Positions 1 to 64,000 of a stretch of DNA of 64,000 nucleotides are shown piece after piece; positions within the stretch are counted from its first letter, which is position 1; each line of letters begins with the position of its first letter. Source of the stretch: Haloarcula sp. CBA1127 (lineage in GTDB: Archaea; Halobacteriota; Halobacteria; Halobacteriales; Haloarculaceae). The translations under genes were made by a program, and so were the position numbers. The notes under the pieces are model-generated. The model was not told where the DNA came from and made no database searches. It worked only from the letters and a program-made list of their open reading frames with translations. The stretch is from positions 310,001-374,000 of the forward strand of contig NZ_BCNB01000006.1 of NCBI RefSeq assembly GCF_001485575.1. The letters run 5' to 3'.

Positions 1-530
1 TGTCGGTCGCCCACGTCGCTTCGAAGCCGGGCGAGATCTGACGAGAGGTCGCCACTCTTGTGTAGCGTGACAAACGTCGTGTCCTCCATCGGCGTCCGTG
101 CCCGACTGGCAGCGATCTGGAGCGAGGAGATGCCCGGCACGATACGAACCGGGCGGTCGACGGCACGCTGGACCTTCCCCACGAACTGGTACCCAGAGTG
201 GTTCGGGTCGCCCATTGCGACCGCGGTCCCGCGCTCGCCGTCGGCCACGCGCTCGGCGAAAGCGTCCAGGGTGTCGAGTTCGTCCCGATAGCCACAGGTC
301 AGCAGGTCCGCGTCGGTCCGGTCGGCGACGAAATCGACCACCGTCTCGAAGCCGACGACGACATCGGCCTCGCGGATCGCCTGCTCACCGCGCGGCGTCA
401 GGAAGTCAGTGTTCCCCGGGCCAATGCCGACAGCATGGACCGGCCCGTCCGCGTCAGGGTCCTCGGGCGCTCTCGCCGCAATATCGGCCGGGTCCGGGCC
501 AGAGTCGAGGTCGTAGTCGTCCTCAGTCAT
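1..530 (-). CDS. cbiE: Cobalt-precorrin-7 (C5)-methyltransferase CbiE, partial
   Basis: SAM-dependent corrin-ring methyltransferase of the tetrapyrrole methylase family, acting late in ring synthesis. The gene runs off the left edge, so only about 176 N-terminal residues are seen. After an acidic N-terminal stretch of about 30 residues comes the family's glycine-rich motif GIGPGNTDFLTPRG, then a GDPNHSGYQ-type motif and a PGISSLQ motif, which together point to CbiE. Its ATG overlaps the stop of cbiC by 8 bases (ATGACTGA), so the two genes are very likely translationally coupled in the cobN-cbiC-cbiE operon. Whether a CbiT domain is fused downstream cannot be seen, but a separate cbiT is present at 20480-21085. 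Confidence 0.88.
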   Translation of the reverse strand, partial: MTEDDYDLDSGPDPADIAARAPEDPDADGPVHAVGIGPGNTDFLTPRGEQAIREADVVVGFETVVDFVADRTDADLLTCGYRDELDTLDAFAERVADGERGTAVAMGDPNHSGYQFVGKVQRAVDRPVRIVPGISSLQIAASRARTPMEDTTFVTLHKSGDLSSDLARLRSDVGDR

Positions 531-1302
531 CGAAAGAGACCTCGCCCTCGCGCACGTCGCTGGCGACATGCACCAGTTCGTTCGTCAGCCCGGCTGCCAG
601 CCCGCTCCCGCCGCGGCGGCCGACGTTCGTGATAGTCGGGACACCGTGCTCGGCGGCGACCTCGCGGAGCCGTTCCCGGCTCTCGGCCGCCTTGACGAAG
701 CCGACAGGCGTGGCAACGACCACTGCCGGGCGCGTGCCGTCCTCGATGCAGTCCGCGAGTGCGAGCGCGGCGGTCGGCGCGTTCCCGACGACGGCGATGG
801 CTCCGTCGTAGACGCCCTGTTTGTCGAGTTCGAGGACCGACGCGGCCGTGCGGGTCATCCCGGTTTCGGCGGCTAGTTCCGCGCCGTTGCCGATGGCCTT
901 CTTGACTGGACAGTCGTGGCCGCGGCCGGTGATGCCGGCCTTGACCATCGTGATATCGGTGACGATAGGCTGTTCGTCCAGCACCGCCTGCGCGCCGGTC
1001 CGCACCGGCTCGTCGTCGTCCGCCCCGGTGAAACGAACGAGGTGCTGGAACTCGGGGTCGCCGGTCGCATGGACGGACTTCTGGCGAATCCGGTCGGCCA
1101 GCGTCTCGTCCGGGACGAGTTCGCGCACGCGGTCCATCGACGTCTCCGCGATGTCCATTGCGTTCGAGGTGGTCGCACCGAGGTCGGCGTACTCCTCAAA
1201 GTCATCGTCGCTGTTCGCGTCACCGTCTGTCGCATCATCTGCGTCGGCGGTTTCACCGCCTCCGTCTCGCGACGCCTCCGGCGTCGCGCCATCAGTCGTC
1301 AT
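523..1302 (-). CDS. cbiC: Precorrin-8X methylmutase CbiC/CobH
   Basis: Moves the C11 methyl group to C12, turning (cobalt-)precorrin-8 into (cobyrinate) hydrogenobyrinate. The 259-residue product starts with about 45 low-complexity acidic residues, typical of haloarchaeal proteins. The methylmutase domain follows, with SVHATGDPEF, TDITMVKAGI and the C-terminal TPVGFVKAAESRERL and NVGRRGGSG blocks of the family. The ATG at 1302 is preferred to one 18 codons upstream because it overlaps the end of cobN by 11 bases and the upstream stretch lies inside cobN. Middle gene of cobN-cbiC-cbiE. Confidence 0.93.
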   Translation of the reverse strand: MTTDGATPEASRDGGGETADADDATDGDANSDDDFEEYADLGATTSNAMDIAETSMDRVRELVPDETLADRIRQKSVHATGDPEFQHLVRFTGADDDEPVRTGAQAVLDEQPIVTDITMVKAGITGRGHDCPVKKAIGNGAELAAETGMTRTAASVLELDKQGVYDGAIAVVGNAPTAALALADCIEDGTRPAVVVATPVGFVKAAESRERLREVAAEHGVPTITNVGRRGGSGLAAGLTNELVHVASDVREGEVSFDD

Positions 1303-4300
1303 CTGAGGACACCTCCGGTCGTTCCGCTCCGCTGTTGCGTGCTTCGAGGTCACCATCGACTTCCAGATTCAGGTCCCGCAGGCGGTCCCGGGTGTCATCG
1401 TCAGCGTCCCAGAGCCCGCGGTCGATAGCTTCGAGTAGCGTGTCAGTGATCGAGTCCAGCGCCCAAGGGTTCACGTCCCGGAGCCAGTCCTGCCGGTCGG
1501 CGTCGAAAGCGTAGCGCTCGGCCACGTCCTCCCAGAGGGTGTCGCTGACCACGTCGGTCGTGGCGTCCCAGCCGAGCACCACGTCGACCGTCGTCGAGAG
1601 GTCGCCAGCGCCCTTGTAGCCGTGTTCCTCCATCGAATCGAGCCACGCGGGGTTGAGCACGCGGGCGCGCATCGCCTTCCGGACTTTCTCCTCGTTGGTG
1701 TACACGTCGACATTGTCCGGGTCCGAGGAGTCCCCGACGTAGGAGTTCGGTTCTTCGCCGGCGATCTCCGTGACTGCGGAGATGAAGCCGCCATGGAAGG
1801 CATACCAGTCCGAGGAGTCGAACTCATCTTGCTCGGCGGTGTCCTCGATTTTGACCGTCGCGTCGACGGAGGAGAGGCGGCGTTCGAAGGCGTCGTGAGC
1901 GTCGCTCACTCGGCCGCGCGACCCCATCGCATAGCCGCCCCACTGGACGTACACGTCGGCGAGGTCAGAGCGATCGTCCCAGTTGCCCTCGTCGACGGCC
2001 TTGTTGGTCCCGGCTCCGTAGCCGCCGGGTCGGGTCGTGAAGACGCGGTGTTTCGCCGCGCTCTCGGCGTCGCCCTCGTCCATGCCGTCGGCGACGAGGT
2101 CGTCGGTCTCCTCCTCGACGTGTTTCTTCACGTAGTTCATCTCGTGGGGTTCATCAAGGTCGACAACGGCGTCAACGGCGTCGTGGACGACCCCTGCAGC
2201 CGCAGGGAACGCATCACGGAACAGGCCGGAAACGCGCGTCGTCACGTCGATTCGCGGGCGTCCGAGTTCGTCCAGCGGAATCGGTTCCACGTCCTCGACG
2301 CGGCCGGCGTCGGACCAGACCGGTTCGACGCCCATCAGTGCGAGCACCTGCGCAATTGTCTCGCCGCGGGTCCGAACTGTCGGCGTGCCCCAGACGACGA
2401 CGCCGATCTCCTCGGGGTATTCGCCCTCATCAGTCTCGTGGCGCTCCAGTACGCCGTCAGCGACCTCGCTGCCCACGTCCCACGCCGTCTTGGCCGGGAC
2501 CTTCCGCGGGTCCAGCGTGTAGAAGTTCCTGGCTGTGGGAAGCAGATCGACACCGCCGCGGGTCGGCGCGCCGGAGCCCCCAGGCGGGACGTACTCGCCC
2601 GCCAGCGCGTCGGCGGTGCGGGGAATCTCGTCGGCCGCGCCGGCCACCCGCGGGGCCGCCTCCTCGCAGATGTAGGCCAGCGCCTCGCGGAGGTCCTCGT
2701 GTGCGCCAGACCGCACGCGGGCATCGCCGAGCGGTTCGATGTCGACCACGAGAAGGTTCATATTCACCTCCGAGGTGTTGTCTTCAAGTTCGCTCTCGGG
2801 CACGTCGAAGTCGTGCTCGGCCAGCGTCCGGACGAGGTCTTTGCTGGTCTCGTGGACGTGGTCGGCGGCCTCGGCGTAGGTCATCTCTAGCGTTTCGTCG
2901 TACTCGCCGGGGGCGTTGCGGAGCTTGTCGTAGTCGACGCCGAGCACGCCCGCGACGCTCTCTCGCAGGGACGGCGCGCCGGGGTTTTCGAGCCGAGTCA
3001 GGGCGACCAGATAATCGATGAGCCGGTCGTCGGCCGGCGGTTCGCCCATCGTGTGCAGCCCCTTCCGGATCTGGGTCGTCTTCACGTCGGTGAGGTACTC
3101 GTGGATGCGCTCGACGAGTTCGTCGATGTCAAGGTCCTCACCGTCTACGTCCCCCTCAGCGAGCGTCGACCCGGCTTCGTCCGGGCCGCGCACGTCGGCT
3201 TTCTCGTCAATCTCACCAGCGATGCCGAGTTCGACCGCGAGGTCCAGTTCGTCCACCGTCTGGCGGATCTGCTCGGCGAGGTGTTCGCCGTCGTCGGTCC
3301 GGGCGTCCTCCATGCCAGCCTCGCGGTAGCGGTCGGCCAGTTCCTCCAGGTCAGCCAGGTCGTCGTAGGTCCCGGCATTGGCCATTACCGGCGTCAGGTA
3401 GTCGACGATGGCGGCGTAGGACCGGCGCTTCGCCTGCGTTCCCTCGCCGGGGTTGTTGACGATGTACGGGTAGACGTTCGGGATGTCGTCGATGAGCTGG
3501 TCGGGTGCGCTCTCACCGTCCAGCCCGACGGTCTTGCCGGGCAGCCACTCTAAGCTGCCGTGGGTTCCGAGGTGGACGACGGCGTCCGTCTCGTAGCTGT
3601 TGCGGAGCCAGCGGTAGAACGCGACGTAGTCGTGGGGCGGCTGGAGGTCCGAGTCGTGGTACACCTTCGAGGGGTCCATGCCGAACCCGCGCGGCGGCTG
3701 GACCGTCACGAGGACGTTGCCGAACTCCACGCCAGGAATCGCGAACGGGCGCTCGGGCGGGTCGCCCCACTCTTCGACGACGTTCTCACGGAAGTCGTCG
3801 TCGAGCGTCTCGAACCACTCGCCGTACTGAGTCGGCGAGACAGTGTCGACGCTCAGTTCGCGCACGTCCTCGGGCGCGACCCAGCGGTCGTCGAGGGTGA
3901 GCTGTGCGGTGAGGCGTTCGACCAGCGACTGGCCGCTGTCGGGCATCGTATCACCGAGGTCGTACCCTCGAATGTCCAGTTCTTCAAGTAGGTTCACCGT
4001 GCTTTCGGGCGAATCCAGTCCGAACGCCGTCCCGATACCGTCGTCGCTGGGTGGGTAGTTATGCAGGACGACGGCGACCTGCTTCTCGTCGTTCGGGGTG
4101 TGGCGCAGTTCGGCCCAGTTGACAGCGAGGCGCGCGACGTGGTCGATGCGGTCGTCGATGGGGAAGTGCTGTTTCGGTGCGCTGCCGATGCCGGCATCGT
4201 CGTCGGTGCGCTCCTTGCCCGAGATGGGGTGCGTGATGACGTTGCCGTCGAACTCCGGCAGCGCGACCGAGAGCGCGAGTTCGAAGCCCATCACGCCCGT

Positions 4301-5179
4301 GTCGCTGCTGTCGTAGCGCGAGCGCGAGCGCATCGTCGTCACGGTCTGGATGACCGGGACGCCGAGTTTGTCGAGGAACACGTCCTGTGCGCTCTGGCCC
4401 TCGTCGTCGGCGCTGCGGCCGCGTTCGTCCATCGACAGCGAGAACATGAACGACGAGCAGACGGCATCGACGAGCGGGTTGCCATCGTCATCCAGCAACC
4501 ACTCCTCGGTGACCTGTTCGGCGTTCCACTGGCCCTCGGCGTCGGTCGCCGGTTCACAGAATATCGGGAGGGCGTTCGCCCCCTGTGCCTCGATGGCCCG
4601 GACCTGCGCGTCGACGTAGCGGGTGTTCTCGTGGGTCCAGTGGGACTCGTAGAACCAGACGGCAACCGTCGGTTTCGTCGGGTCAAACGTCGCCCGCAGT
4701 TCGTCGATGCTCGCGCCCGGATGGTCGGGGTGGTAGACGCCCTCCGTCGGGAGTGTCACCGGGTCGTCGTACGAGGGGTCAGCGTCACCGTACTGCGCCA
4801 CGAGATAGCGGAGGCAGTTGGCGACGTTGCTTGCTCCGCCTTTGTCGAGGTAGTCGTAGACGGTGTCGCGGTGCTCGTCAGGAACCGACGTGTCCTCGAA
4901 GGCGAAGGCGTCGCCCGTCGCTTTCACCACGAGCGGGACGCCGGCCTCGCGCAACCGCTCGACGGCGAGGTCATAGCCGGGCATGCTGTCCTCGGCTCCG
5001 TGGAGCCAGAGGACGACGGCGTCGGCGTCGGTCAGTTCGTCGACGAACGCCTCGACCGCTGGCTCGTCGTCGAGGTCGCTCTCAGAGCGGACGACGAGGT
5101 CCGCATCGACCTCGCCCGCAGCCCGTTGAACAGCCCCGAGTTCGTTCTCCGTCGCGGTGTAGAGTCCTAGCTGTGGCAT
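1292..5179 (-). CDS. cobN: Cobaltochelatase large subunit CobN
   Basis: Large (porphyrin-binding) subunit of the ATP-dependent cobaltochelatase, homologous to magnesium chelatase BchH. It inserts cobalt into a corrin ring. At 1295 residues it is full length for the family. Recognisable CobN motifs include HLGTHGSLEWLPGKTVGLDG around residues 540-560 and YIVNNPGEGTQAKRR shortly after. The C-terminal third has the RPGGYGAGTNKAV and VYVQWGGYAMG blocks. It is divergent from chlID, which encodes the matching ATPase motor, across only 35 bases. This short gap holds a near-palindromic TTGCACTAATACAA (5199-5212), so both chelatase parts probably share one regulator. CobN belongs to the 'aerobic' route, yet this locus also has CbiX. 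Confidence 0.95.
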   Translation of the reverse strand: MPQLGLYTATENELGAVQRAAGEVDADLVVRSESDLDDEPAVEAFVDELTDADAVVLWLHGAEDSMPGYDLAVERLREAGVPLVVKATGDAFAFEDTSVPDEHRDTVYDYLDKGGASNVANCLRYLVAQYGDADPSYDDPVTLPTEGVYHPDHPGASIDELRATFDPTKPTVAVWFYESHWTHENTRYVDAQVRAIEAQGANALPIFCEPATDAEGQWNAEQVTEEWLLDDDGNPLVDAVCSSFMFSLSMDERGRSADDEGQSAQDVFLDKLGVPVIQTVTTMRSRSRYDSSDTGVMGFELALSVALPEFDGNVITHPISGKERTDDDAGIGSAPKQHFPIDDRIDHVARLAVNWAELRHTPNDEKQVAVVLHNYPPSDDGIGTAFGLDSPESTVNLLEELDIRGYDLGDTMPDSGQSLVERLTAQLTLDDRWVAPEDVRELSVDTVSPTQYGEWFETLDDDFRENVVEEWGDPPERPFAIPGVEFGNVLVTVQPPRGFGMDPSKVYHDSDLQPPHDYVAFYRWLRNSYETDAVVHLGTHGSLEWLPGKTVGLDGESAPDQLIDDIPNVYPYIVNNPGEGTQAKRRSYAAIVDYLTPVMANAGTYDDLADLEELADRYREAGMEDARTDDGEHLAEQIRQTVDELDLAVELGIAGEIDEKADVRGPDEAGSTLAEGDVDGEDLDIDELVERIHEYLTDVKTTQIRKGLHTMGEPPADDRLIDYLVALTRLENPGAPSLRESVAGVLGVDYDKLRNAPGEYDETLEMTYAEAADHVHETSKDLVRTLAEHDFDVPESELEDNTSEVNMNLLVVDIEPLGDARVRSGAHEDLREALAYICEEAAPRVAGAADEIPRTADALAGEYVPPGGSGAPTRGGVDLLPTARNFYTLDPRKVPAKTAWDVGSEVADGVLERHETDEGEYPEEIGVVVWGTPTVRTRGETIAQVLALMGVEPVWSDAGRVEDVEPIPLDELGRPRIDVTTRVSGLFRDAFPAAAGVVHDAVDAVVDLDEPHEMNYVKKHVEEETDDLVADGMDEGDAESAAKHRVFTTRPGGYGAGTNKAVDEGNWDDRSDLADVYVQWGGYAMGSRGRVSDAHDAFERRLSSVDATVKIEDTAEQDEFDSSDWYAFHGGFISAVTEIAGEEPNSYVGDSSDPDNVDVYTNEEKVRKAMRARVLNPAWLDSMEEHGYKGAGDLSTTVDVVLGWDATTDVVSDTLWEDVAERYAFDADRQDWLRDVNPWALDSITDTLLEAIDRGLWDADDDTRDRLRDLNLEVDGDLEARNSGAERPEVSSDDD

Positions 5180-5198
5180 AACGTTATTAAATCTCCGT

Positions 5199-5212
5199 TT
5201 GCACTAATACAA
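5199..5212. promoter_or_regulatory. Candidate cobalamin/cobalt operator, cobN-chlID divergent promoter
   Basis: TTGCACTAATACAA is an imperfect palindrome; its reverse complement is TTGTATTAGTGCAA. It lies 2 bases before the chlID ATG and 20 bases before the cobN ATG. The plus-strand TATA-like box TTATTAAA (about 5184-5191) is about 27 bases before the chlID ATG, suggesting a leaderless transcript. The element would cover the chlID start site and the expected TATA position of cobN. Close matches occur before the other corrin operons (15128-15141, 21125-21138). Confidence 0.6.
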
Positions 5213-5214
5213 GT

Positions 5215-7362
5215 ATGGTTGTACTCGGCGACGGCAAAAAAGCTTCGCAGGAGGTCCCCTTCGCGGCCGTAGTGGGCCAGCGGGACCTCAAAGACGGGTT
5301 GCTGGCCGTCGCGACGGACGACGACCTCGACGGGTTGCTGGTGCGTGGTGAGAAGGGGACAGCGAAGTCGACGGCAGTGCGCGCGCTCGCCGACCTACTG
5401 CCCGAACAGCGGGCAATCGCGGACTGTCCCTACGGGTGTCCGCCCGACCGTCCCGACGAGCAATGCGAGAACTGCCGGACGCGTTCGGACCCGACAGTCG
5501 AAACCCGCTCGGTTCCGCTCGTGACGCTCCCCCTCGGTGCGACCCGGGACCGCGTCGTCGGCACGCTGTCGGTAGCCGACGCGCTCGACGGCGACCACGA
5601 GTTCGACCCCGGCCTGCTTGCCCGCGCGAACCGCGGCATCCTCTATGTCGACGAGGTGAATCTGCTGGACGACCACCTCGTCGACGTACTCCTCGACGCC
5701 GCCGCGAGCGGCCAGAACCGGGTCGAGCGCGACGGCGTCACTGTCACCCACCCCGCCGAGTTCACACTTGTCGGGACCATGAACCCCGAGGAGGGCGACC
5801 TGCGCCCACAGTTGCGGGACCGCTTTGCCCTCCAGACCGAAGTGTCTGCCTGCGAGGACCTTGACGACCGTGTCGCCATCATTGACCAAGCACTCGGGGA
5901 AGGCGATGACGAAGAGAGACAGACCGAACCGGACCGCAGTCCGGGCGAGCGCCTGCGGACCGCCCGCGACCTGCTCCCGGGGGTCGACCTCGCCCGCGAG
6001 TTCCGCGAACAGATCGCCGAACTCTGCCGGGACGCCGGCCTCGACGGCCATCGCGGTGACATCGCCACGGCGCGAGCGGCCCGGACGTTTGCCGCGCTGG
6101 ACGGGCGGACGACAGTTCTCGAATCAGATATCGAGCGTGCCGCCGAGTTCGCCCTGCCCCACCGGCTCACCTCTCGACCGTTCGAGGACGCGCCGGACGT
6201 AGACGACGTGCTCGACGACCATTTCGAGGACGAGGAGGGCGACTCCGAGCAAGAGTCCGCCGATAGCGGAGAAAGCGATGATGAAGAAGGTGACGCAAAC
6301 GGCGACGAGGAAGAAGCGGCCGACGGCGAACCGGAAAATGGCGGGAGCGACCCTGCAGGCAATGAGGATAGGAGCGAACAGCAGGAACAGCAGCCAGACA
6401 ACGGAGAACAGTCCAACGATGACGGCGACGAGGAGTCGGGCGAGCGCGGCGAGCAGCCGACGCCCGCGTCGGCCGACAGCGACGGTGAACGGCAGGAAGC
6501 AGAGGCCGGCGACGGCGAAGGGGAAGCTGGAGACGAGGGCGAGGAGGGGGAGTCCGACCCCGAAAACGCCACCCCGCTGCTGCCGGGCCAGTCCCGCGCC
6601 GCAGTCGGCGACAGCGGCGCACCCGACGTGGACGCCCCGTCGGTCGACACAGACGGCGGGAGCGCAAGCGGCCGTGCGAGCGCGACGGGAACGAAACGCG
6701 GCGCAACGGTCCGTACCGAGCGTGCCGGCCGCGACGACGAGGTCGACGCCGCGGCGTCGGTCCGGGCGGCGGCCAGTCGCGGGAGCGGCCGTGTCGAGTC
6801 ACGGGACCTTCGGAAGTCCGTTCGCGCAGGCGACGCCGAAACGCTGGTGGTGTTCGCCGTCGACGCGAGCGCGTCAATGCGCCCGGCGATGAAAGCCGCG
6901 AAAGGGACTGTCTTGGAACTGCTGAAAGACGCCTATCAGGCCCGTGACCAGGTCGCGTTCGTCACCTTCGCTGGCGAGGGCGCGGACGTGGTACTCCCGC
7001 CGACTGACAGCGTCTCACTGGCGGCGCGCCACCTCAAAGACCTCCCCACGGGCGACCGGACGCCGCTGCCGGACGGACTGACAGCCGCTCGCGAGGTACT
7101 CGACCGGGCGGACCCGGACGCCGGCGTCGTCATTGTCGTAACCGACGGGCGGGCGAACACCGCCGACGGGAGTCCGGTCGCAGCGACCAGAACCGCGGCG
7201 CGGGCGCTTGGTGAAGCAGCCAACCGGACCGTTGTCGTGAATGCCGGCGAAGCGGGGCGCGCTGGGTTGCTCGACCTCGTTGCAGAGGAAACGGACGCGT
7301 CAGTAGTCTCACTGGACGCGCTGACCGCCGAGCGCGTCAATGCCGTCGCCGGCGACCAATAG
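5215..7362 (+). CDS. chlID: Fused ChlI/ChlD-type chelatase ATPase subunit
   Basis: AAA+ motor for metal insertion, most likely partner of CobN next door. The 715-residue product joins a ChlI-like ATPase and a ChlD-like VWA domain. Walker A GEKGTAKS is at residues 45-52, a four-cysteine cluster at about 73-90, and Walker B ILYVDEVNLL at about 141-150. An acidic Glu/Asp/Ser/Gly-rich linker spans about residues 340-455. The VWA domain begins near 544 with the MIDAS motif DASAS. Bacteria usually use separate CobS and CobT subunits, so a single fused motor is notable, though known in archaea. No Mg-porphyrin pathway is visible, which favours cobalt over magnesium. The likely leaderless start is at 5215. 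Confidence 0.92.
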   Translation: MVVLGDGKKASQEVPFAAVVGQRDLKDGLLAVATDDDLDGLLVRGEKGTAKSTAVRALADLLPEQRAIADCPYGCPPDRPDEQCENCRTRSDPTVETRSVPLVTLPLGATRDRVVGTLSVADALDGDHEFDPGLLARANRGILYVDEVNLLDDHLVDVLLDAAASGQNRVERDGVTVTHPAEFTLVGTMNPEEGDLRPQLRDRFALQTEVSACEDLDDRVAIIDQALGEGDDEERQTEPDRSPGERLRTARDLLPGVDLAREFREQIAELCRDAGLDGHRGDIATARAARTFAALDGRTTVLESDIERAAEFALPHRLTSRPFEDAPDVDDVLDDHFEDEEGDSEQESADSGESDDEEGDANGDEEEAADGEPENGGSDPAGNEDRSEQQEQQPDNGEQSNDDGDEESGERGEQPTPASADSDGERQEAEAGDGEGEAGDEGEEGESDPENATPLLPGQSRAAVGDSGAPDVDAPSVDTDGGSASGRASATGTKRGATVRTERAGRDDEVDAAASVRAAASRGSGRVESRDLRKSVRAGDAETLVVFAVDASASMRPAMKAAKGTVLELLKDAYQARDQVAFVTFAGEGADVVLPPTDSVSLAARHLKDLPTGDRTPLPDGLTAAREVLDRADPDAGVVIVVTDGRANTADGSPVAATRTAARALGEAANRTVVVNAGEAGRAGLLDLVAEETDASVVSLDALTAERVNAVAGDQ

Positions 7363-7405
7363 CTCTTGATCGGCGCTGTATCAGGCGGAAGTTTTACAAT
7401 CTTAC

Positions 7406-7420
7406 TTGTTCCTAATGCAA
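7406..7420. promoter_or_regulatory. Looser copy of the corrin operator before cbtB
   Basis: TTGTTCCTAATGCAA keeps the TTG and CAA half-sites but has a 9-base rather than 8-base core. A TATA-like TTTTACAAT lies at 7392-7400, so this element sits between the TATA box and the cbtB ATG (7432), near the expected transcription start. Binding here would be expected to block transcription. Weaker than the other three copies. Confidence 0.4.
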
Positions 7421-7431
7421 ACGAGATTTCA

Positions 7432-7638
7432 ATGCAGGATGACACTGATACCAAACACGCTACGGATAGCGTGTACGACCGTATCGAACGCGCCAAAGCG
7501 TCGCTGACCGGCCCACAGATCGCTATCGCCGTCGCGCTGGTGGCGGCGCTCGGCTTCACGCTGCTGTTCGTGCAAGACCCAATGTTGCACGACTCACTGC
7601 ACAACTTCCGACACAGCGCCGGCATCACCTGCCACTGA
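7432..7638 (+). CDS. cbtB: Cobalt transporter subunit CbtB
   Basis: Small subunit of the CbtAB cobalt uptake system. The 68-residue protein has one membrane helix (about residues 27-46) and a C-terminal His-rich tail ending in HDSLHNFRHSAGITCH, the family's presumed metal-binding end. The start at 7432 is chosen because the protein begins there with a normal polar segment and the region upstream holds a TATA box. Its stop overlaps the first base of the cbtA ATG, so the pair is coupled. The tight neighbourhood with chelatase genes supports cobalt as the substrate. Confidence 0.92.
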   Translation: MQDDTDTKHATDSVYDRIERAKASLTGPQIAIAVALVAALGFTLLFVQDPMLHDSLHNFRHSAGITCH

Positions 7639-8348
7639 TGGCAACTGACTACCTCGAACGCGGCGCGATGGCCGGCGTGGCCGGCGGGCTGGTCTACGGC
7701 CTGTTCGTCGCGACGGTCGGGAACGCCTTCACCGCTGGACTGGAGACGTTCGAACACAGCCACGGCGGGGGTGGCCCCGTCGTCTCCGAACTCACGACGA
7801 CCGTCGTAAGCATCGGCGGCGGCGTCCTCTGGGGCCTGCTGTTCGGCGTCGCAGCGTTCGGGATGGCGTATTTCTTCCTCGAACCTGCAATCCCCGGTTC
7901 GGGCGCGACGAAGCGACTGGCGCTTGCGGGAGCCGGCTTTCTCACTGTCTCCGGCGCACCGTGGCTCGTCTTGCCGCCACAGCCGCCGGGCGTCGAACAG
8001 GCGCTCGGGACAGAGACGCGCCTCGCCTGGTACGCCGGCCTGATGGCACTGGGGGCGCTGGTCGCAGTGCTCGCCGGGCTTGCGTATCAGCGGACGGCAC
8101 GCCACCACACCGCCGTTCGACTCGGAGCCATGGCGCTGCCGCTCGCACTGCTCGCGGTTCCGGTCGTGCTCGCACCGGCAAACCCAGTCCACGGTGACGT
8201 GCCTGCCGCGCTCGTCGCGGCCTACCGCTGGACGGTCGTGTTCGGCCAGCTAGTGCTGTGGGCCACCATCGCTGGTGTGCACACGTGGCTCGGCGAGAAC
8301 GACACCACCGCTGCGGACGAGTTGGACTATCCCGCGACAGCAGACTGA
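7638..8348 (+). CDS. cbtA: Cobalt transporter subunit CbtA
   Basis: Membrane subunit of the CbtAB cobalt transporter, 236 residues with about five to six predicted helices. The first helix follows DYLERGAMAGVAGGLVYGLF. A short loop with histidines (HSHGGG, near residue 40) could contact metal. Later helices cover about residues 55-75, 93-110, 125-145, 155-175 and 190-215. The ATG shares one base with the cbtB stop codon. Transport feeds the CobN/ChlID and CbiX chelatases encoded beside it. Confidence 0.9.
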   Translation: MATDYLERGAMAGVAGGLVYGLFVATVGNAFTAGLETFEHSHGGGGPVVSELTTTVVSIGGGVLWGLLFGVAAFGMAYFFLEPAIPGSGATKRLALAGAGFLTVSGAPWLVLPPQPPGVEQALGTETRLAWYAGLMALGALVAVLAGLAYQRTARHHTAVRLGAMALPLALLAVPVVLAPANPVHGDVPAALVAAYRWTVVFGQLVLWATIAGVHTWLGENDTTAADELDYPATAD

Positions 8349-8360
8349 CGACGACGCGAT

Positions 8361-9059
8361 TCAGATTTTTCCGGCAACCGTCCCGAGATTCAGCGCCAGA
8401 CCGACGATACCGACAACAGCGGCGAGAACGAGGTTCGCTGTCGTCCCGCCGACGCTGAACGGGGCCGTGCCGGCCGATGCCAGCGCGCCGAACCCGATGC
8501 CGGCGACGACGAGCGCGACACCGGTCAGCCCGACAAGCATCGTGCCGGTCGGGCCGAACCGACCGCCCGACCGGTCCGCCTCGTACCGGTTCAGTGCGTC
8601 GTGCATCGTCTCTGTAATCGACGCCTCCACATCCGCCATCTGTCCCGAAAGGTAGGTGTTCAGTGTCTCCTCGTGCTCGTCGAGTTCCGCGGCGCGCTCG
8701 GATAGCTGTGCGTCGTACTCCGTCAGTTCAGCCTCGCGCTCGTTGAGGTCGGTTTCGCGGTCGTCGAGCGTGGCTTCGCGTTCATCAAGCCGGTACTCCC
8801 GCTCGTCCAGTTCCGCCTCTCGTCGGTCCAGCTCCTCCTCGCGAGCATCAATCTTCTCTTCGCGCCGGTCGAGTTCCGCGCTCCGCTGGTCAAGGCCCAT
8901 CTCCCGCTCGTTGAGCCGTCGCTGCATCTGCGCGAACTCTCGTTCGCGCTCGGTTGGGCGGTCGTCGTCGGTGCTGTTGTCGTCGGTGCTGTTGTCGTCG
9001 GCTTCGTAGTCCGCTGCCGGCTGTGCCTCCTCGTGATCCGGGTCTGTGTTATCTGCCAT
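8361..9059 (-). CDS. Coiled-coil membrane protein with DERE heptads
   Basis: Not assigned to a named family. The 232-residue product has an acidic disordered N-terminus (to about 40), then roughly 100 residues of near-perfect seven-residue repeats built on D-[ED/DR]-RE (for example DEREYRL, DEREATL, DDRETDL, NEREAEL), a long charged coiled coil. Two membrane helices follow near the C-terminus (about residues 172-195 and 205-228). It is convergent with cbtA (12 bases between stops). The ATG at 9059 is preferred to one three codons upstream. Function unknown; a membrane-tethered spacer is possible. Confidence 0.75.
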   Translation of the reverse strand: MADNTDPDHEEAQPAADYEADDNSTDDNSTDDDRPTEREREFAQMQRRLNEREMGLDQRSAELDRREEKIDAREEELDRREAELDEREYRLDEREATLDDRETDLNEREAELTEYDAQLSERAAELDEHEETLNTYLSGQMADVEASITETMHDALNRYEADRSGGRFGPTGTMLVGLTGVALVVAGIGFGALASAGTAPFSVGGTTANLVLAAVVGIVGLALNLGTVAGKI

Positions 9060-9193
9060 ACTGGGCACCCATACCGAGACGCTACGACTATCGAACGGTT
9101 AGTTTGACACCACATAACACAGTAATCGGAGCCAAACTGGGGACAGCACGTCTGAACAAAGAGTCGTCTGGAGTGCCGTTACAGTCCAGGTCG

Positions 9194-10459
9194 CTACGTC
9201 GACGCGTCAGCGACGGGTGTCTCGATTCGATGCAACCGGTACGCACCACGCTCATGACCCTCATCGTGGTAGACGACCGGTTCCTCGACAGCAACAGCGG
9301 TCCCGTTAGAGACTGCGGCCGCCGTCACGACGCCATCCGTGTCCAACGTGTCAACGGGGCCGTCAACGACATCGAACAGTCGAAGCGCGTGGTCGTCAGC
9401 GTCGCGGTCCCGGAAGTTCTGCGCGCCGGGGACGGCCAGCAGCGAGCCGTCGGTGCCCAGTCCACTAGCGAAACCGCCCACGGGCGCGTCCCAGCGGCGG
9501 TCACCATCGAGAGAGACACCAACGGCGGTGTGTTCGTCCGGGTGTCGCGCGTCCGTCTCCCGGCCCTCCTCTGGATACGTGTTGCCGGTGATGAACACCG
9601 CGCCGTCGTCCGTCGCGTGGACGTGGTTCGGGTACGCGTAGACGGTGTCACCAGCCACGTCGGTCGGCGTCGTCAGCGAGACGCGCCAGCGCTCCCGGCC
9701 GCCACTGTCGAGGCGGTAGCCGCAGTAGTCTCCGTGGCTGGAGACAACAGCGCCGTTGGCCAGCAGCGCAACGTCGCCGACGCGGCGCTGGCCGTCGGTC
9801 CCGGGGTCCCACATCCAGCGCGGGTCGCCGTCGTCGGGGTCGAGGACGACGAGGCCGTGCTGGTGGTCGCCAGGACACCGGTTGTAGGCGACGGCGACGC
9901 GGTTCTCGTCAGCATCGAGTGAGATGGGTGAACCGTCGGTCCGGTAGGTCCAGTCGACGGTGCCGTCAGGCGAAAAGGCATAGACGACACTCTCGAAGTG
10001 GCGGAGATCGTTCCCATCGTCGTCAGTCCGGCGTTCGTATCGCCGGGCAGCGGCGTAGCAGCGGTCACCAACGGTCGCAAGGCTGGCGACGAAGGGTAGC
10101 AGGAAGCGCGTCTCCTGCTGTGGGTCGCCCAGATCTGTCCGGGTTTCGTACCGCCATCGCAGGTCGCCGCTGGCATCGTGACAGCGGATCTCGCCGCGGA
10201 CGCTGCGTTCGCCAGTGACGACGCCACCGTCGAAGGGCTCCGCCGCGACGACGCTCGGTTCGCCATCCGTGTCGTACTGCCAGCGCCGGTGTAGCGGACC
10301 GGAGTCAGCCGACACGTCGAACGCCTGGAGGTCCCCGTCAGCAGTGCCGGCGACCGCGAGCCCGTTGGTCAGCGTGACCGCCGAGCGGCGGCCCTGATGG
10401 CGCGAGCGGGCCGGCGCTACATCCCCGAGGTCGGCGGTCGGGGCGCGCTGGCTACTCAT
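9194..10459 (-). CDS. Cytoplasmic PQQ-type beta-propeller protein
   Basis: A 421-residue protein of repeated beta-propeller blades of the PQQ-like type. Blade motifs include GLAVAGTADGDLQAFDV, SVVYAFSPDGTVDWTYRTDG and HGLVVLDPDDGDPRWMW. No signal peptide or membrane helix is visible, so it probably stays in the cytoplasm, unlike most PQQ-enzyme propellers. It is the last gene of the cbiH-cbiX block and its ATG overlaps the stop of the DUF3209 gene by 8 bases, which suggests coupling. Several histidines lie in loops (YPNHVHATD, RHPDEHT). Its role in corrin synthesis, if any, is unknown. Confidence 0.8.
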   Translation of the reverse strand: MSSQRAPTADLGDVAPARSRHQGRRSAVTLTNGLAVAGTADGDLQAFDVSADSGPLHRRWQYDTDGEPSVVAAEPFDGGVVTGERSVRGEIRCHDASGDLRWRYETRTDLGDPQQETRFLLPFVASLATVGDRCYAAARRYERRTDDDGNDLRHFESVVYAFSPDGTVDWTYRTDGSPISLDADENRVAVAYNRCPGDHQHGLVVLDPDDGDPRWMWDPGTDGQRRVGDVALLANGAVVSSHGDYCGYRLDSGGRERWRVSLTTPTDVAGDTVYAYPNHVHATDDGAVFITGNTYPEEGRETDARHPDEHTAVGVSLDGDRRWDAPVGGFASGLGTDGSLLAVPGAQNFRDRDADDHALRLFDVVDGPVDTLDTDGVVTAAAVSNGTAVAVEEPVVYHDEGHERGAYRLHRIETPVADAST

Positions 10460-10823
10460 CGACCGGGAAAGCCTCGTGAAGCACGTCGTGGGCCTCACCG
10501 AGCCCAGCGAGGACATCCTCGCCCTGCATGGTGATGCGCGACACCGCCCGCTCAGCGTCGCGGACGGCGACCAGCCGCCCCCGGAGGTAGTCGTATTCGG
10601 GGTCGTCTTCGGGGGTTGCGGCGATCTCCTCTTCGAGGTCCACGAGCGCGGCGTCGAGGTGGCGCTCGATGGCGGCGAGCGTCCCCGCGCCGGCGAGGGC
10701 CTCTATCGGGCCGGTCATGTGTCCCTCCAGCTCCTGTTCCGCGTGCTGGCGCGCGTGGTCGTCTTCGGTACCGAGAACGTTCATGAGGCCCAGTCGGAGG
10801 GCCTCGATTTCGTAGCAGCTCAT
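10452..10823 (-). CDS. DUF3209 family protein
   Basis: A 123-residue helical protein beginning MSCYEIEALRLGLMNVLG, matching what I recall as haloarchaeal DUF3209, often found in cobalamin loci. It is acidic, with two histidines in a row of helices (HARQHAEQELEGHM) that could bind metal. A longer reading of the same frame is rejected because it would run back into cbiX with a basic, non-haloarchaeal N-terminus. Gene order cbiX-DUF3209-propeller with a 26-base gap and then an 8-base overlap suggests one transcript. Biochemical function is not known to me. Confidence 0.82.
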   Translation of the reverse strand: MSCYEIEALRLGLMNVLGTEDDHARQHAEQELEGHMTGPIEALAGAGTLAAIERHLDAALVDLEEEIAATPEDDPEYDYLRGRLVAVRDAERAVSRITMQGEDVLAGLGEAHDVLHEAFPVDE

Positions 10824-10849
10824 GTGTGTAGTGAATCGGGTGTGTGTTT

Positions 10850-12073
10850 TCAAAGCGTCTGGTCGACGAGTTCGCTCACGATGCGGTCGCGGTCCAAGTG
10901 TGAGGAGACAATCTCGGCGGCGTCCTCGTCTTCGACACCACCGTACCAGACGCCGTCGGGGTAGACAGCGACCATCGGCCCCTCGCCACAGCGGCCGAGA
11001 CACGACGACCGTGTGATGCGGGCGTCGCACTGGTCACTGTCGCGGGCGGCCTGGCGGAGCCGTTCGAGAACTGCTGGTGCGCCGTCCTGTGCGCAGGTCT
11101 GGTTCGTGCAGACGGCAACGTGTTTCTCGGGGGCGTCGTGGACGTGCGGGTCGTCGTCGACGTTCTCACGGTCGGCGTGTTCGGCCTGATGGGTCAGCGC
11201 CCGGAGCATCGCGCGAGCGCCGCCCTGATCCTCCTCGTAGCCGTCGAGTTCGACCTTGTACTTGCAGGTGTCACAGGACATCTCGACGCTCCCCGTTCTC
11301 GCTTCCTGCCAGCGGTCGCCCAGCACGTCCAGCAGGCGCGTGTCGGTCCCGAGCGGTTCGCCCGGCGCGGCGTCGACATAGGGGTACTCCTCGTCGAACT
11401 CGCGTGCGCCGTCCTTGATGCGGCCGGTCAGCACGCCGTCGCCGAGCATGTACGGGATGACGACGACGGCATCGGGCCGGCTCTTGGCGATGTCGTGCAG
11501 GGTGTCATCCAGCAGCGGTTCGGTAACGCCGATGAACGACGCCTCGACCCGCGAGAATGAACGGCCCTCGTACAGCAGCCGGGCGAGCTTGTGTACGTCG
11601 GCGTTGGCGTCTGGGTCGCTGGAGCCGCGGGCGCAGACAACGGCGGCCACGTCGTCTTCCTCGCGGTCGACGCCCAGTTCGGCCTCGACAGCCGCCGCGC
11701 GGTCGTCCAACAGGTCCAGCAGGGCCGGGTGGACACCGAGATGTGCGCCGTTGTTGATAGTCAGTTCAGGGTGGGCCTCGCGGGCCTGCTCAACGGCCAG
11801 CGGCACGTCGTTTTTGACGTGACTGGCGGCAAACAGCGAGAGGTGGACCACCGACACCTGCGAGACGGCTCTGGCTAGCCCCGCGATGGCCTCGTCGATG
11901 GCCGGCTCGGCCAGTTCGAGAAAGGCCGCGTCGACCGGGATTCCGAGGCGACCCTCCAGTTCGACCGCAAGGTCGCGGACCTGTTCGTTCGACTTCTCGC
12001 GCCGGGAGCCGTGGCCGACCAGCAGCACCGCTTCGTCGTCCAGCGTCTCGGGTGCGGAGATAGCTTCGCTCAT
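10850..12073 (-). CDS. cbiX: Sirohydrochlorin cobaltochelatase CbiX with Fe-S domain
   Basis: Inserts cobalt into sirohydrochlorin, the first step of the early-cobalt ('anaerobic') corrin route. The 407-residue protein has two CbiX repeats, the first beginning VLLVGHGSRREKSNEQV (about residue 16) and the second around VVCARGSSDPDANADVHKL (about 144). A CDTCKY segment near 267 follows, then a C-terminal thioredoxin-fold [2Fe-2S] domain with CTNQTC and SSCLGRCGEGP. That places the likely cluster cysteines in C-x4-C and C-x3-C pairs. The stop of the upstream LAGLIDADG-like gene overlaps the ATG by four bases. Sirohydrochlorin is also the siroheme precursor needed by the reductase at 24831. Confidence 0.93.
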   Translation of the reverse strand: MSEAISAPETLDDEAVLLVGHGSRREKSNEQVRDLAVELEGRLGIPVDAAFLELAEPAIDEAIAGLARAVSQVSVVHLSLFAASHVKNDVPLAVEQAREAHPELTINNGAHLGVHPALLDLLDDRAAAVEAELGVDREEDDVAAVVCARGSSDPDANADVHKLARLLYEGRSFSRVEASFIGVTEPLLDDTLHDIAKSRPDAVVVIPYMLGDGVLTGRIKDGAREFDEEYPYVDAAPGEPLGTDTRLLDVLGDRWQEARTGSVEMSCDTCKYKVELDGYEEDQGGARAMLRALTHQAEHADRENVDDDPHVHDAPEKHVAVCTNQTCAQDGAPAVLERLRQAARDSDQCDARITRSSCLGRCGEGPMVAVYPDGVWYGGVEDEDAAEIVSSHLDRDRIVSELVDQTL

Positions 12074-12729
12074 CGGACTCGTTCGATGCTTTTCCGGAGC
12101 TTGCGCCGCCGACTCGGTGCAAACAGCCCCGTCTCCTCGCTGCCCTCGTACAGCCAGTCACCGAGGACAGGTGCCGCGTCGTCGGCCACGCCGAACCAGT
12201 AGCCCGACGACGTCTCCGAGAGATCGTCATACGGCGCATCCACCGGACAGCGGTCGAGCAGCGTCTGAATCGTCCGGAGGAGTCGTTCGTCTTCGTGGAC
12301 AAAGGAGATACCGACCGCCTCGTCGTCGGACTTGAAACACACCGTTCCACAGCCTTCGAGCAGGCCGCGGAGGAGCTGGCGGTCGTAGTCAGCCAGCGCG
12401 TCGAAGCGGTAGCCGCCCGACTCGCCGTCGAACGGGAGCCCAAGCGCGGCGCTGGCACGGTCAGCGAGGCTGCCGACGACCTGCACCGTGAACTCCTCCT
12501 CCTGACGGGTAATCGAGGTGTCGTGGGCATACACCCGCTCGACAATGCGGCGGTCGGCCCGCTCCGCACCAGCGATGGAGGCGAGCCGCCGAGCGGCCGT
12601 CTCGTCGTTCGTCCGGACAGTGATACAGCCGTCTTCGCACTCGCCGTCGCCGGCAACCCGGCCCCAGAAGTACGCCGTTTCGGGGTGCGCTGCGAGCATA
12701 TCGTTCGGTGCACCGGTTTCGACGCTCAT
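12070..12729 (-). CDS. LAGLIDADG-fold-like protein of the corrin operon
   Basis: A 219-residue protein placed between the ferredoxin and cbiX, with four-base overlaps at both ends. It appears to hold two LAGLIDADG-type half-domains. The first motif is AYFWGRVAGDGE (about residues 19-30) and the second QLLRGLLEGCGTVCF (about 117-131). The strand-helix pattern of DOD-type homing endonucleases seems to follow each (for example GISFVHEDERLLRTIQTLL). The catalytic acidic residue expected in the second motif is replaced by cysteine (EGCG), so double-strand cleavage is unlikely. Related proteins are annotated, as I recall, simply as cobalamin biosynthesis proteins in haloarchaea. I infer a domesticated homing-endonuclease fold. 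Confidence 0.75.
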   Translation of the reverse strand: MSVETGAPNDMLAAHPETAYFWGRVAGDGECEDGCITVRTNDETAARRLASIAGAERADRRIVERVYAHDTSITRQEEEFTVQVVGSLADRASAALGLPFDGESGGYRFDALADYDRQLLRGLLEGCGTVCFKSDDEAVGISFVHEDERLLRTIQTLLDRCPVDAPYDDLSETSSGYWFGVADDAAPVLGDWLYEGSEETGLFAPSRRRKLRKSIERVR

Positions 12730-13001
12730 GGCTGGACCTCCTCGTGGTCGGTGGCCGCAGGTGTATCGACAGCCCCTGCGTCCTCCTCGACAGATTCCAC
12801 GTGAATCGCGTCCAGCGGACAGGCCGCGGCGGCCTGCTCGGCGTCGTCCCGCCGGTCGTCGTCGAAGGTGGCTTCAATTGCCGTCTGGTCGTCTGTCTCG
12901 ATGGCCGCCAGACCCTCGCTGTCCTCAACGAAGCGGTCATCGCGGACGAGGCAGGCGAAGACCCCGTCGCAGGCGTCGCGGTCGATAGTGATTCGGTACA
13001 T
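12726..13001 (-). CDS. Small 3Fe-4S-type ferredoxin
   Basis: A 91-residue ferredoxin starting MYRITIDRDACDGVFAC. Only three cysteines are present (residues 11, 17 and 61, the last in CPLDAI). This is the C-x5-C...C pattern of [3Fe-4S] or three-Cys ferredoxins rather than a full 4Fe-4S site. The C-terminal 25 residues are acidic and probably disordered. Its ATG touches the last base of the cbiH stop, so it is co-transcribed with cbiH. It may donate electrons to a ring-contraction or cobalt-reduction step. This role is inferred from position only. Confidence 0.85.
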   Translation of the reverse strand: MYRITIDRDACDGVFACLVRDDRFVEDSEGLAAIETDDQTAIEATFDDDRRDDAEQAAAACPLDAIHVESVEEDAGAVDTPAATDHEEVQP

Positions 13002-14113
13002 TAGTAGTCGTACTTAGTCTCGTAGCCCCGCGGGGTCACCATCCGGTCGTCCCAGACGTAGGTGTCCTCGTTGCCCACGAGGAGGGTGGTAGTCATGTCG
13101 ACGAGGTCGGTTTCGCCGAGTTCGGGCAGTTCGCCGAGTTCGACGATTTCGACCTGCTCGTCCTCGCGGCCGGCGGCGTGGACGACGCCGACAGGGGTCT
13201 CGGGGTCGCGGTGTTCCAGCAGGATTTCACAGCACTTCTCGTAGTTGTCCCGCCGTTTCCGGCTCCACGGGTTGTAGATGGTGATGGTAAAGCCCTCCTT
13301 GGCGACGGCATGGAGTCGCGACTCGATGGTCGGCATGTCGGTGAGGTGGTCCGACAGCGAGACAGAGACGGTGTCGTTGACCAGCGGCGCGCCGACGCGG
13401 GCCGCACAGGACTGGGCGGCCGGGACGCCCGGAACCACGTCGAAATCGAGCATCGTCGCCGTCGCGCCCTTAGATTCGATGATCTCCAGTGCGAGACCGG
13501 CCAGTGCGTACACGTTCGGGTCGCCGCTGCCGATGATGGCCACGTCGTTGCCCGCCAGCGCGCGGTCGATTGCCTCCTCAGTTCGGGACACTTCACCGCA
13601 CATCGGCGTGTTGTAGATGTCGTCGGCTCCGTCGGTTATCTCGTCGGGCAACAGTTCGACGTAGGTCGTATAGCCGACGATGTGTTCGGCGTCCAGTAGC
13701 GCGGAGCGGGCGCGGGCAGTCATCCCCTCCGGCTGCCCAGGACCGAGGCCGACGGCGATGAGCTGGCCCGGCTCGGCGTCGAAGTCGTCAACGGTCGAAC
13801 CGACTTCCTCCGCTTCGTCCGACTCACTGGACGAGGACGCCCCGCAGGAACTACTGCTGGACGAGGACGACGATTCGGACGACGATGACGCGCCACACTT
13901 CGAGGCGCTGTCGTCGCCTGTGTCCGGCGTTGTCTCCGTCGACGAACTCGCCGAACTCGCGCCGCACTTGGAGGCGGCATCGGTCTCTGCTTCCGCTTCG
14001 CTCGCGGCCGTGCCGCTCGCGTTCTTCGAGGCGCTGCGCGCCTCGCCAGCCTCGCTTGCGCCACACTTCGATTCTGTCTCGGTACTTGCGTCGGTGGTGT
14101 TGTCAGTGCTCAT
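13001..14113 (-). CDS. cbiH: Precorrin-3B C17-methyltransferase CbiH with CGAS repeats
   Basis: Ring-contracting SAM methyltransferase. The 370-residue product has a normal tetrapyrrole-methylase domain from about residue 118 (VGLGPGQPEGMTARA, GSGDPNVYALAG, VPGVPAAQS, IYNPWSRKR). Before it lies an unusual 110-residue Ser/Ala/Glu-rich tail containing four CGAS motifs, three of them as SKCGAS. Their cysteines are residues 17, 50, 73 and 90. The N-terminus is otherwise free of order-forming residues. The gene lies two bases after a second cbiH-like gene and one base overlaps the ferredoxin. The tail could bind metal or a partner (inference). Confidence 0.9.
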   Translation of the reverse strand: MSTDNTTDASTETESKCGASEAGEARSASKNASGTAASEAEAETDAASKCGASSASSSTETTPDTGDDSASKCGASSSSESSSSSSSSSCGASSSSESDEAEEVGSTVDDFDAEPGQLIAVGLGPGQPEGMTARARSALLDAEHIVGYTTYVELLPDEITDGADDIYNTPMCGEVSRTEEAIDRALAGNDVAIIGSGDPNVYALAGLALEIIESKGATATMLDFDVVPGVPAAQSCAARVGAPLVNDTVSVSLSDHLTDMPTIESRLHAVAKEGFTITIYNPWSRKRRDNYEKCCEILLEHRDPETPVGVVHAAGREDEQVEIVELGELPELGETDLVDMTTTLLVGNEDTYVWDDRMVTPRGYETKYDY

Positions 14114-14115
14114 TG

Positions 14116-15042
14116 TCAGAAATCGTCGACGTTACGCCCGCCGCGCGGGGTGACGAGGAACTCCTGGTAGTCGTTGCGCCAGACTTCGGTCTCGTGGGTG
14201 CCGACGACGATGGACGAACCCATGCCGCCGACCTTGTCGTCGTGCTCGGACAGTTCGCCGAGCGTGGTGATGGTCTCCGTCTCGTCGTCGAGGTTCCGGC
14301 CGGCCTCGCCTCGGCCGGAGTCGTTGACGATAGCGGCGGGCACGTCGTCTGCCCGTTCCTCCCGCAGGACATCGACGGCTCGCTCGTAGTCGCGCCAGCA
14401 GTTGTAGAGGACGACGACGAAGCCGCTGATTGCGGCCGCCCGGAGTTTCTCTTCGATTTCGTCCCAACCGCGCCACTTGTCCGACAGCGAAATCGTACAG
14501 AAATCGTTCGACAGCGGCGCGCCGAGGTTCGCCGCACCCGACAGCGCCGCGGTCACGCCGGGGACAATCTCGATGGGTACGTCGTCGGCGTCGTCGGCGT
14601 CGGCCATCGTAAACAGCAGGTCGGACTTCCCGTAGACGTTCGGATCGCCGCCGGAGACGTGGGCGATGTCCTCGCCGGCGCGGACCCGCTCGAACGCCTC
14701 GCGGGCGAGTTCGACCTGTTTGCCCATCGACGACCGGATGAGCGTCTGCCGACTGCCGTCGGGTCGCTCCAGCACGGCTCCCTCTTCACCGGCGATTTCG
14801 CCGTCATCGGTTTCGCCGTCGAGTTCAGCCGACTGGGGCGGGAGCGTGCCGTCCTTCCGGAGGAACTCCTGATAGAGGTTCGAGGCGATGATGCAGTCAG
14901 CGGTCTGGATGACGTCTTTCGCCCGCTGGGTCATGTCGTGAGGCAGGCCCGGCCCGATGCCGACCACGTACAGCGTCCCGTAGTCGGCTGGACGCGTCGC
15001 CTCGGCCGCGGCCGTTGTCGACTGGCGTCCGTCGCTGCTCAT
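14116..15042 (-). CDS. cbiH: Second CbiH-type C17-methyltransferase
   Basis: A 308-residue tetrapyrrole methylase, paralogous to the CbiH just downstream. Motifs: YVVGIGPGLPHDMTQRAKD, HVSGGDPNVYGKSD, VPGVTAALSGAANLGAPLS, VVLYNCWRDYERA and the C-terminal VTPRGGRNVDDF. An insertion rich in acidic residues lies around residues 65-95. The ATG at 15042 is preferred to a possible start at 15114, which would lie within the promoter. It is first in the block and shares its start region with a 16-codon upstream ORF (15039-15089). Two adjacent CbiH-type genes may split ring contraction and methylation, or act at different redox states (inference). Confidence 0.88.
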   Translation of the reverse strand: MSSDGRQSTTAAAEATRPADYGTLYVVGIGPGLPHDMTQRAKDVIQTADCIIASNLYQEFLRKDGTLPPQSAELDGETDDGEIAGEEGAVLERPDGSRQTLIRSSMGKQVELAREAFERVRAGEDIAHVSGGDPNVYGKSDLLFTMADADDADDVPIEIVPGVTAALSGAANLGAPLSNDFCTISLSDKWRGWDEIEEKLRAAAISGFVVVLYNCWRDYERAVDVLREERADDVPAAIVNDSGRGEAGRNLDDETETITTLGELSEHDDKVGGMGSSIVVGTHETEVWRNDYQEFLVTPRGGRNVDDF

Positions 15043-15089
15043 CCTGGGTCTCCGAGAGCCGCCGGTCGAATCTCGATACTGTGGCGCAT
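15039..15089 (-). CDS. Possible 16-residue upstream ORF before cbiH
   Basis: MRHSIEIRPAALGDPG begins about 25 bases downstream of the TATA-like TTTTATGC (15110-15117). It would therefore be a leaderless first cistron. Its TGA overlaps the cbiH ATG (GGATGAGC). The sequence IEIRPAALGD looks like the first strand of a GNAT acetyltransferase, so it may be a gene remnant rather than a regulatory leader peptide. No other evidence of translation. Confidence 0.3.
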   Translation of the reverse strand: MRHSIEIRPAALGDPG

Positions 15090-15127
15090 GGTGAGTACAA
15101 CGCCGCTTTCGCATAAAACAATTGTGC

Positions 15128-15141
15128 TTGTACTAGTCCAA
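15128..15141. promoter_or_regulatory. Candidate corrin operator before the cbiH-cbiX block
   Basis: TTGTACTAGTCCAA is a near-perfect palindrome with ACTAGT at its centre. It lies 10-20 bases upstream of the minus-strand TATA-like TTTTATGC. The extended block from here through CAATTGTTTTATGCG matches the cbiT promoter (21108-21138) almost base for base, so the whole promoter architecture is conserved. Position upstream of the TATA box would suit an activator or a repressor blocking TFB. Confidence 0.6.
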
Positions 15142-15155
15142 GCGAAGGCGCAGAA

Positions 15156-15208
15156 TGGTAGCAGCAGGGAACTGCGTCCGCTCCAACGTTCGGACCGAGC
15201 TGCTACCA
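15156..15208. repeat. Perfect 10-bp inverted repeat between cbiH and the kinase gene
   Basis: TGGTAGCAGC (15156-15165) is perfectly complementary to GCTGCTACCA (15199-15208), with 33 bases between. It lies in the intergenic region upstream of the cbiH operator and 175 bases before the plus-strand kinase gene. Could be a binding site or chance. Confidence 0.35.
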
Positions 15209-15383
15209 GTCCTGTTCCAACGAAATTGTCAAAGGGACCCAAACTGGTACGGGCTTACTGGACGCCCCTATCAAGGTTCAAATGTTTTTAATGTAACCTA
15301 TACTACGCCTTGAATGTACTTTTCTGGCCGGAGCTACAGCACTGTGCTTCTGGCCGGTCGCCGCCCGCCAGCGGCTTTCGACT

Positions 15384-16316
15384 ATGAGAGAAGTTGTCAA
15401 ACAAGCAGTAGAAGAGCATAGCGTTGAGAGTCGAATTATCGGCGAACTACACAACGTCCCTCCCTACCGGGTGTACGAAATTCAGTTCGGTAGCCAACGC
15501 GCCGTCTTGAAAATTGATGACCACCGGCGGGGGCATGCAGCCGACGAAGGGCGAGTTCACGAGTATGTCGCTACAGAAACCACGGCCAGAGTGCCCAACG
15601 TACTCGCTGTTGGGACCGACCACTATATTACGACATGGGACGGCGAGATTGCGGAGGCGTCACCACAGGTCGATAGAACGTGGGCTCGCGCTGCAGGCGT
15701 CTGGCTGGGCACGCTCCATGCTGATACCAGAGGAGCATTCGACGGGTTCGGAAAGCCCCGAAGTCAAGACGGGACCCTCGAACTCACGAGCCACAAGCGC
15801 TGGGTCGACGGCGTAATCGAGCGTGTGGGATACCACCGGTCGCTTCTCGCAGGGTATGGGTACACCGGTATCATAGACACAGTCAAGGCCTTCTTTCAGG
15901 ACAATCCAGCCGTGTTCGATGGGGTTGGTGAGCCGGTTCTCTGCCACGGTGATGTGCACCCCGAACACCACGTTCAGACCAGTCGCGGGGGCATTACCGC
16001 AATTGATTTCGAACACGCACTCGTTGCTCCAGCGGAATACGACTACTGGCGGACCGTGATGCCGTATTTCGAAGCCAATGATGATGTCGGTGAAGCCGTA
16101 CCACGGGCATTCCAAGCTGGATACGAATCTGTCAAGCCACTTCCCGGTGATTTCGAAGAGCGACGGCCGCTTTACCAACTCATGAACGATATTGCGTTCT
16201 TAGAATCACTCTATCTCCAGCAACGAGTCGAACCAGAAAAGCACGAACAGGTGGGCGAACGGATACGAGAGCACGCGGTAGAGACGCTTAGCGAGGTGGA
16301 AAGAATAGTCGAATAG
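15384..16316 (+). CDS. Aminoglycoside phosphotransferase-fold kinase
   Basis: A 310-residue protein of the APH/choline-kinase superfamily. Visible features are VLKIDDHRRG near residue 45 (ATP-binding lysine), the catalytic HGDVHPEHH near residue 190 (Brenner-type motif in which His replaces the usual Asn), and IDFEHA (metal-binding Asp). The real substrate is unknown; many archaeal members phosphorylate small alcohols or amines. Codon use seems less GC-rich than the corrin genes around it, and it stands alone on the plus strand between two minus-strand corrin blocks. A TATA-like TTTTTAATG is at about 15286-15294. Confidence 0.78.
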   Translation: MREVVKQAVEEHSVESRIIGELHNVPPYRVYEIQFGSQRAVLKIDDHRRGHAADEGRVHEYVATETTARVPNVLAVGTDHYITTWDGEIAEASPQVDRTWARAAGVWLGTLHADTRGAFDGFGKPRSQDGTLELTSHKRWVDGVIERVGYHRSLLAGYGYTGIIDTVKAFFQDNPAVFDGVGEPVLCHGDVHPEHHVQTSRGGITAIDFEHALVAPAEYDYWRTVMPYFEANDDVGEAVPRAFQAGYESVKPLPGDFEERRPLYQLMNDIAFLESLYLQQRVEPEKHEQVGERIREHAVETLSEVERIVE

Positions 16317-16533
16317 GTATTTTCGATGGCTTCGCCGTCTCTGACCCGAACCCCACCGTTCCGCAAGCTTCTGGGTGGCCTGGGAAACGAAGGCTCCAGA
16401 CCGTCAGCTCAGCGAGTTAGACAAAGGACGCGCAGAGAGATCATATGAGCTAATAGTTTCTCTTTATACACGGTAGTTAGCCTACTCGGCCGCGTAATCA
16501 CGTAGCTGAAGTCGTCTGTACCTGCTCCGCTGG

Positions 16534-17298
16534 TCAGGTGTTCGTCAGCCCGCCGTCGACCACAACGCTCTCGCCGTTGACGTAGGAGGCCATATCGCTG
16601 GCGAGGAACGTCGCCACGTCGGCTATCTCCTCGGGTTCGCCGAAGCGGCCCGAGGGGATGAGTTCTTTCAGCATCATCTTCGTCGTGTCGTCGATGCGCT
16701 CGTCCTCGAACATCTGGGTCTTGCTGTAGCCCGGATGAATGGCGTTGACCCGGATGTCGTAGTTGCTCAGACGGTCCGCGAGCGCGTAGGTGAACAGTCT
16801 GACTGCGCCCTTCGAGGTGCAGTAGTTGACCAGCAAGCCGGTGCCGCGGATGCCGCCGGAGCTGGACATATTGATGACGGTGCCGCCGCCGTTCTCCCGC
16901 ATCGCCTCAGTCGCGACCTGCGCGCCGAAGAACACGCCCTTCGTGTTCACGTCCATCAGTCGGTCGTAGTCCTCCTCTGTGGTCTCGTAGAAGTCCGCTA
17001 TCTCGGAGATGCCAGCATTGTTGACCATGATATCGATACCGCCCAGTTCCTCGGCCGCGGCAACGGCCACCTCCAGATCGTCGGGGTTGGTTACGTCACA
17101 TTCGACGAAATGCGCCGTCCGGTCGGTCTCAGCTTCGACCAGTTCGTGGGTCGGTTCACCGCCCTCGCGGGGGTCTTCCTGTCGGTCCGCAACGATAACG
17201 TCTGCGCCGTGCTCCGCGTACCGTCGGCAGATGGCCCGGCCGAACCCGCTTGCGCCGCCCGTAACGACCGCCACCTTGTCTTCGAGTAGTGTTGTCAT
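16534..17298 (-). CDS. Short-chain dehydrogenase/reductase
   Basis: A 254-residue classical SDR oxidoreductase using NAD(P)H. It shows the cofactor motif TGGASGFG (residues 12-19), NNAG in the middle, the catalytic Ser (MSSSGG) and YCTSK (Tyr and Lys). ADRQED after the second strand has an acidic-then-basic pattern that does not settle NAD versus NADP. The ATG at 17298 is preferred to one nine codons upstream because a TATA-like CTTATTTATTATG lies at about 17320-17332. Substrate unknown; annotation as 3-oxoacyl-ACP reductase or glucose dehydrogenase would be a guess. It is not obviously related to cobalamin. Confidence 0.85.
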   Translation of the reverse strand: MTTLLEDKVAVVTGGASGFGRAICRRYAEHGADVIVADRQEDPREGGEPTHELVEAETDRTAHFVECDVTNPDDLEVAVAAAEELGGIDIMVNNAGISEIADFYETTEEDYDRLMDVNTKGVFFGAQVATEAMRENGGGTVINMSSSGGIRGTGLLVNYCTSKGAVRLFTYALADRLSNYDIRVNAIHPGYSKTQMFEDERIDDTTKMMLKELIPSGRFGEPEEIADVATFLASDMASYVNGESVVVDGGLTNT

Positions 17299-17456
17299 GC
17301 GCCATTTGTCATCACAGGCGCACATAATAAATAAGTTTAGAGTTGTACGGTGGCAGGAACTCGGGACAGTCGCAGAGTCGCCGTCAGAAATGATTCAGTA
17401 GCTGTTCGGTGAGGAAAACCGGGAGCTGAAAACACAGTGCTGGAGGAAAAGCGAGG

Positions 17457-18428
17457 TTAGCGCCCGATAGCGACGGTCACAGCCTCGTCGTAGCGGGTCT
17501 TTTCGGCCAGCAGGTCATGCTCGCTGCCGGCGGCGATGGCCGACGCCTCGGCGATACCCGGCCAGCCGATGAGTTCCTTCGACCGCGATGGGGTCGGCCC
17601 CTCGAACTCTTCTAAGGTCTCCTTCTCGAAGGCGATAACGCCCAGTCCCCACTCTTCAGCGGCGGCGAGCATGCCTTCCTCGTCGGCTTTCCGGGTCCCC
17701 GTCGCGATGAACTCCACGTCGTCGCGGTCGAGGTCGGCCTCGTCCAGCGCCTGTTCCCAGGCCGCGTGGAACTGCTCGACATCCGCGCCGGCGACGCTGC
17801 CACAACCGAGCACGACGCCGTTGTCCTTGTTACGTTTGAGCACCGTTACGTCGTCGTCGACCAGCACGGCCTTCGGCCCGTCGAGGCGCTCGATGGGACC
17901 GAGTTCATCGTCCAGCACGGCGAGGTTCGTCGCCACGGTCGAGTCGCCGTTGACCACGTGAGCGTCCAGCGCCTTGGCCTGCTTCTCGACGCCCTGCTTG
18001 TCTGCGGCCTCGCTTGCGGTCGTCATCGCCGGCACCGCGCCCATGCTCGCCAGGTCGTCGGCAACCTGATTCGCGCCGTGGTGGCCGCCGGTGATTGGGA
18101 TAGCCCACGTGAGTTCCTCGTCGACGACACAGATGGCGGGGTCGTCCCACTTGTCATCGAGCAGGTGGGCAGTCTTGCGCATCGCGATGCCACTCGCCAT
18201 CAAGCCGATAAAGCAGTCGTACTCGCCCCAGTACTCCTCGAACACGTCGCCGTGGTATTCGAGGATGTCGATGGATTCGTAACGGTCGCCGATACCGTCG
18301 ACGATATCCTCTGCCGTGTCCATCTTCCGCTCGAAGGCCACGATGGCGATGTCTTCGGCTACTTCGCCGTCTGAATCGGGTGCTTTGCAACTGTTCGAAC
18401 CGGAGTCGTTGTCGGTGTCAGTACTCAT
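17457..18428 (-). CDS. cbiG: Cobalt-precorrin-5A hydrolase CbiG
   Basis: Opens the delta-lactone of cobalt-precorrin-5A, losing acetaldehyde, a step of the early-cobalt corrin pathway. The 323-residue product has the CbiG core: GLMASGIAMRKTAHLLDDKW, VDEELTWAIPITGGHHGANQ and a C-terminal GCGSVAGADVEQFH domain ending with EASAIAAGS. A 25-residue Ser/Asp-rich N-terminus carries a lone cysteine (SNSCKAPDS), which recalls the cysteine tail of CbiH at 13001. It is 377 bases after cbiF with no operator copy in between, so transcription from the cbiT promoter or from a local one are both possible. Confidence 0.93.
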   Translation of the reverse strand: MSTDTDNDSGSNSCKAPDSDGEVAEDIAIVAFERKMDTAEDIVDGIGDRYESIDILEYHGDVFEEYWGEYDCFIGLMASGIAMRKTAHLLDDKWDDPAICVVDEELTWAIPITGGHHGANQVADDLASMGAVPAMTTASEAADKQGVEKQAKALDAHVVNGDSTVATNLAVLDDELGPIERLDGPKAVLVDDDVTVLKRNKDNGVVLGCGSVAGADVEQFHAAWEQALDEADLDRDDVEFIATGTRKADEEGMLAAAEEWGLGVIAFEKETLEEFEGPTPSRSKELIGWPGIAEASAIAAGSEHDLLAEKTRYDEAVTVAIGR

Positions 18429-18805
18429 GATTTAGTTCCGGCCGGTGAAACTGCCGCAGGCGCGACCGCCGGCCGGACAGCCGCGTAGGTGGTGTCTGTG
18501 GATCGGTGCTCGGCTGCGAGGCGACGCTCACCTGTTGTCGGCGCGCGCTGGCGCGCTCGGATGGCGCGCTAAATCTGTGCGAGGGATGAGCAGCACAGCG
18601 AGTGAAACGAGCGAGCAGCGCAGTCGGTTGGGGAGGTCTGTGGCTCGTGGTGGCGTGCGGTGCTGTCGGGTGGACTGAAAGGGGCCGGGCGCTCCGGGAC
18701 GACAACCGACGCAAGCACGCGAGCGAAGCGAGCGCGCGCAGCGAGGTCCTCGACCGGAGCGTCCGGGGGCTTTCGAGTTGTACTCGGCGAAATAGGCGAT
18801 TCATC
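18429..18805. other. 377-bp GC-rich gap with no convincing gene
   Basis: Between cbiG and cbiF. It is GC-rich and dominated by short repeats such as gcgcgctggcgcgct and gcgagcgaagcgagcgcg, a low-complexity pattern common between haloarchaeal genes. An overlapping basic ORF on the minus strand has no family features and is rejected. No operator or clear TATA box was found. Confidence 0.6.
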
Positions 18806-19693
18806 CTAGTCGTCGGCTTCCTGCGTCCCATCGGAACTTCCCCGATTCGCCCAGTCGCCGTAGAGGAACGACCGCTCGTAGTCCTCGCCGCCGACAGCAT
18901 CACCGATGACGACCATCGCGGAGGCGCGATAGCCCGCGTCTTCCAGCTTCTCGCCGATGGTCGCAATCGTTCCCTCGATGACATCCTCGTCGGGCCAGGA
19001 CGCGTGGTAGATAGCCGCCACTGGGGTTTCGGGGTCGTGGCCGTCTTCGAGCAGCCGGTCCATCGTCTCGCTGACGGCGTGGGTCCCCAGATAGATGCAG
19101 GTCGTCACGTCGCCCATACCGACGAACTCGGAGATGTGGTCCTCGTCCTCGTCCAGCGTCTTGCCCTGCGGACGCGTGAAGGCAACGTGGTTGGCGACCT
19201 CGTTCAGCGTCAGCTGCGTTCGCATCGTCGCGCTGGCGGCGAAAGCGGAGGTGACACCGGGGACGATGTAGGTCGGGACGCCCTCGTGTTCGAGCGCGTC
19301 CATCTGCTCCAGAGCCGCGCCGTAGATGGCGGGGTCGCCGCTATGAAGGCGGACAACGGTGTTGCCGGCCTCGTAGGCGTCCCGCATCAGCGGAATCAGC
19401 TCTTCGAGGTCCTTGCCGATGGAGGACACCGTTTCGGCGTCTTCGCAGTACTCCTCAAGCAGTTCGCTGTTGACGAGCGAGCCGGCGTGGACCACGAGGT
19501 CGGCATCGGCAAGCAGTTCGCGGCCAGCGACGGTCAGCAGCCGGGGATTACCCGGGCCGGCTCCGACGAATGGAATGCCCTCCTGCTCGTCGCCGGCACT
19601 GTACTCGTACACGCGGTCGTCTCGGTTCCCGGCGACAGAGTCGATGGCCGTCTGTGGGTCCGTCTCGTCAGTCTCGGCAGTTTCGTCAGTCAT
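18806..19693 (-). CDS. cbiF: Cobalt-precorrin-4 C11-methyltransferase CbiF
   Basis: SAM-dependent tetrapyrrole methylase adding the C11 methyl group. The 295-residue product shows PFVGAGPGNPRLLTVAG, HAGSLVNSELLEEY, LHSGDPAIYGA and YIVPGVTSAFAASA, the CobM/CbiF signature set. An acidic N-terminal extension of about 30 residues is present. The ATG at 19693 overlaps the end of cbiL by 8 bases, which selects it over an upstream start. Third gene of cbiT-cbiL-cbiF. Confidence 0.93.
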   Translation of the reverse strand: MTDETAETDETDPQTAIDSVAGNRDDRVYEYSAGDEQEGIPFVGAGPGNPRLLTVAGRELLADADLVVHAGSLVNSELLEEYCEDAETVSSIGKDLEELIPLMRDAYEAGNTVVRLHSGDPAIYGAALEQMDALEHEGVPTYIVPGVTSAFAASATMRTQLTLNEVANHVAFTRPQGKTLDEDEDHISEFVGMGDVTTCIYLGTHAVSETMDRLLEDGHDPETPVAAIYHASWPDEDVIEGTIATIGEKLEDAGYRASAMVVIGDAVGGEDYERSFLYGDWANRGSSDGTQEADD

Positions 19694-20483
19694 GCTGCAC
19701 CTCGTCGCCGCAGAGGGCGGCTTCGGAGCGCTCCTGTCTCGCCAGTTCACCGATAGACTGCTCGCCGCCGTCGGTCACGACACCGCTCTCGTCGGCCGCT
19801 TCGAGGAAGGCGTCGGTCGCCTGCTCAACGTGCGTCTCGGGCTTCTCGGCGTAGGCCAGCGTGTAGTAGTCTCGCTCGTCGATATCGGTCGGGTCGTCGG
19901 TCACGACAGTCTCGCCCTGTTCCATGAACAGCCGACGGCCGTACACCACGTCGTAGCCGGCCTCGACCAGTCCCTCGTGGGTAGCCGGCGCGTCGGTCAC
20001 CTTGAACAGAATCATCCGGTCGGGGCCGGTCGGCGACGCGCCGCGGTCGGCCTCCCGCAGCGCCAGGCTCGACCCGGCGGTGATTTCGACGCCAAGCGCG
20101 GTCGCAAACGCCGACATAGCGCTGACGCCAGGCACCACTTCGAGGTCGACTTCGGGGTGGAACGCTGCGAGCGTTCGCCGGAGATGGCCGAAGGTCGAGT
20201 AGACGTTCGGGTCTCCCAGCGTGACGAAGGCGGCGTCGCCGTCGCGGGCGGTCGGCGCGATTTCGGCGGCGGCCTCCTTCCAGGCCGCCCGGAGTTTCTC
20301 CTCATCGCGTGTCATCGGGAAGTCGAGGTCGCCGATGCGCTCCTCGGGGACGTGCTCGGTTGCGACCGACCGCGAGAGCCGCCCCGGCGAGTACACCACG
20401 TCGGCGGACTCGAGGGCGCGCTTCCCGCGGACGGTCACCAGATCGGGCTGGCCGGGACCGAGGCCGATGCCGTAGAGTGTCAT
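19686..20483 (-). CDS. cbiL: Precorrin-2 C20-methyltransferase CbiL
   Basis: Methylates C20 of (cobalt-)precorrin-2, an early corrin step. The 265-residue product starts MTLYGIGLGPGQPDLVTVRG, directly with the SAM-binding loop, and continues with FVTLGDPNVYSTFGHL and EVVPGVSAMSAFATALG, typical of CbiL/CobI. No long acidic N-terminus, unlike the neighbouring methylases. The start overlaps the end of cbiT by four bases and its stop lies within cbiF, so translation is coupled on both sides. Confidence 0.94.
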   Translation of the reverse strand: MTLYGIGLGPGQPDLVTVRGKRALESADVVYSPGRLSRSVATEHVPEERIGDLDFPMTRDEEKLRAAWKEAAAEIAPTARDGDAAFVTLGDPNVYSTFGHLRRTLAAFHPEVDLEVVPGVSAMSAFATALGVEITAGSSLALREADRGASPTGPDRMILFKVTDAPATHEGLVEAGYDVVYGRRLFMEQGETVVTDDPTDIDERDYYTLAYAEKPETHVEQATDAFLEAADESGVVTDGGEQSIGELARQERSEAALCGDEVQHD

Positions 20484-21085
20484 CGGTCCCCTCCGTTCAT
20501 CGACTCAGTCTCGGCCGGCGACCCGCCGTCGGCGGCAACGTCTTCGCTGGCGCTGCCGACGAGCATATAGACGGGGTTCTCAGAGTTGAAGCTCGTCGCG
20601 CCAGCGAGTTCGTAGCCGTGGCTCACCTGGAACTGGACGACCTCTTCCAGAATGTCGCGCTCGCGGAAGGCCTCCGTCGCCGCGCCGGCGACTTCGAGCC
20701 GCGAGACGTTCATCACGATTCGGTCGATACCGGTCTCGACCGCGTGGTCGAGAACGGCCTCGTAGTTGCGTGATCCGCCGAGGAACAGGGCGTCGGCGTC
20801 GTCCGGCAAGCCCTCCGGGGCCTCGGCCTCGCGCAGCTCGACGTCAGCGTCGACATCGTTGGCGGCGAGGTTCTTGCGAGTCACATCGAGTCGGTTCCCC
20901 TTGCGTTCGAGCGCAGTGACCCGCCCGGCCCGGCGCGCCGCCGTGATGGTGACGGCACCGGTACAGGAACCGACCTCCGCGAAGTGGTCGGACCCGGTGA
21001 GAGCGAGTTTGCTGGCGAGGACGGCCCGGACCTCCGGCTTGGTGGGACCGGCCTTCGCGTCGTGTGGGAGCGAGACGCGTGTCAT
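20480..21085 (-). CDS. cbiT: Cobalt-precorrin-6B C15-methyltransferase (decarboxylating) CbiT
   Basis: Rossmann-fold methyltransferase adding the C15 methyl and removing the acetate carboxyl of ring C. The 201-residue product shows GPTKPEVRAVLASKL and the SAM motif AEVGSCTGAVTITAA, then ALERKGNRLDVTRKN and DALFLGGSRNYEAVL, matching CbiT. The ATG at 21085 lies about 27 bases after the TATA-like TTTTACGC (21108-21115), so the mRNA is probably leaderless and the four-codon longer reading is disfavoured. First gene of the cbiT-cbiL-cbiF(-cbiG) block. Confidence 0.94.
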   Translation of the reverse strand: MTRVSLPHDAKAGPTKPEVRAVLASKLALTGSDHFAEVGSCTGAVTITAARRAGRVTALERKGNRLDVTRKNLAANDVDADVELREAEAPEGLPDDADALFLGGSRNYEAVLDHAVETGIDRIVMNVSRLEVAGAATEAFRERDILEEVVQFQVSHGYELAGATSFNSENPVYMLVGSASEDVAADGGSPAETESMNGGDR

Positions 21086-21124
21086 CACGCTATACAACTA
21101 CAGTAGCGCGTAAAACAATTTTGG

Positions 21125-21138
21125 TTGTATTAATCCAA
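21125..21138. promoter_or_regulatory. Candidate corrin operator before cbiT
   Basis: TTGTATTAATCCAA, a near-palindrome centred on ATTAAT, sits 40 bases upstream of the cbiT ATG and 10-17 bases upstream of the TATA-like box. The segment down to the TATA box (AAAATTGTTTTACGCG on the minus strand) closely matches the cbiH promoter at 15111-15141. Confidence 0.6.
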
Positions 21139-21243
21139 GTCGAGATTACAACGGCGTCTGAGACGGGTGGAGCAACGAATCGATGGGCTGGTCGGATAGC
21201 AAAACGAGCAGGAAAGACAGCGGGATCGAAAACAGACTCGGGC

Positions 21244-23304
21244 TCAGAACTCCGGCCCAGGTGCCGGAACGCCGTCGCTGTCGTCGTCGCCGTCGAGGTC
21301 GAACTCCTCACGTAGTTCACGGATACGGTCCCTGATGTCCGCCGCCAGTTCGAACTCCAGATTGTCCGCGGCTTCCTGCATCCGCTCTTCCAGTTGTTCG
21401 ATCTGGCGAGCGGCTTCGTCGGCGTCGCTCGCTCCGTCACTGGAAATACCGCCGGTATCGGTTTTGCTACCGGGCAGGTTCGTCTCGCCGACTTCCTTCT
21501 CAATGGTGGTCGGTTCGAAGCCGTGTTCCTCGTTGTACTGCTGCTGGATGCGCCGGCGGCGCTGGGTCTCCTGAATGGCCGACTGCATGGCGTTGCTCCG
21601 CTCGTCGGCGTACAGCACCACTTCGCCGTTGACGTTCCGGGCGGCCCGCCCCATCGTCTGGACGAGCGTTGTTTCCGAGCGCAGGAACCCCTCCTGATCA
21701 GCGTCCAAAATCGCGACGAGCGACACCTCTGGGATATCCAGTCCTTCCCGGAGCAGATTGATGCCGACCAGCACGTCGATGTCGCCCAGTCTGAGCGAGC
21801 GGATGAGTTCGTGTCGTTCCAGCGTATCCGTCTCGTCGTGCATGTAGGCGACGTTCACGCCGGACTCTTCGAGATACTCCGTGAGGTCCTCGGCCATGCG
21901 TTTCGTGAGTGTGGTCACCAGCACCCGCTCGTCGCGCTCAACGCGGTCGTCGATGCGTCCGAGCAGGTCCTCGACCTGTCCCGTCGCCGAGGCGATTTCG
22001 ACGGCCGGGTCGACGAGGTGTGTCGGACGGACAATCTGCTCGACGACCTGGTCACTGTGGTCGCGCTCGTAGTCGCCCGGCGTGGCGCTCACGTACAGCG
22101 TCTGGTCAGTCTTTTCCTCGAACTCCTCGAATGTGAGCGGGCGGTTGTCGAAGGCCGTCGGCAGGCGGAAGCCGTTCTCCACGAGGCTCTCCTTGCGGCT
22201 CTTGTCACCCTCGAACTGGCCACGGATCTGGGGGAGCGTCTGGTGGGACTCGTCGACGACGGTGAGGAAGTCATCGGGGAAGTAATCCAGCAGGGTGTAG
22301 GGGGCCTCGCCCGTCTCGCGGTCAGAGAGGTGGACGGAGTAGTTCTCGATGCCCGAGCAGTAGCCCGTCTCCTGCATCATCTCGATGTCGAACGTGGTTC
22401 GCTCCTCGATTCGCTGTGCGGCGACGTGGTTACCCTGGCGCTCGAAGTAGCTGATGCGCTGGTCCAGCAGTTTCTCAATTTCGTCGATAGCTCGCTGGAG
22501 CCGCTGTTCCGGAATCGAGTAGTGCTCCGCCGGGTGGAGCAGGGCGGCCGGCTCTTCGCTTTTGACCTCGCCCTCCAGCGGGTCGACTTTCAGCATCCGG
22601 TCGATCTCGTCGCCCCAGAACTCCACGCGCAGGGCGTAGCGGGCGTACATCGGATAGATTTCGAGCGTGTCCCCGCGCACGCGGAAGGTGCCCTGCGTGA
22701 AGTCCACGTCGTTGCGCTCGTAGTTCAGGTCGACCAGCCGACCGAGCAGTTCGTCGCGCTCGATCTCCTGGCCCACCTCAAGCGAGAGGGACATATCGAT
22801 GTAGTTTCGCGGGTCACCGAGTCCGTAGATGGCCGACACCGACGCGACGACGATGACATCGTCGCGGGTGAGTAGCGAACGCGTCGCGGAGTGGCGCAGC
22901 CGGTCGATCTCGTCGTTGATCGAGGCGTCCTTATCGATGAACGTGTCCGTCTGCTCAACATAGGCCTCGGGCTGGTAGTAGTCGTAGTAGGAGACGAAGT
23001 ACTCCACAGCGTTCTCCGGGAACAGCTCGCGGAACTCCTCGTACAGTTGTGCTGCGAGGGTCTTGTTGTGGGCGATAACGAGGGTCGGCTGCTGGATCTC
23101 CTCGACGACCCACGAGACGGTGTTGGTCTTCCCGGAACCGGTCACACCGAGCAGCGTCTGTCGGTCCATCCCTTGGCGATAGCCCGACGCCAGTTGTTCG
23201 ATGGCCTCAGGCTGGTCGCCCGCGGGGTCGAACGGGGCGTCGACACGGAACTCGCGGTCGACATCTGGTCGGTCAATAGAGAGAGGGCCGCCGGTGTCGC
23301 TCAT
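21244..23304 (-). CDS. uvrB: Excinuclease ABC subunit B
   Basis: Damage-verification helicase of bacterial-type nucleotide excision repair, also carried by haloarchaea. The 686-residue product is full length. Walker [11 protein letters not shown] is near residue 55, the beta-hairpin [16 protein letters not shown] near 105, the [10 protein letters not shown] box near 350, helicase motifs [13 protein letters not shown] and QTMGRAARN in the second half. The C-terminal UvrC-binding helix pair ([19 protein letters not shown]) is present. It lies upstream of cbiT on the same strand but the operator-bearing promoter separates them. Confidence 0.97.
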
Positions 23305-23353
23305 TACCCATACATCGGGCTGGACGGACTTGAGCCGCGTGGTTCGTGAAGCG

Positions 23354-23965
23354 TTAGCAGACCGGTTTCGGGTTCACGCCGAGGTCCTCCAGCGTCTCGA
23401 AGTACTCGTCGTAGGCTGTCGAGATGACGTCCACAGCAGCCGCCTCCGCAACGTCCCAGTCAGCATCATCCTCGCAGACAGCATCAAGCAGTTCGGCGGC
23501 CTCGTCACGAAGGTCCACCACGTCGCTGCCGGCGCTGCGGAACGTGCTCGCGGTCTGTGGGTCCGCCTGCCCGGTGAAGAAGCCGGTGTACTGCTCCTTG
23601 ACCTTCTTGTCGACAAGCGTCCAGCCGACGAAGCCGCCGAGTCGCTCGACGGTCCCGTCGAAATCGCCGAGCACGTCGTGCATCGCCGGCGTTCGGTCGA
23701 CCGGCTCGGCGTCAAGGCTGTCACGACGCTCGGCCGTCTCGGCGGCTGCATCGGCAAACAGCGCCGCCGCGTCGTCGTGCTCGTCGTCGCTCCAGGCGTC
23801 GAACGTCTCGTGGGCCGCCTGCTCGCGAGCGGCTGCCGCCGCCAGTACCACGCCCGGTTCCATCTCGCCGCGGGTGTCGGCGTACAGCGTCTTCGAGGAG
23901 CCCAGTCGGGAGAGTTCCGTCTGCTGGTCGTCACGAACTGCGTCGATAAGGTCGGCTGCAGTCAT
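23354..23965 (-). CDS. Unknown helical haloarchaeal protein
   Basis: A 203-residue acidic protein predicted to be almost entirely helical. No motif lets me assign a family firmly. Histidine and acidic residues recur on helices ([40 protein letters not shown]), giving a ferritin-like or four-helix look, but no clear ExxH pair is visible. I recall haloarchaeal homologues labelled 'transcription antitermination protein', for which I see no support in the sequence. It lies between uvrB and the RNase P RNA on the same strand. Confidence 0.75.
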
Positions 23966-24023
23966 ACTCTGGCCTGTGGTCGGCGCGGGCTTGTAACCAT
24001 CGGACCCGCCGCTCGAAGGCTCA

Positions 24024-24508
24024 TGTGGCTGCGGGGAGTAAGCCCCCTTCTGTTCGGGCCAGCATTCGGCTGAGCGGCCACGTCCAGCGCTTGCGCGCGG
24101 CGTCGGACTACCTGTCGACGCGGCCTTGCACCGGTGAGGTTTCGCCGTTCCATCGGTCCGTCGCCGGAAGCGTGGGGCGTCTCAGACGGCCCACGGAATG
24201 CGTGGGGCGTCTGCGGCCCACGTGTGGAGCACAACTGTGGTCCACGAACGCGCGCCCCGGAGTCACCGGGTCGCGACTACCCTCGGTGGGTTAGCTCTCC
24301 CTCGCTTTGGCCGCGTGCCGCACCGTCTGGTGGGGCACGACCAGCCTCGCTCGGGATTCGCACACCTCATCGGTCCGGCGACGACGTGTCGTTGCTGTTC
24401 CAGAGCCGACGGTCTCCCGCCCCGGACTTGCGCCCGGTCACCTGTCCGACAGGTGGGGGGACTTTCCTCATGGCTTGCGCCACGGGAGCCGGCCTCCCGC
24501 TGCCACTC
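24024..24508 (-). ncRNA. rnpB: RNase P RNA (archaeal type A)
   Basis: Catalytic RNA that matures tRNA 5' ends. On the minus strand the 5' part holds the conserved CATGAGGAAAGTCCCCCCAC segment (P4 region; 24459-24478). The 3' part holds the matching GAACAGAAGGGGGCTTACTC (24035-24055). The termini pair to form P1: GTGGCAGCGGGAG (24494-24506) with CTCCCCGCAGCCAC (24025-24038). Ends are set from this pairing and may be off by several bases. A TATA-like CTTATTC (24531-24537) lies about 26 bases upstream of the 5' end. Confidence 0.92.
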
Positions 24509-24530
24509 GATCATACACTAGTGCGGCGAA

Positions 24531-24537
24531 TAAGGCT
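24531..24537 (-). promoter_or_regulatory. TATA-like box of RNase P RNA
   Basis: GCCTTATTCGCC read on the minus strand, about 26 bases before the inferred 5' end of the RNA. Spacing fits an archaeal promoter. Confidence 0.5.
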
Positions 24538-24543
24538 TACCAA

Positions 24544-24633
24544 CGACGTTTTTCGGCGTCGGGTTCGCGCTTCGCGCGAACCTCTCCTTGAAAAACGTCG
24601 ATGAAAAAAGCGCGAATCGCGTCGCGATTCGCG
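24544..24633. repeat. Cluster of strong hairpins between rnpB and the reductase gene
   Basis: An 11-bp perfect stem CGACGTTTTTC (24544-24554) with GAAAAACGTCG (24590-24600) encloses a second perfect hairpin GGTTCGCGC-TTC-GCGCGAACC (24562-24582). A third palindrome of 23 bases follows at 24611-24633. The remainder of the 322-bp gap (24509-24830) has no gene I can support. Could act as terminator between convergent or tandem units or be a small structured RNA. Confidence 0.5.
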
Positions 24634-24830
24634 GGAAACCGCTCGCTTCGCTCGCGGTATGCTCAACAGCAACGACAGCTAAAGTTATGTCTGATTCTCA
24701 GGTAGACCTGCCTTTCCCCGGGTCGCGCGACGGAGCGCGCTCCCGGCCACAAGCAGATGTGAAGCCTAATTAAAATGCGGACGACCACACGATTCGCGAA
24801 AACCGAACCGGGAGTGCCAAGTAGTGCGTC

Positions 24831-26594
24831 TTAGTCGTCAGACGGGAGCGGTTCGCCGGAGCCGTCGGTCGGCGCGGGCGAGGCCTGCATATCGTCGTCC
24901 TCTGCGTAGGGGTACCACGTCATCTTCGTGTTGTGCATGTACGGGTCGTGGTAGTCCGTTTCCTCTGGTTCGACCATCTCGGCCAGCGTCTCCTCGTCGC
25001 GGTCCTCGACGAAGTCACGGAAGGTCTCCCCACCCTCGCGTGCGTCCTCGAAGTTGTTGACGAGATTCTTGATCGCGCCGGGGACTTCGTCGGCCGGGAC
25101 GCGCATCTCCACCCAGTCGGCGAAGCGCGGGTCGTCGCCGAGACCGCCGCCGAGGCCGATGTCGAGCGCCTCGACCGGTTCGCCGTCCTTGCGGGTCTTC
25201 ATGCCACGCAGGGACACGTCGGCGATTTGAGGCTGGGCGCAGGAGGCCGTACAACCCGAGAGGTGGATGTGGAAGTCCTTGTGGTCCTCGGGCAGTTCGA
25301 CGTTGTCCTTGAGCCAGCGGGCGTACCGGACCTGGCGGTTCTTCGTCTCGACGATAGAGAGCGAGCAGTACTCCGTGCCCGTGCAGGCGATGGAACCGCG
25401 CATGAACGGCGACGGCTCCGGAGAGTAGTTCTCCAGCAGCGGTTCGCTGGTGAACGCGTCGAGGTTCTCCTCGGGCACGTCGGTGACGATGATGTTCTGG
25501 CGCTGGGTCAGTCGGACCTCGCCGGAGCCGTACTCGTCGGCGAGTTCGGCGAGTTCAAGCACGTCGTCAGCACCCATGCGGCCGACCAGCACGTTCAGGC
25601 CGATGTAGTAGTTGCCGTCGTTCTGCTCGTGAATCCCGACGTGGTCGTTGTGTCCGTCCTGAGACCCAGTGTTGTAGCTGTACTGGTCGCGCATATCCTC
25701 GCCAGCAGTCGGGAGTTCGAAGTCGACGTACTCCTCCTGCAGGACCGAGCGCATCTTTTCGGGACCCCACTCGTCCATGAGGAACTTGATGCGAGCGTTG
25801 AAGCGGTCCTCACGGTCACCGTAGTCACGGAAGAGCGAAGACATGCCGTGGGCCACGTCAGCGGCCTGCTCCGGCGGGACCCACACGTCGATGTCGCGTG
25901 CGAGGCGCGGTTCCTTTCGGGAGAGGCCGCCGCCGATACGGACGTTGAAGCCGAGTTCGCCGTCCTTCTCGGCGGGCTCGAAGGCGAGGTCGTTGATGTC
26001 GCCCTGGCCACAGCCCTCGTCACAGCCGGCGATGGCGACCTTCCACTTGCGCGGGAGGTTCGAGTAGTCGTCGTTGCCCTTGAACGTCTCGTGGAGGTCC
26101 TCGGCAACGGGCCAGGCGTCGACGTGCTCGTGCTTGTCCTTGCCGGCGACCGGACAGCCGACGATGTTTCGCCAGGAGTCACCACAGGCCTGCTGGGTGC
26201 CTAGGCCGACGGCTTCGAGCTTCTCGAAGATTTCCGGGATGTCCTCCAGTTTGATCCAGTGGAGCTGGATGCTCTGACGGGTCGTCCAGTCACAGTAGGC
26301 CTCGCCGAACTCCGGGTTGTCGACGGGACCGGTCGCGTACTCCTTTGCGACTTCGCCGATAACTTCGAGCTGACCGGGCTTGATGACGCCGTTTGGCGTC
26401 CCGATACGCATCATGAAATACGACTCCTGACCGGAGCGCTGGTGGTACAGGCCCCACCACTTGAAGCGCTCGAACCAAGCGTCGTGTTCGTCTTCCGGGA
26501 TGGCATCCCAGCCCTGCTCCGCGAACTCCATCAGATGCTCCCGGATCTCGTTACCGTACGCCTCGTCCTTCCATTTCTCGACTTTCGTGGGCAT
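24831..26594 (-). CDS. nirA: Ferredoxin-dependent nitrite/sulfite reductase
   Basis: Siroheme- and [4Fe-4S]-containing six-electron reductase, cytoplasmic. The 587-residue product has two ferrite-reductase halves, the first with NGVIKPGQLEVIGEVAKEY and TTRQSIQLHWI. The cluster/siroheme cysteines appear as CTGTEYC (C-x5-C, near residues 402-408) and SGCTASC (C-x3-C, near 443-448). An acidic C-terminal tail of about 60 residues is extra. Assimilatory nitrite reductase is my first choice; ferredoxin sulfite reductase is the alternative, as no nitrate or sulfate genes adjoin. Siroheme comes from sirohydrochlorin, the substrate of CbiX in this window. The ATG at 26594 begins MPTKVEKWKDE; the seven-codon longer reading lacks support. 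Confidence 0.85.
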   Translation of the reverse strand: MPTKVEKWKDEAYGNEIREHLMEFAEQGWDAIPEDEHDAWFERFKWWGLYHQRSGQESYFMMRIGTPNGVIKPGQLEVIGEVAKEYATGPVDNPEFGEAYCDWTTRQSIQLHWIKLEDIPEIFEKLEAVGLGTQQACGDSWRNIVGCPVAGKDKHEHVDAWPVAEDLHETFKGNDDYSNLPRKWKVAIAGCDEGCGQGDINDLAFEPAEKDGELGFNVRIGGGLSRKEPRLARDIDVWVPPEQAADVAHGMSSLFRDYGDREDRFNARIKFLMDEWGPEKMRSVLQEEYVDFELPTAGEDMRDQYSYNTGSQDGHNDHVGIHEQNDGNYYIGLNVLVGRMGADDVLELAELADEYGSGEVRLTQRQNIIVTDVPEENLDAFTSEPLLENYSPEPSPFMRGSIACTGTEYCSLSIVETKNRQVRYARWLKDNVELPEDHKDFHIHLSGCTASCAQPQIADVSLRGMKTRKDGEPVEALDIGLGGGLGDDPRFADWVEMRVPADEVPGAIKNLVNNFEDAREGGETFRDFVEDRDEETLAEMVEPEETDYHDPYMHNTKMTWYPYAEDDDMQASPAPTDGSGEPLPSDD

Positions 26595-26686
26595 AGCTAA
26601 TGTGTTCTTCCACAAGTCTCACTGACTTATACAACACACTTTGCCGTCAACCGTCTCCCCCACTCCCCGAAACAAGCAACTGTTGC

Positions 26687-27028
26687 CTATTCTTTTGAAC
26701 TGGCGAGCCGGGTTCGCTTCGCCGGGAAATGGACGCTCTCGTGGACAACACCGTGGAACTCGCCGGAATCTGGGTCCACGACGCGGCCGACCGTCAACCA
26801 GTCGGTCACGCCGCTTTCGCCACAGGAGATACACTGCCCGGCTATTCGCGCCTGAATATCGGGATAGTCGACACCCACTTCCACGAATCCCTCAGCGAGG
26901 AAATCCGTCGTCTCACACCCACAGAAGTCGCTTCGAGCCAATAACCACAGGTCCGAGACGTTCACTTCCCGCGAGTCGTTGACGGAAATCCAGGCCCCGT
27001 CGTCGAGCTGGTGAACGTCTGTCGTCAT
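26687..27028 (-). CDS. Small zinc-ribbon-like haloarchaeal protein
   Basis: A 113-residue acidic protein, family not recognised. It contains FCGCETTDFLAEG (about residues 35-47) and CISCGESG (about 67-74), two CxC/CxxC pairs that could bind one zinc ion. The N-terminus MTTDVHQLDDGAWISVNDSR begins without a signal. It is upstream of and on the same strand as the reductase, with about 90 bases between. It might be co-transcribed, though the reductase appears to have its own TATA-like TTGTATAAG near 26630. Confidence 0.6.
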   Translation of the reverse strand: MTTDVHQLDDGAWISVNDSREVNVSDLWLLARSDFCGCETTDFLAEGFVEVGVDYPDIQARIAGQCISCGESGVTDWLTVGRVVDPDSGEFHGVVHESVHFPAKRTRLASSKE

Positions 27029-27153
27029 TACATCTCATTAGATTCTCGAAACACCTGAGAGCATCGGCGGTCGCAAGTATCACCGGATCGGGTCGAATCC
27101 GCCGCAGTCATGCGGTGAGTGCATCAGAACATAATGACCCGCTATTTGGTGGG

Positions 27154-27168
27154 CCCTGTACGAGATAC
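27154..27168. promoter_or_regulatory. CCCTGTACGNGATAC motif, copy 1
   Basis: CCCTGTACGAGATAC; the same motif with one difference occurs at 27530-27544 just before the next gene's expected start. Here it lies about 130 bases upstream of the 48-residue protein gene and is followed by an inverted repeat CCTGTAAG/CTTACAGG (27181-27188 and 27206-27213). Confidence 0.4.
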
Positions 27169-27180
27169 AAACATATGTTG

Positions 27181-27213
27181 CCTGTAAGTCGCAGTGCGGG
27201 CCAAGCTTACAGG
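27181..27213. repeat. Inverted repeat CCTGTAAG...CTTACAGG
   Basis: Eight-base perfect arms 17 bases apart, just upstream of a TATA-like TTTAAGATA (27224-27232). The position upstream of the TATA box suits a regulator-binding site for the small gene that follows. Confidence 0.4.
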
Positions 27214-27299
27214 AGAGTCCGTGTTTAAGATAGTGGGGGCGTTACGAAGGAGTACGACACCACGTGGCGGCCACGCAGGTCGCTGCTGTGACAGAAACG

Positions 27300-27446
27300 A
27301 TGACGAAGGCACAACAGACCCACGACGACGACGCCGAACGCGAAGAGCCGACCACAGACCACCTCGACAACGTCGAGGATGGCTGCGGTTGCACAGAAAT
27401 CTGGGAGCACATGAGCGAAGAGCGCGAGAGCGACTCCGACGACTGA
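27300..27446 (+). CDS. 48-residue GCGCTEIWEHMS small protein
   Basis: A very acidic small protein, MTKAQQTHDDD then DNVEDGCGCTEIWEHMSEER. The C-x-C-TEIWEH-[LM]-S stretch is one I recall as recurring in short haloarchaeal proteins, which supports its being real. Two cysteines with the following His and Glu could bind metal. The ATG at 27300 is preferred. A GTG 12 codons upstream (27264), nearer the expected transcription start after TTTAAGATA, is possible. Function unknown. Confidence 0.6.
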   Translation: MTKAQQTHDDDAEREEPTTDHLDNVEDGCGCTEIWEHMSEERESDSDD

Positions 27447-27529
27447 TACAGACTGTTGTGACTGCGTATTAATTGCGCCGGCCCGGGTCGGCGAAATCCC
27501 GGAGTGACTTACAATAGCCTGTATGACAC

Positions 27530-27544
27530 CCCTGTACGGGATAC
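27530..27544. promoter_or_regulatory. CCCTGTACGNGATAC motif, copy 2
   Basis: CCCTGTACGGGATAC, followed by TTTTG. GATACTTTTG lies about 28 bases before the ATG at 27575, so the motif may overlap the BRE/TATA element of a leaderless promoter. One base differs from the copy at 27154. Confidence 0.4.
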
Positions 27545-27574
27545 TTTTGTGCGGCGCTCCCCAAGCACGTATCG

Positions 27575-28252
27575 ATGTCTGAGGGGCCCGACAATTACGT
27601 TCCGTCGACCGACCGTGAATCACCGGTCGGTAAACCGGTTATCCGCGGGGACCCGGCACTCACTGGCCAGCGACCCGAGGAGGCCATCGAGTTCGATCCC
27701 GACGACCCCGAAAGCCTCGAACTCGCCGCCAGAACGGTCGAGAAGTTCTCCGAGAACACCGCCGGCGCCGACGACAACGTGTTCATTCTGCGCGGCGCGG
27801 CCGCGTGTGCAGCTCTGGTCCGTGGTGAGGGGTCCTACAAGGCTGCTGCCGAACGGGCCGGCGGGGAGGCGTCGGTCTCGTTTATCCGCAAGTGGTCCCG
27901 CGTGCACGATCTCCCGCGGTCCGTCCGTATTCACGTCGCCAAGGGAGAAATTGCCCCGACGGCGGCCAAACACATCGCCAGAGTCTCCGGCGAATCCCGC
28001 CTCCTGCTGGCGTGGGCCGCTCTCGATCACGATCTCACCGTCCGCCAGATCCGGTCCGTTGCCAGCAGTGTCAACGACGGCGCGTCCGTGGACGCGGCGC
28101 TTGCTAGGAACGGGTACGCGCTGGGTGAGATGCGGACGCAACTTGACCGCGACGCCTACTGTCTGCTCCGCCGGCAGGCCGCACTCGATGGGGTCTCTCC
28201 CGGAGAAGTCATCAGCGAGGCTATCGAGTCGTACTTCGACGACGGACCGTAA
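27575..28252 (+). CDS. ParB-type HTH protein without nuclease domain
   Basis: A 225-residue acidic protein. Residues about 85-150 look like the ParB/KorB DNA-binding helix-turn-helix: GSYKAAAERAG, then SVSFIRKWSRVHDLPRSVRIHV and KGEIAPTAAKHIARVS. The C-terminus (LDRDAYCLLRRQAALDGVSPGEVISEAIESYF) resembles a ribbon-helix-helix. The N-terminal ParB CTPase/nuclease domain is absent, replaced by a 60-residue acidic segment. No ParA is nearby. Haloarchaeal homologues have, to my memory, only a DUF label. The ATG about 28 bases after the TATA-like element suggests a leaderless message. A role in chromosome organisation or regulation is inference. Confidence 0.72.
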   Translation: MSEGPDNYVPSTDRESPVGKPVIRGDPALTGQRPEEAIEFDPDDPESLELAARTVEKFSENTAGADDNVFILRGAAACAALVRGEGSYKAAAERAGGEASVSFIRKWSRVHDLPRSVRIHVAKGEIAPTAAKHIARVSGESRLLLAWAALDHDLTVRQIRSVASSVNDGASVDAALARNGYALGEMRTQLDRDAYCLLRRQAALDGVSPGEVISEAIESYFDDGP

Positions 28253-28253
28253 G

Positions 28254-28262
28254 GCCTTAATC
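28254..28262 (+). promoter_or_regulatory. TATA-like box of tRNA-Lys
   Basis: CCTTAATCG, about 28 bases upstream of the mature tRNA 5' end and just after the stop of the preceding gene. Confidence 0.5.
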
Positions 28263-28286
28263 GCCGCTCCCCCGAGCGAATAGCGA

Positions 28287-28360
28287 GGGCCGGTAGCTCA
28301 GTTAGGCAGAGCGTCTGGCTTTTAACCAGATGGTCGGGGGTTCAACTCCCTCCCGGCCCG
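28287..28360 (+). tRNA. tRNA-Lys (UUU)
   Basis: A complete 74-base cloverleaf: acceptor GGGCCGG pairs with CCGGCCC, D-arm AGCTCAGTTAGGCAGAGC, anticodon stem TCTGG/CCAGA around the loop CTTTTAA (anticodon UUU), and T-arm GGGGGTTCAACTCCC. Discriminator G; CCA is not encoded. No intron. An 18-base copy of its T-arm/acceptor region occurs at 28447-28464. Confidence 0.96.
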
Positions 28361-28446
28361 TTGCCCTGCGAACGACCGTGAGCAGTGGCAACAACAGGAG
28401 GGCGTTGAATTACGCCACGAGCGAACGCAGTGAGCGAAGTGGAGGT

Positions 28447-28464
28447 GGTTCAACTCCCTCCCGG
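28447..28464 (+). repeat. Partial copy of the tRNA-Lys 3' end (att-like)
   Basis: GGTTCAACTCCCTCCCGG is identical to tRNA bases 28339-28356, 108 bases downstream, and similarity continues as CTCG versus CCCG. This is the pattern left by integration of an element at a tRNA gene, but only about 86 bases lie between the tRNA end and the copy, and no integrase is visible. Confidence 0.6.
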
Positions 28465-28550
28465 CTCGCTTTTCTGTGTACGAGAAGCAGCGCGACAGTA
28501 CAGAGTCCGAGACCGGTTCATTTACCACCGAGACAGCGAATGGCACCAGT

Positions 28551-28778
28551 ATGGATGGAACTACCGGTACGGTTCAGCGCGTACTCACGCAGCCGTTGCG
28601 CCCGCTAGGTGTCACTGTCGGCGTATTGCTCGTCGTCGCCACGCTCGCGGCGGTTGCCGGGACACCGTGGCAGACGCACGCCTCGATGGCAGCGGCGATT
28701 GTACAGATGGTCGCGGCGGTCGTGATGGGTGTGATCGGTGTCGGACTAGCGTACATCAGCTGGGCAGCCGACGCGTAA
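28551..28778 (+). CDS. Two-helix small membrane protein
   Basis: A 75-residue protein, family unrecognised, with two hydrophobic helices: LGVTVGVLLVVATLAAVAG and, after a short loop, AIVQMVAAVVMGVIGVGLAY. The ATG at 28551 follows a TATA-like TTCATTTACC by about 28 bases, so the mRNA is probably leaderless and a longer in-frame reading is rejected. It adjoins the tRNA-Lys partial copy. Confidence 0.65.
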   Translation: MDGTTGTVQRVLTQPLRPLGVTVGVLLVVATLAAVAGTPWQTHASMAAAIVQMVAAVVMGVIGVGLAYISWAADA

Positions 28779-28813
28779 GCCGGTCGTCAAAAAAGCCGTA
28801 AATAGAGTCGTTG

Positions 28814-29683
28814 TTATCCGCGGACGGGCATATACGCCATCCCGAGCATCAGCACGGCCGCGATGCCCGAGAGTATCGAGACGCCCCAGAAGCCGTTCTT
28901 ACGCTCGTGGAAGTAGTCCTGCTGGTCGAGCGTCGCCTGATACTGGTCGTACTGCTGAATCGGGACGATCTGGACGGTGCTATGATCGGGGAAGTGCGTG
29001 AAGAACTGCTGCTCGTTCAGCGTGACGTTCCCACCCTCCGAAAGTTCGACCGTGTTCTCGCGCGGGGCGAACCATTCGAGCGTCGCACCGCTGTCGGTCA
29101 CTTCAGAGATTGTGGTCTCCTGCGTGCCGCTGTCGGTCGCGTACGGGTAGGTATCACCGGTCGTGAACGTCACTGTCTCAGGCTCAGGGAGCCACTCACT
29201 CAGCGGGACTTGCGTGTTGTTCGACTGGTAGACCACGTACTCGGTCCCGTTCTGGGTCGCCAGCGTGTTCTTGACCGAGGAGTCCTCGGCGAGGAGCGCG
29301 CTGACGTTGAGTTCTTCTTCGAGGGTCACCGTACTCTCGTTGCTGTCGGTGTGCACGCGGTAGGTGTCGTTCTGATAGGTCGTCGTCGCGTTGTGCTCTA
29401 ACGTCGCAGTGTACTGTGACGACTCGTTCGTCCACGAGAGGTCAGCAGCCATACTGCCACCGCCACCGCCGCCGTGACCGCCACCGCCGCCGCCGGACAT
29501 GTGGATGTTCGTGGCTGTGTATTCCGTTCCGTCGACAGTGAACGTACTCTCGTTGGTCAGTTCGGCGTCAGCGTCGAGCGACACCGCCGGCCGCTGACTC
29601 TCCGCGACGCCGATGTAGGCGTACGCAGCAACACTGATAACGAGGAAGAACGCGAAGTACGCCGCCGCGGCTCGTCGTTGCAT
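28814..29683 (-). CDS. Membrane-anchored extracellular protein, Gly-rich loop
   Basis: A 289-residue protein with one membrane helix at each end (AYFAFFLVISVAAYAYIGVA near residue 9 and GVSILSGIAAVLMLGMAYM near 268). The region between is presumably outside, acidic, with many Asn-x-Ser/Thr sites (NESTF, NATTT, NVSAL, NVTL). A GGGGGGHGGGGGG segment near residue 65 is flexible. Domain organisation fits a haloarchaeal surface protein of unknown function. It is convergent with the small membrane protein upstream. Confidence 0.72.
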   Translation of the reverse strand: MQRRAAAAYFAFFLVISVAAYAYIGVAESQRPAVSLDADAELTNESTFTVDGTEYTATNIHMSGGGGGGHGGGGGGSMAADLSWTNESSQYTATLEHNATTTYQNDTYRVHTDSNESTVTLEEELNVSALLAEDSSVKNTLATQNGTEYVVYQSNNTQVPLSEWLPEPETVTFTTGDTYPYATDSGTQETTISEVTDSGATLEWFAPRENTVELSEGGNVTLNEQQFFTHFPDHSTVQIVPIQQYDQYQATLDQQDYFHERKNGFWGVSILSGIAAVLMLGMAYMPVRG

Positions 29684-29795
29684 ATCAGGAGGGTCAGTCG
29701 CCGCGCCGTTTAATGATTACTTTTCGAGCGTATCGGTACGCGGGTGACACGGGCCGTTTCGCCCCGGCAACGGCGGTGCAGATGCATCACACTGG

Positions 29796-30128
29796 TTAGG
29801 CTGTATCAGACTCGCCAGCGAGAATGGCGTAGCTGTCGAGTGTCCCTGCCATCGACGGGGCGTCCGAATCGTCTTTGCGCTGTGTGCCGTAGTCCATCCA
29901 CACGCCGCTCGTGTAACTGTACATCTCGAAGGCGGCGTCGGTCTCGACGACGATGTCGATGACCGCGTCCTCGGGGGCGTCATCAAGAACAACAGCCGAC
30001 CGGACGTCGTTGTCGTGGTGCATCACCCAGACCGCGACAGCGCCGTCAATGTCATCCAGTAGGGCACTGGCTTCCGTCGGCGAGAACGGGCGGTGAGGCC
30101 AGTCGTCGACAGGTTCTGGCTCGTCCAT
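29796..30128 (-). CDS. Acidic hypothetical protein (110 residues)
   Basis: Soluble acidic protein, family unrecognised, with an alpha/beta pattern: SPTEASALLDDIDGAVAVWVMHHD, then AVIDIVVETDAAFEMY and a Gly/Ser C-terminus. It has haloarchaeal composition, and an upstream gap of 60 bases separates it from the minus-strand small membrane protein behind it. No function proposed. Confidence 0.6.
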   Translation of the reverse strand: MDEPEPVDDWPHRPFSPTEASALLDDIDGAVAVWVMHHDNDVRSAVVLDDAPEDAVIDIVVETDAAFEMYSYTSGVWMDYGTQRKDDSDAPSMAGTLDSYAILAGESDTA

Positions 30129-30188
30129 ACTGGGAACATGGGCCGGAAGGGTATCGGTGTTCCCCCGTTGCGCGGAGTCACCCGACCG

Positions 30189-30368
30189 TCAGTCGGCGAA
30201 GTAGCTGGTGAAAAAGCCGGAGAGGAACGACGAAATGGCAACGGCCAGAGCCATATCAGTCAGACTCCACGGCGCATCTTCGTCGTCGGCCAGCCAGACA
30301 GTGATAGCGACACTGATTACCAGAGAGACGATCCCATTGAGGAGGTGCTTGTTCTTGAGCAGACTCAT
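30189..30368 (-). CDS. 59-residue membrane protein
   Basis: MSLLKNKHLLNGIVSLVISV begins a helix, followed by a short acidic loop (ADDEDAPWS) and a second helix (MALAVAISSFLSGFFTSYF). Family unrecognised. The ATG at 30368 is preferred to one 14 codons upstream, whose extra residues are unlike a signal or helix start. Confidence 0.5.
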   Translation of the reverse strand: MSLLKNKHLLNGIVSLVISVAITVWLADDEDAPWSLTDMALAVAISSFLSGFFTSYFAD

Positions 30369-30476
30369 ACACCTGTCCGTTGGTGCGGGGTTCGTATAGA
30401 GATTACCCACGGGCGGTGTGTCACGTTGATTGAAACGGAGCCACTGGATTCGCTTGACGGGTGGGCGCTGGGACAG

Positions 30477-30785
30477 TTAGCCATCACAGCAAACCGTGTA
30501 CCGAACGTCGGCGTGGACGAGCGACTCAACGGTCTCAACGACATCATCGACTGTCTCGAACTGCCCGAATTTGCTCACGACCGACCCGTCCGCACGTAAC
30601 ACGACCGTCCACCGGTGGCCGTCCGGACCATCGGCCCGTTCAAACGCGATTTTGCGGTCAGGCAGTCGAGCGACGACTTGGCCGTCAGTGGTGACCGTCC
30701 ACGATACGCTATCGGCAAGCGCGCCCTCCAGTGCCGTTTCGAGTTGTCGGCCGAGTCTGGCTGTCGGTTCGTCCCGTGCGTCCAT
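30477..30785 (-). CDS. Hypothetical protein (102 residues)
   Basis: Soluble alpha/beta protein starting MDARDEPTARLGRQLETALE. It is acidic, with a WTVVLRADGSVV strand pair and a CC pair near the C-terminus (VRYTVCCDG). Divergent from the gene at 30820 with 34 bases between. Function unknown. Confidence 0.6.
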   Translation of the reverse strand: MDARDEPTARLGRQLETALEGALADSVSWTVTTDGQVVARLPDRKIAFERADGPDGHRWTVVLRADGSVVSKFGQFETVDDVVETVESLVHADVRYTVCCDG

Positions 30786-30819
30786 ACAGAAGCATCGAGG
30801 TGTAGAAGCATAAGCCGTT

Positions 30820-31278
30820 GTGACGCTACACAACGTTCAAACGGCCCAGACCCATACAGAGGATGTGACTCAGTCGCTTCTCGTCTACGACGGCAGTACC
30901 GACCTGTTCCGGCGCGCTGCCGAGACGGTAACCCGCTGTGCCACGGATATCACGCCTGTTCCCTGGGAATCCGATGCGATTCAGGCATTCCTCCAGGCGC
31001 AGTTCGACGACCTCCCGTTCGCGTTCATCCTGATCGAAGGAGAATCCGTCCACGTCGGCGAAGCGGCTGTGAAAGAAGCGCTGGAAGGCCTCGATATCGC
31101 GGCCCCCGTCGCTCGGTTGGCCGAGCAGGTGTATCCCACCGCCGCCGCGCCGTTCGGGCGTGTCGTCCACGGCCAAGTTCCGGCCGACATCCACGGGACC
31201 TTTCCACTGGACGAGACAGCGAAACGCCACATCGAACCGCTCCGGAAGGTCCATACGATACCTGTCGAAACGGAGTAA
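30820..31278 (+). CDS. Hypothetical protein, possible thioredoxin-like fold
   Basis: A 152-residue protein using a GTG start. SLLVYDGSTDLFRRAAETVTRC begins like a thioredoxin-like or DCC-type domain, but the usual CxxC is absent (DGST in that place), so redox activity is doubtful. The second half has FAFILIEGESVHVGEAAVKEALEG. Divergent from the 102-residue gene. Function unknown. Confidence 0.65.
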   Translation: MTLHNVQTAQTHTEDVTQSLLVYDGSTDLFRRAAETVTRCATDITPVPWESDAIQAFLQAQFDDLPFAFILIEGESVHVGEAAVKEALEGLDIAAPVARLAEQVYPTAAAPFGRVVHGQVPADIHGTFPLDETAKRHIEPLRKVHTIPVETE

Positions 31279-31455
31279 TCAAGGCAGTAGATGGCATAGC
31301 CGACCAGAACTGGCCACCAGCGCGGTCAACACACGACAGCACGTCACAGACAGAGGCATCACGCACCGATTTCGCACTCGTCCAATAACTGAGCGATGGG
31401 CGTCTGCTGCTCCGCTGTTCGGAGGGTTGAAACCCTGTGACTGGTTACTACAGGT

Positions 31456-32601
31456 ATGTTGCGGCAGTCCGTCGAGGACGCGTTCACCCTGCTTGCTGTC
31501 CTCGTCGTTCTCTCTCTGGTTATCGGACAACTCCTCGGGCAGCCGGTCCTGCTGGGGTACGTGACATCAGGGAGTATGTCGCCGACACTGAACACGGGCG
31601 ACGCGTTTGTTGCCGTTCCGGCGCCTGTCGCTGGCGAGATCGAGCCAGGGGACGTCATTGTATTCGAAGCGATCGAGCTACAGGGTGGCGGACTGACCAC
31701 ACACCGGGTCGTCGCGGAGACCGACGATGGGTACATCACAAAAGGGGACAACAACCCCTTCAGAGACCAGAGCGGGGATGAGCCGGTTGTCACAGACGAT
31801 CGAGTCGTTGCGACGGCACTGCAGATCAACGGACAGGTCGTTCGGCTCCCCGGCCTCGGTACTGCCATCAGCTCCGCTCGAACGGCGGCAGAAAGCGGAT
31901 TGGTATTGATTGGCGGTTCGGGCAACAGCGACCTGACGAGCGGGAAGGGACTCAGCGGACTGTTCATCTCTATCGGGCTCGGGCTGTTTCTACTCGTCTT
32001 CGTCGACAGCTTCCGGGCCAGCGAGGAGCGGACCAGAGAACGGACTCGTTCGCGCGACGGGGACACGATCAACGGCTGGACGGTCATACTCGCACTGGCA
32101 GTGTTAATTCTCGTCCCAGCCAACGCTGCGATGGTCGCTCCGAGCGGCACTCACAGCGTCACCATCGACAGCACGAGCGAGGATGTCACGCCGGGCGAGC
32201 CTGTCGAAAGCGAGTTCACTGCCGAAAACGGCGGACTGGTGACGATGCTCATCATCCTCGAATCGTCACATCCGGACGCGGCGATGGACCGTAACCAGCT
32301 TGTCGTTCAGCGCGGCGGGTCCGCGACGGCAATGCTGTCAGTGACTGCCCCACCGCCGGGCGAACAGGCGGTCGTGACCGTCGAAGAGCACCGGTACTTC
32401 CTGTTAGCACCGCCGGGCGTCATCGCGGGACTGCACCGAGTCCACCCGCTGGTGGCCATCGGGGCATTCAATTTTCTGGTGTTGGGCAGCCTCACAGCGG
32501 CAGTTGGGGCGACCTTTGGGTTCGGAACAACGCGCGAGCGAAGCCGGGACCGGTCGGTCCCGCTGAAGCGTCAGATACGTCGCCTGCTCGGGCGTGAGTG
32601 A
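31456..32601 (+). CDS. ER-type signal peptidase I (SipW-like)
   Basis: Membrane serine protease that cleaves signal peptides. The 381-residue product has an N-terminal helix (TLLAVLVVLSLVIGQ), the catalytic serine in TSGSMSPTL (near residue 40), then GDVIVFEA and the catalytic histidine in TTHRVV. This is the archaeal/ER Ser-His type, as in bacterial SipW, rather than Ser-Lys. It carries an unusual C-terminal extension: a helix around 175-190, another near 212-225, a beta-rich extracellular domain (TPGEPVESEFTAENGG) and a last helix near 340. Three putative secreted substrates of the DUF1102 type lie within 6 kb. Extended length suggests a dedicated peptidase (inference). Confidence 0.9.
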   Translation: MLRQSVEDAFTLLAVLVVLSLVIGQLLGQPVLLGYVTSGSMSPTLNTGDAFVAVPAPVAGEIEPGDVIVFEAIELQGGGLTTHRVVAETDDGYITKGDNNPFRDQSGDEPVVTDDRVVATALQINGQVVRLPGLGTAISSARTAAESGLVLIGGSGNSDLTSGKGLSGLFISIGLGLFLLVFVDSFRASEERTRERTRSRDGDTINGWTVILALAVLILVPANAAMVAPSGTHSVTIDSTSEDVTPGEPVESEFTAENGGLVTMLIILESSHPDAAMDRNQLVVQRGGSATAMLSVTAPPPGEQAVVTVEEHRYFLLAPPGVIAGLHRVHPLVAIGAFNFLVLGSLTAAVGATFGFGTTRERSRDRSVPLKRQIRRLLGRE

Positions 32602-32609
32602 GGGCGGGT

Positions 32610-33767
32610 TCAGCCGGTGATATCGCCGCCGCCACCGCCTGCGCTTGCTGTGCTTGAACTGTAGAGATTACTCACCTGGTCGGCGGTGAGCGCGGCGTCG
32701 TATACTTTGGGTTCGTCCATGGCGCCGTCGAATCCATAGATATCATTCCCGCCAGAATTGATACCAGTGCCGATTCGAAGGGGTTGGGTTGACGCTTGGG
32801 CATCAGGGAGCGAAAACGTCTGCCCCTTTTGAGCGCCGTTGACGTACACTTTATCCTGTGAACCGTGGGTCCAGACGACGTGTGCCCACTCCCGCTCGGT
32901 TAGCGAGACACCTGTGAGCTCGTTCTTGTCAGTGGTCTCAATGAGCAGTTCTCTTTCGCCAGAGCCCTGCCAACCGCCACCGAAGCCGAACTGATAGCTA
33001 TTATCGCCACTGGAGTTCCACTTGCTGAACAGTCGTGTGAGGCCGTTCTGGGTTCGAGGGAATATCCAAGCAGAGAGCGAGAAGTCGTCAGTCAGGTCAA
33101 GCGTATCATCATCGGGAACGGTGACGGCATCGTTACCATCGAAATTGAGGACTTCGCCGCGGCCCTGACTGGATGTCGCTAGATCCGGTTCATAATTTGT
33201 AAAGAATCCAACATCGTTTCGCTCACCATCGTTGCCAGCAGCCCATACATCCGGGACATCCGTTCTGCTAACATCCTCGAAGTGCCACCACGACACTCTG
33301 GGGTCACGACACTCGACTGAAAGCGACCGGCTCAGTTCGACACGCTGGTCATTACCGGTCGCCGTGATATCGAGAGTGACGGTGGTATTTTCTCCTGAGT
33401 CACAGGAGAGTGTCGTTGTGACATCGCCGCTTTCGCCTGGTAAAAGCCTGTTCGGCGTCTGGACAGTCTCAAGCGGCGGGGCCGGGCCCGGGTTGACGCG
33501 AACACTCGTGAGCTGCTGGTCAAAGTTGTTTGTGAGCGTTGCCAGGGTCACCTGCTGGCCATCCGTGCCAATGACCTTCTGGTCATCCGTGTCACTTCCC
33601 GGCCCGATGTCGATACCAAGTAGTGCATTGCTGTCAGTGGTCGCCGTCTTAAGATAACTGGATCGCTTTGCGTCAATGGTAGTGACACCGGCTGTTTCGG
33701 CAGCGAGCAGTCCTGCACCGCTGGCGATGAACGCGAGTGCGCTGCGCCGGGTCCACTTTTTGCTCAT
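32610..33767 (-). CDS. Secreted LamG/concanavalin-domain protein
   Basis: A 385-residue protein with a Tat-type signal (KKWTRRSALAFIASGAGLLA). The first part resembles a beta-sandwich shared with neighbours (LLGIDIGPGSDTDDQ). The C-terminal 200 residues form a LamG-like domain: LNFDGNDAVTVPDDDTLDL, FSLSAWIFPRT, REWAHVVWTHG, VYVNGAQKGQ and MDEPKVYDAALTADQV. It ends in a Gly-rich tail. Likely binds glycan outside the cell (inference from domain). It overlaps the HTH regulator stop by four bases, which suggests co-regulation, and is convergent with the signal peptidase (8 bases). Confidence 0.85.
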   Translation of the reverse strand: MSKKWTRRSALAFIASGAGLLAAETAGVTTIDAKRSSYLKTATTDSNALLGIDIGPGSDTDDQKVIGTDGQQVTLATLTNNFDQQLTSVRVNPGPAPPLETVQTPNRLLPGESGDVTTTLSCDSGENTTVTLDITATGNDQRVELSRSLSVECRDPRVSWWHFEDVSRTDVPDVWAAGNDGERNDVGFFTNYEPDLATSSQGRGEVLNFDGNDAVTVPDDDTLDLTDDFSLSAWIFPRTQNGLTRLFSKWNSSGDNSYQFGFGGGWQGSGERELLIETTDKNELTGVSLTEREWAHVVWTHGSQDKVYVNGAQKGQTFSLPDAQASTQPLRIGTGINSGGNDIYGFDGAMDEPKVYDAALTADQVSNLYSSSTASAGGGGGDITG

Positions 33768-34324
33768 TCCAGCAGCTCCGGTGGCTTATCGGCTGCGCCG
33801 AGTTGCAACCGGCGGGTCTCCTTGACGTGGTACGCTGCAGAGACCAGGAACAACGACGTGATCACCGACGGCCACACAAGCGATGGAACAGACGATGGGA
33901 AGACACCGACCCAGACAGCGACGACAAGCGCCACCGAGACAGCGGCAAGTCCGAGATAATACTCCGCCCACGGAATCGAATCCCCCGGGACGATGTCAAG
34001 ATACACGTCAAGGCTGTCAGCAGTATCGGTCAGCGTTACCGTGCCATTGTCATGCGTAATGACGCCCGCGCGTTCAAGTGTCGGGAGATGTGTTTGCTGC
34101 ATTGACGTGTACACGCGGTGTCGCTCCGTGGACGTGATTTCCTGAATGCATTTGTCGTTTTCCCACGCAGCGACTTGCTCAGCAAGGTCAGAAAGTTCGG
34201 CACGCTCGTTCTCTTGTTTTATTGCGTGCAAAGCGTACCGACGCCGTTGGTTGCTTAGTATGTCGTATACGTCATCACGCGATAGCTGTCGCTTTTCTGT
34301 CCTGCTAACCCCCACCTGTCCCAT
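33764..34324 (-). CDS. HTH regulator with C-terminal membrane helices (DUF7344-like)
   Basis: A 186-residue protein with an N-terminal winged-helix typical of haloarchaeal regulators: DDVYDILSNQRRRYALHAI, LSDLAEQVAAWEN and VYTSMQQTHLPTLERAGVI. Two membrane helices follow (about 123-142 and 147-165). Membrane-tethered regulators of this kind are common in haloarchaea beside surface-protein genes. A TATA-like TATCAAATAG (about 34345-34355) lies roughly 26 bases before the ATG, so the mRNA is probably leaderless. Its stop overlaps the LamG start (ATGA). Confidence 0.82.
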   Translation of the reverse strand: MGQVGVSRTEKRQLSRDDVYDILSNQRRRYALHAIKQENERAELSDLAEQVAAWENDKCIQEITSTERHRVYTSMQQTHLPTLERAGVITHDNGTVTLTDTADSLDVYLDIVPGDSIPWAEYYLGLAAVSVALVVAVWVGVFPSSVPSLVWPSVITSLFLVSAAYHVKETRRLQLGAADKPPELLE

Positions 34325-34481
34325 GTTTGTATTTAGATTGTACTATTTGATAGACTTTTTGTTCGTACCTGATTCTAAATGATAAGTAAACGCATTTTCT
34401 ATCTCACACATCTACTGTCAGGGACAGGTGTCTGCCAGTAAGAGGGTGTGGTGAAGTGGGGAGTTGGCCAGCAGAAGGAAT

Positions 34482-35108
34482 TTAGCTGATTGTGATTGTC
34501 AGATCTTCAGTTTCCGTGGCGCTGTCGCCCGTCTCCAAGGTTGCAGAGAGATCAGAAACTGAGCCGGCAGACACATCTTCGTTGTAAGTGTCCGTACTAC
34601 CGCCGATTCCGGTAAGAAGGCCGCTGCTAGTGTCTAGATCAACGTTGAAGGTCGTCCCATTTCCGTCGTCGTTGTTGACCAGTTTGAAGAAGCCGCTATT
34701 GTATGTGTATGTACTGTTCGGCATCAGTCGCTCGTCGGTTCCACTGTCCTCGTAGCCAAAGACAACAGACACATCATTCGCGATGAGGCTTACATAGCTC
34801 GTTGAGAGAGCGGTGCCGCCATCAGGAGTAAGAGAGTCACTGCTTGTCGGGAACAGCCCTGTCGGATCCGTGACGAGGTTACCACCGCTATCACGGAGTG
34901 CGACCTCGTTCGCGGACGCATCAACAAGCACGTCAGTAAACTGCGTCGCGATCTCGTCGCCGTTGCCGTCAGCGCCGACGACATTAACCTCCACTTCGCG
35001 TGTTGCGCTGACAGAACTGAATGCACCAGAGCCGAATGCCGCACCAGAGCCGATACCGACTGTCCCAATGAGACCGAGTACGCTTCTGCGGTTCAGTTTC
35101 ATGTTCAA
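34482..35108 (-). CDS. DUF1102-like secreted protein A
   Basis: A 208-residue secreted protein. The signal segment KLNRRSVLGLIGTVGIGSGA runs into GSGAFSSVSATREVEV, the pattern seen in DUF1102 and, more loosely, in TasA/camelysin proteins. The mature part is beta-rich and acidic (DVLVDASANEVAL, VSVVFGYEDSG, SATLETGDSATETEDLTITIS) with no further membrane helix. The start may be two codons later (MKLNRRS). It is divergent from protein B with 115 bases between, which holds AT-rich promoter-like sequence. Confidence 0.82.
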   Translation of the reverse strand: MNMKLNRRSVLGLIGTVGIGSGAAFGSGAFSSVSATREVEVNVVGADGNGDEIATQFTDVLVDASANEVALRDSGGNLVTDPTGLFPTSSDSLTPDGGTALSTSYVSLIANDVSVVFGYEDSGTDERLMPNSTYTYNSGFFKLVNNDDGNGTTFNVDLDTSSGLLTGIGGSTDTYNEDVSAGSVSDLSATLETGDSATETEDLTITIS

Positions 35109-35223
35109 TTCGCTTATCGAGAGGTTACCACTTACTATTTTGTTCCATTAGCCCGGCTAAAGCACTCATTGAAGCCGCTAACGCTGTTCAGTACTAAGCC
35201 GCTATGGCGTGAACTAGCTTCCA

Positions 35224-35793
35224 ATGAACCGGCGTAGATTTCTTCTTAGTATTGGTGCGGCCAGTGTGGGGACGGGTGCGGTGTTTGGATCCGGTGCGTT
35301 CACTTCGATCGAAGCAGACCGGAACGTCAATCTTGAAGTTACCGGCGATACCGGGTCGGCACAGGTGGGATTCAGTCCAGGGAGCGGTGCCACGGACATC
35401 ATCGGAACGGACGCAAGCGAGTCAGTTGACATCATCAATTTCGAGGAAACAAACCTCAACGAACGAGCGAAGACAAGCTTCGAGGACGCTCTACAGGTCG
35501 ACAATAACAGTACATCGAAGGTCGACCTCTATATCGATGACAGCACCGCTGGAGTTGGGGATGACCCCACAAACAGTGAAGTTCTGGACTTCCGGGAAGG
35601 GGATGCCGGCGCATCGATTGTCGGCTCAGCCCAAGCGATCACGCTTGACCCCGACGGGGGGAGTTCAGACGGAGACTATAGCGACACCGTGGAGATAGAC
35701 ATCGTTGTTGACCTCCGGGATGAGGGTGTTGATGGCGAGAATCTCAAGAGCATTAGCGACGTGACCTTCATTGTTGAAGCGGTCCAGCAGTAA
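35224..35793 (+). CDS. DUF1102-like secreted protein B
   Basis: A 189-residue paralogue of protein A. It begins MNRRRFLLSIGAASVGTGA then VFGSGAFTSIEADRNVNLEV, so both share the GSGAF-[ST]-S-[IV]-x-A motif just after the signal. Mature part is acidic and beta-rich (STSKVDLYIDDSTAGVGDD, YSDTVEIDIVVDLRDEGVDG). No second membrane helix. A small secreted, possibly fibre-forming subunit by analogy with TasA (inference). Confidence 0.82.
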   Translation: MNRRRFLLSIGAASVGTGAVFGSGAFTSIEADRNVNLEVTGDTGSAQVGFSPGSGATDIIGTDASESVDIINFEETNLNERAKTSFEDALQVDNNSTSKVDLYIDDSTAGVGDDPTNSEVLDFREGDAGASIVGSAQAITLDPDGGSSDGDYSDTVEIDIVVDLRDEGVDGENLKSISDVTFIVEAVQQ

Positions 35794-35879
35794 GAAGCGG
35801 GGTTCCGACACAGGCCGACCAACAGGTCCAGATACAGGCACGCACGAAGAGACAACGTAGCGGCACACCACAAACACCT

Positions 35880-37091
35880 ATGAATCGCACTCTCGTCGCC
35901 GTCATGGCAGCAGTCGTCCTCCTTGCAGGGACCGCTATGGCGACAGGTGCCTTCATTACCGGCGACGAGGTGGCACCCGACCGGAACTCCGGCGTCTACT
36001 TGGCCCCCGCTGACACCACAAACGGGGACCAGTACGCCAAATATGACGAGACGGGACAGCTACGCATCAGTCTATCACCGGTGCTCCCGAACGGTCAGAC
36101 CCGTGTCGATGACCTGTTTGTCGTTGGCTTTGCGGGCTACGAGGGTAATGGTAGTGCTGCTGCCATCGAACTGGACAGCGAGCCGGAAGCAGTTCGGATA
36201 TACCGGATGGACACTGGGGCACGAGTCGCTGGCGGCACCGTCTCGTTGCAGCCCGGTGAATCAGTTCGCTTTGGGCTGGCAGTGACGCCAGCGGAGCGTA
36301 ACTTCACCGGAACGATATCGATCACCGCCCCTGTTCCCGAACGGCAGTCAACCGAGGAAGGCGAGAGCAACGGTGGGTCCACCGGTGGCGGTAGCGGTGG
36401 CGGCGGTGTATCACCTGGTGGCGATGGAGGAGGCGGTACGCAAGACGGGAGCGATCCTGCAACGCCGACGCCAACGCCAACGCCGGCAGACGATAGCTCG
36501 ACGAACGGGACCGCAAGCGAGGACGAGAACAAGACTGAAACGCCCGCTGGCGGAGGAAGCGGTGGCGGCGGTACTGGCGTTGAGACATCGACCGACGAAT
36601 CGACTGGGACGCCCACCGACAGCGAAGAGGAAACCGAAACAGTGGCCGGCGGTGGCGCTGAGCCCGTGCCGTCGACACCCGAAAGTCAACAGTCAGCCGA
36701 ACCGAACGGATTCACGCTCGGCTTCGAGCCGGCATTCGGAATTAGCTGGGGACCGTGGGCGTTCATCGCTGGCTTGCTCGCTGTAGTGACAAACTACCTC
36801 GTGCAGACGCGATATCACGATGTCCTCCCGGTACTCCAGACGCAACCAAGTGAACGCCGTCGCCGGTTCCGCCGCGTCGCTATCCGCGAAGCAGCGATCG
36901 GTCTTGCCGGGATTGTGCTCACAATTCTTGTCGTGTCAGCGGTTTCGAGCGCTGGCTTCGGCCCAATCACACAGTTGGGTGTTGCACTCGCGTTCTCCGG
37001 TGCAGTCGGCACGGTGACCGGGTACCGACTGGTCCCGGAACTCGATACGATGCTCGAACCACAAGCCGACGACGACGGCACCGAAGAGTAA
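35880..37091 (+). CDS. DUF1102-like surface protein with Gly/Thr/Pro linker and membrane anchor
   Basis: A 403-residue protein. The signal (TLVAVMAAVVLLAGTAMATG) leads to AFITGDEVAPDRN, then a beta-sandwich domain to about residue 160. A disordered linker follows (about 160-270) of GGGSGGG, TPTPTPTP and acidic Thr-rich stretches. Three membrane helices come next (WAFIAGLLAVVTNYLV near 297, IGLAGIVLTILVVSAV near 340 and LGVALAFSGAVGTVTGY near 365). It could anchor proteins A/B to the cell. The linker sites suit O-glycosylation (inference). It follows protein B on the same strand after 86 bases. Confidence 0.82.
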   Translation: MNRTLVAVMAAVVLLAGTAMATGAFITGDEVAPDRNSGVYLAPADTTNGDQYAKYDETGQLRISLSPVLPNGQTRVDDLFVVGFAGYEGNGSAAAIELDSEPEAVRIYRMDTGARVAGGTVSLQPGESVRFGLAVTPAERNFTGTISITAPVPERQSTEEGESNGGSTGGGSGGGGVSPGGDGGGGTQDGSDPATPTPTPTPADDSSTNGTASEDENKTETPAGGGSGGGGTGVETSTDESTGTPTDSEEETETVAGGGAEPVPSTPESQQSAEPNGFTLGFEPAFGISWGPWAFIAGLLAVVTNYLVQTRYHDVLPVLQTQPSERRRRFRRVAIREAAIGLAGIVLTILVVSAVSSAGFGPITQLGVALAFSGAVGTVTGYRLVPELDTMLEPQADDDGTEE

Positions 37092-37104
37092 TAAAATAAC
37101 TCAG

Positions 37105-38274
37105 TCAGTCCGATGTCTCAGCGTCACTGTTGCCCACAGTGGAACCAGTTTCGGGTTCTGGCGGAGGCTCGTACCGAAACAATCGGTCACCAGTGTACAC
37201 GATGAAATCAGAATCGGTATCTGACTCGATTATACGTTCATCGGTGTCGATTGCGACGTCCACGAGCCCGACGAGCGAATCAACGGTCGTCGTCCAGACA
37301 TCATCGTCGACTGGATCAGCCCGGCCGACAGTTATCCATTCGTCAAACTCCTCGCGAGTGGACTTGTATGCGAGCCATCGGCGCTCGGCGTCGGTAAGTG
37401 TGAGATAGTTGGTCGTGCGCCCGTAGACGAGAGCAGCAGCAGCACTAAAGCTACCAAGCAGGAGCACTGGGCCACCGAGAGTCCAGATCGGTCCGTACGC
37501 CTTTTCCACCTGCGCTTCGACGGTTCGGTCACCACTGTTCGTCACCGGGCCAGTGTTTTCGACCCGGTAGCTGCTCTGACTCGGGATAATCGGGAGACGG
37601 TACGTTCGAGTTGTATCGACCGGCTGCCCGTTACGCGGCCCCGAAAGAGCCACCTGAGAGACCACCGCCATCTCCAGTCGACCAGACGTCTGACCGTGTT
37701 CCGAATCGATACGTCGAACGGTTTCGGCTGCGCGACTGACATTCAGCGAGAACGGAACCGTCAGACGTTCACCCACGGCCAGCGACTGCACAGTGCCTTG
37801 TGTCAGTGGTCGTTTGACCTCCCAGTAGACGAGCTCTCCGTTCTGGGTTGATTCGACGGAGCGATACTGAACGAACACGTCAGCCGAGGCAGTAAGATCG
37901 CTTTCGTTGCTGGCGCTGTACGTGTACGTGAACGCGCCGTCCAATACAGGGGCTACCTTCTGGAGATACACAGGTTGGTCTTCAAGCACTTCACCCTCTG
38001 GAAACGCCGAGGTACCGTTACGAACTGTCGCATTGTGGGAGAACGATCCGGACGACTGCCACGACGATACCTGACGCGTAGTTGTATCCGTTCCCGAAGC
38101 AACGTGGCCCGTATACGTGAGATATCCGCCAACCGCAGCGATGGCGATCAGACAAATCAGTAGCAGTTCGTAGTTGTCGACGACTGTCCGTCGTGTTTCC
38201 CGTCCCAACAACCCCATTGCAACTGTAATACTGGTGCCGACAAATAAGAGTTGATACCAGGTCAGCAGCGGCAT
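37105..38274 (-). CDS. DUF5305-like membrane protein
   Basis: A 389-residue protein with helices near residues 5-22 and 38-54 (LLLICLIAIAAVGGYLTYTG), an extracellular beta-rich domain with NxS/T sites (NATVRNGT, SASNES, LNVSRAAE), a further helix near 265-282 (LGGPVLLLGSFSAAAALVYG) and an acidic cytoplasmic tail. This arrangement is what I recall for DUF5305, often beside haloarchaeal signal peptidases and DUF1102 proteins. It is convergent with the anchored surface protein (13 bases). Function not established. Confidence 0.78.
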   Translation of the reverse strand: MPLLTWYQLLFVGTSITVAMGLLGRETRRTVVDNYELLLICLIAIAAVGGYLTYTGHVASGTDTTTRQVSSWQSSGSFSHNATVRNGTSAFPEGEVLEDQPVYLQKVAPVLDGAFTYTYSASNESDLTASADVFVQYRSVESTQNGELVYWEVKRPLTQGTVQSLAVGERLTVPFSLNVSRAAETVRRIDSEHGQTSGRLEMAVVSQVALSGPRNGQPVDTTRTYRLPIIPSQSSYRVENTGPVTNSGDRTVEAQVEKAYGPIWTLGGPVLLLGSFSAAAALVYGRTTNYLTLTDAERRWLAYKSTREEFDEWITVGRADPVDDDVWTTTVDSLVGLVDVAIDTDERIIESDTDSDFIVYTGDRLFRYEPPPEPETGSTVGNSDAETSD

Positions 38275-38550
38275 CCATCTTTCTTCGCCGCCCCCATCTC
38301 CGTTAACTCCAGCTTCGAATGTTCCGGGAACCAGTTTGTGGCCGTATCATTAGTTCGTGCAATCCCACTACGACGGTTGTTGCTCCGTCGAAAACGGATT
38401 TCATGAACGGCCTAGCCGTACTGTATTCTTCGAGCGAGTCTTGTCCTGTGACCAACCGTTTCCGAGCAACAGTTCACAACGTCGAGTCTATAGAGAAACG
38501 CAGGTAGCAGTTACTTACCGGTACTTCTCGGAGGGTGTAAGAGACTATGA

Positions 38551-38626
38551 AGCCAAGGGTCGGATTTGAACCGACGATGGGCGGCTCTGCAGGCCGCTGC
38601 GTTAGGCCAGACTCTGCCACCTTGGC
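38551..38626 (-). tRNA. tRNA-Cys (GCA)
   Basis: A 76-base cloverleaf on the minus strand. Acceptor GCCAAGG pairs with CCTTGGC. The anticodon stem GCGGC/GCCGC encloses CTGCAGA (anticodon GCA). The T-arm is TCGGTTCAAATCCGA. Discriminator U, as expected for Cys. It is the distal tRNA of the rRNA operon region, but has a TATA-like GCTTAAACG (38652-38660) about 28 bases upstream, so it can be transcribed alone. Confidence 0.96.
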
Positions 38627-38967
38627 GCAAATAGAGGTAGTCAACTCGATCGTTTAAGCGTAGCGAATTCGATTAGCCACCCCTCTCTGATTGATCCAGT
38701 TCACCGACTCCCTCGACCGGGCTAGTGCTGTAGATTGACGATTGTGCCCGTCCGAAGAACCACACTGCTCACGTTGGCAAGTAGTGCAACCCACGATTCG
38801 GAATCAACTGCATACACGAACCGTATATCGTCAAGATCCGCTCGGACCATCTCGACAGAGAGCAGGTGCGACACCGTCAAGGAATGCTGCGAATTCGTTC
38901 AATTCGACTTCACAAGTCTACGAACTCTCGATCCAGTACGGAGCCCTCACTTTGTATAAATACGGAA
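38627..38967. other. Spacer between 5S rRNA and tRNA-Cys
   Basis: A 341-base spacer. It contains the tRNA-Cys TATA-like box (38652-38660). It also contains a minus-strand open frame, 38722-38850, coding for 42 residues (MVRADLDDIRFVYAVDSES...), extendable to an upstream GTG for 50. The composition is protein-like but there is no promoter or family support. Plus-strand frames here are not convincing. Confidence 0.4.
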
Positions 38968-39003
38968 AGCCCACTCGGGAGAGATGATTCTCCTGAGTGG
39001 GCT
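38968..39003 (-). terminator. Hairpin downstream of 5S rRNA
   Basis: AGCCCACTC...GAGTGGGCT forms a strong stem: AGCCCACTCGGGAGA pairs with TCTCCTGAGTGGGCT around a six-base loop, with one weak pair. On the minus strand it begins 14 bases after the 5S end and is followed by TTTCCG. Terminator or processing stem. Confidence 0.6.
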
Positions 39004-39016
39004 GAAAGGTATGAAT

Positions 39017-39138
39017 GGTGGCGGCGAACCGGATTTCCCAGAGGCTCGCGCACTCCAGTACTCCCCGGAACGCTGGTGGGCTTATCTTCCGTGTTCGGGA
39101 TGGGTACGGGAGGCAACCCCACCGCTGTGGCCGCCTAA
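39017..39138 (-). rRNA. rrf: 5S ribosomal RNA
   Basis: A 122-base RNA starting TTAGGCGGCCACAGCGG and ending CGGTTCGCCGCCACC, agreeing closely with the Haloarcula marismortui 5S sequence as I remember it. The ends pair (AGGCGGC with GCCGCC). It lies 134 bases downstream of the 23S gene in the same operon. Confidence 0.97.
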
Positions 39139-39191
39139 CGTCGAGTCACGGATTCGAACCGCGATAGTACCAGTCTCGATTAACTTCTCCA

Positions 39192-39235
39192 CCGTGTGAT
39201 TACGTGCGATCCAGATTGCGCCTGGACTCGTTCAG
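39192..39235 (-). other. 23S processing stem, 3' strand (bulge-helix-bulge)
   Basis: Pairs with 42219-42260. In RNA order: CTGAACGAGTCCAG, a GCGC with three-base bulge, then CTGGATCGCACG continuing toward CACACGG. Both flanking helices are perfect for at least 12 bases, and the central 4-bp helix (GCGC with GCGU, one G-U pair) has a three-base bulge on each strand. This is the site expected for the splicing endonuclease in archaeal pre-rRNA processing. Confidence 0.8.
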
Positions 39236-39272
39236 CGACGAGTAAATCGTCGGTGAATGAGTCACAGTGCGT

Positions 39273-42199
<2,927 letters not shown>

Positions 42200-42218
42200 G
42201 TCGTTGTGACTCGTTCAA

Positions 42219-42260
42219 CTGAACGAGTCCAGTGGACGCCTGGATCGCACGTACACACGG
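42219..42260 (-). other. 23S processing stem, 5' strand (bulge-helix-bulge)
   Basis: Partner of 39192-39235, beginning 20 bases upstream of the 23S 5' end. In RNA order CCGTGTG, TACGTGCGATCCAG, then GCGT plus bulge CCA, then CTGGACTCGTTCAG. Confidence 0.8.
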
Positions 42261-42360
42261 TTTCATATTCGCCCCCAAGGTGGAGATGGTGGGCGAATCG
42301 ACCCTTCCCAGGCTCGGTTTCACCCGGCCTGGTGCATCTGTCGTCGTACCATATCCCATC

Positions 42361-42385
42361 GCCGTCCCACACTTAAGGGGCACGG
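42361..42385 (-). promoter_or_regulatory. Spacer promoter before tRNA-Ala/23S region
   Basis: CCCCTTAAGTGTGGGACGGC on the minus strand repeats the CTTAAGTGT core of the three promoters upstream of 16S. It lies between tRNA-Ala and 23S, so it could add transcripts of 23S and 5S independently of 16S. Confidence 0.6.
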
Positions 42386-42405
42386 TTCGGGGCTGGCACG
42401 TCGTA

Positions 42406-42477
42406 TGGACCCACTGGGATTTGAACCCAGGGCCTCCGCCTTGCAAAGGCGGCGCTCTCCCGCTGAGCTATGGGCCC
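42406..42477 (-). tRNA. tRNA-Ala (UGC)
   Basis: A 72-base cloverleaf in the 16S-23S spacer. Acceptor GGGCCCA pairs with TGGGTCC (one G-U pair), D-arm AGCTCAGCGGGAGAGC, anticodon stem around TTTGCAA (anticodon UGC), T-arm CTGGGTTCAAATCCCAG, discriminator A. CCA is not encoded. The G-U pair near the acceptor end is the alanine identity element in general, though its exact position should be checked. Confidence 0.96.
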
Positions 42478-42497
42478 GGCAGATCCGCACGGTTGTC

Positions 42498-42530
42498 AGC
42501 CCTGATAGTTCATAAGTGCCCGGTCGACGG
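42498..42530 (-). other. 16S processing stem, 3' strand (bulge-helix-bulge)
   Basis: In RNA order CCGTCGACCGGG, CACT, bulge TAT, GAACTATCAGGGCT. It pairs with 44139-44171 upstream of 16S. Confidence 0.8.
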
Positions 42531-42582
42531 AATTCTCGAACACCGAAAGGTGGGTTGGGGCAAAGCCCCAATCCCGATCAGT

Positions 42583-44054
<1,472 letters not shown>

Positions 44055-44138
44055 GTATCCCGGCACAAGGCCGGGGGGTTAGGCGGGATCACACCCATAT
44101 AATGGGTGTGGTCGCTATCGAAGGGTGTTCGAGGACAC

Positions 44139-44171
44139 CCGTCGACCGAGTGTCACCGAACTATCAGGGCT
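44139..44171 (-). other. 16S processing stem, 5' strand (bulge-helix-bulge)
   Basis: In RNA order AGCCCTGATAGTTC, GGTG, bulge ACA, CTCGGTCGACGG. It pairs with 42498-42530 as two long helices joined by a 4-bp helix (GGTG/CACT, one G-U) with three-base bulges (TAT and ACA) on opposite strands: a textbook bulge-helix-bulge target of EndA, whose gene is at 52518. Confidence 0.82.
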
Positions 44172-44330
44172 AACATCAGATCCCATCTTGACGGCGGACC
44201 GCAGGGGTGGAATCCTCATTTCTTCGGACCTGATTGTTATTTCGAAGCCATCATAAAGGCTTCGAGTTTCGTTGGCGAGCCGATCCCGCCTGGTCCGTGT
44301 CGGCAGGGGTTCGACACCCCGACCGAACGT

Positions 44331-44375
44331 CGTTCGCATTCATTCCGAGTGCCCTGTTACACTTAAGGGCGTCGG
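44331..44375 (-). promoter_or_regulatory. rRNA promoter P3 (proximal)
   Basis: On the minus strand: CGACGCCCTTAAGTGTAACA, then GGGCACTCGGAATGAATGCG. TATA-like core CTTAAG at 44362-44367. It is one of three near-identical units about 80 bases apart. Confidence 0.8.
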
Positions 44376-44413
44376 ATCGGGCTCGCGTCGAACCGCACGA
44401 CGTGAGCGACCTT

Positions 44414-44454
44414 CGCGTTCATTCCGAGCACCCTGTTACACTTAAGGGCGTCGG
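44414..44454 (-). promoter_or_regulatory. rRNA promoter P2
   Basis: Same unit as P3: CGACGCCCTTAAGTGTAACA then GGGTGCTCGGAATGAACGCG. TATA-like core at 44441-44446. Confidence 0.8.
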
Positions 44455-44490
44455 AACGAGTACGTTCGTTCGGGGGGCGTCGCCCCCTGA

Positions 44491-44538
44491 CCGCGTTCGC
44501 ATTTCATTCCGATGGGTGAGTCACACTTAACCCCGTCG
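44491..44538 (-). promoter_or_regulatory. rRNA promoter P1 (distal)
   Basis: More diverged copy: CGACGGGGTTAAGTGTGACT, then CACCCATCGGAATGAAATGC. TATA-like core near 44526-44531. The other 44055-44715 sequence is leader RNA and upstream DNA with hairpins at about 44090-44112 and 44645-44670. Confidence 0.75.
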
Positions 44539-44644
44539 AAGGAAGTCGCCTGCGGGACGGAATTACACGGGAGAGAGTGTCCCACACGTGTACAGATAGA
44601 GAGTACGGGTCACGGGACAGTGGTAGCTGTGATGCACAATTTCT

Positions 44645-44670
44645 GGTCGCGCGCACGCAAGCGCGCGACC
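44645..44670. terminator. Perfect hairpin between MC1 gene and rRNA promoters
   Basis: GGTCGCGCGC-ACGCAA-GCGCGCGACC has a 10-bp perfect stem. It lies 46 bases past the MC1 stop codon (minus strand) and about 107 bases before the first rRNA promoter. It could stop MC1 read-through; no T-run follows. Confidence 0.45.
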
Positions 44671-44715
44671 AAGATCTACACGTCAGGACGTTACCGAAAA
44701 TGTCGGGAATGCGGC

Positions 44716-45024
44716 CTAGATCTCGTCTAGGTGTTCGACGCCCTGCTTCGAGACGTTCCCCTTCGTGATGTCGCCGGGCATCCAGTCGGGTTTGTCGTCT
44801 GGGGCTTCCTCAACCCATGCCCACGCTTCATAGATGTGGACTTTGTGGGTCCCCTTCTCCCGTAGTCGTATCTCCTCAGGATCAGCCTGCTCTTCACCGT
44901 CGGCCGGCTCGAGTCGACGTGCTGCCTTCAGCGCAGCCTGTCGAGGTGTTCCGCCCGAGAAGACGCTCGATTCGTCACCGTCTTCGCGCAGTGCGAAGTT
45001 GCGCTTGTCACTGTCGGGTGCCAT
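44716..45024 (-). CDS. MC1-family chromosomal protein
   Basis: Small archaeal DNA-bending chromatin protein. The 102-residue product matches the MC1 pattern: KRNFALREDGDES, SGGTPRQAALKAARRLEP, EEIRLREKGTHKVHIYEAWAW and PDWMPGDITKGNV. It is less basic than methanogen MC1, as expected in a halophile, and carries an acidic insertion (DGEEQADPEE) near the middle. The ATG at 45024 begins MAPDSDKRNF. A TATA-like TATATTTATG (about 45066-45075) lies upstream. It sits immediately upstream of the rRNA operon on the same strand. Confidence 0.93.
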   Translation of the reverse strand: MAPDSDKRNFALREDGDESSVFSGGTPRQAALKAARRLEPADGEEQADPEEIRLREKGTHKVHIYEAWAWVEEAPDDKPDWMPGDITKGNVSKQGVEHLDEI

Positions 45025-45272
45025 GGATTTCACCGCTCCATGCCAATTCAGCACATGGCAGAACATAAATATACCCCCCAATCCGCCCTCCGTCGGGGGA
45101 TGCTTTTATACACTGATGCTGTCGCGTGCTGCTTCGACCTCCTAAACCGGCCGATTCAAGCCGTATATTCGGGTCGAAATCATCACGCGCGCCCAGAAAA
45201 CCACCAGCCAGCGGCCGGCGGCACGGTAGACTTAAGTGTATCCTGCGGTGAAGTGCGGAGTAGGATAGCGCG

Positions 45273-45470
45273 ATGGTGCGAAAGAAGAAGCTCAGCCCGA
45301 GTGGCGCCAAAGATGAGGACGGCGAGTACCACAACGTACATATCAACATTCACGAAGACGAGCTAGCCGTCGCCGGGATGGAGATCGGTGACGAAGTGTT
45401 CGTCCGCGTCCGCGACAACAAAATTATTATCCAGAAAGCAGACCCGGAAGAGGTCGAGCACGACTTTTAA
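45273..45470 (+). CDS. AbrB/SpoVT-fold small protein
   Basis: A 65-residue protein. MVRKKKLSPSGAKDEDGEYH precedes VHINIHEDELAVAGMEIGDE and VFVRVRDNKIIIQKADPEE, the swapped-hairpin AbrB pattern (strand, LxxxGxxxGDxVxV, strand). Usually a DNA-binding dimer or antitoxin; no toxin gene is adjacent. The upstream sequence GACTTAAGTGTATCC (about 45228-45242) has the CTTAAGTGT core of the rRNA promoters, and lies about 35 bases before the ATG. It may be a strongly expressed, growth-linked gene (inference). Divergent from MC1. Confidence 0.82.
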   Translation: MVRKKKLSPSGAKDEDGEYHNVHINIHEDELAVAGMEIGDEVFVRVRDNKIIIQKADPEEVEHDF

Positions 45471-45575
45471 GGCACCATCGACGGTGACACAGTGCCACTG
45501 GGCGGGGCTGTCGGGGCCGACGCCCGAAATCGGTCAGTCACCACCGTTCTTCGAGCTAACCCGAACACCCACACA

Positions 45576-46628
45576 ATGAGACCCTACGATATCGCGAAAC
45601 CACTCCTGTTTTCGCTGCCAGCAGAAACTGCCAACCGGAGCGTCCATCGACTGTTAGAAGCAGTTGATGGAACTCGAATCGCCGACGCGATGGCCGACCG
45701 CTACACCGTCGCTGACGACCGGCTCGCAGTGGAGGCATTCGGCTACACGTTCGACAACCCCGTTGGAGTCGCTGCCGGTTTCGACAAGAACGCCACCATC
45801 CCTAGTGCGCTGGCGTCACTGGGCTTCGGCTTCGCCGAAGTCGGCGGTGTCACGGCCGAGCCACAGGCCGGGAACGCCCGCCCGCGGATGTTCCGGCTCA
45901 AAGCAGACGAGGCGATAATCAACCGGATGGGACTGAACAACGACGGGGCCATCGTCATCGGCGAGCGGTTGAAGAACGTCGATGCCCCGTTCCCGGTCGG
46001 CGTCAACATCGCCAAGACGGAACACGTCGGAACGGACGAGGCCCCAGACGACTACCGGACCACGTACGAACATGTCGCTGAAGGCGGGGACTTCTTTGTC
46101 GTCAACGTTTCCTGCCCCAACTCCGAGGGGTTCGAAGAACTCCAGAACCGTGACGCAATGGAGGCCATCCTTGGGGAGCTGCAGGACGCGGGTGCGGCCC
46201 CGCTGCTTGTGAAGCTCTCGCCGGACCTCCCCGAGCCGGCAGTTGAGGACGCGCTTGATCTGGTGACTGAACTCGACCTAGACGGCGTCGTCGCGACCAA
46301 CACGACGACGAAACGGCCCGCCAGTCTGCGCTCGCCGAACGCGGTCGAGACGGGCGGCCTCTCAGGGAAACCAATCGAGAACGAGGCGACCGAGATGGTG
46401 CGGTTCGTCGCCGAGCGTGTCGACGTGCCCGTCGTCGGCGTCGGTGGCGTCTCGACAGCGGAGGGCGCATACCGGAAGATCCGTGCCGGGGCCTCACTCG
46501 TCCAGTTGTACACCGGTCTGGTCTATCGCGGTCCGTCAATCGCCCGCGAAATCAATTCGGGACTGCGTGACTTGCTCGCACAAGACGGCTTCGACTCGGT
46601 CGAGGACGCCGTTGGTGCAGACTTGTAG
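45576..46628 (+). CDS. pyrD: Dihydroorotate dehydrogenase (quinone, class 2)
   Basis: Oxidises dihydroorotate to orotate in pyrimidine synthesis, using FMN and passing electrons to quinone. The 350-residue product starts MRPYDIAKPLLFSLPAE, a class 2 N-terminal membrane-associating helix. It has FDNPVGVAAGFDKNA, GFGFAEVGGVTAEPQ, the active-site Ser region NVSCPNSEGFEELQ (near residue 178), VATNTTTKRPA and the phosphate/FMN loop GVGGVSTAEGAY. The ATG at 45576 is preferred to a start 28 codons upstream, whose extra residues do not fit the family. Confidence 0.95.
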   Translation: MRPYDIAKPLLFSLPAETANRSVHRLLEAVDGTRIADAMADRYTVADDRLAVEAFGYTFDNPVGVAAGFDKNATIPSALASLGFGFAEVGGVTAEPQAGNARPRMFRLKADEAIINRMGLNNDGAIVIGERLKNVDAPFPVGVNIAKTEHVGTDEAPDDYRTTYEHVAEGGDFFVVNVSCPNSEGFEELQNRDAMEAILGELQDAGAAPLLVKLSPDLPEPAVEDALDLVTELDLDGVVATNTTTKRPASLRSPNAVETGGLSGKPIENEATEMVRFVAERVDVPVVGVGGVSTAEGAYRKIRAGASLVQLYTGLVYRGPSIAREINSGLRDLLAQDGFDSVEDAVGADL

Positions 46629-46667
46629 CTTGCGAGTCTTGAAGTACAGTTGCAGCGAACCGGCGAC

Positions 46668-47142
46668 ATGGCCGACACCCGCCGTACGCTGCACATTGCG
46701 TCCTGGGATGACCGCTTTCTCGCGTGGCTCATCGACATCCTACTCATCGGTGCCCTCCTCTCCGCACTTGGCGAGGCGGCTGGTGTGTTCTCTCTCCTGA
46801 CCGGCGGCCTCTCGGGTACCACTCCGTTTCACCGGCCTGAACGGACTCGGCCTGTTCGTGTACTGGACGGCCCTCGAAGGCCGACAGGGCCAGTCGGTCG
46901 GGAAGATGGTAATGAACATTGCCGTCACGGATGAACGCGGCGACGACATCGACTACGGCACGGCAGCCATCGAGAGCTTCGGGAAGGCGTTCCTGCTTCC
47001 CATAGACATCCTTGTCGGCTGGCTGGCCTACGAAGAAGGGAGCAGGCTGTTCAACAAACTCTCCTCGACCATCGTCATCGAGACTGACGAAGAAGACAGG
47101 GAACCAAGCGACGTGGAGTACGTGTATCCGAGCGACAGGTAG
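46668..47142 (+). pseudogene. RDD-family membrane protein, interrupted by a frameshift
   Basis: Reading from 46668 gives MADTRRTLHIASWDDRFLAW and a helix (LIDILLIGALLSALGEAAG), then the RDD fold breaks. Continuing in the next frame gives FTGLNGLGLFVYWTALEGRQ, then GQSVGKMVMNIAVTDERG and FGKAFLLPIDILVGWLAYEE. The two parts together form one normal RDD protein of about 157 residues. The shift occurs near 46820-46830 (a one-base insertion or two-base deletion), at CCGTTTCACC. It may be a real mutation, a sequencing error, or much less likely programmed frameshifting. It follows pyrD by 39 bases. Confidence 0.7.
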
Positions 47143-47197
47143 AGTAGAGCGGGCAGAGCAGAGAGAGCCGAGCGCCCGCTGCGATTTGCGGCCGTAC

Positions 47198-48952
47198 TTA
47201 TTCCAGTGCGTCCAGTCGGAGTTCGAATGCGGCGACCGGCAGTTCCAGGTCGTGCTCGACAAGCACCTTCGGATGGATCTCGCCGATGACGCCGACCGAT
47301 TCGCCGTCAAGAACGACCTCGGCGGCGCGGCCGCCGATGAACGCCGGATGTGTGGTCGGAGGCGTCGAGAGGTCTTTGTCGAAGGCGTCGGCGAGCGCCT
47401 GCAGACGAGCCTTCGCGTCCTCGTAGGAGGCGTCCGTGCGCGCGAGCGCGGCGGCGACAGTGCGATGCTCAGCGACACCGGTGTTCTCGGCGTCGTCAAG
47501 ACCGGCGGCCAGCCCGATTTCGGCGAGGTCCTGCGGGTAGCTCCGGTGAGTGTTGTTCTCCAGTACCATCATGATGGACGGGAGTGCCCACGTCCGGAGG
47601 ATGGTGTAGTCATCGCTGTAGGGCTCCTGAATGGTGACCGGATCAGCCAGGCCGACAGTGTCGGCGTCGCTTCCGTCTTCGGCCTCCGGAGTCGAGAGAT
47701 TCATCCGCTCAAAGTTCTCGACCTCGTTTATCATGTGGAAGTTCAGCAGGTCCTCGAAGCCCAGGCCGACGAGCGCGTCACGGGCAGCGTCCTCAAGCCG
47801 GGACCGTTCATGCCGACCGCCGACCGTCGACACGTCAGGGTAGGTCGGTTCGAGGCTGTTGAACCCAAGCGCCCGGCCGATGTCGTCGATGATGTCGAGC
47901 GGGTGAATGACGTCGACGCGGTAGGGCGGAACCTCGACGTCGTATGCCACACCGTCGTCAGCTTCCGTCTTGGTCGCATCGAGGCCGGCCCGCTCGGCGT
48001 AGTCGATGACCTCGCGGCTGTCCAGCGAGACGCCGAGGATGGACTCGATGCGGTCGTGCGTGACCGTCTTCGTCCGGACCGAGAAGTCCGGCCGTTCCAG
48101 CGTCTTGCCGGCGTACTCCCCGGGCGCGTCTTCGGCGTAGGACACATCAACCTTCTCGACCTGCCCGCCGCGGGCGGCGAGCGCGTAGCAGACGATGTTG
48201 CACATATGGTCGATGGTCCACTGGTCGGTCCCGGTCATCTCGATGAACAGGTCCCGGGAGTCGACGCTAACCTCGGTCCGGCGGCCGTTGATGACCGGCG
48301 GGAACGAGAACAGGCCGATGGCGTCGTAGATGGCCGGTACGCGGTCGAAGTCGGCCACAAGGTCACCGTAGGTCTGGCCGGTCTCGTGGGACGCCATGAC
48401 CTCGCTTGGAGTCATCTCCGCGTCGGCGTCCAGCGGAACGAACGTGGCCTCGTCGGGGTCCGCGCTGGTGTAGGTGATAGACTTGCCCGTCTCGTCCGTG
48501 ACCGAGTCGCCTTTCAGCATGGTGAGGTCGTGAACGCCGATCGCACCTTTCGCCCGCTTGCGACCCATCGTCGCGTGGAGCTTCTCCTGTAGTTGGATAA
48601 GCGATTCCAGTGCGGCCTCGTCCATGTCGAGGCCGCGGACGATAGCGCCGGTGACGTACGGGCGCTCGTCGGGCTGGTCCTCGACCTCAATGCTCCAGTC
48701 GGCGCTGTTCGTGTTGGGGATATCCACCCCGCGGTCGTCGCCGTAGTGGTACCGCAGCGACCGCGCGACCCCCTCAACGGAGAGGCGGTCCAGTCGGTCC
48801 GGCGCGAACTCCAGTTGGAACTCGTCGTCCTCGGTCCAGCCCTCGAACTCGAGGCCGAGGTTGAACAGGTCCGATTTGAGTTCGTCATCGTCTTTCTCGT
48901 CGTGCCCGGTCAGATACCGCAGTTCGTCAGGGTCGACATCGACAACCGGCAT
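47198..48952 (-). CDS. pheT: Phenylalanyl-tRNA synthetase beta subunit
   Basis: Editing and tRNA-binding subunit of the alpha2-beta2 PheRS. The 584-residue product is the archaeal/eukaryotic short form. Motifs: GLEFEGWTEDDEFQLEFAPDR, ATMGRKRAKGAIGVHDLTMLKGDSV is split by chain order (the GRKRAKGAIGVHDL core near residue 133), DIIDDIGRALGFNSLEP and LGFEDLLNFHMINEVENF. An acidic insertion rich in Glu/Asp is found near residue 465. The start overlaps the end of pheS by one base, so the two subunits are translated together. Confidence 0.95.
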   Translation of the reverse strand: MPVVDVDPDELRYLTGHDEKDDDELKSDLFNLGLEFEGWTEDDEFQLEFAPDRLDRLSVEGVARSLRYHYGDDRGVDIPNTNSADWSIEVEDQPDERPYVTGAIVRGLDMDEAALESLIQLQEKLHATMGRKRAKGAIGVHDLTMLKGDSVTDETGKSITYTSADPDEATFVPLDADAEMTPSEVMASHETGQTYGDLVADFDRVPAIYDAIGLFSFPPVINGRRTEVSVDSRDLFIEMTGTDQWTIDHMCNIVCYALAARGGQVEKVDVSYAEDAPGEYAGKTLERPDFSVRTKTVTHDRIESILGVSLDSREVIDYAERAGLDATKTEADDGVAYDVEVPPYRVDVIHPLDIIDDIGRALGFNSLEPTYPDVSTVGGRHERSRLEDAARDALVGLGFEDLLNFHMINEVENFERMNLSTPEAEDGSDADTVGLADPVTIQEPYSDDYTILRTWALPSIMMVLENNTHRSYPQDLAEIGLAAGLDDAENTGVAEHRTVAAALARTDASYEDAKARLQALADAFDKDLSTPPTTHPAFIGGRAAEVVLDGESVGVIGEIHPKVLVEHDLELPVAAFELRLDALE

Positions 48953-50463
48953 TAGCGGATCACCTCCGTCTCCCGCAGCAGTTCAAGATCACACAGCGTC
49001 CCGTGCACGTCGCGGATGTCTTCAAAGCCGTACATGAGCATGAGTAGTCGTTCGAGCGAGAGGCCCCACGCCATCACGTCACAGTCGACGCCAAGGGGCG
49101 TGAGCACCTCGTCGCGAAAGATTCCGGAGTTGCCGACCTCGACGACCTCGCCGGTCTCGGGGTGGGTACCGAACAGTTCGAAGCTCGGCTCCGTGTATGG
49201 GTTGTAGTGGGGCTTGAACTCCAGGTCGGTGATGCCGAACTGCTCGTAGAACTCCGTGAACGTCCCCATCAGGTCTCGCACGGAGAGGTCTTCGGCCATC
49301 ACCCAGCCCTCGATCTGGAAGAACTCGAGCAGATGCGTCGGGTCCAGCGTGTCGTTTCGGTACACCTTCTCGACGCTGAAGTAGCGTTCGGGTGGGTCGA
49401 GTTCGCCGACCTGATGGCCCGAGAGGTAGCGCATCGACAGCGAGGTAGTGTGGCCGCGCAGGTCCATCCCGCGGGCGATATCCTCGGTCCACGGCGAGTG
49501 GTACCCCTCGCCGTCGGGGCCGACACCCTCCTTGTGGGCCGAGCGGACCCGTTCGACGAGGTCCGGTGGGAGGTGACCGATCTCCTCTGGCTCCTCCAGG
49601 GCGAACTGGTCCCAGTGGGTCCGGGCGGGGTGGTCCTGTGGCATGAACAGGCAGTCGTTGATCCAGAACTGGGCGTCGGCGTGTGGGCCTTCCATCTCGG
49701 AGAAGCCCATGCCGACGAGTGTGTCCTTCACGCGGTTAGCCGTCTGGCGGAGGATGTGTTCCTTGCCGTGACTCACGTCTTCGGCGTCGGCCTCGACGTT
49801 GTACTCGGTAAAGGCCACGTCCTCCCACTCGCCGCTGGTGAGCATCTCGGGGGTAAGCTGGTCGACCGTCTCGGCGGCTTCGACACCTTCCATCAGCGCG
49901 GTGACACCGTCGTCAGTGAGCTGGACCGAGCGGACGGTTTCCTCACGCACGTCGAGGAGGCCACGCCGTTCCAGCTGGTCGAGCGCGTCCGTGTCAGCGT
50001 CCTCGACACGCCCGTCTGCGACAGCCTCCAGCGCCAGCATCTCGGGGTCGGACCCGGGGTCGGCGTCTTGGTTGGCCGTGATTTCGCCACTGTCGATGCT
50101 ACCGTAGGCCTTGCGGGCGTAGTTTGAGAGCGCGATGTCGACTGCGCCGCCTTCGAGGCCGGACGCGCCGATGACCTGTCCCATCTGGACTGGACCATCA
50201 GCTGCGCCGGCGTCGATAGCGGCCTCGTAGAGGTCCTGTTCTGGCAGACTCTCCCGGACGTACCGGTCGCCCTCGTCGGTGAGTTCGTAGTGTTCGAGCG
50301 TCTCCTCGGAGACGGACACCAGCCCGTCGGCTTCGAGTTCGAACGCCGCTCTGGTGGCCGCTTCCGGCTTGAGGTCAGCCTCTGCAGCCACGTCGTCGAT
50401 ACGCCTGTCTTTCTGTGCGTCGGTGGCCTGCAGGACGGCCACCTGTGCCTGTGGTCGTTTCAT
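48952..50463 (-). CDS. pheS: Phenylalanyl-tRNA synthetase alpha subunit
   Basis: Catalytic class II subunit. The 503-residue product begins with a winged-helix-like archaeal N-terminal domain (KRPQAQVAVLQATDAQKDRR), then QTANRVKDTLVGMGFSEMEG, the motif-2 region VYRNDTLDPTHLLEFFQIEGW and the motif-3 helix GLSLERLLMLMYGFEDIR near the C-terminus. The phenylalanine pocket FEL (PSFELFGTHPETGE) is visible. It precedes pheT in the same operon. Confidence 0.96.
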   Translation of the reverse strand: MKRPQAQVAVLQATDAQKDRRIDDVAAEADLKPEAATRAAFELEADGLVSVSEETLEHYELTDEGDRYVRESLPEQDLYEAAIDAGAADGPVQMGQVIGASGLEGGAVDIALSNYARKAYGSIDSGEITANQDADPGSDPEMLALEAVADGRVEDADTDALDQLERRGLLDVREETVRSVQLTDDGVTALMEGVEAAETVDQLTPEMLTSGEWEDVAFTEYNVEADAEDVSHGKEHILRQTANRVKDTLVGMGFSEMEGPHADAQFWINDCLFMPQDHPARTHWDQFALEEPEEIGHLPPDLVERVRSAHKEGVGPDGEGYHSPWTEDIARGMDLRGHTTSLSMRYLSGHQVGELDPPERYFSVEKVYRNDTLDPTHLLEFFQIEGWVMAEDLSVRDLMGTFTEFYEQFGITDLEFKPHYNPYTEPSFELFGTHPETGEVVEVGNSGIFRDEVLTPLGVDCDVMAWGLSLERLLMLMYGFEDIRDVHGTLCDLELLRETEVIR

Positions 50464-50577
50464 ACGGGTGTCTCGGTCTTGTGGGGATAACCGCGGGTCG
50501 CTCAGTTAACGGTTCTCACTTCCTGCTCGCGGTTTCGTCCGACCACGCCTCTCGACGCCGTCAGAGTCCACACGCGG

Positions 50578-50658
50578 TCAGGCAGTGAAAAAGAAGCCGA
50601 ACCCCAGACTGTCGGCTGGCTGGCGAGCGGCGCCGGCACGGTGGGATTCGGATACCAT
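50578..50658 (-). CDS. Possible leaderless 26-residue ORF
   Basis: MVSESHRAGAARQPADSLGF then GFFFTA stop. On the minus strand a TATA-like TTTATATC (50684-50691) lies about 26 bases before this ATG, the exact leaderless spacing. The gap between trpS and pheS has no other use for this promoter, except as a pheS promoter with a 200-base leader. Coding status is uncertain. Confidence 0.25.
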   Translation of the reverse strand: MVSESHRAGAARQPADSLGFGFFFTA

Positions 50659-50737
50659 GTCTGAGCGGTTGTGACTGGCAGATATAAACGTTGTGCGTGT
50701 GCTCGTCTCGACACGAAAAGGTGTAGGGGCCCGATTC

Positions 50738-52387
50738 TCAGTCGGCGCTCGTCGGCGCGCGGTCGGAGTCGAGGTCGATATCGAGTTCCTCGAGCCTGTC
50801 TTCCCACTCTGCGCGTTTCTCCTGATGCTCTTCGAGGAACTGTTCCATCAGTTCGGCGGCCTGTTCTTTGCAACCGCCACAGAGGCGTTCGCCGCCGACA
50901 CACTCATCGTACACCTCTTTGGCGAACTCGTCGTCGTCGCCCGAGAGGAGATACGCGTACAGTTCATACACCGGGCACTCGTCGGCTTTGCCGCCTTTCT
51001 CCCGCTGTTCCTCGGCCGTAGAGCGACCGCCGGTAGTCGCCGATTTCACCTTGTCGTAGCCGTCCTCTGGGTCGTCCAGCAGCGAGATGTGCGAGGCTGG
51101 AATCGACGAGGACATCTTGCCGCCGGTGAGGCCGGTCATGAACCGGTGGTAGATCGAGGACGGCGGCTGGAAGCCGTAGCCGCCGTTGTCGAGTTCGACC
51201 TGCCGGGCCAGCTCCTCGGCCTCGGCGTGGTCCAGATCGAACGTATCGATGTGCTCGTCGTACACCCGCTTCTCGCCGTCGACAGCCTCGATGAGCGCCT
51301 CGAAAGCCTCGTCGGTAGCGTTGCGGTCGAGGAACCGAATCCGTGGTCGGAGCGGTTCCTTCCCGGCCTCGTCGAGTTTCGCAACGACGGACTCGCGGGC
51401 GTCTGCGGGTGCTGGCTGGTGGTCGCGCAGCCAGTCGGCGGCCTCGCCACACCGCGGTCGGTCGGCATTCTCGGCGTAGTCCTCGCGGGCGTCGTAGGCC
51501 TGCCGGAGCAGCGTCCGTTCGACCCCGTCGGCTTCGAAACTGGCGAACGCCTCCGTCACGCCGAAGTACCGCATCCGCGCGGCGAGGTCCCGCGCCAGCC
51601 GCATGTGCGGGTCCTGGTCCGGGCCGACGGGGATGACCGTCGGTTTGGGCTCGTCCAGTTGCGGATAGAGGATGTCGGCCATCTGCGTGACGACCGACTG
51701 CATATGGGAGATATCGGTCTCGCCATCGAAGTCGTAGATGGCCTGCAACTCCGAGAAGTTCGCCTCCGCGCCGAGTTCGAACGCGAGGTCCTGCACCTCT
51801 CGGTTGTCGGACTGGCGGTACAGCGTGCCCTCGTCAGGATCGAACCCGAGCGCGAGCAGGGAGAGGACGTAGTCCGTCGCGTGCTCGTCGATCTCGTCCC
51901 ACGACAGTCCGCGGGCGCTGTGGGCTTCGAGGTCCGCAATGAGTGCGTGTGCGTCCCCGCCCTGCTGTTGATGCCAGATGATCTCGTCGAAGACCAGCTT
52001 GTGGCCGATGTGCGGGTCGCCGGTCGGCATGAACCCCGACAGCGCGGCGAAGGGGTCGTCGTTGCGCATCGCGTCGGCGACCGGTCGGTAGTCCCGGTGG
52101 CCGAAGATGACGCCCCGGCGCATCAGGTAGTGGGGATTGGGGACTTCGGGGAGCACCTCGTCGAACTCCTCGATGCCGAACTGTTCGAACAGCTTGCGGT
52201 AGTCGGCGATAGTCGAGGATCCCCACGGGTCAAGCGTCGCCTCGTCGGCCCCTTCGGCCTCAGTACCGCCGTCCGGTAGCACTGGTTCGCCGCCGGAGCG
52301 GGCGTCAGGCTCCCGCCACGTTCCGCCCGACTGGCGGCGGTCCTCGTCGGGCGATGCGTCGTCGTGGTGGGAGTCGTCCGTTGTCAT
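50738..52387 (-). CDS. trpS: Tryptophanyl-tRNA synthetase
   Basis: Class I synthetase charging tRNA-Trp. The 549-residue product has an acidic N-terminal extension (about 55 residues), WG-SSTIADYRKLFEQFGIE, HIGH as GDPHIGH near residue 126, VGPDQDPHMRLARDLAARM and KMSKS as GGKMSSS near 425. The C-terminus has a cysteine set CVGGERLCGGCKEQ and a coiled-coil tail. The ATG at 52387 is preferred to one nine codons upstream. It follows endA on the same strand at 130 bases. Confidence 0.95.
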   Translation of the reverse strand: MTTDDSHHDDASPDEDRRQSGGTWREPDARSGGEPVLPDGGTEAEGADEATLDPWGSSTIADYRKLFEQFGIEEFDEVLPEVPNPHYLMRRGVIFGHRDYRPVADAMRNDDPFAALSGFMPTGDPHIGHKLVFDEIIWHQQQGGDAHALIADLEAHSARGLSWDEIDEHATDYVLSLLALGFDPDEGTLYRQSDNREVQDLAFELGAEANFSELQAIYDFDGETDISHMQSVVTQMADILYPQLDEPKPTVIPVGPDQDPHMRLARDLAARMRYFGVTEAFASFEADGVERTLLRQAYDAREDYAENADRPRCGEAADWLRDHQPAPADARESVVAKLDEAGKEPLRPRIRFLDRNATDEAFEALIEAVDGEKRVYDEHIDTFDLDHAEAEELARQVELDNGGYGFQPPSSIYHRFMTGLTGGKMSSSIPASHISLLDDPEDGYDKVKSATTGGRSTAEEQREKGGKADECPVYELYAYLLSGDDDEFAKEVYDECVGGERLCGGCKEQAAELMEQFLEEHQEKRAEWEDRLEELDIDLDSDRAPTSAD

Positions 52388-52517
52388 GGATGTGGTCGGC
52401 TCGCGGTGAGCCACGTTACAGGTGCTTTGGTTCCGGTCGGCGCAAAAAGGGTTCGTTTCGGTGCGCTGTCCAAGCCAGTAACCAAGCGGTAGTCCAGTGC
52501 TGCAATGTTCGTCTGGC

Positions 52518-53525
52518 TCAGGGCGTTAGCCGCTCAACGGCAACCCATTCAATCTCGTCGCCGCCGTCTGTTGTGAGCGCAAACACCATCGTCTTCCGGA
52601 CGCCGTGGGCGAGCCGCACGTCCAGCGCGAGGTCCCGCGGTTCGAAGCGGTGGTCAGCCGGCAGTACTCGCACCAGTAGCTCCGAGTGCCCGAGGTTCTC
52701 GGCGCTTTCGACATCGGCATAGGTCCGGAAGTCCGCGCCGAATTTGAAGCCGGTTTTCGGCGCAACGCCGCTCGCTCGCAGCGCTGTATAGACGGCCAGC
52801 CGGCGGTCGAAGCGGTCGCCCTCGACCTCGCGGCCCCGCTCAATGACAGCCTCAGCCCCACCCTCGACTGTAAGTAGCCCCTCCTGTGTGAGATACGCAG
52901 CCTCTACGAGCGAGAGTTGAACCGCGCCGTCGTCACCCAGTTGCTGCCCGTAGAACGCCTGTTCGTACAGTTCCGCCGGCGGTTCCCAGCACACCACCCG
53001 CTCTCCGAGCAGTTCACCCGCCGTCGCTGGGACGGCGGCGTCGCTGGTCCCGGAGACCTCGCGTCGGTCAGTATTGAGGTACGTCACTTCGCTCTCCTCG
53101 TCGACGACCGCCAGCACGCAGCCGCCCAGATCAGTGGCCACAATCGTGTCGCGCTCGCCGATAACCCGGACGCGGTAGGCGACCTCGTTGTCCCACGGCC
53201 CCTTCCCACGCGGATAGACGACAAAGTCCGTGCCTGCGGCGTTGTCGACCCACCCCTCGCGGGCCGGCGTGAGGTAGAAGCCGCGGTCCCGCAGGTCTTT
53301 GTAGACTGCGAAGTCGACCTCGGAGACGGCCGCCGACCCGAGGAACGCCCGGAAATCCATGCCGTCGATGCTCTCGATATCCCCGCGGTAGAGGAGGTGT
53401 GCGGCCTCCACCGGAGCTAGGTCAATGTCGCCGTTGCGGACCTTGCCGTATCCGCGCGAGTCGTAGAAGCGCTCGCGCGCCTCGTAGCCGGCCCGCACGA
53501 CATCGCCCGCAAGCGTCAGTTCCAT
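52518..53525 (-). CDS. endA: tRNA-splicing endonuclease EndA
   Basis: Cuts bulge-helix-bulge structures in pre-tRNA and pre-rRNA. The 335-residue product has two tandem EndA repeats (the fused homodimer form of haloarchaea). The C-terminal repeat carries the catalytic set: Tyr in FGADFRTYADVES (about 271), His in GHSELLVRVL (about 284) and Lys in VRKTMVFAL (about 317). The N-terminal repeat keeps the fold but not the full triad (DFVVYPRG, AYRVRVIGERD). The ATG at 53525 begins MELTLAGDVVRAGYE. Substrates in this window: the 16S and 23S processing stems. Confidence 0.95.
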   Translation of the reverse strand: MELTLAGDVVRAGYEARERFYDSRGYGKVRNGDIDLAPVEAAHLLYRGDIESIDGMDFRAFLGSAAVSEVDFAVYKDLRDRGFYLTPAREGWVDNAAGTDFVVYPRGKGPWDNEVAYRVRVIGERDTIVATDLGGCVLAVVDEESEVTYLNTDRREVSGTSDAAVPATAGELLGERVVCWEPPAELYEQAFYGQQLGDDGAVQLSLVEAAYLTQEGLLTVEGGAEAVIERGREVEGDRFDRRLAVYTALRASGVAPKTGFKFGADFRTYADVESAENLGHSELLVRVLPADHRFEPRDLALDVRLAHGVRKTMVFALTTDGGDEIEWVAVERLTP

Positions 53526-53610
53526 GCTCTGACGTGGCCCCCGCGGCGACAAAGCCCCTACGGGTCCGAGCCGTCAGCGAAACCGGATGGGGGGTGTGGA
53601 GACCCAGCCC

Positions 53611-54333
53611 TCACCCCTGTTCTTCGCAAGAACTGTCCAAACAGCGCGTGCCGCCAGCGGTTTCGAACAGCGGCAGGCCACAGTCACAGTCGCCGACGAC
53701 GACGCCGGACGGCATAGAGAAGCCGGTGTCACAGTCGGGGTAGTGCTCACAGCCGGCTAGCAGACCGCCGCGGCGGAGGATCAACAGGTCACCGTCGCAG
53801 TTGGGACAGTCCCACTCGCGGTCGAAGGCCGCGGTGACAGCGTCGTCCAGCGAGTCACAGTCCCGGTCGAGGCACAGTTCGAAGGTTCGGCCGCGTTCGA
53901 CACGAAGCGTCGGGAGCCCGCAGTCGTCACACCGGCCGCCAGTGACCGCGGCATCGCTCGGAATCCCGTAGGCGGCGTCACAGCCGGTACAGGTGACTTC
54001 GCTCCGAGCCCGGACCAGCGTCCCAGCGCAGTCTGGGCAGTCACGCACCGGAACGCCGGCGGTCGAGGCTGGATAGCGGGCACTGCCGTGTTCCTCGTGA
54101 GTGGCTACCCGGAGAAGTTCATCGCCATCGCGAGCGGTCACCGTTCCATTGTCGATGGTGACGCTTTCGGCGCGCGTGAGCCACGCAACGGGCTGATATC
54201 CCTCAGCGTCGTGAACGAGGACAGTGTTGTCCGGTTTGACGACGACGAGTACGTCGCCGCGCTGCTCTCGCTCACGCGGTCCCTCGAAAACAGTCGTACA
54301 CTCGCCAGCTATCACACGGGTTCCGTCGTGCAT
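53611..54333 (-). CDS. NucS N-terminal domain fused to zinc ribbons
   Basis: A 240-residue protein. Residues 1-75 (AGECTTVFEGPREREQRGDV, VVVKPDNTVLVHDAEGYQPV) look like the N-terminal DNA-binding/dimer domain of the mismatch endonuclease NucS. The rest is topoisomerase-type C4 zinc ribbons: CPDCAGTL, CTGCDAAYG, CDDCGLP, CPNCDGDLLILRRGG and ending CEHYPDCDTGFS, CDCGLPLFETAGG. The nuclease domain is missing. The ATG at 54333 follows a promoter region shared with the divergent HAD gene. Predicted to bind ssDNA or forks, without cutting (inference). Confidence 0.82.
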   Translation of the reverse strand: MHDGTRVIAGECTTVFEGPREREQRGDVLVVVKPDNTVLVHDAEGYQPVAWLTRAESVTIDNGTVTARDGDELLRVATHEEHGSARYPASTAGVPVRDCPDCAGTLVRARSEVTCTGCDAAYGIPSDAAVTGGRCDDCGLPTLRVERGRTFELCLDRDCDSLDDAVTAAFDREWDCPNCDGDLLILRRGGLLAGCEHYPDCDTGFSMPSGVVVGDCDCGLPLFETAGGTRCLDSSCEEQG

Positions 54334-54451
54334 GGACCGACCTGCCCGGGTTCCAGTATTTAAACCCTCAGTCGGTGGACGGAGCTTCGTAGCGCGGTCG
54401 TCGCTGCCGGAGTCGCAACAGCCAAAGCCGTCGCTGAGCGACAGCAAAGCA

Positions 54452-55108
54452 ATGAGTGTCCCGCCTGCTGCGGTCTGTTTCGATATGGACGGCGTGCTCG
54501 TCCAGTCTGAAGACCACTGGGTCCGTGCCCAGCGCGAGGATATCCTTCCGACGGCCGCGCCGAACGACGACATCCCGCTGTCCGCGATCACCGGTCGAAA
54601 CTACCGAGAGGTGTATCCGGACCTGAACGCCGAGTACGACCTCGAAATCAGCCGTGAGGTGTTCGAGGGGCTGTTCGAGGAGCACGGCGAGCGGATTTAC
54701 GGCGACGAAGCGACCTTCCTCAATGGGGCACACGACCTGCTCGACGACCTGCGGGACGCCGGCGTGGCGCTGGCGCTGACGACCTCCGCACCGTGGGACT
54801 GGATCGACGTGGCCGACGAGCGCTTCGGCCTCCTCTCGAAGTTCGACGTTGCTATCAGCGCCGGCGACATCGACGGCCCCGGCAAGCCGGAGCCGGACAT
54901 CTACGAACGTGGTGCAGCGGAACTGGGCGTCGCGCCGGAGGACTGCTGGGCTGTGGAGGACTCCACCGCGGGCGCACGCGCCGCCGTCGCCGCCGGGATG
55001 ACGACTGTCGGGTTCCGCGGCGATGGCGACGAGACGGACCTCTCGATGGTGTACGAGACCGCAGACGACGCCGCGTCGCTGCGCGAGGTGCTGTTAGGCG
55101 GTGTGTAA
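54452..55108 (+). CDS. HAD-superfamily phosphatase
   Basis: A 218-residue haloacid-dehalogenase-like hydrolase. Motif I CFDMDGVLVQSE (Asp nucleophile near residue 10), an all-helical cap, motif II TTSAPWDW, motif III lysine in GPGKPEPDIYERGA and motif IV VEDSTAGARAA. The type is beta-phosphoglucomutase/phosphoglycolate phosphatase-like; substrate unknown. The ATG at 54452 is preferred because an earlier in-frame start would overlap the divergent NucS-N gene. Confidence 0.88.
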   Translation: MSVPPAAVCFDMDGVLVQSEDHWVRAQREDILPTAAPNDDIPLSAITGRNYREVYPDLNAEYDLEISREVFEGLFEEHGERIYGDEATFLNGAHDLLDDLRDAGVALALTTSAPWDWIDVADERFGLLSKFDVAISAGDIDGPGKPEPDIYERGAAELGVAPEDCWAVEDSTAGARAAVAAGMTTVGFRGDGDETDLSMVYETADDAASLREVLLGGV

Positions 55109-55307
55109 CAGGCGAGTATGCAGTCTTTGAGGGTGGAAGCGGGTAGAATCAAAGGCGGTTGGAAACAGCTATTCGGTACAGAACTGGATCAGCGGCAGGG
55201 AAGCGAGGCTGAGCGAGTGGCAGTACGGTCAGGATGCGTTCGAAAAGTAAACCCGGAAAGCTGTGTGCCGGAAATGCCACGTGGAGGGGGAGGAAGACCC
55301 GGCCAGG

Positions 55308-55547
55308 TCAGGCGGGGTCACCGTATCCGCGGCCCGCAAGGAGGCCGAAGATGTTGAGGGCAACGACACCCACGAAGATGAGGAAGCTCTGACTGTCCAG
55401 TCCGCCCAGCAGCAGCGGCGGATATGCCAGTGGCGTGACGATAGCCAGCCAGAACGCGATGAATTGCAGGGGACGAGTGAGTGATCGGAGGGCAAGGCTA
55501 CTTGGGACGGCGTCCGTCGGGGAACGGAAGGGCGATGCACTGGACAT
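55308..55547 (-). CDS. Small two-helix membrane protein
   Basis: A 79-residue protein, MSSASPFRSPTDAVPSSLALR, then helices FIAFWLAIVTPLAYPPLLLG and SFLIFVGVVALNIFGLLAG. Family unrecognised. A TATA-like TTTATATGG (about 55583-55591) lies upstream at leaderless or near-leaderless spacing. The 55548-55752 gap before it is AT-rich and holds no other gene. Confidence 0.65.
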   Translation of the reverse strand: MSSASPFRSPTDAVPSSLALRSLTRPLQFIAFWLAIVTPLAYPPLLLGGLDSQSFLIFVGVVALNIFGLLAGRGYGDPA

Positions 55548-55752
55548 TGTGGGCTTCCTCAGTTCTTCGTAAGAACCCATTCCCCCATATAAACGCCAGA
55601 CCCTTGGGGAGAATTCGTGCTCTTTTCGGAATATTAACCGGATTTCAGCACCTTTCAGCGATGTTTCACAGATGGCTATAACGCTTCTAAAAGCATTTAT
55701 AAATTTTATTGAGCTTTCTAAGCGCGTTTCAGTGGAACAGCCGAAACGGCAG

Positions 55753-58224
55753 TTATCGGACAAGCACTGACCGGGTTTCGGTGATCGTGGGGAGCGGCAG
55801 CGCGGGGAACGCGACCTCAACGGTGAAGGTGAGTTCGTCAGCATCCGCGCCGAAGACAGCAACCGGAAGCGTGGCCTGACCGAGATACGACGGCTTGGCG
55901 GTCATCTCACGCCCGTTAACCGTGACCCGAAGGCCCGCGCGGGCGCTGCCGCCGGTGTTTTCGACCGTTACCTCCCGCATATCGTTGTCGCCGGGCGCGA
56001 TTGTTTCGGGGAAATCGCCCCAGTCGATGGAGACGACGGGGAGGTCCCGCGCGTTGGCAAGCACTTGCTCGGCAACGCCGTCTGAGAGCCCAGCACGAAC
56101 GATGCCATCTTCGCCGGCTTCGACCACGTCAGCAGGCGACGAGAGGCCTGCCGCGGCGAGCTTGCCCGCGCGGCCGCTGGCGACACCGTCGATGGCCGTC
56201 AGCCCAACAGCGTCGGCACTGATGCCGTGTTCGACGCGGGCCTCGACCCGACACGCGAGGTTTGCGTAGCGGGCCGGGCCGAGCGTGTCGACGAACTCCC
56301 GCATCGCCGCGAGCAGGCGCAGGGCGTTCTGACGGATAACCCACGCGTCGCTTTTGAGTTCTGTCGGCGTCGTCCCGGTCATACCCGAGCGGAGGATGGC
56401 CAGCACCTTGCGCTGGCCGGCGTCAAGGCTGTCGTCGACGCTATCTCCGAGAACTGCGTGGACAGCGTCCTCTTCATCGGAACGGGCACTGACGCTGTCG
56501 AACTCGGTTGCACCGGCCACCGCAGTCAGCAGGTCGTCCGCGTCGACGGAGACAGCGGAATCCGGGTCGGCGGCGTCCTGACAGCGTTCAGCGACATCCG
56601 CGAACCGGCGTGCGGTCGAGAGCCGAAGGTAGAACTTCGAGGCGAGCTGGCCGAGCCGTGTTGGCTCAACGTTGAGGCCGTCTTGCTCGACAAAGCCCTC
56701 GTCGACAAGCGCCGAGAGGGTGTCGCTGACCCGGTTTCGGAGGTCGCTGCCGGCGTCGTACTCGTCGGGGGCCGACTGCGAGCGGGCGTAGTAAAACGTC
56801 GTGGCGAGCCAGTCCATCACGTCGTCCACGTCGTCGATGGTGCCCAGCGCGATTTCGGCGTTCAGGTGGGCGTCGAGTTCAGCCGCCAATCGGGACTCGA
56901 TTTCTTTGCCGTCCCGGAGGAGGCGGCGGTACTTGTCGGCGTCCGAGCGGTCACACACGACCCAGGCATAGCCCATGTCGTCGTAGCCGGGCCGGCCCGC
57001 GCGGCCGAGCATCTGGAGCACGTCGAGCGGGCTCATATCGACCTCGCCTTCGAGCGGGTCGTGGAGCTTGGTATCGCGGATGACGACACAGCGGGCGGGG
57101 AGGTTCACGCCCCACGCGAGCGTCGAGGTCGAGAAAAGGAGCTGAATCTTGCCCTCCTTGAACCACTGCTCGACTTTGTTCTTGTCCTCGCGCGCGAGGC
57201 CAGCGTGGTGAAAGCCTACGCCGTCCAGCACGGACTGGCGAAGCGTATCGTTCGAGAGGTCGGCGGCATCGTTGTGAAAGTCGTAGTCCCCGCGTGCGCC
57301 CATCGGAATATCGCGCTCGACAATTTCGTCCCGGGCCTTCTTGGCGGCCTGTACCGTGTCCTGGCGCGAGGAGACGAAGACGAGCGCCTGGCCCTCCTCG
57401 CGGATGTGTGGCTCGGCGAGGTCAAGTGCCCGGTAGAGCCGCCGGTACTTATCGGCGAAAGCGTTCTCACCGTGGGAGTAGGTCTTCACATCGGCGTTGA
57501 GTGGGACCGGTCGGTACTTCTCGCCGAAAGCAAAGGTCGTCTCCTCGGGCGCGTCGAGCCAGTCGGCCACGTCGTCGATGTTCGGCATCGTCGCCGACAG
57601 CGCCACGACGCGCGGGTCACAGAGCCGGCGGAGCCGCGAGACGGTAACTTCGAGCACCGCCCCCCGGCGGTCGGAATCCAGCAGGTGGACCTCGTCGATG
57701 ACACAGCAGTCCACGTCAGTGATGAAAGAGTAGCGGCTGGTCTCGTGTTTCCGGGTGGCAGAGTCGGCTTTCTCCGGCGTCATCACGAGGATGTCGGCTC
57801 GCTCGGCGCGGCGGGGGTTCAGGTCTCGTTCACCGGTGACGACGTAGACGGAGTAGCCCATCTCCTCGAACCGCTCCCATTCGCTTTCCTTCTCGTTGGT
57901 GAGCGCGCGCAGCGGTGCGAGAAAGAGCGCGGTCCCGTCCTCGGCGAGCGTCTTGCAGATGGCCAGTTCCGCCAGCGCGGTCTTCCCGCTGGCCGTCGGC
58001 GCGCTGACGACGACGTTGTCGTCGCGGTTCAGCAGGGCCGGCAGGGCCGCCGACTGCATCCGGTTGAACTCCTCGAAGGGGAAGGCGTCGGCAAACTCGG
58101 GGAGCACCTCCGCGACCGCCACAGTCGGCTCGCTGTCGGTTCTGGATGACACGTCACAGTCGCGGTTCCGCGACGGCAAAGGCGTTTCTATGGGGGAGCG
58201 AACGTGTGCGAGAAGCGAGTCCAT
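55753..58224 (-). CDS. Ski2/Hel308-type DEAD-box helicase
   Basis: An 823-residue superfamily 2 DNA helicase. Motif I SAPTASGKTALAEL (near residue 75), LAPLRALTNEKESEW, TPEKADSATRK, the DEVH box CCVIDEVHLLDSD, SATMPN (motif III), FSTSTLAWGVNLPAR and QMLGRAGRPGYDD (motif VI). The C-terminal part has a winged-helix and Sec63-like region with helix-hairpin-helix (VGLTAIDGVASGRAGKLAAAG) and a final beta domain. It resembles Hel308/Brr2 families that act at stalled forks or R-loops. The start at 58224 is likely; a GTG at 58152 is an alternative. It shares a short divergent region with the methyltransferase. Confidence 0.88.
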   Translation of the reverse strand: MDSLLAHVRSPIETPLPSRNRDCDVSSRTDSEPTVAVAEVLPEFADAFPFEEFNRMQSAALPALLNRDDNVVVSAPTASGKTALAELAICKTLAEDGTALFLAPLRALTNEKESEWERFEEMGYSVYVVTGERDLNPRRAERADILVMTPEKADSATRKHETSRYSFITDVDCCVIDEVHLLDSDRRGAVLEVTVSRLRRLCDPRVVALSATMPNIDDVADWLDAPEETTFAFGEKYRPVPLNADVKTYSHGENAFADKYRRLYRALDLAEPHIREEGQALVFVSSRQDTVQAAKKARDEIVERDIPMGARGDYDFHNDAADLSNDTLRQSVLDGVGFHHAGLAREDKNKVEQWFKEGKIQLLFSTSTLAWGVNLPARCVVIRDTKLHDPLEGEVDMSPLDVLQMLGRAGRPGYDDMGYAWVVCDRSDADKYRRLLRDGKEIESRLAAELDAHLNAEIALGTIDDVDDVMDWLATTFYYARSQSAPDEYDAGSDLRNRVSDTLSALVDEGFVEQDGLNVEPTRLGQLASKFYLRLSTARRFADVAERCQDAADPDSAVSVDADDLLTAVAGATEFDSVSARSDEEDAVHAVLGDSVDDSLDAGQRKVLAILRSGMTGTTPTELKSDAWVIRQNALRLLAAMREFVDTLGPARYANLACRVEARVEHGISADAVGLTAIDGVASGRAGKLAAAGLSSPADVVEAGEDGIVRAGLSDGVAEQVLANARDLPVVSIDWGDFPETIAPGDNDMREVTVENTGGSARAGLRVTVNGREMTAKPSYLGQATLPVAVFGADADELTFTVEVAFPALPLPTITETRSVLVR

Positions 58225-58310
58225 TCGCTGGTTTCGCTGTGCAGTTCATCGGTGTGAGTGTCCAACACACCTGGCAAAAAATTAACTCAGCCGGCTGATA
58301 GTGCGCAGGT

Positions 58311-59144
58311 GTGCCTATCAGTGACCCCGAGAGCTATTACGACAAGAACGATGAGAGCGAGTGGGACCGCCTGACAGCCACGCTACACGGGCAGTTGGAG
58401 TGGTCGGAGACCGTTGCACAGCTCGAAGCGAACCTCCCCGACACGGGACACGTTCTCGACGTGGGCGGCGGTGCTGGTCGGTACGCCGTCTGGCTGGCTG
58501 AACAGGGGTACGATGTCACGCTCGTCGACCCCAGCAAGGGCCAGCGAGCTATCGCACAGGAGAAAGTCGCTGAGCACGGGTACGAAGAGCGGGTGGCCGT
58601 CGAGGCGGGCGACGTGCGCGACCTCGGGTTTGACCAAGACGTATTTGACGCGACGCTGTGTCTGGGTGGGCCGCTCTCGCATGTGCTCGACGCCGACGAA
58701 CGAGTGGCCGCCGTGCGGGAGCTTCACCGGGTGACAAAAGCCGGGCGTCCGGTGTTCGCCTCCGTCATGGGGCGGCTCAACTGGCTGATGCTCTCGCTGG
58801 TCGGCAGGTCGGACCACCTCGTCCACGCGGACGAACTCGCCGAAACAGGCGACTACGACCGTTCGTTTGTGGCGCAGCTCGGTCACGACGCGGCGTTCAC
58901 CGAGACCCATTTTTTCCGCGCCGATGAGTTCGAGGCGCTGTTAGAGGCGGGCGGAGTAACCGTCGAGACGCTGGTCGGACTGGAGGGGCTGGCGTCAGTA
59001 CTCGCCGCTCCATCGCTCCGAGAGACCGCTGCCGACCTGTCGGCACACGGGCGGGCCGGTGTTCAGGCGCTCGTAGACGAACTCCGGATGGACCGAACTG
59101 TCGTGGATATGTCCGCACATATGCTTGCGGTCTGCCGTGCCTGA
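58311..59144 (+). CDS. Class I SAM-dependent methyltransferase
   Basis: A 277-residue Rossmann-fold methyltransferase with a GTG start. Motif I GHVLDVGGGAGRYAVWLAEQ, motif II VTLVDPS, and later VAVEAGDVRDLGF and VFDATLCLGGPLSHV. The substrate is unknown. A TATA-like AAAAATTAACTC (about 58276-58287) lies about 26 bases upstream, so the message is probably leaderless from the GTG. Confidence 0.82.
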   Translation: MPISDPESYYDKNDESEWDRLTATLHGQLEWSETVAQLEANLPDTGHVLDVGGGAGRYAVWLAEQGYDVTLVDPSKGQRAIAQEKVAEHGYEERVAVEAGDVRDLGFDQDVFDATLCLGGPLSHVLDADERVAAVRELHRVTKAGRPVFASVMGRLNWLMLSLVGRSDHLVHADELAETGDYDRSFVAQLGHDAAFTETHFFRADEFEALLEAGGVTVETLVGLEGLASVLAAPSLRETAADLSAHGRAGVQALVDELRMDRTVVDMSAHMLAVCRA

Positions 59145-59298
59145 GGTGGGCACGCGGGCAGTAGCGTTGGCGTCCTTGAGTACGCAGGCAGCGGTCGGTT
59201 CGGCTAGGCCGCCTGACCGCCCGATTGTCCTTCCACACGGGTGTGACAGAGGACAGGACCCCCGCACGTTTTTGACCGACCCAACCTAACTGCCGGTA

Positions 59299-60228
59299 AT
59301 GAGTCGTTCGCGCAAGCCTGACTGGCTGAAGATGCGGCCACCGTCGGGCGAGCGGTTCACCGATATCAAGCAGACGCTCCGGGATCGAAACCTCAACACG
59401 GTCTGTGAGGAAGCCAACTGCCCCAACCTCGGGGAGTGCTGGAGCGGACGCGACGGACCGGGGACGGCCACGTTCATGCTGATGGGCGACCGCTGTTCGC
59501 GGGGCTGTAACTTCTGTGACGTGGAGACGGGTGGGATGGACCCGCTGGACTCCGACGAGCCACAGCAGGTGGCCGACGCCGTCGCGGAGATCGGACTGGA
59601 CTACGTGGTACTGACAAGCGTTGACCGCGACGACCTGCCCGACCAGGGCGCGGGCCACTTCGCCGAGACGATCCGGGCCATCAAAGAGCGTGACCCGTCG
59701 ATTCTGGTCGAGTGTCTCATCCCCGATTTTCAGGGTGAGCCGGACCTCGTCCGGAAAATCATCGACGCCGACCCGGACGTCATCGCGCACAACATCGAGA
59801 CGGTCGACCGGCTCCAGTGGCCGGTCCGGGACCGCCGGGCGGGCTACGAGCAGTCCCTCTCGGTGCTTCGGCAGGTCGACCGCGAAAGCGACTGCTACAG
59901 CAAGACCAGCCTGATGCTTGGCGTCGGCGAGTACGCCCACGAGGTGTACCAGACGCTGTCGGACCTCCGGCAGGCCGGCGTCGACGTGGTCACCTTCGGC
60001 CAGTACCTCCAGCCCTCCCGCTCACATCTAGAAGTCTCGGAGTACGTCCATCCGGACACCTTCGACACCTGGCAGCGGGTCGCCGAGGAGGAGTTCGACT
60101 TCCTGTACTGCGCCTCGGGACCGATGGTCCGGTCGTCCTACCGCGCCGGTGAACTGTTCGTGGAGGCGGTAGTTCGAGACGGCGAAGACGTGGACGTCGC
60201 TCGAGAGCGTGCGCGAGCGAGCAATTAG
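59299..60228 (+). CDS. lipA: Lipoyl synthase
   Basis: Radical-SAM enzyme inserting two sulfur atoms into octanoyl groups to make lipoate. The 309-residue product has the auxiliary-cluster cysteines in CEEANCPNLGEC (Cys36, 41, 47) and the radical-SAM CxxxCxxC as CSRGCNFC (Cys66, 70, 73). It keeps the family end VRSSYRAGELF, with the RSSYRA Ser that binds the auxiliary cluster. Situated 2.4 kb before the 2-oxoacid dehydrogenase operon, whose E2 needs lipoate. The antisense ORF near its 3' end is not supported. Confidence 0.96.
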   Translation: MSRSRKPDWLKMRPPSGERFTDIKQTLRDRNLNTVCEEANCPNLGECWSGRDGPGTATFMLMGDRCSRGCNFCDVETGGMDPLDSDEPQQVADAVAEIGLDYVVLTSVDRDDLPDQGAGHFAETIRAIKERDPSILVECLIPDFQGEPDLVRKIIDADPDVIAHNIETVDRLQWPVRDRRAGYEQSLSVLRQVDRESDCYSKTSLMLGVGEYAHEVYQTLSDLRQAGVDVVTFGQYLQPSRSHLEVSEYVHPDTFDTWQRVAEEEFDFLYCASGPMVRSSYRAGELFVEAVVRDGEDVDVARERARASN

Positions 60229-60345
60229 CGACGCCAGCAGAACGTACCCCTCGAGCACGCTCCAGTATTTAAACGTTGTCACGGTCTGCAGCAGGGGCAC
60301 ACCGAGAGCCCCATTTACCAACGTTGCCACCGACGTCCCGAGTGG

Positions 60346-61611
60346 ATGACTCCAGACTGCAACGACCGAACGATTCCCCGCCGCCAGGTACTTCGGGCGG
60401 GCGGTGCGACACTTGCGAGCATCCTCGCGGGGTGTAACGGGTTGCCGCCGCTTGGGACGCAGTTCAAGTACGGTTCCATCGACGTCCCGCAGGCGGAGCC
60501 GCCGTCGTATCGCGAGTGGTTTCCAGCGCCGTCGGCGCTACCAGATGCGAGCGATGCCAGCGACGGCTACAGCGCCATCGTTCATGTGCCGCCGCCCACA
60601 AATGCCCCGACCTGGGCACGGTCGAGCGCAGCCCGTCGGGCCGTCGTCTCCAACATGGACTACGTTGGCGTCGACGTCGACGACATGGACATCACGTTCT
60701 TACAGTTGTATGGCACGGGGATGACCGCGACACTGGTTGGTGACATCGACCCGGCCGCGGTCAGGGATACCGTCCGTGAAACGGCCTACGAACGCGTCGA
60801 TACCCACGCCGGCTACGACCTGTACGAGCGAGGCGACTGCCCGTGGACGGTCGCCGTCGGCCCCGAGGCGGTCGTGTTCGGGAACGGCCCGCACGCACGA
60901 GCGGTCGTGACCGCGACCGTCGACGCCGGCCGCGGTGATGTCACGCGATACCACGAACGCGACGCGAACGTCGCCGCACTCACAGAGAGCGCCGGACAAC
61001 GACGCTGGGGGCGGTTGTGGCTCCGTGGCATCCAGAGCATCACGGGCGGCGGGATGCTCGAGGACACCGTCGGCTGGGCCGGCTGGCTCGAACACGACGG
61101 CAAGGACGTCTACACTGTCGAGACGTGGCTGTTCCCCGAAGAGTACGATGTCTCGGAGCAGGCAGTGAAAGAGGCACTCAAAAACGACTATCCGACCATG
61201 AGCCTCCCGAGCCGTCGCCACGCGAGCGCCGTCGACGTCACCGTCGAGGGTCGCGTTGCGACAATAACGCTGGCCATCAAGCGTTCGTACGTGAACGAGA
61301 CGTTGGCCCAAAAGACGTCCCAGCTTCCCGCCGTCGCCTGGCGCGCGACACATGACCCCGACGCTGAGCAGGTGACCATCCACCACGACGCCGGCGACTC
61401 AGTCCCGACCGACGCCCTCCGTGTCACCGGCGACCTCGACCCCTCGACTATCGACATCGGCCACCTCGGTGGCCAGATGGAACCGGGCGAGTCGTTCACT
61501 GTCTCCACCGCTGCCCCTGAGACCGACGACGATGCCGGAATCGAGGTTCGTATCACCATCCACTCGGATAGTGGCTGGTCCACAACCGTCTACAAACACG
61601 AATTCGAATGA
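60346..61611 (+). CDS. Secreted Tat lipoprotein
   Basis: A 421-residue protein whose N-terminus is a Tat signal with lipobox: PRRQVLRAGGATLASILAGC (Cys at about residue 30), so it is likely lipid-anchored outside. The mature part is acidic and beta-rich. The last 70 residues (LRVTGDLDPSTIDIGHL, EPGESFTVSTAA, YKHEFE) resemble the C-terminal domain of haloarchaeal pilin/archaellin-like secreted proteins. Function unknown. The stop overlaps the next gene's ATG (ATGA), so it is the first gene of a three-gene unit with the HTH and membrane proteins. Confidence 0.78.
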   Translation: MTPDCNDRTIPRRQVLRAGGATLASILAGCNGLPPLGTQFKYGSIDVPQAEPPSYREWFPAPSALPDASDASDGYSAIVHVPPPTNAPTWARSSAARRAVVSNMDYVGVDVDDMDITFLQLYGTGMTATLVGDIDPAAVRDTVRETAYERVDTHAGYDLYERGDCPWTVAVGPEAVVFGNGPHARAVVTATVDAGRGDVTRYHERDANVAALTESAGQRRWGRLWLRGIQSITGGGMLEDTVGWAGWLEHDGKDVYTVETWLFPEEYDVSEQAVKEALKNDYPTMSLPSRRHASAVDVTVEGRVATITLAIKRSYVNETLAQKTSQLPAVAWRATHDPDAEQVTIHHDAGDSVPTDALRVTGDLDPSTIDIGHLGGQMEPGESFTVSTAAPETDDDAGIEVRITIHSDSGWSTTVYKHEFE

Positions 61612-62078
61612 TTACGACGTCTCCCGGCCCCGATATCGTTCCGCCCTCTCCCGCTGACGTGCTGCCCTCCCGCGTGCGAGAACCCGCACGCGACTCCACA
61701 CCGCAAGTTATGACACTACCCGACGACCCGGACGTGCCCGACGACACGACGCTCGAGGCCGTCGTCGGCCTGCTCGACGACGAGCACGTCCGGACGATCC
61801 TCACGGCCACGAGCGGCGACGCGCTGAGTGCGAAGGAACTGAGCGAGCGCTGTGATGTCTCGCAGGCGACTATTTACCGGCGCGTCGAGCGCCTGACAGC
61901 GGCCGGGCTCGTCGACGAACGCACCCGCCCGCGGGCCGATGGCCACCACGATACCGTCTACGTCGCGACATTAGACGAGGTGTCGATACGTCTGCGCAAC
62001 GGCGAACTCCGGTTCGACCTCGAACGACGCGGCGACGACGTTGCCGACCGGCTCACTAGGCTTTGGGAGGACTTCTGA
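61608..62078 (+). CDS. ArsR-type winged-helix regulator
   Basis: A 156-residue protein with a winged helix in the middle: VVGLLDDEHVRTILTATSGD, LSAKELSERCDVSQATIYRR and ERLTAAGLVDERTRPR. The first 34 residues are Pro-rich; a second start at 61710 (MTLPDDPDV) is possible, but the ATG at 61608 overlaps the lipoprotein stop (ATGA), which favours coupling. It is followed one base later by a membrane protein, the usual haloarchaeal pairing. Confidence 0.82.
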   Translation: MITTSPGPDIVPPSPADVLPSRVREPARDSTPQVMTLPDDPDVPDDTTLEAVVGLLDDEHVRTILTATSGDALSAKELSERCDVSQATIYRRVERLTAAGLVDERTRPRADGHHDTVYVATLDEVSIRLRNGELRFDLERRGDDVADRLTRLWEDF

Positions 62079-62079
62079 G

Positions 62080-62418
62080 ATGGCGCTTCACGACTCACTG
62101 ACGACACTCGAGCTCGCAACGACCACCGCCGCCGCGGCGACCGCGCTCGTCGGCCTCTATATCGGCTATCAGGCCTACCGCGGGCTCCGACGCCACGACA
62201 GCCCCCCGATGCGGTACCTCTCTATCGGGATGGTACTGCTGTTTGGCGTCACTTACGCGACGGCCTTCGCCGGCAACGCGCTGTTGCAGGCTGGGTCGGT
62301 CCCCCTCGTCTATCAGGATTACTTCCGGTTAGTCGTGCGACTGATCCAACTCTCCGGGCTGCTCTGTATTGCTTACTCGCTGTATCTGACGCGGGCCGAT
62401 GTCCACGCTAACAACTGA
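62080..62418 (+). CDS. Three-helix membrane protein (DUF7521-like)
   Basis: A 112-residue membrane protein. Helices are at about 8-28 (LATTTAAAATALVGLYIGY), 42-65 (LSIGMVLLFGVTYATAFAG) and 82-102 (VRLIQLSGLLCIAYSLYLT). I recall the same pairing, HTH regulator with a DUF7521-type membrane partner, in other haloarchaea. It may sense or sequester the regulator (inference). Starts one base after the HTH stop. Confidence 0.75.
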   Translation: MALHDSLTTLELATTTAAAATALVGLYIGYQAYRGLRRHDSPPMRYLSIGMVLLFGVTYATAFAGNALLQAGSVPLVYQDYFRLVVRLIQLSGLLCIAYSLYLTRADVHANN

Positions 62419-62590
62419 TACATCGGAGTTATCACTGATAAATTAGGCAGATTTTAAATCGATGTAGCATGGCTTAGACACCCATATTCCCAGTAATACC
62501 CACGTCGGCGATATTTTTCAGCGCCGCGAAAGCTCTAAACGTAGTGCGAGTGAACAGTCGTCGTATGCCACTTCGACGGAGGCGGTTTCT

Positions 62591-63697
62591 ATGAGTGTCC
62601 TCCAACGCGACCCCACGGACAGGGTACAGATTCTCGATGAAAACGGGACAGTGGTCGACGGCGCGACCGTCCCGGACCTCTCGGACGACGAACTGGTGGA
62701 GATGTACCGGTATCTCAAACTCGGCCGGCACTTCGACCAGCGGGCGGTGAGTTTGCAACGACAGGGCCGGATGGGAACCTACCCCCCAATGTCGGGACAG
62801 GAGGCCTCGCAGGTCGGCAGCGCCTTCGCGCTGCGAGACGGCGACTGGGCCTTCCCGAGCTACCGGGAGCATCTCGCGATGTACGTCAAGGGATGGCCTC
62901 TGTCGGACGACCTGTTGTACTGGATGGGATCGGAGTCAGGTAATTCGCCGCCAGAAGACGTCCAAGCGTTCTCGTTTGCGGTTCCAATCGCGACGCAGAT
63001 TCCGCACGCGACCGGGGCCGCGTGGGCATCGAAACTCAAGGGCGATGACACCGCTGCCCTCGTGTACTTCGGTGACGGTGCGACCTCCGAGGGCGACTTT
63101 CATGAAGGCCTGAACTTCGCTGGCGTGTTCGACGTGCCAGCGGTGTTTTTCTGTAACAACAACCAGTGGGCGATTTCGGTGCCACGGGAGCGCCAGTCGG
63201 CCAGCGAGACGCTCGCCCAGAAGGCCAACGCCTACGGCTTCGACGGCGTCCAGGTCGACGGGATGGACCCGCTGGCGGTGTATCAGGTTACCCGCGAGGC
63301 CGTCGACAAGGCACACGACCCGCCAGAGGACGGACTCCGGCCGACGATGATCGAGGCGGTGCAGTACCGCTTTGGCGCACACACGACGGCTGACGACCCA
63401 TCGGTGTACCGCGACGACAGCGAGGTTGAGCGCTGGAAGCAGAAAGACCCCATCCCGCGGATGGAAGCGTTCCTCCGAGACCAGGGCCTGCTCGACGACG
63501 AGCGGGTCGACGCCATCGACGAATCGGTTCAGGATGAGGTAGCCACGGCCATCGACGAGGCTGAGGCGACAGAGCGACCGAAGCCAGAGGAGATGTTCGC
63601 GGACGTGTACGCGGAGATGCCACAGCGGCTTGAACAGCAACTGGACTACCTCGAAGAGCTGCGCGCGCGACACGGCGATGAGGTGCTACTGGAATGA
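62591..63697 (+). CDS. pdhA: 2-oxoacid dehydrogenase E1 component, alpha subunit
   Basis: Thiamine-diphosphate subunit of a pyruvate or branched-chain 2-oxoacid dehydrogenase. The 368-residue product shows [20 protein letters not shown], the TPP motif [20 protein letters not shown] (near residue 160) ending in CNNNQWAIS, and the phosphorylation-loop-like [15 protein letters not shown]. The stop overlaps the ATG of the beta subunit (ATGA). Substrate: the genomic label is usually pyruvate, but haloarchaea oxidise pyruvate mainly through a ferredoxin enzyme, so branched-chain or other 2-oxoacids are possible. lipA lies upstream. Confidence 0.9.
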
Positions 63698-64000
63698 GCA
63701 CACAGGACGCAAACACACAGAGTTTGACGCTCGTACAGGCCGTCCGTGACGGGCTCTACGGCGAGATGGAACGGAACGAAGACGTGGTCGTGATGGGTGA
63801 AGATGTCGGGAAAAACGGCGGCGTCTTCCGGGCGACACAGGGACTCCACGAGGAGTTCGGTGACGACCGGGTCATCGACACGCCGCTCGCGGAGGCCGGT
63901 ATCGTCGGGACAGCTATCGGCATGGCTGCCTACGGGCTCCGGCCGGTTCCGGAGATGCAGTTCTCCGGGTTCATGTACCCCGCGTTCGACCAGATTGTCA
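63694..64000 (+). CDS. 2-oxoacid dehydrogenase E1 component, beta subunit (partial)
   Basis: The first 102 residues are seen before the window ends. They include [40 protein letters not shown] and [20 protein letters not shown], the E1-beta/transketolase pyrimidine-domain signature, and [14 protein letters not shown]. The start overlaps the stop of the alpha subunit, indicating 1:1 translational coupling. E2 and E3 genes are expected beyond the right edge. Confidence 0.93.

Follow-up and report, generated by a model that had tools for sequence, protein, structure and literature searches.

A very probable tafi fibre locus adjoining an extended ER-type signal peptidase gene in Haloarcula sp. 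CBA1127

Results and discussion

Gene content and family assignment

The region from position 31456 to 38274 of the window, by which we mean the whole 64,000-nucleotide stretch of Haloarcula sp. CBA1127 that was analysed, holds seven tightly packed open reading frames, as a check of the reading frames of the window confirmed. They lie in the order signal peptidase (plus strand), tafC (minus), a gene for a DUF7344 protein (minus), tafA (minus), tafE (plus), tafF (plus) and a gene for a DUF5305 protein (minus). The genes tafA and tafE are divergent, with a gap of 121 bases between them. The locus is flanked by two small genes that are conserved in Haloarcula and by an rRNA operon.

Family membership was assigned with NCBIfam equivalog models, which have curated cut-off values, and a Pfam scan was carried out alongside. 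Four of the products are fimbrial subunits by these models. The main subunit TafA (34482..35102, minus strand) reached 245 bits against a cut-off of 190 (E=5.6e-73), and TafE (35224..35793, plus strand), presumably the adapter subunit as its NCBIfam name implies, 222 bits against 155 (E=5.3e-66). TafC (32610..33767, minus strand) scored 542 bits with a cut-off of 410 (E=7.5e-163), and TafF (35880..37091, plus strand) 567 bits with a cut-off of 420 (E=2.7e-170). TafC is modular and consists here of an N-terminal fimbrial domain of ~145 residues and a C-terminal, concanavalin-like LamG part (Laminin_G_3 in Pfam, E=2.2e-23). Other, larger C-terminal parts follow the N-terminal domain in four other loci (L046, L048, L049 and L050); this variety fits the role of a tip adhesin, which TafC probably is, judging from its domains.

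Tafi (Tat-fimbriae), which have only lately been recognised as a class of their own among archaeal surface fibres, are unusual in the Tat export of their pilus subunits. The system as such is already known: a passage of PMC12687288 describes thin filamentous appendages, ‘tafi’, with components that are exported via the haloarchaeal Tat pathway and with TafA as the core component, and cites Galeva et al. 2025, iScience 28:111793. Haloarchaeal tafi and the locus in the window are alike in the four named subunits, the twin-arginine signals and the gene set, and we found no essential difference between them. We are thus confident that the seven genes form a complete haloarchaeal tafi locus, which would work along the lines of the mechanism proposed below. 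At the level of its genes, a fibre locus with a signal peptidase of its own is supported as well.

Export signals and the common N-terminus

The start of TafA was placed at the ATG at 35102; an alternative TTG start upstream would add only two residues. In both TafA and TafE the motif GSGAF[ST]S closes a twin-arginine signal, the two arginines of which are invariant in the alignments of 15 TafA and 16 TafE sequences. The mature protein probably begins at Ala27 or Phe28 in TafA and at Ala25 or Phe26 in TafE. The two mature proteins then start alike, with AF[ST]S-V-x-A-x-R-x-V. Comparison of the two families with hhalign gave 48% identity over columns 1-40 and none that was detectable beyond, so that the common block comprises the signal and about 14 mature residues, while the bodies of the proteins are not detectably alike.

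TafC, the sequence of which starts with MSKKWTRRSAL, also has a twin-arginine signal, but its motif is degenerate in the window (AGVTTIDAKR, not GAFTS). The first-pass annotation, which had been made from the sequence before any database search, rightly listed this product as a secreted LamG protein but missed that it is itself a fimbrial subunit. TafF had been taken for a third secreted subunit of the same kind as TafA and TafE. It does have a TGAF motif, but its N-terminal hydrophobic signal is without the arginine pair, its middle part is of low complexity, and two hydrophobic segments lie towards its C-terminus (residues 285-303 and 338-356 by hydropathy). TafF is thus a protein of another kind than these two subunits. 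It is a probable membrane anchor.

DNA encoding hexapeptides like G-[ST]-[GA]-A-F-[ST] was found at 12 places in the genome, compared with 21 in a reversed control, and the motif was thus rejected as a genome-wide signature. Only the sites in tafA and tafE end a twin-arginine signal, and it is because of this position that we regard these two as beyond chance.

Related loci

Among the 146 genomes of the family, 14 encode a TafA above the cut-off. In other genomes, 16 loci that surround TafA matches and span up to 20 kb nearly always have the seven kinds of gene together. Complete loci are present in Haloarcula amylolytica, H. vallismortis, H. argentinensis and H. sebkhae, in Haloferax larsenii and Haloferax elongans, and in Halovenus rubra. 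Looser loci in Natronorubrum and Halorubrum contain the peptidase, DUF5305, DUF7344 and GAF-signal proteins, often together with a TafF-like protein.

In Halorubrum, one TafF homologue and one GAF-signal protein match DUF1102 (PF06510) above the cut-off. The first-pass annotation had described three proteins of the window as DUF1102-like; that they are secreted and carry GAF-type motifs at their signals could be upheld, but none of the window proteins matches PF06510 in Pfam. A genome-wide search was negative too, with controls that were equally silent, so that the absence of a match is weak evidence when taken alone.

Two versions of the locus occupy one site in Haloarcula. In type I, to which the window belongs, the sole DUF5305 gene adjoins tafF, whereas in type II a further DUF5305 gene separates tafC from the peptidase gene. 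TafA and TafE of type II are only 35-45% identical to those of type I. Further Haloarcula tafi loci agree with the window in the order and set of genes; in one of them the identity to the window is 83% for TafA, 84% for TafC and 96% for the peptidase. Compared with near relatives in general, TafA, TafC, TafE and TafF of the window show 81-90% identity in most pairs, and the peptidase and the DUF7344 protein 93-96%. Faster divergence of the subunits is expected for exposed surface proteins, and with dN/dS < 0.32 between the window and its near relatives it is no proof of positive selection.

DUF5305, DUF7344 and a candidate operator

Pfam matches confirmed the two remaining proteins as the first-pass annotation had described them, namely a DUF5305-like membrane protein and a membrane-bound HTH regulator, except that the regulator role of the latter is only probable. 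The DUF5305 protein (37105..38274, minus strand; E=4.7e-45) is encoded in nearly all taf loci compared, and it is possibly an assembly or anchoring factor. The DUF7344 protein (33764..34324, minus strand; E=7.7e-27) combines a winged helix with a hydrophobic segment in its C-terminal part. All but one of 16 taf loci contain its gene, and the protein is probably a local regulator of the divergent tafA/tafE promoters.

A candidate operator lies in this divergent promoter region. The dyad TTAGCCCGGCTAA at 35148..35160 is the sole match to TTAGN5CTAA in the window, where 0.06 matches are expected. Most type I loci, that of Haloferax larsenii among them, also have it between tafA and tafE, and the counterpart in one locus (L038) has symmetric base changes. 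The motif was not found in type II loci, and we thus rejected it as a universal tafi operator.

The extended signal peptidase

The first gene of the locus (31456..32601, plus strand) encodes an ER-type (S26B) signal peptidase of 381 aa with a C-terminal extension, as had been noticed from the sequence. It scored 68 bits with TIGR02228 (cut-off 51.85, E=6.2e-19), and its Ser40-Met41 and His83 are invariant in nine aligned sequences. The only PDB sequences that it matches are SEC11 chains. Hydropathy analysis gave hydrophobic segments at residues 9-27, 165-183, 210-228 and 329-347; the extension lies between added hydrophobic segments, and residues ~229-328 are presumed to form an external domain. 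The extension is conserved, and a profile of it (residue 197 to the end) matched a single place in the source genome.

Since this is the only peptidase of the genome above the TIGR02228 cut-off, it might be the general signal peptidase of the cell, which lies beside genes of secreted proteins by chance. Two other proteins encoded elsewhere in the genome match the signal peptidase model, however, and these ER-type relatives are shorter and lack the extension. The extended peptidase also follows the presumed substrates across the genus: it was found in all 24 congeners with a match to the TafA profile (that is, with GAF-signal proteins) but in only one of eight without, this exception being a weak match in a 71%-complete genome. 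The hypergeometric chance of such a split is ~2e-6 if kinship is ignored. Five near-complete congeners have neither the extended peptidase nor GAF-signal proteins, which argues that it is not the general signal peptidase. Finally, in all eleven congeners without TafA proper for which both positions were listed, the peptidase gene is located ≤5 kb from a gene of a GAF-signal protein. We thus consider a general peptidase at this place by chance very improbable.

A peptidase devoted to the fibre, as its distribution makes it appear, is also in line with a rough count across the class. Among the matches listed, 35 of 49 matches to the TafC N-terminal domain lie ≤10 kb from the peptidase, compared with 2 of 14 LamG-only matches; TafC matches without the signal region are for the most part distant. 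The linkage between peptidase and fibre genes is strong but not absolute, as a plasmid-sized contig (L047) carries tafA, tafE and tafF without a peptidase of their own, while the same genome has a complete chromosomal locus. The strong tie between extended peptidase and GAF-signal subunits makes the idea of a dedicated peptidase directly testable.

Comparison with a solved tafi pilus

PDB entry 9P0A, with the title ‘Structure of Natrinema sp. J7-2 Tafi pilus’, is matched by the TafA profile with E=1.4e-14, over the first 60 residues only, and by the TafE profile with E=1.2e-20, and it is the sole relevant PDB sequence for each of them. The entry has 188 modelled residues, the last of which is residue 215. 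From these lengths we deduced Phe28 of ...GTGAFSS to be the first ordered residue, so that order begins at the GAF motif.

The start of the ordered chain bears on the question of how the subunits are joined. They could polymerise without donor-strand exchange, for instance if they were stacked or covalently linked; the common N-terminus would then be a signal for export and cleavage only. This would agree with the fact that the common block includes the signal itself, as the surroundings of the cleavage site may be kept for the peptidase alone. However, the block includes ~14 mature residues with the beta-strand-like alternation R-x-V-E-V-N, and the lengths in 9P0A imply that the chain is ordered from Phe28 onwards. 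Polymerisation of this other kind is therefore unlikely.

AlphaFold gave no usable model for mature TafA (mean pLDDT 33), and the fold of this subunit is thus known only via the 9P0A match. For TafE a structure model of moderate quality was obtained (pLDDT 68). Its top match was 9P0A in both Foldseek and VIA-align (Z 7.6, 123 residues, 3.3 Å), although according to the tool's own warning a Z below 8 may reflect no more than a common arrangement. The second row was AbpA of Pyrobaculum calidifontis (7UEG; Z 5.7, 119 residues, 4.1 Å), and TasA (5OF2) reached Z 5.1. AbpA and TafE share ~10% identity, no sequence match between them was found, and unrelated rows, among them a CUB domain and PapD-like domains, also scored Z 5.0-5.7. 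The TafE model thus shows a visible but weak likeness to TasA and the bundling pilus of Pyrobaculum.

Comparison with the SipW/TasA system of Bacillus

In the tapA-sipW-tasA operon of Bacillus, as in the tafi locus, the gene of an ER-type peptidase adjoins those of fibre subunits, the mature subunits begin with AF, and the beta-sandwich folds may be weakly similar. Phe29 of TasA makes a donor-strand contact, and the N-terminus of Bacillus TapA resembles the TasA donor strand (PMC9674648). These likenesses, including the TafE model scores with 7UEG and 5OF2, would suit a real SipW/TasA (camelysin) system in archaea, one that is homologous throughout and not just alike in its working. Against this, the peptidase reached only 43.4 bits with the SipW model NF046067, the cut-off of which is 190, and no window protein matched the TasA/camelysin or SipW-signal models of Pfam and NCBIfam at E<=1. 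The tafi signals are twin-arginine signals, so that export is by Tat and not Sec, the subunits belong to other families, and the same Z values are reached by unrelated folds. The external domain of the peptidase, TafC, TafF, DUF5305 and DUF7344 are all additional to the Bacillus system.

We therefore hold homology throughout to be quite unlikely, even a little more so than polymerisation without donor strands. The SipW/TasA-like locus of the first-pass annotation is correct as a surface-fibre locus with its own peptidase, but the locus is of the known tafi kind. As an analogy of working, with a dedicated peptidase, fibre subunits and an N-terminal donor strand, the comparison seems reasonable.

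Proposed assembly mechanism

The Tat pathway is a carrier of folded proteins. We infer that TafA, TafE and TafC, with their similar N-termini, would leave the cell by this route and arrive folded but still tethered by the signal. The extended peptidase would then cut at the GAF site and free the donor strand, which would fill the next subunit, so that donor-strand assembly is triggered by cleavage. The N-terminal block common to TafA and TafE fits a donor strand that both subunits share, and a strand directly behind the signal could not move to the next subunit before the peptidase has cut. In the resulting fibre TafE would act as the adapter, TafC as the tip and TafF as the membrane anchor, with the DUF5305 protein as a possible helper and the DUF7344 protein controlling the divergent tafA/tafE promoters.

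More tentatively, the extended peptidase may itself be the trigger of assembly, with its external domain holding the growing fibre. The set of this peptidase with GAF-signal proteins, DUF5305 and DUF7344 would extend well beyond the named taf families to most haloarchaeal genera, with interchangeable adhesin domains in TafC. We regard this wider proposal as possible, but not as the likelier outcome. If true, it would explain how an exporter of folded proteins can feed a donor-strand fibre, and the extended peptidase could serve as a genomic marker for the many tafi-like loci that present family models leave unnamed. The extension was detected in 51 of the 65 haloarchaeal genera sampled.

Organization of the taf loci

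The taf locus of the window is adjoined by two small genes (28814-30128), which encode proteins of 289 and 110 amino acids without a match to any Pfam family above the cut-off. Both genes are kept beside the taf locus in those Haloarcula loci whose sequence covers that side, with the sole exception of L038, in which the 110-aa gene was not found. Between the main subunit gene tafA and the adapter gene tafE, TATA-like boxes are located about 30 bases upstream of the ATG for both genes (35090-35240), a spacing that fits divergent transcription into leaderless mRNAs. The distance between the two genes is nearly constant, with 118-121 bases in type I loci, where the sole DUF5305 gene lies beside tafF, and 167-177 bases in type II loci, which carry an additional DUF5305 gene between tafC and the peptidase gene.

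In three type II loci (L040, L042 and L048), the DUF5305 gene on the outer side, which adjoins the type II cassette, is truncated, frameshifted or shortened. Moreover, the TafF protein of L048 resembles type I only in its C-terminal part. These altered DUF5305 genes and the partly type I-like TafF are signs of cassette replacement at the taf site of these loci.

Genome G020 contains two taf sets, a complete chromosomal locus and a partial second set of tafA, tafE and tafF (7985-10677 of L047) on a plasmid-sized contig of 33,452 bases. The peptidase, TafC, DUF7344 and DUF5305 were not detected in the 20 kb taken around the TafA match of L047.

Tafi-like loci in Halorubrum

Six Halorubrum loci (L060-L065) are tafi-like and combine several GAF-signal proteins with DUF7344, an extended peptidase, DUF5305 and a DUF1102/TafF-like protein. 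The only TafE-like protein tested from these loci scored below the NCBIfam cut-off. The loci probably represent a related fibre family that has no name. The TafF-like protein of L062 (11425-12972) was also matched by the PGF-pre-PGF domain model, just above the cut-off.
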